Part shown: positions 1 through 39,295 of the stretch, one piece after another
Position numbering within the stretch: the stretch's first letter is position 1
How the letters are laid out: the number at the start of each line of letters is the position of its first letter
NCBI GenBank assembly: GCA_001767435.1
Contig: MEKT01000027.1
Span: forward strand, 58,869 to 98,163
DNA: 39,295 nt
Direction of reading: 5' to 3'
From: Acidobacteria bacterium RIFCSPLOWO2_02_FULL_65_29
Lineage (GTDB): Bacteria; Acidobacteriota; Vicinamibacteria; Vicinamibacterales; CAVVIG01
Program-made: the position numbers and the translations under genes
The notes under the pieces: model-generated
The model's database searches: none
What the model saw: the letters and a program-made list of their open reading frames with translations, nothing else
What the model was told of the DNA's origin: nothing

Positions 1-643
1 TCGCCGGCACGTGCGGGCGCCCGTCGAGCGGGACGACGCGGGCGTCGTGGATCATCTCGTTGGCAATCACGACGTAATCGCGCGTCTGTACGATCTGTAG
101 ATTATTGTTGTACGGACCAGGCAGCAGCGGCGGGCCGGCGTTGAACAGCAGGCAACGCTCCGCCAGTGATCGTTCTTCGGGCCCTTCGGTATTGCGCCGC
201 CGGATCTCGGCCCGGGCAGACGCGGCCTGTTGCCCGACGGGCGTCGGGGCCGGCAGCCGCCCGTCCGTGGGATCGACGATGAGCGACGTCTGCCTGGTGC
301 CGACGGTCTTCGTGCCGCGGTCGTACCAGAAATTGTTGTATGCCAGCGCCACGTCGCCCGCCGTGCCCGGCGCGCGCCGATCGGCGTCGTTTCTCTCGAC
401 GGCGCGCTTGGCGAACTCCTCGGCCTCCTCAGGGGTCAGCCGCTCTTTTCCGGCCAGGTCGGCGGGCCGCTCGAGCGGCGTCACCGTCGCGAAGCTCCAG
501 GTGCCCTGCAGATCGGGACGGCCCTCGGGCGTCTTGGGCACGACCCACTGCGCGGTGGATGTGGGCCGCGCCTGCCCCAGGAGCGGTGCAACTGCCAGCG
601 CGACGGTCGCGGCAGTTGCGAACGCGACACATCGATGGGTCAT
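1..643 (-). CDS. Secreted protein of the GRPDLQG-W family, 3' part outside window
   Basis: The gene starts at ATG 643 and runs off the left edge with no stop, leaving about 214 residues. An N-terminal signal peptide ends near a G-Q-A site. It is followed by P-E-G-R-P-D-L-Q-G-T-W and, further on, by G-T-R-Q-T-S-L-I-V-D-P and Y-N-N-N-L-Q-I-V-Q-T. The same landmarks occur in the same order in the gene just upstream (640-1617), so the two are tandem paralogues. The start codon overlaps the upstream stop by four bases (ATGA), implying translational coupling in one operon. Proteins with this motif are abundant in acidobacteria, are predicted to be exported, and have no assigned function as far as I know. 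No catalytic motif is evident. The reading frame is clear; the function is unknown. Confidence 0.85.
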   Translation of the reverse strand, partial: MTHRCVAFATAATVALAVAPLLGQARPTSTAQWVVPKTPEGRPDLQGTWSFATVTPLERPADLAGKERLTPEEAEEFAKRAVERNDADRRAPGTAGDVALAYNNFWYDRGTKTVGTRQTSLIVDPTDGRLPAPTPVGQQAASARAEIRRRNTEGPEERSLAERCLLFNAGPPLLPGPYNNNLQIVQTRDYVVIANEMIHDARVVPLDGRPHVPA

Positions 644-1617
644 TTCGACGCCGTCTCGAGCGCGCGCGCGCCCCGCAGCACGTGTTCCACCATACGGTTG
701 CCTTCGTGGCAGGCGTATTCGAACATCCGGTACTCCGGATCCCGCGTGATCGGCATCGCGACGGTCCAGGGCTTCGAGTACATGGCGGGATCGTCGATCG
801 TCACTTCGTAGTTGATCGTGTCGAGGTCGACGCGCGTGAAACGCTCCACGACGTGCAGCGCCTCGGTCTGCATGACGCCCTTGACGCGGCCCGAGGCGGC
901 GTTGGTGGCAATCCAGCCGCGGCCGTTGAAGTTCGTGGTGTCGACGACGAGCGTGTGACCCTCCCAGCGCCCGCGCGCGTCGCCATCCCACGCGCCAAGG
1001 TGCTTCGGCACGTGCGGGCTCCCGTCGACGGGAATGATGCGAGCGGCGTGAATCATCTCGTACACGATCACGACGTAGCCTGGCGTCTGGACAATCTGGT
1101 AGGCGTTGTTGTAGCCGGCGGGAAACATCGCCCCGGGAACGCCGCGGGTGATGCAGCGGTCCCACACGCTCATGAATTCGTACGACTCGGTGATGCGCGC
1201 TTCGTTGTCGTCGCGCCGTCGCTCGGCCTCCGGCGTCAGCGCCACGCGCCCATTGGGCGGGTCGACGACGAGGGACGTCTGCCGCGTGCCCAGGACCTGT
1301 GTGCCCTGATCGAACCAGAATTCGTTGTAGCTGCCCACGGAGCCGCGCGGCGGATTAGAATCGGCCTGTGCGCGCTGTTCGAGCGTGCGTTTCTCGAGAG
1401 CGGCCGCCTCCTCCGCGGTCAGATAGCGCTTCTCCGCCAGACTGGCTGGCCGTTCGAAGGGCGTAATCGTGGGATTGGTCCAGATGCCCTGCAGGTCCGG
1501 CCGGCCATCGGGCGTCCCTGGCGGCGTCCACGATTGGGCCTGCAGACCCGCCGGCGCCAGGAGCACCGTAACGCACGAAGCCACAGCGAGTTGGACGGAT
1601 CGGCGAACATTGGTCAT
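640..1617 (-). CDS. Secreted protein of the GRPDLQG-W family (325 aa)
   Basis: First gene of a two-gene minus-strand operon; its stop overlaps the start of its paralogue (643). I chose ATG 1617 over upstream starts because it opens a clean signal peptide (hydrophobic stretch about residues 8-22, A-Q-S cleavage region). The mature part begins with P-P-G-T-P-D-G-R-P-D-L-Q-G-I-W. Later landmarks are G-T-R-Q-T-S-L-V-V-D-P, Y-N-N-A-Y-Q-I-V-Q-T and W-E-G-H-T-L-V-V-D-T-T-N-F-N-G. Together these define a family common in acidobacteria and planctomycetes without a known reaction. A C-terminal cysteine (YACHEGN) is present, but no metal or haem motif is. It is probably periplasmic or surface-located. 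An AT-rich stretch near 1699-1706 could hold its promoter, which would leave a leader of about 80 nt. Confidence 0.88.
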   Translation of the reverse strand: MTNVRRSVQLAVASCVTVLLAPAGLQAQSWTPPGTPDGRPDLQGIWTNPTITPFERPASLAEKRYLTAEEAAALEKRTLEQRAQADSNPPRGSVGSYNEFWFDQGTQVLGTRQTSLVVDPPNGRVALTPEAERRRDDNEARITESYEFMSVWDRCITRGVPGAMFPAGYNNAYQIVQTPGYVVIVYEMIHAARIIPVDGSPHVPKHLGAWDGDARGRWEGHTLVVDTTNFNGRGWIATNAASGRVKGVMQTEALHVVERFTRVDLDTINYEVTIDDPAMYSKPWTVAMPITRDPEYRMFEYACHEGNRMVEHVLRGARALETASK

Positions 1618-1730
1618 TGTGAGAAGGTCCTGGCAGATCTTAGTCCTTTTCCGGCCGATTCGAACGATTTTGCGAAGGCTGCGAGCCTCGACGTCCGATA
1701 TAATTAGCGGGCACATGACTACTCAGGCTC

Positions 1731-1760
1731 TTGTTGTATTGGCTCTCTAAGTCATATATA
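1731..1760 (+). promoter_or_regulatory. Sigma70-type promoter for the PAS/coiled-coil gene
   Basis: TTGTTG (1731-1736), an 18-nt spacer and TATATA (1755-1760). The -10 ends 8 nt before GTG 1769, the same spacing seen at many starts here, which predicts a leaderless transcript. A 7-bp inverted repeat, CATGACT (from about 1715) and AGTCATG (1760-1766), brackets the promoter and could be an operator. Confidence 0.5.
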
Positions 1761-1768
1761 GTCATGAT

Positions 1769-2944
1769 GTGGCCGCTGCTACCGTGTTCCGAGAAGGGGC
1801 TCACGTGAGCCGACCGATCCCCGCTCAGTCCCCGCCAGCGACCGACGAAGCCGCACACCTGCGGCTGATCCTCGATCGACAGCCGGCCTGCATGATGCGG
1901 ATCGGTTGCGACGGCACGCTGTTGGCGGTCAACGACGCAGCGCTCAGCCTGTTCGGCGCCGAGGCGCTCCCGCAGATTCTCGAGACACCGCTGACCGATC
2001 GGCTGGTCCCCGAGCATCACTTGCTTTGGCGCGAATTCGCGGCGCGCGTCTGGAGCGAGGGACCGGGGTCGGTCGAGTGCGACCTGGTTGATCTTGCGGG
2101 CGCCGTGCGCTCGGTGCGGCTGCAGGCGATCGCGCTCCCCGAGCATCCCGACGGTATCCGCTCGCTCCTGGTCAGTGCGCGCGACCTGTCCGCGACCCGC
2201 CGCATCGAGCAGGCGTTGCAGGACGCGGAAACGACCAGCCGGGTTGTCGAAGAAATGCGCGCCACGCTCACTGCAGAGCAGGCCGAACGTGACGCCTCGC
2301 GGGCCGCCGCCGCCGAATCGCAGCGCGCGGCGGAGGCGCTGCGCACCGAGCTCGACCGCTCGATGGCCGAGCAGCGGCGACTGACGGATGACATCGTGCA
2401 GCGCGATCACGACGCGCGTCAGAAGGAAGAGGCCCTGAAGCGACGCGACGAGGAGTCGCGGTTCCTCCAGTCGGCCGTCGAGCGCTACGAGTCTGAACAA
2501 CAGCGGCTCGAGTCCGAGGTCGATCACGCCATCGGCGAGAGCCGCAAGCTGAAGGGCCTGCTGGAGGAGACGCGGCACGATCTCGAAGGGGCACAGGCTG
2601 ACATCATCCAAGCGCGCGCCGAGATCGAACAGACCCGGACGACCGCCGAGGCGGAGCGTGAACGGGCCCGCGCGGCGCTGCAGATGGTGGAGGCCGAGCT
2701 CGCGCGAGCGCGCGAGGATCGCGAGGCGGCGCAGGCCGAGATCGAGCAGGCGCAGGCCGAACGCGAGCAGTTCGAAGCGACGGTGAAGAAACGCGACATC
2801 AGCCGCCAGCGGATGCTGGCCGCGCACGCGGCCGCGCGCCTGCAGGCCGAAACCGCCCTCGCCGACGCCATCGCGCGGCACGAGCGGCTGGCGAAACACA
2901 TCGAGACCTTGGCGCGAGAGTGCTCGCCGGAGCGACACGAGTAA
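1769..2944 (+). CDS. PAS-domain protein with long coiled coil (391 aa)
   Basis: A PAS-type sensor fold spans about residues 25-140 (R-L-I-L-D-R-Q-P-A-C-M-M-R-I opening, then G-T-L-L-A-V-N-D-A-A-L-S-L-F-G, ending S-A-R-D-L-S-A-T-R-R). From about 145 to 385 the protein is almost entirely charged heptad coiled coil rich in Glu, Arg, Ala and Gln. No kinase, GGDEF, EAL or methyl-accepting signature follows, so output is probably through protein contact. There is no signal peptide, so it is cytoplasmic. GTG 1769 lies 8 nt after a TATATA box (leaderless start); GTG 1805, preceded by GAAGGGG, is the alternative. Its stop overlaps the ATG of the PilZ-like gene (TAATG), so the two are likely co-translated and may work together in c-di-GMP or surface signalling; that role is inferred. 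Confidence 0.8.
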   Translation: MAAATVFREGAHVSRPIPAQSPPATDEAAHLRLILDRQPACMMRIGCDGTLLAVNDAALSLFGAEALPQILETPLTDRLVPEHHLLWREFAARVWSEGPGSVECDLVDLAGAVRSVRLQAIALPEHPDGIRSLLVSARDLSATRRIEQALQDAETTSRVVEEMRATLTAEQAERDASRAAAAESQRAAEALRTELDRSMAEQRRLTDDIVQRDHDARQKEEALKRRDEESRFLQSAVERYESEQQRLESEVDHAIGESRKLKGLLEETRHDLEGAQADIIQARAEIEQTRTTAEAERERARAALQMVEAELARAREDREAAQAEIEQAQAEREQFEATVKKRDISRQRMLAAHAAARLQAETALADAIARHERLAKHIETLARECSPERHE

Positions 2945-3417
2945 TGGCCTCCCCGCGCAGCGTCACCAATCCGTCTCCTGCCGATGGCTCCGTCGAACAA
3001 GGCCAGGCGCCACGCCTGACCGCGGCCGAAGTGCCGTCAATCACGGGCATGCGGCTGAAACCTCATGGCGCGGGCGCGAAGCTCGTCAACATCTCCGCGA
3101 GCGGCCTGCTCACCGAGTGCACGTCGCGCGTGAAAATCGGATCGACCGTGGCCGTGCTGTTCGAAGGCAGCTTCCCGGTCCAGAGTGTCGTCGGCCGCAT
3201 CGTCCGGTCAGAAGTCGCGTCGATGGGCCGCGACGGCGTTCTGCGGTACCACGTCGCCATCGCGTTCAACCAGCCGCTCGCGGTCGACGTGCTTCCGGCC
3301 TCGACGCCGGCGCCATCCGCGTCGGCGCCACCCAATCCGCTCGACGCCCCGGATCCCATCGCGGCGATCGCCGCTTCTGTGGCGCGGGCGCCCGCCGCCG
3401 TCCGTAATCGCTGGTAG
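2944..3417 (+). CDS. PilZ-like domain protein (157 aa)
   Basis: Start ATG 2944 overlaps the preceding stop. The first 35 residues are low complexity. About residues 40-118 look like a PilZ barrel: N-I-S-A-S-G fits the (D/N)-x-S-x-x-G c-di-GMP motif and is followed by G-S-T-V-A-V-L-F-E-G and V-V-G-R-I-V-R. The upstream arginine patch (RxxxR) typical of ligand-binding PilZ domains is not clearly present; only M-R-L-K-P-H-G is seen. The domain may therefore bind weakly or act as a degenerate PilZ adaptor. The C-terminus is a Pro/Ala-rich tail. Being coupled to a PAS/coiled-coil protein suggests a two-protein sensor-adaptor pair. Confidence 0.7.
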   Translation: MASPRSVTNPSPADGSVEQGQAPRLTAAEVPSITGMRLKPHGAGAKLVNISASGLLTECTSRVKIGSTVAVLFEGSFPVQSVVGRIVRSEVASMGRDGVLRYHVAIAFNQPLAVDVLPASTPAPSASAPPNPLDAPDPIAAIAASVARAPAAVRNRW

Positions 3418-3460
3418 GGTTCGCCACTTTTTCGATCTTGCGCGCGTCGCGCCGTGGGTC

Positions 3461-3466
3461 TACGCT
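3461..3466 (+). promoter_or_regulatory. -10 element of a leaderless promoter
   Basis: TACGCT lies 8 nt upstream of ATG 3475, the spacing shared by many starts in this window. No good -35 is visible. Confidence 0.35.
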
Positions 3467-3474
3467 ACGGCTCT

Positions 3475-4935
3475 ATGACGAAGACGAAGACACTCCTCGC
3501 TTCCATCGTGGCGGTCGCGATCGGCGGCTGCGCGCGCCCGACTCCGGAACGCCAGATCGTCGACGACGCGGCCGCGGCGCTCGGCGGCGCCGACCGGATA
3601 GCCGCCGTCCGAACGCTGGTCATCGAAGGGTCCGGCACCAACGGCAACCTCGGGCAGGACATGACGCCAGACGCCACGGGGCAGACCTTTGCGGTGAGCA
3701 ACTACCGGCGCGCGATCGACGTCGCCGGCGCGCGAGTGCGCATCGAGCAGACGCGCACGCCCAACTTCACCTACTTCCAGGGACCGCAGCCGCAGAAACA
3801 GGTGCTCGGCATCGATGGGGACGTTGGCTACAACGTGGCGGCCAACGGGAACGCCACGCGCGTCCCGAACGCAGCCGCCAGGGATCGGCGCGCGGAGGTC
3901 TTCCATCACCCGCTGACGATCGTTCGCGCGGCCCTCGACCCGGCCGCCACGCTGTCGAATCCGCGCACCGCCGGCAGCGAGAGCGTCGTCGATGTCACGA
4001 CGAGCGGAGGCCTCGGCTTCACGCTGGCGATCGACAATGGCACCAAGCTGCCGACGCGCGTCGTGTCGATGACCGACAACGTCAACCTGGGCGACGTCGC
4101 CATCGAGACGAGCTTCGCCGACTACCAGGACGTGAGCGGCCTCAAGCTCCCGGCGCGTTTCACGACGAACACCGACAAGACCACGACAGCGACGCTGCAG
4201 GTCTCGAAACAAGCCGTCGACGCCGACGCGGGCGATCTGGCCGCGCCCGAGGCGGCGCGATCGGCCACGCCCATCACGGGACCGGCGCCCGCCAACGTCA
4301 CGGCCGAAGTCGTGGCGAAGGGCGTCTGGTGGCTCGCGGGACAGTCGCACCACAGCGTGCTCGTGGAGTTCAGCGATCACCTGACGCTCATCGAGGCGCC
4401 GCAGAACGACACGCGCGCGCTCGCGGTCATTGCGAAAGCGCGGGAGCTCGTACCGGGCAAGCCGCTCACCCACGTCGTGAACACCCATCATCATTTCGAT
4501 CATTCCGGCGGCATTCGCGCCGCCGTCTCGGAAGGGCTGGCGGTCATCACGCAGAAAGCCAGCGCCGCGTTCTACCAGGACGCCGTCGCGCGGGCGCACA
4601 CGATCGCACCGGACGCGCTCGCCAAGAACCCCAAGCCGCTGAAACTCGAGACGGTGGACGAGGAATTGGACCTCAAGGACGCGAGCATGACGGTCACTCT
4701 GTACCGCATTGCGGGAAGCGGGCACGGCGACACCATCCTGATGGCGTACTTCCCGCGGGAACGGCTGCTCGTCGAAGCGGACGTGTACACGCCGGGCGGC
4801 GCGATCGCGCCGTACGCGGAGAATTTTCTCGAGAACATCAAGAAGCGCAACCTCCGTGTGGACAAGATCGTGCCCATCCACGGCGCGATCGGACCGTTTG
4901 CCGATCTGGTCAAGGCGGCGCAGGGAACAAAATAG
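3475..4935 (+). CDS. Metallo-beta-lactamase-fold lipoprotein (486 aa)
   Basis: The N-terminus is a lipoprotein signal with lipobox I-G-G-C (Cys19). About residues 25-260 form a non-catalytic domain that looks like a periplasmic lipoprotein-type beta fold. The MBL domain follows, with the zinc motif T-H-H-H-F-D-H (H338 to H343), a third histidine in G-S-G-H-G-D-T, the bridging Asp in E-A-D-V-Y and the last histidine in P-I-H-G. All the usual ligands are present, so it should be an active hydrolase on the periplasmic side of a membrane; the substrate cannot be told. Start ATG 3475 follows a -10 box by 8 nt. The stop is followed one base later by a five-heptad repeat. The next gene may be co-transcribed. 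Confidence 0.85.
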   Translation: MTKTKTLLASIVAVAIGGCARPTPERQIVDDAAAALGGADRIAAVRTLVIEGSGTNGNLGQDMTPDATGQTFAVSNYRRAIDVAGARVRIEQTRTPNFTYFQGPQPQKQVLGIDGDVGYNVAANGNATRVPNAAARDRRAEVFHHPLTIVRAALDPAATLSNPRTAGSESVVDVTTSGGLGFTLAIDNGTKLPTRVVSMTDNVNLGDVAIETSFADYQDVSGLKLPARFTTNTDKTTTATLQVSKQAVDADAGDLAAPEAARSATPITGPAPANVTAEVVAKGVWWLAGQSHHSVLVEFSDHLTLIEAPQNDTRALAVIAKARELVPGKPLTHVVNTHHHFDHSGGIRAAVSEGLAVITQKASAAFYQDAVARAHTIAPDALAKNPKPLKLETVDEELDLKDASMTVTLYRIAGSGHGDTILMAYFPRERLLVEADVYTPGGAIAPYAENFLENIKKRNLRVDKIVPIHGAIGPFADLVKAAQGTK

Positions 4936-4936
4936 A

Positions 4937-5022
4937 AGTCAGAAGTTAGAAGTTAGAAGTTAGAAGGACTGAGATGCTGAAAGCTGAGAGCTGAAGGCTG
5001 ACAGCTGCTTGAAAGCTGAGAA
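4937..5022 (+). repeat. Heptanucleotide tandem repeats after a stop codon
   Basis: Starting one base after the TAG at 4933-4935 there are exactly five heptads (4937-4971): AGTCAGA, then AGTTAGA three times, then AGGACTG. A second block of heptads follows at 4977-5022: CTGAAAG, CTGAGAG, CTGAAGG, CTGACAG, then CTG-CTTGAAAG and CTGAGAA. The first block has the same design as 10879-10913. Confidence 0.9.
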
Positions 5023-5023
5023 T

Positions 5024-6265
5024 GTGGCGACACTGACACGGAGTGAATTTCTGCGTTTGAGCGCGGGCGCGTCGGCCGCCTGGTGGCTGGCGCGGATCGA
5101 GGCCTCCGCGCAGCACGACGACCGCGCCTCGCGCGTGGCCAGCATCATCAGCGAGTACGACGCGCAGGGCCTCCATCGCACGGCGACCGAGGTCGACCTG
5201 CGATCCGCGCGATGGCTCGCCGATCAGGCGGCGCGCGCCGGCGCGGACGCCCGGCTCGACACGTTTCCGGTCAACCGCGTCGACGTTCGCGCGGCCTTCG
5301 TCGAGGCCGAAGGCCGCCGCGGCGAAGGCCTGCCGCTCTTCGACGGCGGATTCACCGATGCGCAGGGCGTCACCGGACGCATCGGGCCGCCAGAACACGG
5401 CTTCTCGATCGCCCTCGTCGTTCTCAACTCGGCCGGGATTTCCAGCGAAGGACGTTCGCTCGACGCGCTGAGGCGATCCACGACGCACCGCGGGATCGTC
5501 GCCGTCACCGAGGGCGCGCATCCGGGCCTGTCTCCGTCCAATGCGGGCGGGTTCGCTGCGCCCTTCGGCCTTCCGGTGCTGCAAGTCGCCACCGACGACC
5601 ACCTGTGGCTCCGCGACCTGACGGCGCGCGGGCTGCCCCTCCGATTCGTTGCCGACGCGGTGCGGACACCGTCCGACGCTGCGAACGTCGTCGCCACGGT
5701 TCCCGGGCGACAGCCCGACCTTGCGCCGCTCGTGGTGATGACACCGCGAAGCGGCTGGTACCACTGCGCATCGGAGCGAGGCGGAGGCCTCGCCTGCTGG
5801 CTCGAGGCCATCCGGGCGGTGTCGGCCGCGAAATTGCCGCGTACGATGGTCGCCGTCGCGTCGAGCGGCCACGAGCTTGGCCATTACGGCCTTGACCGGT
5901 TTCTGGCCGCAAGACCCGGACTCGTGAAACGCGCGGCCGCATGGATCCACTTCGGCGCCAACATCGGCGCCGCTGGCGGGACGCCGCGCCTTCAGACCTC
6001 CGACGATGCGATCGAGGCGATGGCGGGAGAAGCGCTGGCGAACGCCGGCGTGGTGGTGCGACAGCGCGTGCCGCGCGGGACGCGGCCAGGCGGCGAAGCG
6101 CGCAATATTCACGACGGCGGCGGGCGTTACGCGTCGATCCTCGGAAGCGGGCCGTTCTTCCACAACATCGCCGATCGCTGGCCTGCGTCGGTTGACGTCG
6201 CGGCGGCCGCGAAATTCGGCGACGCTTTCGCGGCGCTGGCCGTCCGGCTCGCGCAGGCTGGCTGA
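5024..6265 (+). CDS. M28-like (aminopeptidase-fold) exported protein, zinc ligands apparently altered
   Basis: About 413 residues from GTG 5024; TTG 5009 is an alternative and start choice is uncertain because the upstream DNA is heptad repeat. The N-terminus T-R-S-E-F-L-R-L-S-A-G-A-S resembles a Tat signal with the second Arg replaced by Ser. A PA-like insert is suggested around residues 75-215 (V-V-L-N-S-A-G, then G-G-F-A-A-P-F-G-L-P-V-L-Q-V). The C-terminal half has the M28 layout: M-T-P-R-S-G-W-Y-H-C-A-S-E-R-G-G-G where active enzymes have H-x-D and G-A-x-D-N, then S-S-G-H-E-L-G-H-Y-G-L. The usual His/Asp zinc ligands are not recognisable in the first motif, so it may be a non-catalytic relative or bind metal differently. 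It follows the MBL lipoprotein by about 90 bp and may be in its operon. Confidence 0.72.
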   Translation: MATLTRSEFLRLSAGASAAWWLARIEASAQHDDRASRVASIISEYDAQGLHRTATEVDLRSARWLADQAARAGADARLDTFPVNRVDVRAAFVEAEGRRGEGLPLFDGGFTDAQGVTGRIGPPEHGFSIALVVLNSAGISSEGRSLDALRRSTTHRGIVAVTEGAHPGLSPSNAGGFAAPFGLPVLQVATDDHLWLRDLTARGLPLRFVADAVRTPSDAANVVATVPGRQPDLAPLVVMTPRSGWYHCASERGGGLACWLEAIRAVSAAKLPRTMVAVASSGHELGHYGLDRFLAARPGLVKRAAAWIHFGANIGAAGGTPRLQTSDDAIEAMAGEALANAGVVVRQRVPRGTRPGGEARNIHDGGGRYASILGSGPFFHNIADRWPASVDVAAAAKFGDAFAALAVRLAQAG

Positions 6266-6287
6266 TCCCGCTTCGTGCGTCGCGCAG

Positions 6288-6362
6288 CCGGCCTGCCCCG
6301 CCCCCCTTGCCTGCCCTGCCCGCCTTTGCCTGCCCCGTCCGCCCTGCGTTGCCCGCCCTGTT
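6288..6362 (+). repeat. C-rich low-complexity tract with GCCTGCC/CGCCCTG repeats
   Basis: The region between the M28-like gene and the next gene holds a run of imperfect repeats built from GCCTGCC, CTGCCCG and CGCCCTG, almost purely C/T/G. The minus strand is therefore G-rich, with several runs of three or more G. It lies at the 3' end of a gene like the heptad repeats, but its period is less regular. Confidence 0.7.
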
Positions 6363-6434
6363 GGTTGACTTCCCTCGACCAGGAGCGTAATTTCTTTTGA
6401 TCTCATTTCTCGGTGTCTCGTACCCGGAGGACAT

Positions 6435-8603
6435 ATGACCAACCGACGAGTCCTACTCGCAAGCGCGGCGTTCGCCGGATTGTCTGTCGCGCTGGCGAGC
6501 CTGCAGGTGACCCCGAGCGCCCAACAGCCCACCGCGGCCGTCAGCGTCGACAACGACGATATCGGCGGCACGGTGACCGGCCCGAACGGTCCCGAAGCCG
6601 GCGTGTGGGTGATTGCCGAAACGCCGAACCTGCAGACGAAGTTCGCGAAGATCGTCGTCACCGACGATCAGGGCCGCTACGTCATTCCCGATCTTCCCAA
6701 GGCCACCTACAGTGTGTGGGTACGCGGCTACGGCCTCGTCGACTCGCCGAAGACGCAGGTCGCGCCCGGCAAGGTCGTGAATCTCAAGGCCGTCCCGGCG
6801 CCCAACGCGCAAGCCGCCGCCCAGTACTATCCCGCAGGCTACTGGTTTTCGTTGATGAAGGTGCCGGACAAGAGCGAGTTCCCTGGCACGGGTCCAACCG
6901 GCAATGGCATCGCGCCGACGATGAGGAGCCAGGCCGAATGGCTGCGCAGCCTGAAGAACGGCGGATGCTGGGGCTGCCATCAACTTGGCAACAAGGCGAC
7001 GCGCGAGATTCCCAAGGTGCTCGGCACCTTCCCGTCGACAGCGGCCGCCTGGGAGCGCCGTGTGCTTTCGGGACAAGCCGGTGCGCAAATGGGCGGCGCG
7101 CTCAACAACTTTGGACGTGAGCGCATTCTCGCGGCATTTGCCGACTGGACCGATCGCATCGTCGCCGGTGAAGTGCCGCCGGCGCCGCCGCGGCCTCAGG
7201 GTGTGGAGCGAAACGTCGTCGTGACGGCGTGGGACTGGGCCGACCCGAAATCGTACCTGCACGACGAGGTCTCGACCGATCGGCGCAACCCGACCGTCAA
7301 CCCGAACGGCCTCATCTATGGCGCGCTCGAGCTGAGCAAAGATTATCTGCCCGTGCTCGATCCGGTGCGGCATGTCGCCAGCCGCGTCGAGTTGTCGGTG
7401 CGCGATCCGACCACGCGGCCCGCGTCAGGGCCCACCATGCCGGCGCCGTCGCCCTACTGGGACAACGAGGTCATCTGGGACAGCAAGAACAACGTCCACA
7501 ACCCGATGTACGACGAGCAGGGCCGCGTGTGGCTCACGTCGGCCGTGCGCCCGCCCGCCAATCCCGATTTCTGCAAGGAAGGATCAAGCCATCCATCGGC
7601 CAAGATGTTCCCGATCGGCACCGCGGGGCGGCACCTGGCGATGTGGGATCCGAAAACGCGGCAGCTCACGCACATCAGCACCTGCTTCGGCACGCATCAC
7701 CTGATGTTCGCCGAAGACGCCAACAACACCCTGTGGACGAGCGGCGGGGGCCAGGTGGTCGGCTGGCTGAACACGAAGATGTTCCTCGAGACCAAGGACG
7801 AAGCGCGCTCGCAGGGCTGGACCGCACTCGTGATGGACACAAATGGCAACGGCAAGCGCGACGCGTACGTCGAGCCGAACGTGCCGGTCGATCCAACGAT
7901 GGACAAGCGGTTCGGCGGCGCGTTCTACGCGGTCTCGCCGGCGCCCGATGGCTCGGTGTGGGGCTCGAATCTCGGCTTCCCGGGCTCGGTGATTCGCCTG
8001 TCCCCCGGCGCGAACCCGCCCGAGACCGCGATCGCCGAGGTGTTCGAGCCGCCGATCAACGGCGCCACGCCCGTGAACGGATTCTCGCCGCGCGGGATGG
8101 ACATCGATCGCAACGGCGTCGTCTGGACCGCGATGGCGAGCGGGCACATGGGCAGCTTCGATCGCCGGAAATGCAAGGGCCCGCTCAATGGGCCCAAGGC
8201 CACCGGCCAGCACTGCCCGGAAGGCTGGACCTTCTATCCCGAGCCGCTCCCGCAACTCAAGGGCGTCACCGACTCGGGGAGTGCCGAAGCGGGCTATTAC
8301 ACCTGGGTGGACCAGTTCAACACGTCCGGGCTTGGAGCGAATACTCCCATCGACACGGGCAACGCGTCCGACGGTCTGTTGGCGCTCAAAGACGGCAAAT
8401 GGATCGTGCTGCGCGTGCCGTACCCGCTCGGCTTCTACACGAAGTGGCTGGATGGACGCATCGACGACCCGAACGGCGGGTGGAAGGGCCGCGGGCTGTG
8501 GGCAACCGTCAGCACGCGCGCGCCGTTCCACATGGAAACGGGCAAAGGCACATCGAGCAAGGTGTTCCACTTCCAGGTGAGGACTGACCCGTTGGCGAAG
8601 TAG
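6435..8603 (+). CDS. Exported carboxypeptidase-regulatory-like / c-type haem protein (722 aa)
   Basis: ATG 6435 is preceded by a strong GGAGG. After a signal peptide (cleavage near S-A-Q-Q) comes a carboxypeptidase-regulatory-like beta sandwich, about residues 38-125 (G-G-T-V-T-G-P-N-G-P-E-A-G-V-W-V-I-A-E, then D-D-Q-G-R-Y-V-I-P-D-L-P). A haem-attachment motif C-W-G-C-H lies at residues 178-182, with A-Q-M-G-G downstream as a possible axial Met region. The remaining 450 residues look like a beta-propeller of the streptogramin-lyase/Vgb type (repeats such as D-E-Q-G-R-V-W-L-T-S, E-D-A-N-N-T-L-W-T-S-G, D-R-N-G-V-V-W-T-A-M). The architecture suggests a periplasmic haem-containing propeller; substrate and electron partner are unknown. 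Such proteins are widespread in acidobacteria. Confidence 0.82.
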   Translation: MTNRRVLLASAAFAGLSVALASLQVTPSAQQPTAAVSVDNDDIGGTVTGPNGPEAGVWVIAETPNLQTKFAKIVVTDDQGRYVIPDLPKATYSVWVRGYGLVDSPKTQVAPGKVVNLKAVPAPNAQAAAQYYPAGYWFSLMKVPDKSEFPGTGPTGNGIAPTMRSQAEWLRSLKNGGCWGCHQLGNKATREIPKVLGTFPSTAAAWERRVLSGQAGAQMGGALNNFGRERILAAFADWTDRIVAGEVPPAPPRPQGVERNVVVTAWDWADPKSYLHDEVSTDRRNPTVNPNGLIYGALELSKDYLPVLDPVRHVASRVELSVRDPTTRPASGPTMPAPSPYWDNEVIWDSKNNVHNPMYDEQGRVWLTSAVRPPANPDFCKEGSSHPSAKMFPIGTAGRHLAMWDPKTRQLTHISTCFGTHHLMFAEDANNTLWTSGGGQVVGWLNTKMFLETKDEARSQGWTALVMDTNGNGKRDAYVEPNVPVDPTMDKRFGGAFYAVSPAPDGSVWGSNLGFPGSVIRLSPGANPPETAIAEVFEPPINGATPVNGFSPRGMDIDRNGVVWTAMASGHMGSFDRRKCKGPLNGPKATGQHCPEGWTFYPEPLPQLKGVTDSGSAEAGYYTWVDQFNTSGLGANTPIDTGNASDGLLALKDGKWIVLRVPYPLGFYTKWLDGRIDDPNGGWKGRGLWATVSTRAPFHMETGKGTSSKVFHFQVRTDPLAK

Positions 8604-8614
8604 GAGAAGTCCGG

Positions 8615-8670
8615 GTCACCAGCGGCCGCTCGCGCCGTCGGCCTGAGCGGCCGCCGCTGAAACGACTGCC
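8615..8670. terminator. GC-rich hairpin downstream of the haem/propeller gene
   Basis: Two copies of GCGGCCGC in the flanking context CAGCGGCCGCTC and GAGCGGCCGCCGCTG can pair with a small bulge. There is no T-run, so Rho-independent termination is uncertain. A smaller hairpin CTGGAGCT/AGCTCCAG follows at about 8693-8715. Confidence 0.4.
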
Positions 8671-8747
8671 CGAATTCGACGAGATCGAGATGCTGGAGCT
8701 GTCGCCGAGCTCCAGCAATCCGATCCGCACGCGCCCAGACATTCGCG

Positions 8748-8753
8748 GACAAT
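8748..8753 (+). promoter_or_regulatory. -10-like element before GTG 8760
   Basis: GACAAT ends 6 nt before the GTG start, compatible with a leaderless mRNA. No clear -35. Confidence 0.3.
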
Positions 8754-8759
8754 GGGGTC

Positions 8760-10229
8760 GTGGGAGACGCATCCGCCCGGTTTCTTCAGGCACATCCCGA
8801 TTACCGCTCGACCGCCGCGCTCGATGCGTTGCGCGCGTCCGACTACGGGCGGCTCGATGCCTGCCTCCACACGTATCTGGACTACACGGGCGCCGGCCTC
8901 TACGCCGAGTCGCAGATCCGCGAACATGCCGATCTGCTGACGCGCACGGTGTTCGGCAACCCGCACTCGGGCAGTCTCGCCTCGATGGCGACGACCGATC
9001 TGGTCGAAGGGACCCGGGCGTCGGTGCTGGAATTCTTCAACGCCGCGGCCGACTACACGGCGGTGTTCACGCTCAACGCCACCTCCGCGCTCAAGCTGGT
9101 CGGCGAGGCCTACCCGTTCGCGCCAGGCGGGCGGTACCTGCTGACCGCCGACAACCACAATTCCGTGAACGGCATCCGCGAGTTCGCCGCCGCAAAGGGC
9201 GCTGAGGTCGACTACGCGCCGCTGACCGTGCCCGAGCTGCGCATCGATCGCGCGGCGCTGTCGGCGCGCCTGGCCGAAGGCGGTGCCAGGACGAGGACGG
9301 GAAATCTCTTCGCCTTTCCCGCGCAGTCGAATTTCTCGGGTGTGAAGCACCCGCTCGACCTCGTCGCCGAGGCGAACGCCGGCGGGTGGGATGTGCTGCT
9401 CGACGCGGCGGCGTTCGTGCCGTCGAACCGCCTGGACCTGGGTGCTGTCCAGCCGTCCTTCGTGACGATTTCCTTCTACAAGATGTTCGGCTACCCGACC
9501 GGCGTCGGCTGCCTGCTGGTGCGGAAGGACGCGTGGCAGCGGCTCCATCGGCCGTGGTTCGCGGGCGGCACGGTGAACTTCGCCACCGTGCAGGGACGCC
9601 GGCACCTGCTGGCGCCGCGCGAAGCCGGCTTCGAGGATGGCACGCTCAACTATCTGAGCATCCCCGCGGTCGACATCGGCCTTCGCCACCTGACGCGCGT
9701 CGGCCTCGACGTCATTCAGACGCGCATCCGCTGCCTGACGGCGTGGCTGATCGACGAGCTGCTCGGGCTTCGGCACGCGAATGGACGGCCCATGGTGCGC
9801 GTCTACGGTCCGACCACGACGGAGATGCGCGGCGGCACGATCACGCTCAACCTGTACGATCCCGACGGTCACCTGCTCGACTATCGCCGGATCGAGGAGC
9901 TGGCCTCGGCCGAACGCATCTCGCTTCGGACCGGCTGCTTCTGCAACCCCGGCGCCGGCGAGACGGCCGAGGGGTTGACCGAAGCCGACATGATCGCCGG
10001 GGTTGACGCTGGCATCGACATGACGCTGCCGAGGTTCCTGCAGATCATCCAGCACCGCGGCGGCAAAAGCGCCGGCGCGATCCGCGTCTCGCTCGGCCTG
10101 ATCAGCAACGTTGCCGACGTCGGCCGATTCCACCGATTCGCCGCGGGCTTCCTGAACCAGACCGAGCTGACGCTGGGCAAGGTCAGTTTCGACATCGAGT
10201 CGTGCAGAATCATCAGGGATGGGGCGTAA
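8760..10229 (+). CDS. Class V aminotransferase, MOCOS-like (489 aa)
   Basis: PLP-dependent fold-type I enzyme. Landmarks in order: Y-L-D-Y-T-G-A-G-L-Y, F-G-N-P-H-S-G, L-N-A-T-S-A-L-K, D-N-H-N-S-V-N-G-I-R-E, P-A-Q-S-N-F-S-G, D-A-A-A-F and the Schiff-base lysine K241 in S-F-Y-K-M-F-G-Y-P-T-G. The last motif and R-T-G-C-F-C-N-P-G-A are hallmarks of the N-terminal cysteine-desulfurase-like domain of eukaryotic molybdenum cofactor sulfurase. The protein stops after S-C-R-I-I-R-D-G-A and has no MOSC domain. It could mobilise sulfur from cysteine or act on another amino acid. GTG 8760 is the only start that keeps the N-terminal helix, and it follows a -10-like box by 6 nt. No molybdoenzyme gene is adjacent. 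Confidence 0.85.
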   Translation: MGDASARFLQAHPDYRSTAALDALRASDYGRLDACLHTYLDYTGAGLYAESQIREHADLLTRTVFGNPHSGSLASMATTDLVEGTRASVLEFFNAAADYTAVFTLNATSALKLVGEAYPFAPGGRYLLTADNHNSVNGIREFAAAKGAEVDYAPLTVPELRIDRAALSARLAEGGARTRTGNLFAFPAQSNFSGVKHPLDLVAEANAGGWDVLLDAAAFVPSNRLDLGAVQPSFVTISFYKMFGYPTGVGCLLVRKDAWQRLHRPWFAGGTVNFATVQGRRHLLAPREAGFEDGTLNYLSIPAVDIGLRHLTRVGLDVIQTRIRCLTAWLIDELLGLRHANGRPMVRVYGPTTTEMRGGTITLNLYDPDGHLLDYRRIEELASAERISLRTGCFCNPGAGETAEGLTEADMIAGVDAGIDMTLPRFLQIIQHRGGKSAGAIRVSLGLISNVADVGRFHRFAAGFLNQTELTLGKVSFDIESCRIIRDGA

Positions 10230-10251
10230 TCCGCGGCGACGCAAACCTCGT

Positions 10252-10257
10252 ATAATT
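10252..10257 (+). promoter_or_regulatory. Perfect TATAAT -10 box 5 nt before GTG
   Basis: TATAAT at 10252-10257 is followed by only 5 nt before GTG 10263, so the transcript should begin at or next to the start codon. A -35 is not evident. Confidence 0.55.
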
Positions 10258-10262
10258 CCGTC

Positions 10263-10877
10263 GTGCTCCTGCGCCTGACCCCGCTTGTGGCGCTCATCGC
10301 CTTCGTCTTGGCGGTCGATCTGGTCGCGCAGCGGCGCGAGCCGATGACCCAGGCCGCCGTACGCGCACTGGCCAAGGAAGCGGAGGCCGAAGGCCGCGGC
10401 GACAAGAACGAGATCGTGATGGCGCTCGACAAGCGCGTCCGCGCCCGCTGGGGCGACTTCGAGTCGTTCCCGGTGACCATTGTGCGGCGCGAGGACTTGA
10501 GCATCGTGCTGTCGACGCCGTTCATGACCTACCGCCGCACGCTCGCGGAATACCTGCGCATGGAGGATCCGCTCGCCAAGATCCCGTGGATTCCCACTGC
10601 CGTGGTGTCGGTGAGTCCCGGCCAACTCGGCGCGCCCGACATCACCGAGGTCGTCGTCGAGCGCGGCGGCAAGGTCGTGGCACCGGCAGAGAATCTCCTG
10701 AAACCCATGTCGTTCACGAATGGCAGCGGAGACACCGCCGTGATTCACGCCGGCGAAATCCGGTTCCCAATGTCGGCGTTCGCGCCCGGCGCGACGGTCA
10801 CGATTTCGGCGATTCCCAAGACCGGGGAGCGCTTCACGCTGACGCTCGACGAGAGTCAGCTGCAGACGCTGAAGTGA
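10263..10877 (+). CDS. Exported hypothetical protein (204 aa)
   Basis: I do not recognise the family. A hydrophobic signal segment covers residues 4-21 (L-V-A-L-I-A-F-V-L-A-V) with cleavage probably near V-A-Q-R. The mature protein has a charged helical part (K-E-A-E-A-E-G-R-G-D-K) and then beta-rich sequence with V-E-R-G-G-K-V-V-A-P and F-A-P-G-A-T-V-T-I-S-A-I-P-K. The latter resembles an Ig-like or ligand-binding beta fold, so a periplasmic location is likely. GTG 10263 sits 5 nt after a consensus TATAAT. The stop TGA is followed one base later by five heptad repeats that lead into the ApbE gene. Confidence 0.75.
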   Translation: MLLRLTPLVALIAFVLAVDLVAQRREPMTQAAVRALAKEAEAEGRGDKNEIVMALDKRVRARWGDFESFPVTIVRREDLSIVLSTPFMTYRRTLAEYLRMEDPLAKIPWIPTAVVSVSPGQLGAPDITEVVVERGGKVVAPAENLLKPMSFTNGSGDTAVIHAGEIRFPMSAFAPGATVTISAIPKTGERFTLTLDESQLQTLK

Positions 10878-10878
10878 A

Positions 10879-10913
10879 AGTCAGAAGTTAAAAGTTAAAA
10901 GTAAGAAGGACTG
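10879..10913 (+). repeat. Five heptanucleotide repeats after a stop codon
   Basis: AGTCAGA, AGTTAAA twice, AGTAAGA, AGGACTG: exactly 35 nt, beginning one base after the TGA at 10875-10877. The first and last heptads are identical to those at 4937-4971. The AGAAGGA within it could serve as ribosome binding site for the next gene. Confidence 0.9.
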
Positions 10914-10915
10914 CG

Positions 10916-11950
10916 ATCAGGACACTCGCTGCGCTCCTCGTTGTCTCCCTGAGTGCCGCCGCGTGCAGCCGAGCTCCGCGCGACTCTGGGCCTGCGGCGC
11001 TTGTCGAGCGCGCTCGCGTCTCGATGGGATCGGAGCTGCGCCTGACGGCGTGGACCGCGGACGAGCCGCTCGCGGTCTCGGCGTTCGACGAGGCCTTCTT
11101 CGAGTTCGACCGGCTCGACGACCTGCTCACGGTGTGGCGCGACGACAGCGACGTGCAGCGGCTGAACGCGGCCGCAGGCGAGGGTCCCGTTCAGGTCGGA
11201 CCAGAGGTCCGCGAGATCCTCCGCCTTGCGCGCGAGGCGAGCGAGCTGACCGGCGGCCGGTTCGACGTCACGTTCGGCGCGCTCGCGGACGTGTGGAGGT
11301 TCGATCACGATCAAAGCGACCGCGTTCCGCCTCGCGACGAGATCGATGCGCGGCTGCCGCTCGTCGATTACCGCAAGGTGCACGTTGACGACCGCGCTGG
11401 CACGGCCTACATCGCCCGCAAGGGCATGCGCGTGCACCTCGGCGGCATCGGCAAAGGCTATGCGGTCGACAGGGCGGCAGCCGTTCTTCGGCGACGGGGC
11501 ATCAGCGACTTCCTGATTCAGGCGGGCGGCGATCTCTACGCGAGCGGACGCCATGGCAACCGGCCCTGGCGCCTGGGCATTCGCGATCCCCGCGGACCGG
11601 CCGACAAGAGCTTCGCGGCCATCGATCTGTCCAACGGCACCTTCAGCACCTCCGGCGACTACGAACGGTTCTTCTTCGCGGGCGGCCGCCGCTACCACCA
11701 CATCCTCGACCCCGCCACGGGCGAACCGGCGCGCGGATGCCGGAGTGTCACGCTCGTGACCGATCGAGCGGTCTTCGCCGACGCGCTCGCCAAGGGCGCC
11801 TTCATCCTCGGCCCGGTCGAAGGCATGGCTCTCATCGAGCGCCTGCCGAATGTCGAAGGCGTGATTGTCTCGAGCACCAACGAGGTGTTGGTCTCGTCCG
11901 GTCTGAAGGATCGCCTGACGATGCTCACGCCTCCGACAAACGCACCGTAG
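10916..11950 (+). CDS. apbE: ApbE-family FAD:protein FMN transferase, lipoprotein
   Basis: ApbE transfers FMN from FAD to a Thr or Ser of exported flavoproteins. Family features: V-S-M-G-S-E-L-R-L-T opening, L-N-A-A-A-G, L-T-G-G-R-F-D-V-T, H-L-G-G-I-G-K-G-Y-A-V-D-R-A, G-D-L-Y-A-S-G, F-S-T-S-G-D-Y-E-R, H-H-I-L-D-P-A-T-G and D-A-L-A-K-G-A-F. The conserved frame clearly extends upstream of ATG 11024: 36 codons from ATC 10916 encode a lipoprotein signal with lipobox A-A-A-C (Cys17). No ATG, GTG or TTG exists upstream in frame, and AGAAGGA ends 5 nt before the ATC. I therefore propose a rare ATC start; the fallback is ATG 11024 (308 aa, no signal). The gene converges with the FMN-binding protein at 12016-12549, its likely substrate. 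Confidence 0.88.
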   Translation: MRTLAALLVVSLSAAACSRAPRDSGPAALVERARVSMGSELRLTAWTADEPLAVSAFDEAFFEFDRLDDLLTVWRDDSDVQRLNAAAGEGPVQVGPEVREILRLAREASELTGGRFDVTFGALADVWRFDHDQSDRVPPRDEIDARLPLVDYRKVHVDDRAGTAYIARKGMRVHLGGIGKGYAVDRAAAVLRRRGISDFLIQAGGDLYASGRHGNRPWRLGIRDPRGPADKSFAAIDLSNGTFSTSGDYERFFFAGGRRYHHILDPATGEPARGCRSVTLVTDRAVFADALAKGAFILGPVEGMALIERLPNVEGVIVSSTNEVLVSSGLKDRLTMLTPPTNAP

Positions 11951-12024
11951 TCGTTAGTCGTCAGTCGTCAGTCGTTAGTCGAGACACGGCCTGGCTAACG
12001 ACTATCGACTAGCGACTATCGACT
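11949..12024. repeat. Inverted pair of heptad arrays between convergent genes (large hairpin)
   Basis: Left arm 11949-11983: AGTCGTT, AGTCGTC twice, AGTCGTT, AGTCGAG, starting on the AG of the ApbE stop codon. Right arm, read on the minus strand from 12024: AGTCGAT, AGTCGCT, AGTCGAT, AGTCGTT. Positions 11949-11977 and 11996-12024 pair at 24 of 29 bases around an 18-nt loop. The minus-strand stop TAG (12018-12016) lies inside the right arm. It could terminate or insulate both transcripts. Confidence 0.88.
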
Positions 12025-12549
12025 CGCAGGTGGCGTCAGGAGCTGCCTGGCCACCCGTCTCGCGCTATCCCGCACGGCGCGTGCCGAGCTCGACACCGTC
12101 ATCGTCGCGCGCGAGACGGCGTCCACGTCGCTTCCGACCCTGAACTGATCGCGGATGCTCTTGCCCTTGAATTGCACCGGGAACTCCGGCGTGTCGACCG
12201 AAAAGTACCCGTACGGCTCGTGGTGATCCACGACGACGACGCCGGTCAGGACGCCGGCGGTGTCCATGCCAACCAGAATCTTGATGGGACCGTCGTATCC
12301 CCGCTCGAGGGGCGTGAGCTCCGTCGTCCAGAACGCGTAACCGGCGAGCGCGGGAGAACCGGTGGCGGGGTCGTTGACGAAGGCCTTGTAGTGGGGCGGC
12401 TCCCCGCTCTTTGGCGAGAAGCTCGAGGCCGACGGAAACAGCTGTCGGAGCTGCGCGTCCTGTCGGCGGTCGATCGGCAACTGGCCACCCGCCACGACGG
12501 TCGCGGCGGCGACGAGAATCCAGGTCAACCTGACGCGGGTCACCCGCAT
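12016..12549 (-). CDS. FMN-binding domain protein, probable ApbE substrate (177 aa)
   Basis: Exported small protein: signal segment about residues 9-22, then an FMN-binding domain of the RnfG/NqrC/NosR type (about 65-170). Key parts are G-Y-A-F-W-T-T-E, G-Y-D-G-P-I-K-I-L-V-G-M, G-V-V-V-V-D-H-H-E and the attachment motif D143-A-V-S-R-A-T149, which fits D-x-x-(S/T)-x-A-T where Thr149 would carry phosphoester-linked FMN. The usual Gly after Ser is Arg here. It probably shuttles electrons in the periplasm. The neighbouring convergent ApbE makes the pairing convincing. The last codons (S-R-stop) are encoded by heptad repeat DNA. ATG 12549 lies 22 bp from the divergent esterase start. Confidence 0.85.
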   Translation of the reverse strand: MRVTRVRLTWILVAAATVVAGGQLPIDRRQDAQLRQLFPSASSFSPKSGEPPHYKAFVNDPATGSPALAGYAFWTTELTPLERGYDGPIKILVGMDTAGVLTGVVVVDHHEPYGYFSVDTPEFPVQFKGKSIRDQFRVGSDVDAVSRATMTVSSSARAVRDSARRVARQLLTPPASR

Positions 12550-12571
12550 GATGGACTACTATCATCGCACC
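12550..12571. promoter_or_regulatory. Compact bidirectional promoter, 22 bp between start codons
   Basis: Plus strand: TACTAT (12557-12562), 9 nt before ATG 12572. Minus strand: GATAGT (12563-12558), 8 nt before ATG 12549. The two -10 elements overlap almost completely, so both transcripts would be leaderless. The minus-strand element is the weaker match. Confidence 0.4.
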
Positions 12572-13318
12572 ATGAGCCTCGCCTCCCGACAGCGATCTGA
12601 TATGGGTATCGCGCTGGCCGCTGTCGCCGGCCTGATCTTGTGCGCGGCCGCGTCCCACGCCCAGAATCCACCGCCACCGCAGGCCCCCGCCGCCGCAGCC
12701 CACGGTCTCCCTGGCCGTTACGACCTCAAGATCGAGAACGTCCGCGACGGCGTGCTGTATGTACCGGCCGGCTACAAGGCGGGCACAGCCATGCCGCTCC
12801 TCATCTGGCTGCACGGCGCCGGCGGCTCGGGCAACGTGTCCACGAACATGACGGCGCTTGCCGACGAGTTCGGGTTCATCGTGCTCGCGCCCGATTCTCG
12901 CGAGTGGACGTGGGACGCGATCCTGGGCCACTATGGCCCCGACGTCGAGTATCTGCAGCGCGCCATGCAGCAGACCGTGTCGCGCTACAGCATCGACCGC
13001 GCGCGCGTCTGGCTTGGCGGGTTCTCCGACGGCGCCTCGTACTCCTTGTCGCTCGGCATCAGCTACGGCGACGTGTTCAAGAAGATCTTCGCTGGCGCCC
13101 CCGGCGTGATGCAGCCGATCGAGGTGAACGGCAAGCCGCCCATTTTCATCTCACATGGTCTCCAGGACCAGACGATGCCCATCGACGAGACGAGCCGGAC
13201 GTTCGTGCCGAGGCTGAAGGCGCTCGGCTACGAGATCATCTACAAGGAATACGAGGGCCGGCACCAGCTGCCGCCGGAGATTCTCAGAGAAGTCATCGAA
13301 TGGTTTAGCAAGAGCTGA
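12572..13318 (+). CDS. Exported alpha/beta hydrolase, PHB-depolymerase/esterase-like (248 aa)
   Basis: A signal peptide (residues 11-30) is followed by a Pro/Ala linker and an alpha/beta hydrolase domain. Oxyanion-hole region W-L-H-G-A-G-G-S (79-86), nucleophile elbow G-G-F-S-D-G-A with Ser152, Asp199 in H-G-L-Q-D-Q and His231 in E-G-R-H-Q-L form a complete triad. The fold and the D-x-x-M-P-I segment match polyhydroxybutyrate depolymerase/phospholipase-carboxylesterase enzymes such as LpqC. The substrate is an ester but otherwise unknown. ATG 12572 was chosen because it lies 9 nt after TACTAT; ATG 12602 is a shorter alternative. A three-heptad repeat begins at the stop codon. Confidence 0.82.
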   Translation: MSLASRQRSDMGIALAAVAGLILCAAASHAQNPPPPQAPAAAAHGLPGRYDLKIENVRDGVLYVPAGYKAGTAMPLLIWLHGAGGSGNVSTNMTALADEFGFIVLAPDSREWTWDAILGHYGPDVEYLQRAMQQTVSRYSIDRARVWLGGFSDGASYSLSLGISYGDVFKKIFAGAPGVMQPIEVNGKPPIFISHGLQDQTMPIDETSRTFVPRLKALGYEIIYKEYEGRHQLPPEILREVIEWFSKS

Positions 13319-13335
13319 CACTTCAGATTTCAGAG
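13315..13335 (+). repeat. Three heptads overlapping a stop codon
   Basis: CTGACAC, TTCAGAT, TTCAGAG. The TGA stop of the esterase gene lies within the first heptad. The sequence type matches the repeats near 37900. Confidence 0.7.
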
Positions 13336-13372
13336 TGGCTTTGTCCTGTTCGCCAAAGTAGTGCTAACGACT

Positions 13373-14386
13373 CTACAGCCATCCCGATCGCCTGAACCCC
13401 GCGAACAACCCCACGCACGCCACAATCATCACCGCCCATGCGGCCGGATAGCCGTACGCCCAGCTCAGCTCCGGCATCTGGCGAAAATTCATGCCGTAGA
13501 TCCCAGCGATCATCGTCGGCACGGCGATAATGGCCGCCCACGCCGCAAGGCGCTTGACGTCGTCGTTCTGTTGAACCGAGATCAGCGACAAATGCGCCTC
13601 GAGCGCCGCGGTCAGGAGCTCGCGCAGGCTGTCGATCATCTCGTTGACGCGCAGCGCGTGGTCGTACACGTCGCGGAAATAGGGCCGCGTCTCCTCGTGC
13701 ACGAGCGTGATGTCATATCGCGTCAGCCGGTTGCACACCTCGACGACCGGCGACACGGCCCGCTTCAGCGTGAGCAGATCGCGCTTCAACGTGTAGATGC
13801 GATTGGCCGTGTCCCGGCTGACGCGCTCGCCGAACATCTCGCCTTCGAGCGTTTCCACCTGCTCCTCGAAGGCCTCGATGATCGGAAAGTACTGGTCGAC
13901 GATGAAGTCCATCAGCGCGTAGAGCACGAACCCGGGACCCTTCTTGAGGAGCTCGGGCGCGGCCTCGCACTTGGCACGCACGCCAATATGCGACTTGAGC
14001 GACCCATGGCGGACCGAGATGACGAAGCGCTCGCCGACGAACACGTGCGTCTCGCCGAGCTCGAGGCGGTGGTCCGCGTCGAGCTGTGCGGTCCGCAAGA
14101 CCACGAACAACGACCCCTCGTACTGTTCGAGCTTGGGCCGCTGGTGGGCCCTGAGCGCGTCTTCGACGGCGAGATCGTGCAGCCCGAATTCGCTCTGCAC
14201 CTGACGCAACACGTCTTCGCGGGGTTCGTAGAGCCCGATCCAGACGAACTGATCGGTTTCGGCCAGCGTTTCGCTGACGTCGGCGATGGGCAGATCGGCC
14301 ACGCGGCGGCCCTGCGCGTACGACGCGCAGGCGATGACGCCCCCGTCGTGGGTCCCGTTCTTCGTCTCGAGGGTGGCGTTGGCCAT
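13373..14386 (-). CDS. corA: CorA-family divalent cation channel (337 aa)
   Basis: CorA proteins form pentameric Mg2+/Co2+ channels. The long N-terminal cytoplasmic domain includes V-W-I-G-L-Y-E-P, H-D-L-A-V-E-D-A and Q-R-P-K-L-E-Q-Y, typical of the family. Two C-terminal membrane helices follow, with the signature G-M-N-F at 298-301 closing the first (A-A-I-I-A-V-P-T-M-I-A-G-I-Y-G-M-N-F), and a short basic tail R-R-S-G-W-L. The conserved loop Glu region (M-P-E-L) is present. Start ATG 14386 is 11 bp after the antiporter stop, so the two form an ion-transport operon. The frame stays open far upstream, but only because of antisense reading through the antiporter; the family start is at 14386. 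Confidence 0.9.
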   Translation of the reverse strand: MANATLETKNGTHDGGVIACASYAQGRRVADLPIADVSETLAETDQFVWIGLYEPREDVLRQVQSEFGLHDLAVEDALRAHQRPKLEQYEGSLFVVLRTAQLDADHRLELGETHVFVGERFVISVRHGSLKSHIGVRAKCEAAPELLKKGPGFVLYALMDFIVDQYFPIIEAFEEQVETLEGEMFGERVSRDTANRIYTLKRDLLTLKRAVSPVVEVCNRLTRYDITLVHEETRPYFRDVYDHALRVNEMIDSLRELLTAALEAHLSLISVQQNDDVKRLAAWAAIIAVPTMIAGIYGMNFRQMPELSWAYGYPAAWAVMIVACVGLFAGFRRSGWL

Positions 14387-14397
14387 GAACCGAGGCC

Positions 14398-15597
14398 CTA
14401 CGAGTGGCGACCCGCGGCCACCGCCGGCTGCGGCGATCTTCGAAGCAACGCCAGGGCCGTCATCGGAAAGAGCACGACGGACAGGAGCCCCGCGGCCATC
14501 AGCGCCGAGGCATTGGTCGCCGTCACCAGCTTCAGCTCGACGCCGATGCTCGTCGCCGCCACGATGAACGGCAGCGACGTGGCCTGGAGGAGCGCGGCCA
14601 CCGGAACGCGCGCCGACCCGATGAGGGGCCGGTACAGCACCGCCGGCGCACCACGCACGACGAGGAGTGCCGCGAGAAAGATCGGCACCCGTGCAAGCGT
14701 GCTCGAATCGGCGAAGAGCGCGCCGAGGTCGAACTGGATGCCGCTCGCGACGAAAAACACCGGTACGAAGACACCGAAGCCAATCGCCTCCAGCTTCTCG
14801 TGAAACTTCGGATGGGTCGTCTTGTAATCCGGATCGAGCACGGCCAGGAGCGCGCCGGCGATGAAGGTGCCCAGAATGGCTTCGAGGCCGAGCCTCCCGG
14901 CCAGCGCGGCGAACGCAATCAGCAGCAGAAACGCGCCGCGAACCCTGATCTGGGCCGTCGTCTCCTGCAAGCGCAACAGGGCGTTGCCAAGCCGCGTGGA
15001 CTTCTCCGCCGTTGTCATGGCGATGACCACGATGAGCGTCATCACGCCGAAGCCTCCGACCAGCAGCAGCTTGGTCGTGGGATCGGCCTCCTCGCGCGAG
15101 AACAGCAGCGACAGCAGGAGGATGGTCCCGAATTCGGCAATCGACGAGGCCGCCACGATGATCTGTCCGAACTCCGTTTCGATCTGACCGGCGTCCTTCA
15201 GCACGGGCGCGACGACACCGAGGGCCGTCCCCGACAGGATGACGGCGACGAGCAGCGTCGACTGCACCATCCCGGCGGCGGCGAGCGGATAGCCAATCGC
15301 CAGCGCCAGGACAAGCGACGCCGCAAAACCGGCGAGCGTCAGCGTGAGCCGCCGCCCGCGCATCAGCTTCACGTCGAGCTCGAGCCCGGCGAGAAAGAGC
15401 AGGAACGACAGGCCGATGATCGACAGTACGCGGATGGGCTCGTCCATCGTGACCCAGCCCAGACCAGACGGACCGATCGCGATGCCCGCCAGAATCTCGA
15501 GCACGATAGCGGGCAGCCGCACCTTGGGAATCAAGCCCAGGAGGAGCGGTGCGATGAACGCCACGACGCAGACGAGCACAAGCCCGGAAAAGGACAT
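14398..15597 (-). CDS. CPA2-family cation:proton antiporter (399 aa)
   Basis: Eleven to thirteen hydrophobic segments span the whole length. Family features are the N-terminal L-P-A-I-V-L-E-I-L-A-G-I-A-I-G-P-S-G-L-G and F-L-L-F-L-A-G-L-E-L-D helices and the mid-protein S-G-T-A-L-G-V-V-A-P-V-L-K-D-A-G. These match the Na+/H+ exchanger domain of KefB/NapA-type antiporters. No C-terminal TrkA-N domain is present, so regulation by NAD(H) is unlikely. ATG 15597 was selected as the first Met before the first helix. The promoter may be TACTGT (15623-15618, minus), leaving a 20-nt leader. Together with CorA, 11 bp downstream, it would set ion balance across the inner membrane. Confidence 0.88.
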   Translation of the reverse strand: MSFSGLVLVCVVAFIAPLLLGLIPKVRLPAIVLEILAGIAIGPSGLGWVTMDEPIRVLSIIGLSFLLFLAGLELDVKLMRGRRLTLTLAGFAASLVLALAIGYPLAAAGMVQSTLLVAVILSGTALGVVAPVLKDAGQIETEFGQIIVAASSIAEFGTILLLSLLFSREEADPTTKLLLVGGFGVMTLIVVIAMTTAEKSTRLGNALLRLQETTAQIRVRGAFLLLIAFAALAGRLGLEAILGTFIAGALLAVLDPDYKTTHPKFHEKLEAIGFGVFVPVFFVASGIQFDLGALFADSSTLARVPIFLAALLVVRGAPAVLYRPLIGSARVPVAALLQATSLPFIVAATSIGVELKLVTATNASALMAAGLLSVVLFPMTALALLRRSPQPAVAAGRHS

Positions 15598-15659
15598 GAT
15601 GGTGTGTGAGCCGCGCCACAGTATGCCAGTCGGCCAGCACACTTTCCAGCGCGGTGTGC

Positions 15660-15665
15660 CATCAT
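15660..15665 (+). promoter_or_regulatory. -10-like element 8 nt before GTG 15674
   Basis: CATCAT, one base from TATCAT, with the 8-nt gap to the start codon that recurs in this window. Confidence 0.3.
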
Positions 15666-15673
15666 AGGCGCCC

Positions 15674-16102
15674 GTGAGATTGGTTTCCTTGCTGGCGGCC
15701 GCGACGCTTCTCGCCGCGGCGTGCCAGTCGCCGCGACCGCCCGAACCCGCCACGCCCCCTCCCGTGCGCATCGTCGGATGGAAGCCGCTGGCGTCGTGGA
15801 CGGGCCGCGGCAACGTGCAGACCGAGACGTTCCTGAGCGATACGGGGTCGTTTCGGATTCGGTGGGAGACGAAGAATGAGTCGCGCCCTGGCGCCGGCAC
15901 GCTCGAGGTCGCGTTCCGCAGCGGCGACAGCGGGCGCGTCATCATCGACGCCGTCGATCAGAAAGGCGTCGGGAGCGGTTTGTCAGAAGTCGGCGACATG
16001 GTGCGCTGGTACTACCTGTCGATCGACTCGGCGAACGTCGACTGGTCGGTGACGGTCGAAGAACCGATCATGGGGCGGACGGTTGTCAGGACGGATCCGT
16101 AG
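15674..16102 (+). CDS. Small lipoprotein (142 aa)
   Basis: GTG 15674 opens a lipoprotein signal with lipobox A-A-A-C (Cys17), then a Pro-rich linker. The remaining 110 residues are beta-rich (F-R-I-R-W-E-T, L-E-V-A-F-R-S, G-R-V-I-I-D-A, W-Y-Y-L-S-I-D-S-A-N-V-D-W-S-V-T-V-E-E). This recalls a jelly-roll or lipid/ligand-binding sandwich, but I cannot assign a family. The stop codon TAG is immediately continued by five AGTCGTT-type heptads. The gene converges with the DUF4920 gene. Confidence 0.72.
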   Translation: MRLVSLLAAATLLAAACQSPRPPEPATPPPVRIVGWKPLASWTGRGNVQTETFLSDTGSFRIRWETKNESRPGAGTLEVAFRSGDSGRVIIDAVDQKGVGSGLSEVGDMVRWYYLSIDSANVDWSVTVEEPIMGRTVVRTDP

Positions 16103-16135
16103 TCGTTAGTCGTTAGTCGTTAGTCGTTAGTCGCC
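16101..16135 (+). repeat. Five heptanucleotide repeats starting within a stop codon
   Basis: AGTCGTT four times then AGTCGCC, exactly 35 nt; the first AG belongs to the TAG stop at 16100-16102. Same unit as the left arm at 11949. It fills the gap between two convergent genes; unlike 11949-12024 there is no inverted partner. Confidence 0.9.
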
Positions 16136-16138
16136 GCC

Positions 16139-16594
16139 TCAGTACACAACCGCGCCGGTCGCGGCAATGCGCCACTGAGCGGGCACCTGGGCCTTCGCGC
16201 CCTGCTGCGCGGCGAGCTCGGCGGCTGCCTCGCGGCCTTCGCCGCCCTCGATCTTTTCCATTACGCCCTGCGCAGCGGCTTTGTGGCCTTTCGCGCTCAA
16301 GGGAAAGACGATGACGCCGTCGTGTTCCACTTGAATGAGCACCGTCGACCCGTTCGGCTGTCCCTCGGGCGCGAGCGCCATCCAGCAGCCCATGGCCGTG
16401 CAGACCTCCGTCACGACGCCTTCGACGCGGACGGTCTTGCCACCGAAATCGGCGGGACGTCCAAGCAGCTGCGCGATCGGCGTCGCGTCCGCGAGCGTGA
16501 CGCCCTTGCCGTACGTGTCGGCGGCCGTCGCCGAGACCGACAGCAGCAACAAGCCGCTCACGGCCATCACCGGAATCAGATTCTGGGAACGCAT
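16139..16594 (-). CDS. Exported DUF4920 protein (151 aa)
   Basis: A signal peptide (cleavage A-T-A-A-D) precedes a DUF4920 domain with K-T-V-R-V-E-G-V-V-T-E-V-C and the cysteine motif V-C-T-A-M-G-C-W-M. The fold is predicted to be a small OB-like barrel, and the two cysteines might bind metal. The C-terminal K-G-H-K-A-A-A-Q-G segment also fits the family. Function is unknown. ATG 16594 has a good GGAGAA ribosome site, and a TATAAT lies about 40 nt further up. This is one of the few genes here with a conventional leader. Confidence 0.8.
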   Translation of the reverse strand: MRSQNLIPVMAVSGLLLLSVSATAADTYGKGVTLADATPIAQLLGRPADFGGKTVRVEGVVTEVCTAMGCWMALAPEGQPNGSTVLIQVEHDGVIVFPLSAKGHKAAAQGVMEKIEGGEGREAAAELAAQQGAKAQVPAQWRIAATGAVVY

Positions 16595-16633
16595 CGGTTA
16601 TTCTCCATTAGAGCCATCAACTATCAGCGAAAG

Positions 16634-16639
16634 ATTATA
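16634..16639 (-). promoter_or_regulatory. -10 box of the DUF4920 gene
   Basis: TATAAT on the minus strand (16639-16634), about 40 nt upstream of ATG 16594, with GGAGAA as Shine-Dalgarno in between. Confidence 0.45.
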
Positions 16640-16660
16640 CGCCAAGGCTCGAGTCTTGAG

Positions 16661-18028
16661 TCATAGGCCACCCGAGCGCGGCGGGGCCAGCCTGACCAGG
16701 GTGCGGGATGTGCAGATGTACATCGCGCCGTCTGGTCCGATGCCGAGCGCGCGAATCTCGTCGAACCACTCGTGGCGCAGGTGCTCGGTCGCCGCAACCT
16801 TGAAGGGATTCTCCGGATCGATCGTCAACCGCAGGAGCGATCGATCGGCGGAGGCCGCTACGAAGAGGTTCTCGCGAAACGAGGGAATCAGATCGCCTCG
16901 ATAAACGGCGAGCGCCGTCGCGCCCGTGCCCTCCGGCAGACTGTAGCTGGACACGACCGTACGTGCGCCAGACGAGGCGTGCAGCAGACCTCCAGACGCT
17001 CCGGCGCTGTCCAGCACCCAGAGCGGCATGCCGTTCGCTCCCCACGCGACGCTTCGCGGCCTGCGCATGCTCGGCACGTAGACTGGCGAGGCGCCCGGTT
17101 GATCGGACGGCGTGGTGGCCTCGGCCGTCAGCCGCAGAATTTTTCCGCTATAGGACCCAAAGTCGCCCGCGCGCCCGGCGTCGCCGCCATCGTCCAGCCC
17201 GAGGTACAGGCGCCGATCGGGGCCAAAGCGAACGGTCGCCGCGGTCCCCGAATCCGAAGCGGGCACCTCGTCCAGCAAGACCGCCCGGTCGCCCAGCGTA
17301 TCGCCGACCCCGCGCAGGCGCGCCAAGCGAAAACCGCGCGGCGTGGTGTAGACCAGATACACGAGCTTGTTGAGCGTGTAATTGGGATCAACGTCGAGCG
17401 CGAGCAGCCCGTGGCCCTCCTCGGTGGACACATCGGACAGCTCGAACGCGGGCTGCGGCACGATTCGGCCGTCGCGAACAACGCGCACGCGGCCCCCACG
17501 CTCGGCGACAAAGATGCGGCCGTCGGAGCCGAAGGCGAGATCGGTCGGCCCGTCGAGTCCATCGACCACGACCTCGGCCCCCAGCTCGACCCCGTCGATC
17601 GTCGTGATGCGGCTCGCCGTGGCCGGTTCGGAAGGCGAGGCCGCCGACGTGCTCGTCTGCCCGACCAGAAACACGCTGATCGGCGACGACCGTTCGCTCT
17701 CGAGCCTGGTGCCGGCCACCTCGATGTACGCCGACAGCGTGAGCTCGTGCAGCCCCGGGGTCATCGAGGGCAGCCGACTCGTGCACGCAAATCCCGCGGG
17801 ACCGGCCGTCGCGCCGCACGAAAGGCCATCGGCATCGCGCGCGACGTTGTCGACGTAAACCAGGTAGCGGAAGGTGGCCAGCTCCTCGACGCTCCCCGCC
17901 TCCTGACTCCAACCCAGCCTTTCAGTGCCGGTGATCCTCTCCGCGCCCGGGGGAATCGGCGGCTCGGGGGGCTTACCGCACCCGATGGCCGCGACGGTCG
18001 CCAGCGCGACGAAGATCCAGGACCGCAC
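16661..18028 (-). CDS. PQQ-dependent sugar dehydrogenase-like lipoprotein (455 aa)
   Basis: GTG 18028 gives a lipoprotein signal with lipobox A-I-G-C (Cys17); longer upstream starts only add Arg-rich non-family sequence. About residues 30-140 look like a fibronectin/Ig-type domain (Y-L-V-Y-V-D-N-V-A-R-D, M-T-P-G-L-H-E-L-T-L-S-A-Y). From about 150 on, a six-bladed propeller of the glucose/sorbosone dehydrogenase family is recognisable (G-P-T-D-L-A-F-G-S-D-G-R-I-F-V-A-E-R-G-G-R-V-R-V, L-G-L-D-D-G-G-D). The N-H-x-G-G catalytic histidine motif seen in the divergent neighbour is missing here, so it may bind a different cofactor or be non-catalytic. Start is 8 nt from TATCAT. Confidence 0.8.
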   Translation of the reverse strand: MRSWIFVALATVAAIGCGKPPEPPIPPGAERITGTERLGWSQEAGSVEELATFRYLVYVDNVARDADGLSCGATAGPAGFACTSRLPSMTPGLHELTLSAYIEVAGTRLESERSSPISVFLVGQTSTSAASPSEPATASRITTIDGVELGAEVVVDGLDGPTDLAFGSDGRIFVAERGGRVRVVRDGRIVPQPAFELSDVSTEEGHGLLALDVDPNYTLNKLVYLVYTTPRGFRLARLRGVGDTLGDRAVLLDEVPASDSGTAATVRFGPDRRLYLGLDDGGDAGRAGDFGSYSGKILRLTAEATTPSDQPGASPVYVPSMRRPRSVAWGANGMPLWVLDSAGASGGLLHASSGARTVVSSYSLPEGTGATALAVYRGDLIPSFRENLFVAASADRSLLRLTIDPENPFKVAATEHLRHEWFDEIRALGIGPDGAMYICTSRTLVRLAPPRSGGL

Positions 18029-18054
18029 AGAACGGGATGATACAGTAAGCCGCG
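18029..18054. promoter_or_regulatory. Bidirectional promoter with overlapping -10 boxes
   Basis: Minus strand TATCAT (18042-18037) ends 8 nt before GTG 18028; plus strand TACAGT (18041-18046) ends 8 nt before ATG 18055. The two boxes share two base pairs, and both transcripts would be leaderless. The whole regulatory region between the two coding regions is 26 bp. Confidence 0.55.
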
Positions 18055-19296
18055 ATGCGGCTGGTCGCGCTCGCCGCGGGAAGCGTGCTCGTCGCGTTAC
18101 CGCTCGTCGGCATCGCCCAATCCGGCGTGCGCGCGATTGTCCACGCGTCGGGCGTGACGTCGCCGGTCGGCATCGTCCAGGATCCAACGAATCAGTCGGT
18201 CCAGTTCGTGGTCGAGCAGGGCGGCCGCATCAAGGTCGTTCGCGCCGGCAGCGTCCTGCCCACCGTGTTTCTCGATCTGACGATGGCGGTGTTGTCGGGC
18301 GGAGAGCGGGGCCTGCTCGGCCTCGCGTTCGCGCCAGACTATGCTACGAGCGGCCGCGCCTTCGTCAATTTCACCAACCGCGACGGCAACACGGTGATCG
18401 CACGCTTCAAGCGCTCGGCCGATCCGCTCGTGGCCGACCCCGCTTCGCGATTCGATCTCAAGTGGAGCGGCTCGGCGGTCATCGTCCAGCCGTACGCCAA
18501 CCACAACGGCGGCCACCTGGCGTTCGGACCAGACGGTTTCCTCTACGTCGGGCTCGGAGACGGCGGCTCCGCGAACGATCCGGAGCATCGCGCGCAGAAT
18601 CCCAGGGAACTGCTCGGCAAGATGCTGCGCATCGATGTCAACGTGCCCGACGCCGATGCTGCCGGGTACCGCGTGCCCCCAGACAATCCATTCCTCGCCG
18701 GCGGACCGGCCGGCACGCGGCCGGAAATCTGGGCGTTCGGCCTCAGGAATCCGTGGCGCTACTCCTTCGACGACCCGACGCTCGGCGGCACGGGCGCGCT
18801 CGTGATCGGCGACGTCGGGCAGGGCGCGTGGGAGGAGATTGACTACGAGCCGCCGCGCCGCGGCGGCAGAAACTACGGCTGGCGCAACCGCGAGGGCGCG
18901 CACAACCATGTCACGTCACTGCAGCCCGCGTTCCTGCCGCTCGTCGATCCCGTTCACGAGTACAGCCGCTCGGCGGGCGCCTCGGTCACAGGAGGATTCG
19001 TCTACCGCGGCCGCGCGCTCGGCTCCGCGTTTCGGGGGCGTTACTTTTTCGCCGACTACGTCTCGGGGCGCATCTGGTCGATCGCGCTGACGCTCGACTC
19101 GGCCGGCGAGGCGCGGACATCCGATCTGCGTGAGATGAACGCGGACCTCGGGATCGGCCGTGTCTCGGTCAGCTCCTTCGGCGTGGACGCGTCGGGCGAG
19201 TTGTTCATCGCCGACTATGTCGGCGGCTCGATCCTTCGGCTGACGGGTCAGTCCGTCGCACCCCCGGCGCCGACGAGACCCACGATTGTCAGGTGA
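18055..19296 (+). CDS. PQQ-dependent sugar dehydrogenase (GSDH family), exported (413 aa)
   Basis: A signal peptide (cleavage near G-I-A-Q-S) is followed by a six-bladed propeller. Diagnostic motifs: V-E-Q-G-G-R-I-K-V-V-R, G-G-E-R-G-L-L-G-L-A-F-A-P-D-Y, N-H-N-G-G-H-L-A-F-G-P-D-G with the expected catalytic histidine, Y-V-G-L-G-D-G-G-S-A-N-D, L-G-K-M-L-R-I-D-V, F-G-L-R-N-P-W-R-Y-S-F-D and G-D-V-G-Q-G-A-W-E-E-I-D. The family oxidises aldose sugars in the periplasm with PQQ and passes electrons on. No pqq synthesis genes are nearby. It is divergent from, and paralogous to, the lipoprotein at 16661-18028 and shares its promoter region. An octanucleotide repeat follows the stop. Confidence 0.87.
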   Translation: MRLVALAAGSVLVALPLVGIAQSGVRAIVHASGVTSPVGIVQDPTNQSVQFVVEQGGRIKVVRAGSVLPTVFLDLTMAVLSGGERGLLGLAFAPDYATSGRAFVNFTNRDGNTVIARFKRSADPLVADPASRFDLKWSGSAVIVQPYANHNGGHLAFGPDGFLYVGLGDGGSANDPEHRAQNPRELLGKMLRIDVNVPDADAAGYRVPPDNPFLAGGPAGTRPEIWAFGLRNPWRYSFDDPTLGGTGALVIGDVGQGAWEEIDYEPPRRGGRNYGWRNREGAHNHVTSLQPAFLPLVDPVHEYSRSAGASVTGGFVYRGRALGSAFRGRYFFADYVSGRIWSIALTLDSAGEARTSDLREMNADLGIGRVSVSSFGVDASGELFIADYVGGSILRLTGQSVAPPAPTRPTIVR

Positions 19297-19302
19297 CCCT
19301 CG

Positions 19303-19396
19303 AATTTGAGGATTTGAGGATTTGAGGATTTGAGGATTTGAGGAGTTGAGGAGTTGAGGATGAGGATTTGAGGAGTTGAGGAGTTGAGGAGTTGAG
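19303..19396 (+). repeat. Octanucleotide tandem repeat (GATTTGAG/GAGTTGAG)
   Basis: About eleven imperfect 8-nt units following the sugar dehydrogenase stop: first GATTTGAG units, then GAGTTGAG units, one interruption, then more of both. The period is 8 rather than 7, but the place, directly after a stop codon, is the same as for the heptads. Confidence 0.9.
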
Positions 19397-19420
19397 CAGC
19401 CGCTGTTCTCGCCGATGCAA

Positions 19421-19481
19421 TTGACACCCTGCCGAAGCCGCAATACAGTCTTAATTGCCACAGTTTCCAAGTAGTTACAGT
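19421..19481 (+). promoter_or_regulatory. Tandem promoters of the Ser/Thr kinase gene
   Basis: P1 is near consensus: TTGACA (19421-19426), 17-nt spacer, TACAGT (19444-19449). A second -10 of identical sequence, TACAGT (19476-19481), lies 6 nt before ATG 19488 with TTGCCA 15 nt upstream. P1 would give a leader of about 30 nt without an evident Shine-Dalgarno; P2 would be leaderless. Confidence 0.6.
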
Positions 19482-19487
19482 TGCTCG

Positions 19488-21458
<1,971 letters not shown>

Positions 21459-21459
21459 A

Positions 21460-23274
21460 TTGTTCACCCTCTCCTACGCCGAGGCAGGGATGCCGGGAGC
21501 GCAACGTCTCAAAGAAGGCGAGACGCTCATCGGCCGCGCTCCCGCCTGCGATCTCGTCATCAACGCTCCGACCATTTCCCGGCAGCACGCGCGCGTGCGC
21601 CTGAAGGACGGCAAGGTCTCCATCAGCGACGCGGGCAGTACGTACGGCACGCTCGTGAACGGCACGGCCATCAAGGGTGAGCACGAGCTGCAACCCGGCG
21701 ACTCGTTCATCGTCGGCCACTTGCAGTTCACCCTCACCAAGGACGTGCAGGAGAGCGAAGTGCTGTCGGACTCGCACCAGGTGTTCGAGGAATCGCACAC
21801 CATCGTGCGAAAGATCGACGACTTCGGGCGGGGCGCGACGGGCCCGCCGCCCGACATCGGCTCGTCGGCGCCGACGCCGGCCGCCATACCCGGCAAGCTC
21901 GCGGCCTCGAACGTGCCCGTCGCTCACACGCCGGGGGGATTGGCACCACCTGGTCCGACGACCTCCCGCCGCACCGTGATGCCGACCGCGCCCGCGGGGT
22001 CGCAGACGGGGCTCGTGCCGGTGGTGGACCGCGAGCGCCGGAAGGGCCCGGAACGGCGGAAGGTGAATCTCGGACGCGCCGCGGGCGATCGCCGCAGCGG
22101 ACGCGATCGGCGCGGCGGGCGCCTGTTGCGGCTGCTCAGCGACATCTCCAAGACGCTCGTCACCGTGCAACCGCTCGAGCAGGTGCTGGCGCTCGTGGTG
22201 GATCTGGTGTTCGACGCGCTGCCGGCCGACCGCGCGTTCCTCCTGCTACGCGAGTCGTGGGACCAGCCCCTCTCGGCACGCGTCATGCGGGCCCGCGACG
22301 GATCGGTGCCCGGCAACGTCACGATCAGCCGCACCGTGGTCAGCACCGTGATGCGCGACCGCGTCGCCATTCTCGCCAAGGACGCGCGCTACGACGCGCG
22401 GCTCGACGCCTCGAGCAGCATCCAGTCGATGAACATCCGTTCGTTCATGTGCGCTCCGCTCTGGAACCGGAACGACGTGATCGGCGTGCTCTACTGCGAC
22501 AACCCCCGGAGCAAACAGTTCGTCGAGGACGACCTCGAGGTCTTCACCGCGCTCTCCAATTACGCGGCGGTGGCCATCGAACAGGCGCGGCTGTCGCAGC
22601 AACTGCTCGAGGAAACGAAGAAGCGCGAACGGCTCCAGCGCTACCACTCCCCAGGCGTCGTCAATCGCATCCTCCATTCGGAAGCGTCGATCGAGGGACG
22701 GTTCATCACGCAGGAGCGCGAGATCTCGGTGATGTTCACCGACATTGTCGGCTTCACGAAGCTGTGCGAGCACATGGCGCCGGCAGCGATCGGCGAGTTG
22801 CTCAACGACTACTTCGGGCGGATGTCGGACATCGTCTTCGAGCACGAGGGAACGCTCGACAAGTTCATCGGCGACGCCATCCTCGCGGTGTTCGGCGCCC
22901 CGTTCGACCAGCCCGATCACGCGGAGAAGGCAGTGGCGGCGGCGCTCGACATGCGGAAAGAACTGGCGCGCTTCAACGCCGAGCGCGACGGCCCGCCCAT
23001 TCGCATGCGTGTCGCGATCAACTCTGGCCGGGCGCTGACCGGAGACATCGGATCGTCGAAGCGGAAGGAGTTCACAACCCTCGGCGACGTCGTGAACACC
23101 GCGTCGCGCCTCGAGAGCTCGGTCGCCCAGCCGGACCAGATCGTCATCTCGGAGACCACCCGCGCCCGACTCGGCGCGTACTTCCACGTCACGTCTCTCG
23201 GCAGCTTCGCGATCCGCGGCCGCGACTCAGCGGTCGAGGCGTTCGAAGTGACCGGATCCTCGGATACTAGCTAA
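21460..23274 (+). CDS. FHA-GAF-adenylate cyclase, class III (604 aa)
   Basis: Start TTG 21460, one base after the kinase stop. FHA domain about residues 5-95 with G25-R, S40-R-Q-H and Y-G-T-L-V-N-G, for binding phosphothreonine. A linker is followed by a GAF domain (about 225-385; M-C-A-P-L-W-N-R-N-D-V-I-G-V-L-Y). The class III cyclase domain (about 410-600) has both metal aspartates (D428 in D-I-V-G-F-T and D472), adenine-specifying Lys468 and Asp543, and transition-state Asn546 and Arg550 in N-T-A-S-R. All residues needed for cAMP formation are therefore present. It is cytoplasmic. Kinase phosphorylation and a GAF ligand would together tune cAMP; this wiring is inferred from domain order and operon structure. 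Confidence 0.92.
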   Translation: MFTLSYAEAGMPGAQRLKEGETLIGRAPACDLVINAPTISRQHARVRLKDGKVSISDAGSTYGTLVNGTAIKGEHELQPGDSFIVGHLQFTLTKDVQESEVLSDSHQVFEESHTIVRKIDDFGRGATGPPPDIGSSAPTPAAIPGKLAASNVPVAHTPGGLAPPGPTTSRRTVMPTAPAGSQTGLVPVVDRERRKGPERRKVNLGRAAGDRRSGRDRRGGRLLRLLSDISKTLVTVQPLEQVLALVVDLVFDALPADRAFLLLRESWDQPLSARVMRARDGSVPGNVTISRTVVSTVMRDRVAILAKDARYDARLDASSSIQSMNIRSFMCAPLWNRNDVIGVLYCDNPRSKQFVEDDLEVFTALSNYAAVAIEQARLSQQLLEETKKRERLQRYHSPGVVNRILHSEASIEGRFITQEREISVMFTDIVGFTKLCEHMAPAAIGELLNDYFGRMSDIVFEHEGTLDKFIGDAILAVFGAPFDQPDHAEKAVAAALDMRKELARFNAERDGPPIRMRVAINSGRALTGDIGSSKRKEFTTLGDVVNTASRLESSVAQPDQIVISETTRARLGAYFHVTSLGSFAIRGRDSAVEAFEVTGSSDTS

Positions 23275-23275
23275 C

Positions 23276-23292
23276 GTGGGGCTCCGCCCCAC
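23276..23292 (+). terminator. Perfect GC hairpin just after the cyclase gene
   Basis: GTGGGGC, loop TCC, GCCCCAC, beginning one base after the TAA. There is no T-run. It is a 7-bp perfect stem and a likely transcription end or RNA-stabilising structure. Confidence 0.5.
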
Positions 23293-23313
23293 ACCCCGGC
23301 TCGGTCGCTCGCG

Positions 23314-23430
23314 CCCTTCGACTGGCTCAGGGCGCCTCGAGCATCGCCGAGGGGCGGGGACCCCTACGCCCCGCGCCGCTCCCTCGCCCTTCGACAATGC
23401 TCAGGGCGTCCCGAGCATCGTCGAGGGACG
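23314..23430. repeat. Two REP-like palindromic elements
   Basis: Copy A at 23314-23357 and copy B at 23387-23430 share C-C-C-T-T-C-G-A-C, CTCAGGGCG and GAGCATCG-CGAGGG blocks. In copy B, CCCTTCGACAATGCTC pairs with CGAGCATCGTCGAGGG around a short loop with few mismatches. They lie between the cyclase and glcD genes. Confidence 0.75.
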
Positions 23431-23448
23431 CAGGCGCGCCGTGCGCGC

Positions 23449-23476
23449 CTAGACATCTCCTAGACATCCCCTAGGG
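23449..23476 (+). promoter_or_regulatory. Direct repeat CCTAGACATC upstream of glcD promoter
   Basis: CCTAGACATC occurs twice end to end (23449-23458, 23459-23468), followed by C-CCTAGGG containing the palindrome CCTAGG. It covers the position where a -35 would be for the -10 at 23494, so it may be an operator or activator site. Confidence 0.4.
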
Positions 23477-23493
23477 CTGGACACTATTCGAAG

Positions 23494-23499
23494 TAGACT
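23494..23499 (+). promoter_or_regulatory. -10 element of glcD, leaderless spacing
   Basis: TAGACT, 8 nt before GTG 23508. Confidence 0.4.
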
Positions 23500-23507
23500 C
23501 TCCCACG

Positions 23508-24956
23508 GTGGACCAGCGATTTCTCGACGAGCTTGGCGCCGTCGTGGCTCCGGGCGGCCTGCTGACCGACGCCGCCGACCTGTTCACGTACGAATCCGAC
23601 GCGCTCGTCCACCTGCGCGCAACCCCCGGCGCCGTGGTCCTGCCGGTGAGCGCCGACGAAGTGCAGGCGGTCGTGCGCCTCTGCCACCGAGCGGGCGTGC
23701 CCTTCGTGGCACGCGGACATGGGACTGGCCTCTCGGGAGGCGCGCTGCCAGTCGAGGACGGCGTCGTCATCGGCCTGTCGCGGCTGAACCGCATTCTCGA
23801 CGTGGACATCCCAAATCTGCGGGTCACGGTCGAGCCGGGCGTGACGAACCTGGAGATCACGCGCCGCGTCTCGCCGTTCGGCTGCTACTACGCGCCCGAC
23901 CCTTCGAGCCAGATCGTCTGCTCCATCGGCGGCAACATCGCCGAAAACTCGGGCGGCGCCCACTGCCTCAAGTACGGCTTCACGGTGCACCACGTGCTCG
24001 GTGTCGAGGCGGTGCTGCCCAACGGCGACAACGTCCATATCGGCGGCGCGGCGCTCGACCTCCCGGGACTGGACCTGCTGTCCGTGATCGTGGGATCCGA
24101 AGGCACACTCGCCGTCGTCACGAAGGCGACACTACGCATCCTGCGCCGGCCCGAGGCGGTGTTGACGCTTCTCGCGGGCTTCGAGTCGATCGACCTCGCC
24201 GGCGAAGCCGTGTCGGCGATCATCGGGCGCGGCATCGTGCCGGCCGCGGTCGAGATGATGGATCGATTGACGATTCAGGCCGCAGAAGCGGCGGTGCAGC
24301 CGCGCTTCCCGGACGCGAACGCCGTGCTCATCGTCGAGCTCGACGGCCCGCAAGCCGAAGTGGACGAGCAGTTCGCTGTCGTCGAGTCGGTGTGCCGGGC
24401 GCAGGGCGCGACGAGCATGGAAATCGCGCGCGACCAGGCGCACCGGGAACGGATCTGGAGGGGCCGCAAGGCGGCGTTCGCCGCCATGGGCCGCGTGTCG
24501 CCGAATTACTACGTGCAGGACGGCGTCGTGCCCCGCACCAAGCTGCCCGAGGTGCTGCGCCGGATTCGTGATCTCGAGGCGCGCTCGGGCCTGCGCATCG
24601 GCAACGTGTTTCACGCCGGCGACGGCAACCTGCACCCGCTCATCTGCTACGACGCGTCGGTGCCGGGCCAGGCGGAGCACGCCGAGAAGGTCGCGTCCGA
24701 AATCCTGCTCTATTGCATCGAAGCGGGCGGATCGCTCACGGGCGAGCACGGTGTCGGCGCCGACAAGAAGGCCTACATGCCGAAGATGTTCTCGACCGAC
24801 GACCTCGACGCAATGCACCTGGTGCGCTGCGCCTTCGACCCGGCCGGCTTGTGCAACCCGGGCAAGGTCTTCCCCACGCCGCGGCTATGCGGCGAAGTCC
24901 CGGGGCCCTATAGACAGCATCCGCTCGAGCGCGCGGGCGTGGTCGAGCGGTTCTGA
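23508..24956 (+). CDS. glcD: Glycolate oxidase, FAD-linked catalytic subunit GlcD (482 aa)
   Basis: GlcD oxidises glycolate to glyoxylate with FAD. The PCMH-type FAD domain (about 35-215) has V-A-R-G-H-G-T-G-L-S-G-G-A, T-V-E-P-G-V-T-N-L-E-I, Y-A-P-D-P-S-S-Q and G-G-N-I-A-E-N-S-G-G. The C-terminal catalytic part has F-H-A-G-D-G-N-L-H-P and G-S-L-T-G-E-H-G-V-G. Length and motifs fit GlcD rather than D-lactate dehydrogenase, and the following genes are glcE and glcF, completing the three-subunit enzyme. GTG 23508 is 8 nt after TAGACT. The TGA stop overlaps the ATG of glcE by one base. Confidence 0.93.
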   Translation: MDQRFLDELGAVVAPGGLLTDAADLFTYESDALVHLRATPGAVVLPVSADEVQAVVRLCHRAGVPFVARGHGTGLSGGALPVEDGVVIGLSRLNRILDVDIPNLRVTVEPGVTNLEITRRVSPFGCYYAPDPSSQIVCSIGGNIAENSGGAHCLKYGFTVHHVLGVEAVLPNGDNVHIGGAALDLPGLDLLSVIVGSEGTLAVVTKATLRILRRPEAVLTLLAGFESIDLAGEAVSAIIGRGIVPAAVEMMDRLTIQAAEAAVQPRFPDANAVLIVELDGPQAEVDEQFAVVESVCRAQGATSMEIARDQAHRERIWRGRKAAFAAMGRVSPNYYVQDGVVPRTKLPEVLRRIRDLEARSGLRIGNVFHAGDGNLHPLICYDASVPGQAEHAEKVASEILLYCIEAGGSLTGEHGVGADKKAYMPKMFSTDDLDAMHLVRCAFDPAGLCNPGKVFPTPRLCGEVPGPYRQHPLERAGVVERF

Positions 24957-26251
24957 TGGCATCGAGCAGCCTCGACACCATCGCGCAGGCCGCGCATGCG
25001 CGGTGGGGGACGCCGGCCAGCCGGGCGGCCGGTCCCGCCGACGCGATCCTCGACCAGCTGCCGGCCGTGGTGCTCGAACCGACCACCGTCCCGATGCTCG
25101 CCGACATGCTCCGGTGGGCCAACGCGGACAAGGTCGCGGTGGTGCCGCGCGGCGCAGGCACCAAGCTCACCTGGGGCCGGACGCCGCCGCGCATCGGCGC
25201 CGTGCTCGCCACCACGCGAATCGACGGATCCATCGACCACTGCGCCGGCGATCTGACGGCGACCGTGCCGGCCGGCGCACGGCTCGAGGAGGTCAACGCC
25301 GCACTGGCACGTGAAGGTCAATGGCTGCCGCTCGATCCGCGCCTCGCCGATCGCGCAACGATCGGCGGTATCGTCGCCACCAACGACAGCGGACCGCGGC
25401 GGCAGAAGCACGGCACCCCGCGCGACCTGATCATCGGCGCCGAGATGGCGCTCGTCGACGGCCGTACGGCGAAGGCAGGCGGGCGGGTCGTCAAAAACGT
25501 GGCCGGCTACGACCTGGCGAGGCTCCTGTGCGGCTCGTTCGGCGCCCTGGCGATCATCACACGGGCCACCTTCAAGCTGGCGCCAAGGCCGCCGGCGTCG
25601 CGAACCATTGTCGCGTCCGCCCCCCAGGCGCGGCCGCTCGCCGACTTGGCGCTCGCGTTGCTTTCGAGCCCGCTGACGCCGGCCGCCATCGAGCTGCAGT
25701 CGCGGCCCGACCGACTGCTCCTCCGGTTCGAAACAACCGAGGCCGCCGCCAACCAGCAGGCGGCGGCTGCGGAGGCGTTGTGCGGGGCACACGGGGTCGA
25801 TGCTTCGATGGTGTCTGGCGATGCCGAAGCGGCCGTGTGGCGGGAACACCAGGCCGATCTCTCGAGCGCCGACGGTACGCTCGTGCGCGTTGCCGTCCTG
25901 CCCGCCCAGGTCGGCGACGTGCTCGGCCACGCGGAACGCGTGGCTGCGCAGCACGCGCTCGAATGCCGGGTCGCCGGACGGATCGCGCTCGGCGTGGTCT
26001 ACGCGCGGATTGGCGCCGGCGAGCACACCAGGCCCTCTCCCGAATCCCTTCGCGCGGCCATCGACGCCCTCCGCCAGAACGCGTGGGCCCGCGGCGGATC
26101 GGCGGTCGTCGTCTCGGTCGATCCGGCGATCGGCCATGTGGTCGATCCGTGGGGAGATGTGGGCGACGCGCTACCCCTGATGCGCGCGCTCAAGGCCCGG
26201 TTCGATCCGAACGGCATCCTGAACGCGGGGCATGGTCCGGGGAATATCTAG
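24956..26251 (+). CDS. glcE: Glycolate oxidase, second FAD-binding subunit GlcE (431 aa)
   Basis: It is a shortened relative of GlcD. The FAD-binding region is visible: V-V-P-R-G-A-G-T-K-L-T-W-G, A-T-V-P-A-G-A-R-L-E-E-V-N, G-G-I-V-A-T-N-D-S-G-P-R-R and G-R-V-V-K-N-V-A-G-Y-D-L-A-R-L. The C-terminal catalytic motifs of GlcD (D-G-N-x-H, E-H-G-x-G) are absent, which is normal for GlcE. It ends N-G-I-L-N-A-G-H-G-P, as GlcE proteins do. Start ATG 24956 overlaps the glcD stop, so the two are translationally coupled. A heptad-type repeat separates it from glcF. Confidence 0.92.
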   Translation: MASSSLDTIAQAAHARWGTPASRAAGPADAILDQLPAVVLEPTTVPMLADMLRWANADKVAVVPRGAGTKLTWGRTPPRIGAVLATTRIDGSIDHCAGDLTATVPAGARLEEVNAALAREGQWLPLDPRLADRATIGGIVATNDSGPRRQKHGTPRDLIIGAEMALVDGRTAKAGGRVVKNVAGYDLARLLCGSFGALAIITRATFKLAPRPPASRTIVASAPQARPLADLALALLSSPLTPAAIELQSRPDRLLLRFETTEAAANQQAAAAEALCGAHGVDASMVSGDAEAAVWREHQADLSSADGTLVRVAVLPAQVGDVLGHAERVAAQHALECRVAGRIALGVVYARIGAGEHTRPSPESLRAAIDALRQNAWARGGSAVVVSVDPAIGHVVDPWGDVGDALPLMRALKARFDPNGILNAGHGPGNI

Positions 26252-26294
26252 AGAGATTGCGAGATTAGGGATTGAGAATTAGGAATCAAGAATG
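26252..26294 (+). repeat. Degenerate heptads after the glcE stop
   Basis: Units AGAGATT, (GC)GAGATT, AGGGATT, GAGAATT, AGGAATC, AAGAATG, starting right after the TAG at 26249-26251. About six units; one has an extra base. This copy lies inside an operon. Confidence 0.7.
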
Positions 26295-26301
26295 GGTTAA
26301 C

Positions 26302-27585
26302 GTGGATACCCAAGGATCGGCGTTCTCGTCGCTGGCGCCTCTCGAACCGCTGATGGACAAGTGCGTCCACTGCGGCTTCTGCCTCTCGACGTGTCCGAGC
26401 TACCTCCTGAACGGCCAGGAAATGGACTCGCCGCGCGGCCGCATCTACCTGATGCGCGGCGGGGTACAGGACCGCGTGGCGATGAGCGGTACGGTCGTCG
26501 AGCATTTCGATACCTGCCTCGGCTGCATGGCGTGCGAAACCGCGTGCCCGTCGGGCGTCCGGTACGCGCCGCTCATCGAAGAAACGCGGGCCGCGATCGA
26601 GCGGCATCACCAGCGTCCGCTCGCCGATCGTCTGTTCCGCCGGGCCCTGTTCCTGATCCTGCCGTACCCCAGGCGCCTGCGCCTCCTCGCGTGGCCGCTG
26701 GCCACCGTCCACGTGTTGAAGCGATCGCCGCGCGTGCTCGCCGCGCTGCCCGCGCGGATTCGCCATCTGATTGCGCTCGCGCCCCAACGACCCGCAGGGG
26801 GACCGACGGCGGGCGATGTACCCGAACGGACTGCCGCCATCGGCGAACGCCGCCGGCGCGTCGGGCTCGTCACCGGGTGCGTACAGCGGGTGTTCTACGG
26901 CCACGTCAACCAGGCGAGCGCGCGCGTGCTGGCCGCCGAGGGCTGCGAGGTGACGGCGCCGCGACGGCAAGGCTGCTGCGGCGCGCTCGCGCTCCATGCG
27001 GGACGCGACGAGGATGCCCGCCAGTTCGCTCGCGATCTGATCCGGACGTTCGATGGCGAGCGATGGGACTCGATCGTCATCAACGCCGCCGGGTGCGGCT
27101 CGACCATGAAGGGGTACGGCGAGCTGCTCAAGGACGACCCGGCCTGGGCCGAGCGCGCACGCGCCTTTTCCTCGAAGGTCCGCGACATCAGCGAAACACT
27201 GTCGGAGCTGCTCCCGCCGCGAGCCCCCCGGCGTCAGCTGCCGCTGCGCGTCGGCTATCACGATGCCTGCCACCTCGCGCACGCGCAGGGCGTCCGCGCA
27301 CAGCCGCGTCGGCTCCTCGAGTCGATCCCTGGCGTCACGCTCGTGCCCCTGGCCGACGCCGAGATCTGCTGCGGCAGCGCCGGCATCTTCAACCTGGTCG
27401 AGCCCGAGATGGCCGCCGAGCTCGGACGCCGCAAGATTGCCCGTCTCGCCGAGGCGACGCCCGATGTCGTCGTCACGTCCAACCCCGGCTGCATGCTCCA
27501 GATGACGACCCATGCCCGCACCGCGGGGCACACCTTTCGGATCGTGCACCTCGCGGAGCTCCTCGCCGAGTCGTTGACCTCGTAG
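26302..27585 (+). CDS. glcF: Glycolate oxidase iron-sulfur subunit GlcF (427 aa)
   Basis: Two 4Fe-4S clusters: C-V-H-C-G-F-C-L-S-T-C-P near residue 22 and C-L-G-C-M-A-C-E-T-A-C-P near residue 75. Two CCG-type cysteine domains follow (G-C-C-G-A-L-A-L-H-A-G and E-I-C-C-G-S-A-G-I-F-N-L), with G-C-G-S-T-M-K in between and N-P-G-C near the end. It passes electrons from GlcDE to the membrane quinone pool. I chose GTG 26302 because it gives the normal GlcF N-terminus (P-L-M-D-K-C-V-H-C); TTG 26272 would translate part of the heptad repeat. It belongs to the glcDEF operon. Confidence 0.92.
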   Translation: MDTQGSAFSSLAPLEPLMDKCVHCGFCLSTCPSYLLNGQEMDSPRGRIYLMRGGVQDRVAMSGTVVEHFDTCLGCMACETACPSGVRYAPLIEETRAAIERHHQRPLADRLFRRALFLILPYPRRLRLLAWPLATVHVLKRSPRVLAALPARIRHLIALAPQRPAGGPTAGDVPERTAAIGERRRRVGLVTGCVQRVFYGHVNQASARVLAAEGCEVTAPRRQGCCGALALHAGRDEDARQFARDLIRTFDGERWDSIVINAAGCGSTMKGYGELLKDDPAWAERARAFSSKVRDISETLSELLPPRAPRRQLPLRVGYHDACHLAHAQGVRAQPRRLLESIPGVTLVPLADAEICCGSAGIFNLVEPEMAAELGRRKIARLAEATPDVVVTSNPGCMLQMTTHARTAGHTFRIVHLAELLAESLTS

Positions 27586-27615
27586 CGCGCCTCCCGCCAA
27601 CGACCGTCCGGCCGC

Positions 27616-27643
27616 TTGGCTCCAGATGACCTGTCGATACAAT
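27616..27643 (+). promoter_or_regulatory. Promoter of the citramalate synthase gene
   Basis: TTGGCT (27616-27621), 16-nt spacer, TACAAT (27638-27643). The transcript would start around 27650, with a leader under 10 nt before ATG 27658, although AGAGAG precedes the start. Confidence 0.5.
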
Positions 27644-27657
27644 ACAGAGAGACCGCC

Positions 27658-29232
27658 ATGCACGACGTCGACATCTACGACACCACGCTGCGCGACGGCA
27701 CCCAGGGCGAAGGCGTCGCCTTTTCCGTCGCCGACAAACTGCGGATCGCCGAGCGGCTCGACGCCTTCGGCGTCCACTACATCGAAGGGGGCTGGCCGGG
27801 CTCGAATCCCAAGGACATCGAGTTCTTCGCCCAGGCCAGGCACCGGACGTTTCACCACGCGCGGCTGGCCGCCTTCGGCTCGACGCGCCGCAAAGACACC
27901 CCCGTCGAGCAGGACGATCAGGTCCGCCTGCTCATCGACGCCGCCACCCCCGTCGTCACGATCTACGGCAAGACGTGGCTGCTCCACGTGCTCGAAGTGC
28001 TGCAGACAACGCCGGAAGAGAACCTGGCGATGATCGAAGACACGGTGCGGTTTCTGAAGCAACACGGCCGGTTCGTGGTCTACGACGCCGAACACGCCTT
28101 CGACGGCTGCAAGGACGATCGGGAGTACGCGTTTGCCACCTGGCTCGCGGCCGAACGCGGCGGCGCCGACGTCATCACGCTCTGCGACACGAACGGCGGG
28201 TCGCTGCCGCGAGAAATCGCCGAGATGACACGGTACGCGGCTGACGGCCTCGGGGCGCGGCTCGGCATTCACACGCACGACGACATCGGCCTCGGCGTCG
28301 CCAACGCGATCGCCGGGCTGGACGCCGGCGCCTCGCACGTGCAGGGCACGTTCAACGGGTACGGGGAGCGCACGGGCAACTGCAATCTGACGAGCGTGGT
28401 GCCGATCCTCGAGTTCAAGTGCCGCCGCCCTTCGGTGCCCCGCGAGTCGATCCGGACGCTCAGAGCGCTCTCGCAGTTCATCGACGAGACGGCGAACATC
28501 CGTCCGAACCCGCGGCTGCCGTGGGTCGGCGCCGCGGCGTTCTCACACAAGGGCGGCACGCACGTGAACGCCGTCCAGAAAGTCATCCGCAGCTACGAGC
28601 ACATCGACCCGGCGCTCGTCGGCAACACGCGCCACGTGCTCATCAGCGACCTCGCCGGCCGCAGCAACATCGTGATGAAGGCGCGCGAGCTCGGCTTCCT
28701 CCTCACCCATCAGACGCCAGAGCTGCGCGACATGCTCAACCAGATCAAGGATCTCGAGCATCAGGGCTTCGAGTTCGAGGCGGCCGACGGGTCACTGGCG
28801 CTCCTCATCCGCCGCGTGCTCACCAAGAGCGCGCCGCCCTTCGTCGTCGACGCCTATCACGTCTCGATGCGGCACGACGGCGAGACATCGGTGGTTGAAG
28901 CGACGGTCAAAGTTCGCGTCGGCGACGAGCGGGCCCACACGGTGGCGGACGGCGACGGACCGGTCAACGCGCTCGACGCCGCGCTTCGGACCGCGCTCGT
29001 GAAGTTCTACCCGCGGCTCGAGCGCGTGCGCCTGACCGACTACAAGGTGCGAATCATCGATTCGACGACCGGCACCGCGGCCCGGACCCGTGTGCTCATT
29101 CAGTCGAGCGATGGCGCGTCGGAGTGGGGAACGGTCGGAGTCGACGACAACATCATCGAGGCCAGCCTGCAAGCGCTCGTCGACAGCCTCGAATACGCGC
29201 TCGTCAAGGACCGCCAGACCCAGGCGGGCTAA
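27658..29232 (+). CDS. cimA: (R)-citramalate synthase CimA (524 aa)
   Basis: CimA condenses pyruvate and acetyl-CoA to citramalate, a threonine-independent entry to isoleucine synthesis. The HMGL-like TIM barrel begins Y-D-T-T-L-R-D-G-T-Q-G-E-G, with E-G-G-W-P-G-S-N-P-K, the metal histidines H205 and H207 in G-I-H-T-H-D-D and N-G-Y-G-E-R-T-G-N-C-N-L. The linker motif S-H-K-G-G-T-H-V-N-A and the C-terminal LeuA-dimer domain (about 400-515) fit the CimA/LeuA type 3 group, which is longer at the front motif than LeuA. True 2-isopropylmalate or homocitrate synthases are less likely. ATG 27658 starts the conserved sequence. It converges with the histidine kinase, 11 bp away. Confidence 0.88.
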   Translation: MHDVDIYDTTLRDGTQGEGVAFSVADKLRIAERLDAFGVHYIEGGWPGSNPKDIEFFAQARHRTFHHARLAAFGSTRRKDTPVEQDDQVRLLIDAATPVVTIYGKTWLLHVLEVLQTTPEENLAMIEDTVRFLKQHGRFVVYDAEHAFDGCKDDREYAFATWLAAERGGADVITLCDTNGGSLPREIAEMTRYAADGLGARLGIHTHDDIGLGVANAIAGLDAGASHVQGTFNGYGERTGNCNLTSVVPILEFKCRRPSVPRESIRTLRALSQFIDETANIRPNPRLPWVGAAAFSHKGGTHVNAVQKVIRSYEHIDPALVGNTRHVLISDLAGRSNIVMKARELGFLLTHQTPELRDMLNQIKDLEHQGFEFEAADGSLALLIRRVLTKSAPPFVVDAYHVSMRHDGETSVVEATVKVRVGDERAHTVADGDGPVNALDAALRTALVKFYPRLERVRLTDYKVRIIDSTTGTAARTRVLIQSSDGASEWGTVGVDDNIIEASLQALVDSLEYALVKDRQTQAG

Positions 29233-29243
29233 CAGCCCCCACC

Positions 29244-31556
29244 TCACGCGTTTCGGCGCAGCCAGCCGAGCGCCTGTTCGCCCGCGATCGCCAGCCGCTG
29301 CCAGGCCGCCTCGCCGATCTCGAATCGGCTGTCCACACCAATCTGCTCGAGCGCACGGGCGGCGTCCTCGACGGCAGACGCCGCCATGTTCGCCGCGGCG
29401 CCCCTGAGCGCGTGGGCCTCGGCTCTCAGGCGCACGGCGTCCTGCCGGTCGACCGCCGCGCGAATCCGCTCCAGGTACCCCGGGCAGTCCTCGAGAAACA
29501 CACGCACCACGTCGCGCATCAGCTCCTCGTCGCCGCCAAGGCGCGCCAGCAGGACTGGCCGATCGATCGCCTGCGATGCCGCCTCGGCCGGCTCCTCCCG
29601 CTCGATCGTCTCGAAGAGGCGCGCCGGATCGATCGGTTTGGGGAGATAGCCGTCCATGCCGGCGGCCAGGCACCGCTCGCGGTCGCCGCTCATCGCGTGG
29701 GCCGTCATCGCGATGATGCGGAGGTGGCCGCCGGCCTCGCGCTCGCGTACCCGGATGGCCGCCGACGCTTCGAACCCGCCCATCTCGGGCATCTGCACGT
29801 CCATCAGCACCACGTCGAACCGCTGACGCTCGAGCGCGGCGAGTGCCTCCACACCGTTGCTCGCCACGGTCACCTCGTGCCCGCGTCGCGTCAGCAGGCC
29901 CACCGCCACTCGCTGATTGACGACGTTGTCCTCGGCCAGAAGGACGAGCAGCCGCGTGGCGGCCACTGGTGTCGACCGTCTGTCGTCCACGCGCATCCCG
30001 ACAAGACGCGAGGTCTCGGCCTGAGCCACTGGAACCTCCGCTTCGTCGAGCGGCACGGCGAACTGGAACGTGCTCCCCTCCTCCGGGCGGCTCTGGAGCA
30101 GGATTTCGCCGCCCATCAGACGCACGAGCGTCGACGAGATCGCCAGCCCCAACCCGGTTCCCCCGAACCGGCGTGTCGTCGAGCCGTCGGCCTGGCTGAA
30201 GGCTTCGAAGATCGCCGCGTGTTTGTCCGGTGGAATCCCGACGCCGGTGTCCGACACCACGAAACGCAGCATCGTGCGGCCGAAGCGGCTGGGGTCTTTG
30301 TGGACGCGCAGCAGCACATGACCGCGATCGGTGAACTTCACGGCGTTGCCGACCAGATTGGTCAGCACCTGCTTCAAGCGCATGGGATCGCCAACGACTC
30401 CCTGCGGCGCGTCGGGAGCGACGTCGGCCGCCAGCTCGATCCCCTTCTGGTGCGCCCGGACGGCGAGGGGCTTGAGCGTGTCGTTGACGAGGTCGACGAG
30501 CGAGAACGGAATGGCCTCGATCTCGAGCTTGTGCGACTCGATCTTCGAGAAGTCGAGGATGTCGTTGAGGATGGTCAGGAGGGACACGGCGGAGGTCTGG
30601 ACCGTGGCCAGGCACTCGGTCTGGTACGGAGTGAGATGGGTCCCGAGCAGGAGCTCCGTCATGCCGATGATGCCGTTCATCGGGGTCCGGATCTCGTGGC
30701 TCATGTTGGCAAGGAACTCGCTCTTGGCCCGGTTCGCCTCCTCGGCGACCTCCTTGGCCTTGGCGAGCTCGTGTTCGGCCAGCTTGCGAGCCGTGCAGTC
30801 GCGGCGGATGCCCATGAAGCGTTCAGGGGCGCCCGACGCACCCCGCTTCAGGGACACGGATTCTTCGACGTACTTCTTCGTGCCGTCCTTGGTGACGAGC
30901 GCGTACTCGAGCGCTCTCAGCGGCTCCTCGGTCCGGTAGACGGTGCTGTACGCGTCGAAGAGCGCCTGGATGGTGGCCTCGTCGAAGAATTTCCTGTAGG
31001 TTTGTCCGACGAGCTCGCCCGCGCTGTATCCCGTGATGCGGCAAAACGCGTCGTTGACGAACCGGTACCGGCCGTCCCAGTCGAGCTCGAAGTAGCCATC
31101 TTCGAGGCGATTGATGAGATCGAGCGTGGTCTGTTCGGCTTCTTGCACCCGTGCGGCGGCCGCGTGGACGTCGGTGATGTCGCGCGCCTGCGCGACGACG
31201 GTCGTGCCCGAGAGTCCATCGATCGCGGCGATGGCGATCTCGACCTCGAACTCGTGGCCGTCCTTGTGGAGCGCGGTGATGGCGCGCCGGCGCACGGTGC
31301 GCTCCGAGAGCCGGACCAGGTCGCGGAGCTCCACCTCGTACAATTGCCGGTGGCGAAGGGGCACGAGCAGGCTCGACGCCATCCCGAGCGCCTCGGCGCG
31401 GGACCAGCCGAACGTGCGCTCGGCCTGGGCGTTCCAGTCGGTGACGCGCCACTCGCGGTCGAGCTCGATGAAGGCCGTGAGCGCGACGTCGGCCAGCACG
31501 CGCTCCCGTGCATCAGCGTCGCCCAACGGCCTCCCCTCCCCGGTCTGATCGGTCAC
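29244..31556 (-). CDS. Hybrid sensor histidine kinase PAS-PAS-HisKA-HATPase-REC-HPt (770 aa)
   Basis: No membrane segment, so a soluble sensor. Two PAS domains: about 20-140 (F-I-E-L-D-R-E-W-R-V-T-D-W-N-A-Q-A-E) and 150-275 (D-G-Y-F-E-L-D-W-D-G-R-Y-R-F-V-N-D-A-F). HisKA has the phospho-acceptor in S-H-E-I-R-T-P-M-N-G near residue 284. The ATPase has N-L-V-G-N-A-V-K-F-T, D-T-G-V-G-I-P and G-G-T-G-L-G-L-A-I. The receiver has its Asp in V-V-L-M-D-V-Q-M-P-E near 583, and a C-terminal HPt histidine lies in A-H-A-L-R-G-A-A near 714. All relay sites are therefore in one chain, and a separate output regulator must exist elsewhere. GTG 31556 lies in a duplicated 27-bp segment; start choice is uncertain. 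Confidence 0.9.
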   Translation of the reverse strand: MTDQTGEGRPLGDADARERVLADVALTAFIELDREWRVTDWNAQAERTFGWSRAEALGMASSLLVPLRHRQLYEVELRDLVRLSERTVRRRAITALHKDGHEFEVEIAIAAIDGLSGTTVVAQARDITDVHAAAARVQEAEQTTLDLINRLEDGYFELDWDGRYRFVNDAFCRITGYSAGELVGQTYRKFFDEATIQALFDAYSTVYRTEEPLRALEYALVTKDGTKKYVEESVSLKRGASGAPERFMGIRRDCTARKLAEHELAKAKEVAEEANRAKSEFLANMSHEIRTPMNGIIGMTELLLGTHLTPYQTECLATVQTSAVSLLTILNDILDFSKIESHKLEIEAIPFSLVDLVNDTLKPLAVRAHQKGIELAADVAPDAPQGVVGDPMRLKQVLTNLVGNAVKFTDRGHVLLRVHKDPSRFGRTMLRFVVSDTGVGIPPDKHAAIFEAFSQADGSTTRRFGGTGLGLAISSTLVRLMGGEILLQSRPEEGSTFQFAVPLDEAEVPVAQAETSRLVGMRVDDRRSTPVAATRLLVLLAEDNVVNQRVAVGLLTRRGHEVTVASNGVEALAALERQRFDVVLMDVQMPEMGGFEASAAIRVREREAGGHLRIIAMTAHAMSGDRERCLAAGMDGYLPKPIDPARLFETIEREEPAEAASQAIDRPVLLARLGGDEELMRDVVRVFLEDCPGYLERIRAAVDRQDAVRLRAEAHALRGAAANMAASAVEDAARALEQIGVDSRFEIGEAAWQRLAIAGEQALGWLRRNA

Positions 31557-31643
31557 GAATGTCGGCTCGTAGTCTGGGGTCCGACCCCACGCTGACCCCA
31601 CTCTGACCCCAGCTGCGTCTGATCGGCCACGAATATCAGCTCG
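31543..31643. repeat. Imperfect 27-bp direct repeat flanking a GACCCCA element
   Basis: 31543-31569 and 31617-31643 match at 24 of 27 bases; the left copy includes the start codon of the kinase. Between them is a 15-nt palindrome TGGGGTC-C-GACCCCA (31575-31589) and two more GACCCCA boxes (31594, 31605), spaced exactly 11 bp from each other and from the palindrome arm. Confidence 0.85.
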
Positions 31644-31656
31644 GAAACCTGTTGGA

Positions 31657-31665
31657 TGGTACAAT
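31657..31665 (+). promoter_or_regulatory. Extended -10 element, leaderless spacing
   Basis: TGG-TACAAT: an extended -10 (TGn) with TACAAT at 31660-31665, 8 nt before GTG 31674. It would place ATG 31656 upstream of the transcription start, excluding it as start codon. Confidence 0.5.
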
Positions 31666-31673
31666 TTCGCGCG

Positions 31674-32843
31674 GTGTTTTTAAAGCGGACGGTCCTCGTG
31701 CTTGCCGTTGTCGTCGCGATCCCGTACCTGCGGGGCCCGCTCTACGACTTCCCAGCCGAAACGGCCTTCGCCGGCGCCGAGTTGCTCAACCCGTACGCCG
31801 CGCTGACCGACCCCTGGCAGCGCGCCAACCTGCACGCCCACGGACGGGTCTGGAGCGGCCTGACCAACGGCCGACAGCCCGACGCCGAGATCGTGCGCGC
31901 GTACGAGTCGTTGGGCTACTCGGTGGCCGGCGTATCGAACTACCAGCGCATCGCCACCGACGACGGCGTGCCGACGATGCCGCTCTACGAGCACGGGTAC
32001 AACCTCGGCAAACGGCATCAGCTGGCGATCGGCGCGCGACAGGTCAGCTGGTTCGACTTCCCGCTCTGGCAGACGCGCAGCCATCAGCAGTTCGTCATCC
32101 ACCGGGTCGCGGAAACCGCCGATCTCGTCGCGCTCGCGCATCCCGCGGCGCGCGACGCGTACACGACGGCCGACCTGCGACAGCTCACGGGCTATCACCT
32201 GATGGAGGTCGTGAACGGACCGTTTCTCTTCGAAGAGTCCTGGGACGCCGCACTGTCGGCCGGCCGCGCCGTGTGGGCGCTCGCCAACGACGATACCCAC
32301 GACCTGACGGACCCGCGTCGCACGGCCGTCGCCTGGACGATGATCAACGCGCCGTCGGCGTCGGCGTCCGATATCGTGGATGCGCTGCGCGCTGGACGCG
32401 CGTACGCGGTGTCGCGGACCAACGAGATCGCGTCGGCGGTCGAAACCGTGCTCGGCACGGTCACGGTCGACAACGACACGATCGAGGTGACGTGCGAGGG
32501 CGAGCCGTCGACCTTCATTTTCATCGGGCAGAACGGCGTCGTCCGCAAGTCGGTGAAGGAGGCGCTCGCCGCGACCTACACCTTCGGCCACGACGACACC
32601 TACATCAGGACCGTCATCCGCTCGCCCCGCACGGCGATGTTCCTCAACCCGGTGCTGCGCCATCCCGGTGGTGAACGCCCGCCCCTCGTGGCCCGGGTCG
32701 ACGTCGGCGGCACGTGGCGGCTGCGCGCCGGACTCGTTCTGGCCGGCGCTACGCTGGCGCTCCTGTTCAGGGACCGCAGGCGCCCTGTCCCGGCGCTGCC
32801 GCCCAGACAGGTGCTCGCCCCGGCCGATCGAAAAACGGCGTGA
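31674..32843 (+). CDS. Membrane-anchored PHP-like phosphoesterase domain protein (389 aa)
   Basis: A hydrophobic anchor or signal (residues 6-18) precedes a PHP-type metal-dependent fold. N-L-H-A-H-G-R (H54, H56) starts the domain, L-A-H-P comes mid-protein (V-A-L-A-H-P-A-A-R), and W-A-L-A-N-D-D-T-H-D closes it. These are the usual metal ligands of PHP proteins, so phosphodiester or phosphate ester hydrolysis is plausible. A beta-rich segment follows (E-V-T-C-E-G-E-P-S-T-F-I-F-I-G). A second hydrophobic helix lies near the C-terminus (about 350-370), then a basic tail, which would hold the catalytic part outside the cytoplasm. GTG 31674 was preferred because it is 8 nt after TACAAT; ATG 31656 would precede the transcript. 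Confidence 0.75.
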   Translation: MFLKRTVLVLAVVVAIPYLRGPLYDFPAETAFAGAELLNPYAALTDPWQRANLHAHGRVWSGLTNGRQPDAEIVRAYESLGYSVAGVSNYQRIATDDGVPTMPLYEHGYNLGKRHQLAIGARQVSWFDFPLWQTRSHQQFVIHRVAETADLVALAHPAARDAYTTADLRQLTGYHLMEVVNGPFLFEESWDAALSAGRAVWALANDDTHDLTDPRRTAVAWTMINAPSASASDIVDALRAGRAYAVSRTNEIASAVETVLGTVTVDNDTIEVTCEGEPSTFIFIGQNGVVRKSVKEALAATYTFGHDDTYIRTVIRSPRTAMFLNPVLRHPGGERPPLVARVDVGGTWRLRAGLVLAGATLALLFRDRRRPVPALPPRQVLAPADRKTA

Positions 32844-32897
32844 GGGTAGAGAAGCTTCGCCTCAAACCGCCGAGTAACGGGCCTCGTGGGTGCAGCG

Positions 32898-32937
32898 GCG
32901 AATCTTCGCTACTAGGCGGCCGCTTTGCGGCCGCGCC
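32898..32937 (+). terminator. Two consecutive hairpins after the PHP gene
   Basis: GCGAA-TC-TTCGC (32898-32909) and GCGGCCGC-TTT-GCGGCCGC (32916-32934), both perfect stems, lie about 55-90 bp after the TGA. No T-run follows, so Rho-independent termination is uncertain. Confidence 0.45.
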
Positions 32938-32946
32938 AAGACAACT

Positions 32947-32992
32947 TCTAAAGCCGAACTCTTGCCTCATTCGCATGAATATCGGCTTTAGA
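32947..32992 (+). promoter_or_regulatory. 11-bp inverted repeat around the TonB-receptor-like gene start
   Basis: TCTAAAGCCGA (32947-32957) and TCGGCTTTAGA (32982-32992) are exact inverted copies 24 nt apart, and ATG 32975 lies in the loop. It could be an operator or an mRNA hairpin that hides the start region. Confidence 0.55.
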
Positions 32993-35464
32993 TGTCTCGT
33001 GCTGAGGCTTCGGGCTACGGGCTTCAGGCGATCGGCCGCGGGCGTCAGACTCTGGATCGTCGGCGTGGCGACGTGCGGGTGGCTGGCCGGGCCCGCTTTC
33101 GCGCAGACGAGCGGCGGTCCGGCAGCCGAGCGGCCCCCGATGAGCGCGACGCTCGACGCCGACCTCATCGCCCATCTCCCGACCGGCGACAGCCTCTTTC
33201 ATCTGCTCGACGCCACGCAGCCGACGCTCGTCGCCGATCGCTTTTTTGGCGGCGGTCTCTACGTCGCCCAGCCCGGACGGATCGGCGGATTCCTCGGGTC
33301 GTGGAGCCAGACGCTGTTTCGCGTGGGTGACATCGACCTGACCGATCCAACCGGGCGCGGCGCCCCGCTCCTCTCGCCCGACCCGTTCCTGTGGAATGCC
33401 GTGCGTGTGACGACCGGGATGCTCGGCGCCGACGAAAGGGCCACCGGCCTGTCGATCTCGCTCGAGCCTCGCCGGCCATCGCCCTCGTGGACGCGGACGG
33501 TTCAGGCGACGACCTCGCATTTCGGATCGACGGCCGCCGAAGGCCCGCCAGCGATTGCGCGGATCGACGGGTGGGATCGCGTCACGGGTGTGGCCTCGGG
33601 GCCGCTCATCACCGATCGCCTCGGCCTCGTCTTCGCGGGATCGTGGACCAGGGGATCGCAATTCGAACGTGCGGAGACCACTCCAGTGTCGGCGACCGTG
33701 GCTTCGGGCTTCGCCCACCTGGTGTTCACGCCCACCACACAGGACGAAATCCGCACCATCGGCTGGATTGAGCGCGCCAGCGCGCCGTTTGATCTGCGCG
33801 TGCCCTTCGCGCAGCCAGACGCCGTAACGACAGACACCGCCGTGCACATGCAGTCCACCTGGGAGCGGCGCGATCCGAACGCGTTGCCGTGGCGTGTCTT
33901 CGCGGGCTACTCCCGGCGGGTGCGCACGCCGGGAATCGACCGGCGGGCCACGATTCCGGTCTTCGAACGACTGCGCGACGGTCCGATGTCGCGTCTGGCT
34001 TCGATGGCGGACGAAACCGTGCACCAGTGGTCGCTCGGCGCCAGGGCCCGCGCTCCCACGGCCTCCGCCACCGGCACCCGACAGACCTTCGAAGCCGGCG
34101 TCGACGTCCACGGCGCCGGCGCACGGTCGTCGTCTTTTTTTTCCGGCGTCGCCGGGGAGCTGGTGAACGGGCTGCCGGCGCGCGTCTGGCGCTTCGCGAA
34201 ATTTGGCGACGAGTCCTTCCGCCACGAGCTGGGGTGGGGGGCGTACGTGAATGACCGGATCGCCATCTCGCCGCGGCTGACGATTGATGGCGCCGTCCGG
34301 TACGACTCGACGTCCGGCTCGGCGAGAGGCGCTTCCGAGGCCATCAATTGGCGATCGATCCTTCCGCGCGCCGCGCTCCGTTGGACGATCGCCGAACGAT
34401 GGGCCCCGGCGCTCGTGGCCGGGTTTTCGCGGTCCGCGTACCGGCTGCCGCTCGATCTGCTGGCGTTCGGGGATCCGGTCGCGCCTTCCGCCGATATCTT
34501 TCGCTGGAACGCGTTCAGCGGTACGCCGGCCACCGTGACAACCGTCGGTCCTCTGGTGGCACGCGCCGGCCCGGGCACCAACGGGGACCCGTCGTTCGTC
34601 CGCATCGACGCCGAGCTGAAACGGCCGCAGTCCGATGAGGTTGTCGCAGGCGTCGAGGTCGCTCCCGCCCCGGACGTGCGCGTCAGCCTGATCGGGGTTG
34701 CCCGACGGGAGCGGGACTTCACGAGCCTCCTCAACGCCGGCTCGCCAGAGTACGGCGTCTCGACCGTGTTCGACCCGGGCGCCGATCGTGGCGCCGTCGA
34801 GGACGATCGGTTCGTGCCGGTCTACAACAGACTTGTCGAGAGCTTCGGGTACGATCGATATCTGCTGACGACCGGCCTGCAGAGCGCGGCCACGTTCAAC
34901 GGCGTGGAACTTGCCGCCGAGATGTCGAGGCCGCGTTTCGTTCTGCTCCTGGGCGCGACGGCCGGACGCGCGGTGGCTTCGGCGGCCAACCGCGGCATCG
35001 GGCCGCTCGAGAACGACCAGGGCCTTGTCGGCGAACTGACCGCCGACCCCAACGCCGCGACGTTCGCGCGCGGCCGCCCGTTCACCGATCGCGCGTACAC
35101 CGCGAAAGTGACGGCCGTCTACCGGCTCCCGAGGGCCACGACGATCGGCGTCATCGCGCGGTACCAGGACGGCCAGCCGTTCGCGCGCATGCTGATATTC
35201 CCAGGGCTCAATCAAGGCGCGGAGGCCGTGCGCGCGTTTGCCAACGGCGATTCACGGTTCATGTTCACCGGCACGCTCGACGCGCGGCTCACGAAGGGGT
35301 TCACGATCGGCGGGCGCTCGATCGCCGTCGTGGTGAATGCGTACAACCTGCTCGGCCTGTCGAATTCCGTCGAGGAATCGACCGCGGCGCCGCCCGACGT
35401 CCGCATCACGACGGCCGTGCAGCCGCCGCTCACGTTGCACGTCGGCCTTCGGGTGACGTTCTAG
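32975..35464 (+). CDS. TonB-dependent-receptor-like outer membrane barrel (829 aa)
   Basis: A signal peptide with cleavage A-F-A-Q-T is followed by a short plug-like part (about 50-160; S-L-F-H-L-L-D-A-T-Q-P, L-F-R-V-G-D-I-D-L-T-D-P, R-V-T-T-G-M-L-G-A-D-E). Alternating beta-strands with aromatic edges then continue to the end (H-Q-W-S-L-G-A-R-A-R-A, R-H-E-L-G-W-G-A-Y-V-N-D-R-I, L-R-W-T-I-A-E-R-W-A-P, G-V-I-A-R-Y-Q-D-G-Q-P-F-A-R). It ends L-H-V-G-L-R-V-T-F with the terminal Phe typical of outer membrane proteins. A clear TonB box was not seen. Start could be ATG 32975 or GTG 32999. It may take up an organic substrate; the ligand is unknown. The stop overlaps that of thrC on the other strand. 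Confidence 0.8.
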   Translation: MNIGFRCLVLRLRATGFRRSAAGVRLWIVGVATCGWLAGPAFAQTSGGPAAERPPMSATLDADLIAHLPTGDSLFHLLDATQPTLVADRFFGGGLYVAQPGRIGGFLGSWSQTLFRVGDIDLTDPTGRGAPLLSPDPFLWNAVRVTTGMLGADERATGLSISLEPRRPSPSWTRTVQATTSHFGSTAAEGPPAIARIDGWDRVTGVASGPLITDRLGLVFAGSWTRGSQFERAETTPVSATVASGFAHLVFTPTTQDEIRTIGWIERASAPFDLRVPFAQPDAVTTDTAVHMQSTWERRDPNALPWRVFAGYSRRVRTPGIDRRATIPVFERLRDGPMSRLASMADETVHQWSLGARARAPTASATGTRQTFEAGVDVHGAGARSSSFFSGVAGELVNGLPARVWRFAKFGDESFRHELGWGAYVNDRIAISPRLTIDGAVRYDSTSGSARGASEAINWRSILPRAALRWTIAERWAPALVAGFSRSAYRLPLDLLAFGDPVAPSADIFRWNAFSGTPATVTTVGPLVARAGPGTNGDPSFVRIDAELKRPQSDEVVAGVEVAPAPDVRVSLIGVARRERDFTSLLNAGSPEYGVSTVFDPGADRGAVEDDRFVPVYNRLVESFGYDRYLLTTGLQSAATFNGVELAAEMSRPRFVLLLGATAGRAVASAANRGIGPLENDQGLVGELTADPNAATFARGRPFTDRAYTAKVTAVYRLPRATTIGVIARYQDGQPFARMLIFPGLNQGAEAVRAFANGDSRFMFTGTLDARLTKGFTIGGRSIAVVVNAYNLLGLSNSVEESTAAPPDVRITTAVQPPLTLHVGLRVTF

Positions 35465-36696
35465 GCGAGAGCCTTGCGGCTCTCCCACCACGCCTCGAAC
35501 TCCTTGAACGCCCGGCTCAGGCGCACCGGCTCGGTCAGATGCCCGCTGACGACCTCGGCGGTCTTGTAGCCGTTACCCGTGACGCACACGACGACCGACT
35601 CGTCTGGGCCGATGAGCCCGCGCCGAATGAGGTCGATGGTGCCCCCGAGCGTCGTGCCCCCCGCCGGCTCGGTGAAGATGCCTTCGGTTTCCGCGAGCAG
35701 GCGGATGGCGTCCACGATTTGCTCATCGCTCACTGCCGCACCCGATCCGCCGGTCCCGCGGACGGTCTGCAGCACTTGGTAGCCGTCGGCCGGATTGCCG
35801 ATCGCAATCGACTTGGCAATGGTGTTGGGCTTCACGACGTCGGGATGCTCCGCACCGGACTCGAGCGCGCGCACAACCGGCGCACAGCCGGCCGCCTGGG
35901 CGGCGTGAATCTTCGGTAGCTCCCCCGATACGAGGCCGATCTGCCGAAACTCGCGCAGCCCTTTCGCGATGCGCGGCAGAAGCGTTCCGCCGGCCACCGG
36001 CGACACCAGATGGTCCGGGTACCGCCAACCCAGCTGCTCGGCGATCTCGAACCCCATCGTCTTGGCGCCTTCAGCGTAGTACGCGCGGAGGTTGATGTTG
36101 ACGAATCCCCAGCCGTAGCGATCCGCCACCTGCGTACACAAGCGGTTCACATCGTCGTAGTTGCCGGCGATGGCGAGAATCGTCGGCCCGAAGATCGCGG
36201 ACCCGAGGAACTTGCCGGCCTCGAGATCGTTCGGAATGAACACGCAGCACTCGAGGCCGAGGCGGGCCGCGTGCGCCGCGACGCTGTTCGCGAGGTTGCC
36301 GGTCGATGCGCACGCCAGGACCTCGAACCCGAGCTCGACGGCCCGCGTGGCGGCGACGGACACGACGCGGTCTTTGTAGGAAAGCGTCGGATGATTCACC
36401 GAATCATCCTTGATGTAGAGCTCACGAACGCCGAGCCGCTCGGCCAGGCGCGTGCAGCGCACGAGCGGCGTGAACCCGGAGTGAAACCCCGTGCGCGGCT
36501 CGCCCGTGATGGGCAGTAGCTCGCGGTATCGCCATAGGTTCTTCGGCCTCCGCTCGATCTCCTCGCGCGTCAGGGTGATCGCCGAGTAGTCGTAGACCGG
36601 CTCGAGCGGTCCCAGGCACCGATCGCATACATAGATGGCCTCGGCGGGAAACGTGGCCTTGCAGACGTGGCACTGCAGTCCGATCAGCGAGTTCAC
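35461..36696 (-). CDS. thrC: Threonine synthase (411 aa)
   Basis: It converts O-phosphohomoserine to threonine with PLP. The N-terminus has a zinc-ribbon-like pair C9-x-x-C12 and C24-x-x-C27, seen in one branch of the family. PLP lysine K108 is in N-H-P-T-L-S-Y-K-D-R, and the phosphate-binding loops are A-S-T-G-N-L-A-N-S-V-A-A-H and G-G-T-T-L-G. Other conserved parts are I-P-N-D-L-E-A-G-K, P-V-A-G-G-T-L-L-P and A-I-G-N-P-A-D-G-Y. GTG 36696 overlaps the stop of hom (GTGTGA), so hom and thrC are coupled and form a threonine operon. The frame is open further upstream, but that sequence is antisense-free shadow of hom and not part of the family. Confidence 0.92.
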   Translation of the reverse strand: MNSLIGLQCHVCKATFPAEAIYVCDRCLGPLEPVYDYSAITLTREEIERRPKNLWRYRELLPITGEPRTGFHSGFTPLVRCTRLAERLGVRELYIKDDSVNHPTLSYKDRVVSVAATRAVELGFEVLACASTGNLANSVAAHAARLGLECCVFIPNDLEAGKFLGSAIFGPTILAIAGNYDDVNRLCTQVADRYGWGFVNINLRAYYAEGAKTMGFEIAEQLGWRYPDHLVSPVAGGTLLPRIAKGLREFRQIGLVSGELPKIHAAQAAGCAPVVRALESGAEHPDVVKPNTIAKSIAIGNPADGYQVLQTVRGTGGSGAAVSDEQIVDAIRLLAETEGIFTEPAGGTTLGGTIDLIRRGLIGPDESVVVCVTGNGYKTAEVVSGHLTEPVRLSRAFKEFEAWWESRKALA

Positions 36697-37772
36697 ACAG
36701 CCTCCGCGAGTTTGAGATCGGTCAAGCCCTTGATCGTTTCCGGTTCGGTCAGGACGGGCACGGGCACGATGGCCGCGCGATCGCGCGCGATGGCGATGAG
36801 GTCGCCGATGGCCGCCACGGCCGTGGCGTCGCCGCCAGCGCCGGCCCCGGTCATCGTGATCCGGCCTGCGAACGCGCCGGTGATGACAGCGGCGTTCTCG
36901 GGACCTGTCGCGCGCGCAAACACCGAATCGCCACGGACGAAGGTCGGCGCCACCCACGCCACAAGCGTGGATCGATCCCGATCGTACTCGGCGTGAGCCA
37001 GCTGCCGAATCGTCCCGCCGCGAAGACCCGCTTTCCGGAAATCCTCGGGTAGAATCCTCGCGCTCGTCCGCGTGTCGATTTGCGCGGGCTGAACGCGCAG
37101 TCCAAACCCGATCATGCACAGAATACAGAGCTTGGCTGCGGCGTCGACACCGTCGAGATCGGCCGATGGGTCCGCCTCGGCGTAGCCGCGCGCGCACGCG
37201 TCGGCCACGGCTTCATCGATCGAACAGAGGTCGGCGTCCATCCGCGACAGCACCGCGTTGGTCGTGCCATTCAAAATGGCGTCGATGCGCGTCACCTGCT
37301 CGCCCGCCAGTCCGTCACCGAGCGCGCGTACGATTGGCATCGCGCCGCCCACCGCGGCCTCGTACCGGAGCTGCCGGCCCTGGCGCTCGGCCAGCCCGAG
37401 CAGCGCCGGCCCCTGATGCGCGATCACGAGCTTGTTGGACGTGACGACGGACTTGCCGGCGAGGAGCGCGCCGCGCACGTACTCCACTGCCGGCTCGGCG
37501 CCGCCGACCGCTTCGACGATGACGTCGACGTCGGCGGCGAGCAGGTCGTCGAATCGGTCGGTCCAGGCGAGTTCGGCGATGGGCTGGGGCTGGCGGGCGC
37601 GCTTGTCGCGTGCACGCCGATCGCAAATGTGGGAAAGCTCGAGGCTGGGGATCGAACGAGGGCCGGTGAGCCGCCTGGCGAGGGCCGAGCCGACGGTGCC
37701 GAAGCCGAGGATGCCGACACGACACCGCTCGGGGCCGGGGCTGTTGCCGGAGGTCTGGAACGAGTTGAGCAC
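36693..37772 (-). CDS. hom: Homoserine dehydrogenase (359 aa)
   Basis: It reduces aspartate semialdehyde to homoserine. The Rossmann nucleotide motif V-G-I-L-G-F-G-T-V-G lies at 19-28. Catalytic-domain landmarks: G-K-S-V-V-T-S-N-K, Y-E-A-A-V-G-G-A-M-P-I, I-L-N-G-T-T-N-A-V-L-S, G-Y-A-E-A-D-P-S-A-D-L-D-G-V-D-A-A-A-K-L and G-A-G-A-G-G-D-A-T-A. The length of 359 residues means there is no C-terminal ACT domain, so feedback by threonine through that route is not expected. GTG 37772 is 8 nt after TATAGT. It forms an operon with thrC. Confidence 0.93.
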   Translation of the reverse strand: MLNSFQTSGNSPGPERCRVGILGFGTVGSALARRLTGPRSIPSLELSHICDRRARDKRARQPQPIAELAWTDRFDDLLAADVDVIVEAVGGAEPAVEYVRGALLAGKSVVTSNKLVIAHQGPALLGLAERQGRQLRYEAAVGGAMPIVRALGDGLAGEQVTRIDAILNGTTNAVLSRMDADLCSIDEAVADACARGYAEADPSADLDGVDAAAKLCILCMIGFGLRVQPAQIDTRTSARILPEDFRKAGLRGGTIRQLAHAEYDRDRSTLVAWVAPTFVRGDSVFARATGPENAAVITGAFAGRITMTGAGAGGDATAVAAIGDLIAIARDRAAIVPVPVLTEPETIKGLTDLKLAEAV

Positions 37773-37780
37773 TTCGGCCG

Positions 37781-37810
37781 ACTATATCAAACGGCCAAAA
37801 AGCGGCGCAA
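37781..37810 (-). promoter_or_regulatory. Promoter of hom-thrC
   Basis: On the minus strand: TTGCGC, 18-nt spacer, TATAGT (37786-37781), then 8 nt to GTG 37772. A leaderless transcript is predicted; no attenuator or riboswitch-like leader fits. Confidence 0.5.
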
Positions 37811-37846
37811 GGACATTCATCACCATATCCACATCAGTAGATACGT

Positions 37847-37941
37847 GAGATTTCAGAGTTTGGAGTTCAGCGTTCAGACCACGAAATTCAATTTGAGATC
37901 CACGTCTGAACGCTGAAATCTGAAATCTGACATTTCAGGTC
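37847..37941. repeat. Heptad repeats with hairpin after the sulfite/nitrite reductase gene
   Basis: Following the stop of the minus-strand reductase gene are heptads of the TTCAGAT/TTCAGCG type (about five units), then a partly inverted second block. TTCAGCGTTCAGAC (37866-37879) and GTCTGAACGCTGAA (37904-37917) are exact inverted copies with a 24-nt loop; GATTTCAG/CTGAAATC extend the pairing. Confidence 0.85.
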
Positions 37942-37943
37942 TT

Positions 37944-39295
37944 TTACGCCGAGCATTCTCCGTCCATGACCACGGGCGCGAACTCGCCTGTTTCAGCGAG
38001 GTCGACGAAGTCGGCGGGAATGGCGTCGGCCTCGGTCAGGCGCTGCAGGTCCATCAGCTCGAGGCTCACGCGCTCGAGCGGGACGCGCTGGAAGAACACC
38101 GGCGCCGATTCGCCCTCCTGGCGCTCGCGCTGATAGAACGCGATCAGACGCTCAAGGGTTTCCGGAATCCGCCGCGCGGGCACTTTGGCCGCTGTGCGGG
38201 CGAAGCTGGCGCCGTCGACGGTCGTGCCGCCGCCGACCATGACGAAGTACTGCGGCACGGCGCGCGAACCGAGCCGTCGCACGCTGCCCTGAAACCCGAT
38301 CGTCGCGATGTGGTGCTGTCCGCACCCGTTGGGACAGCCGCTGATCTTGACGCGCGCACCGTCGGCAGAGGCGACGAGTTCGGGGCGCTCGCGCAGATAG
38401 TCCTCGAGCAGCCGGCCGAGGCCGCGCGACTGCGTGACGGCGAGACGGCACGACTCGGCGCCCGGGCAGCTGGCGACGTTGGCGATGGTTGACGCCTCGG
38501 CGAGTCCCAGGCTCGCGGCCGACAGACGGCGGAAGAGCTCGCGGGCATCGCTCACGGCAATCCATCGGAACACGAGATCCTGATCCGGGGTGACCCGCAC
38601 CGTGCCGTCGCCATACGCCCGCGCCAGCTCGCCCACCACGCGCATCTGCTCGCTGGTCATGTCGCCGAGCGGCACGGTGGCTGTCGCCAGCAGGTACCCG
38701 AACTGTTTCTGCGGTCGAACATTCGTCGCACGCCACCGCACGTACGATTCATCGCCCGGCATGTAGACCGGCACGAGCGTGGGCGTGATGCCGGGGCCGA
38801 GCGGCTGCTGGGCCGCGACACGGGTGGCGATGAGTGCGGGCGTCGGCACGGCGCCTCTCGCCCACGAGGGCTGCGACTCGACGTCGGGCGGATCGATGGC
38901 GAGGACCGGCACGGCGTCGCTCTCGCGGCACGCCGCCAGCTCGCGCAGGTACTCGGCGTGCCACGCGTCCCAGCCGATCGCCTTGATCAGGAACTTCATC
39001 CGGTTCCGCTGCTTGTGCTGGTAGTCGCCGAGGCGATGGAACACGCGCAGCACGGCCTCGGCGGCGCGGAAGAGCTCGCCCGCCGGCAGGAAGTCGTGCA
39101 GCAGCCCGCCAGACTTGCACATGATCGCGGTGCCGCCGCCAGCCAGCACCCGGAAGCCGCGCTCACCCGCCGGGCCCAGCTCGGCGAAGAAGGCGAGATC
39201 GTTGATGGCCGCCGCCACGTGGTCCTCTGGACATCCCTCGAACGCGATCTTGAACTTGCGCGGCAGGGTCGAGGCGAGGCGGTGGCGCAGCAGGA
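37944..39295 (-). CDS. Sulfite/nitrite reductase, ferredoxin-type haemoprotein (5' part outside window)
   Basis: The frame is open through the right edge (about 450 residues visible; family length about 550-600). Upstream of GTG 39218 the sequence L-P-R-K-F-K-I-A-F-E-G-C-P-E-D-H-V continues the family, so the gene starts beyond the window. The 4Fe-4S/sirohaem cysteines are intact: C-P-G-A-E-S-C (C-x5-C) and C-P-N-G-C (C-x3-C) in S-G-C-P-N-G-C-G-Q-H. Also present: R-V-T-P-D-Q-D-L-V-F-R-W and G-F-R-V-L-A-G-G-G. It reduces sulfite to sulfide or nitrite to ammonia with six electrons; sequence alone does not settle which. Heptad repeats follow its stop. Confidence 0.9.
   Translation of the reverse strand, partial: LLRHRLASTLPRKFKIAFEGCPEDHVAAAINDLAFFAELGPAGERGFRVLAGGGTAIMCKSGGLLHDFLPAGELFRAAEAVLRVFHRLGDYQHKQRNRMKFLIKAIGWDAWHAEYLRELAACRESDAVPVLAIDPPDVESQPSWARGAVPTPALIATRVAAQQPLGPGITPTLVPVYMPGDESYVRWRATNVRPQKQFGYLLATATVPLGDMTSEQMRVVGELARAYGDGTVRVTPDQDLVFRWIAVSDARELFRRLSAASLGLAEASTIANVASCPGAESCRLAVTQSRGLGRLLEDYLRERPELVASADGARVKISGCPNGCGQHHIATIGFQGSVRRLGSRAVPQYFVMVGGGTTVDGASFARTAAKVPARRIPETLERLIAFYQRERQEGESAPVFFQRVPLERVSLELMDLQRLTEADAIPADFVDLAETGEFAPVVMDGECSA

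Follow-up and report, generated by a model that had tools for sequence, protein, structure and literature searches.

The stop codons of two convergent genes, apbE and a gene for an FMN_bind-domain protein, lie in two opposed arrays of 7-bp repeats that can pair with each other. This raises the questions of what kind of structure this is, whether it serves as a terminator for both genes and how it arose. The locus is part of a stretch of 39,295 nucleotides from Acidobacteria bacterium RIFCSPLOWO2_02_FULL_65_29, which was analysed as a whole and is called the window here. The FMN_bind protein is, judging from its family, likely to be a flavinylation substrate.

Features of the apbE/FMN_bind junction. 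Positions refer to the window.
Feature	Position	Strand	Evidence and details
apbE (FAD:protein FMN transferase family)	11024-11950	+	Pfam ApbE, E = 5.8e-84
Array 1, (TAGTCGT)4.9	11948-11981	+	TRF; AGTCG core constant; linker dinucleotides TT, TC, TC, TT
16-nt loop separating the two pairing arms	11979-11994		Inverted-repeat search, fold
Array 2, inverted AGTCG array	11995-12024	-	TRF; linkers AT, CT, AT
FMN_bind-domain protein gene, convergent with apbE	12016-12549	-	Pfam FMN_bind, E = 1.8e-11

The stop codons of both convergent genes are made of array letters. The TAG of apbE (11948-11950) opens array 1, and the stop codon of the FMN_bind gene (12016-12018, minus strand) is located inside array 2, to which the last two codons of this gene also belong (AGT CGA, Ser-Arg; 12019-12024). 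The inverted arms (11949-11978 and 11995-12024) are 30 nucleotides long each and form 25 Watson-Crick pairs and one G-T pair. The AGTCG cores pair in the stem, and the mismatches fall at the variable dinucleotide linkers. RNA folding of 11949-12024 yielded a strong hairpin on both strands, with -42.5 kcal/mol (z -7.0) for the plus strand and -40.5 kcal/mol (z -6.3) for the minus strand; none of 200 shuffled versions was as stable as the real sequence. The preliminary description had reported two opposed heptad arrays that form a hairpin between apbE and the convergent gene, pair at 24 of 29 positions, start in the apbE stop and contain the stop of the convergent gene. The TRF arrays, the inverted arms, the fold and the sequence itself bear this out in all points. 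An equally good inverted repeat was found in two of 1,500 random 110-nt pieces of the genome and at 12 of 141 convergent gene pairs; arrays were present in 11 of these 12.

This locus is not special. Tandem arrays with a short period of 7 or 8 bp recur throughout the genome, and the apbE/FMN_bind junction belongs to this class. Across the 5.5 Mb of the genome, AGTCGNNAGTCGNNAGTCG is found 290 times. The following statistics refer to a sample of approximately 1.25 Mb (23% of the genome) that was taken region by region, with genes called by a simple hexamer model; part of it was taken from contigs because they were known to carry AGTCG arrays, and the counts for that word may be inflated as a result. 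Between genes, 150 arrays of period 7 and 107 of period 8 were counted, compared with 0-2 at periods 4, 5, 6 and 10. There is a strong intergenic bias (150 intergenic versus 25 genic arrays at period 7), and 175 of the 1,014 intergenic regions carry an array of period 7 or 8. Arrays are found at 33% of the convergent, 21-31% of the co-directional and 10% of the divergent gene pairs. At least 56 different array words are present in the sampled part of the genome, among them TTAGTCG, TTGACAG, TTAGAAG, AATTAAG, TTTGAGGA and ACACGAAG. The load of any given word varies greatly among related genomes.

Further repeats were observed in the window. A perfect (TAGTCGT)4.9 array that has no second array facing it (16100-16133) begins at the end of an ORF (15674-16102). 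An octamer array (ATTTGAGG, then GAGTTGAGG variants; 19304-19396) follows a stop codon between two co-directional genes, and its word recurs in facing pairs at other loci of the genome (L095, L100). At 4933-5007 a TTAGAAG array is followed by a GCTGAAA array, two words in one short intergenic region, and a CTGAAAT/TCAGATT facing pair is located between two co-directional minus-strand genes (37852-37930). A distinct dispersed repeat around CTCGACAGGCTCGGGATGCCCTGAGC occurs in several intergenic regions (window 23287-23427; L064:5416-5707, L066:19053-19609, L081:902-1034); a motif resembling it is also present within a 74-bp tandem repeat of the window.

The arrays begin flush with gene edges. 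The stop codon is abutted or overlapped in 81 of the 156 arrays at 3′ edges, and 5′ edges are used too. In the 1.25-Mb sample the purine-rich strand points outward from the gene, which holds for 3′ ends (Fisher, 1.8e-7) as well as for 5′ ends (1.1e-4). The proposal that the array is 3′-end material for each gene is too narrow, since 5′ ends are likewise bordered by arrays, with the same polarity away from the gene. Given this fixed polarity from gene edges, two arrays of the same word that share a region always face each other. The sample contained 52 convergent same-word pairs and no divergent one, counted for six words. When the whole genome was searched for AGTCG pairs, convergent ones were found at many loci, for gaps of 8-38 as well as 39-69, and no divergent pair was found at gaps of 8-69. 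The polarity was not significant in genomes G039 and G011, where arrays were few and the samples small.

Could the structure be a selected bidirectional transcription terminator common to the two convergent genes? The hairpin is stable on both strands, arrays occur most often at convergent gene pairs and seldom at divergent ones, and the genome encodes Rho. Folding at z < -4 was found for 40% of the convergent regions with arrays and for 0 of 16 without them, so that both transcripts would end in a stem if they reach that far. A search for a U-tract directly after the stem gave no match at the locus (flanks CGCAGGTGG and ACGGTGCG), and there is no terminator match; the hairpin is therefore not a canonical intrinsic terminator. 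U-rich ends are about equally rare with arrays (10%) and without (5%), and compensatory covariation between the arms was not found. Moreover, of 14 facing AGTCG pairs that were inspected, 10 are flanked by co-directional genes, so bidirectional termination cannot be the general role; some facing pairs are even located directly before start codons. With regard to the two-way terminator suggested earlier, the stable hairpin resembles a Rho-independent terminator in its position right after the stop codon. It differs from one in a stem that is broken about every 7 bp, in the absent U-tract and in the occurrence of the same structures between co-directional and divergent genes. We consider selection for bidirectional termination unlikely.

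To analyse how the two arms are related, each array was compared with its own region and with pieces of matched length from other regions that carry arrays, and a rank of at most 0.05 was counted as exceptional. An exceptional inverted partner in the array's own region was found in 55 of 147 cases, with 7.4 expected, and the enrichment was repeated in G039 (8 of 24 cases, 1.2 expected). Unit order common to both arms was detected in none of 37 cases at 0.05, a test of low power, and swapping arms between loci did not reduce complementarity (p = 0.57). Shuffling the units within the arms of 14 AGTCG loci revealed a slight excess of matches (301 versus 290.8, p = 0.001), which in our judgement is attributable to degenerate end units. 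The likeness of AGTCG linkers was 0.43 within an arm, 0.18 between arms and 0.31 for re-paired arms (p 0.0004-0.002, with one locus, L244 and L280, counted twice). A retest of this between-arm avoidance on other words was not significant; for this reason, and because of the doubly counted locus, we keep the anti-matching of AGTCG linkers as unexplained. Selection against perfect long palindromes is a possible cause. In the facing AGTCG pairs (window, L243-L255, L271-L284) the arms tend to differ in linker, often TT versus AT.

Since linkers are alike only within an arm, unit order is not shared and arms can be swapped, the arms appear to have grown separately. The preliminary description had viewed the pair as two independent array additions. 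This is correct insofar as the arrays meet head to head and are not unit-for-unit copies, but the arms share word and orientation beyond chance. The second arm might instead have been made from the first by fold-back template switching (quasipalindrome copying), which would account for the common word and for the stretches that, at some loci, match perfectly over as many as 19 bp. The unit-order, swap and linker results give no good sign of such copying or of compensatory change selected for pairing, and the AGTCG linkers differ between arms beyond chance; fold-back copying is accordingly a highly improbable origin.

The reading that we prefer, with a probability of roughly 0.5, is an inverted seed at the gene junction, followed by separate slippage growth of the facing arms, with the hairpin as a probable by-product. 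A short inverted seed at the junction would provide the two sides with one word, after which the arms would lengthen separately by 7-bp replication slippage. As soon as two copies of one word face each other, a hairpin would arise automatically. For many arrays an inverted partner could not be detected, which shows that the hairpin is not required. At the apbE/FMN_bind locus it would place a stem of about 29 bp at the end of both mRNAs, which may slow down 3′ exonucleases or pause the polymerase for Rho; a 3′ cap or pause site at this locus is thus a possible function. The recurrence of words at many unrelated loci and the 52:0 polarity are not explained by slippage alone.

The arrays might also be simple sequence without any function, generated by slippage and tolerated only at sites where they disrupt neither a coding nor a promoter signal. 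The intergenic bias, the depletion at divergent regions, the turnover of words among related genomes and the separate growth of the arms are all consistent with this. The fixed polarity, however, demands more than local slippage, same-word pairing is non-random, and the same words are found at dozens of unrelated loci, so that we regard absence of function as a rather doubtful explanation. A different and very unlikely explanation is a word-independent process that marks gene boundaries by extending or recognising arrays of 7-8 bp units in the outward direction from the edges of genes. If this were the case, the 3′ direction of the array strand would lead away from the gene, which is the polarity of fused telomere ends, and the facing hairpin would be the scar where two tailed edges met. 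Boundary marking would then work with dozens of words per genome and would be common to Acidobacteria, Xanthomonas and cyanobacteria. A search for a telomerase-like tailing enzyme revealed a group II intron maturase as the sole reverse transcriptase, and thus no tailing enzyme is in sight.

Dispersed, inverted and intergenic arrays are also reminiscent of a palindromic mobile element of the REP/BIME or MITE type that has inserted between genes. REP/BIME palindromes carry a GTAG or CGTC end tag and are paired with RAYT Y1 transposases (PMC3733652). They share with the arrays the dispersed intergenic hairpins near 3′ ends and a similar distribution along gene edges, but they lack tandem units. 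The Y1 transposase (PF01797) was sought in the whole genome, which is 97% complete, and was not found, which excludes REP elements on that criterion. As to the end tag, a consistent GTAG or CGTC was not seen; GTAG is present at the start of array 1, through the overlap with the TAG stop codon, and is not constant among arrays. The exact fit to gene edges on both sides also speaks against an insertion, and taken together a mobile element is the least probable of the explanations considered. A conserved loop sequence shared between regions was considered and rejected, as the short matches that are left after masking the arrays appear to be mostly further ACAGT and GAATT array units. The Rfam search gave no match at the gathering score (best match 23 bits, gathering score 97).

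The same locus was compared in relatives. The closest relatives of apbE are found in Acidobacteria MAGs (62% identity). In relatives, apbE and the FMN_bind gene are convergent too, but they are about 1 kb apart, with a gene for a Fer4_5 membrane iron-sulfur protein between them that is missing from the window junction, and an orthologous hairpin was not found. Downstream of apbE, a different palindrome is present in G016 and different short repeats in G010. A second FMN_bind gene (50% identical) adjoins a gene for a Fer4_5 membrane protein on contig C177 (G000 C177:2436-4060; L078, L056, L287). The absence of the Fer4_5 gene here, the paralogous pair on C177 and the other structures after apbE in G016 and G010 suggest that the window junction may be a simplified or rearranged version that is now occupied by arrays.

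Heptad repeats have been described in other bacteria. The TAACTGA repeats of marine Beggiatoaceae (MacGregor 2015, PMC4679880) are likewise intergenic direct repeats that abut genes; the likeness is confined to period and location, since they consist of a single word located mostly upstream of start codons and show essentially no inverted pairs, unlike the arrays analysed here. Closer are the GGGAATC and GGGGA(C/T)T heptads of Xanthomonas and Nostoc (Rehm et al. 2015, PMC4692102). The Xanthomonas repeats are 89-93% intergenic, lie near the 5′-neighbour ORF irrespective of its direction and overlap stop codons; they form 70-75 convergent inverted pairs per genome, are rare between divergent genes and are mostly conserved in position between species, and no role was found for them (PMC4692102). 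The arrays described here share the 7-bp tandem units, the intergenic bias, the polarity relative to the 5′ neighbour and the always convergent inverted pairs, as well as the overlap with stop codons and the avoidance of divergent regions. The Rehm-type words are G-rich and quadruplex-forming, whereas AGTCGTT, TTTGAGGA and most words found here are without G-tracts (no GGG), and the sampled part of this single genome combines at least 56 words and has 8-bp units as well. Since the architecture is shared and the G-tracts are not, we assign the arrays to the broad Rehm-type kind rather than to the narrow family of quadruplex-forming GGGNATC repeats. The rule of location and polarity holds for many unrelated words without G-tracts, and quadruplex formation can therefore not be its general cause. 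This raises the question of what makes arrays of 7-8 bp units extend away from genes and face each other, as they do without exception among the counted pairs. Location and facing architecture were already known for one Xanthomonas word; the many unrelated, non-quadruplex words that follow them here are the new part.
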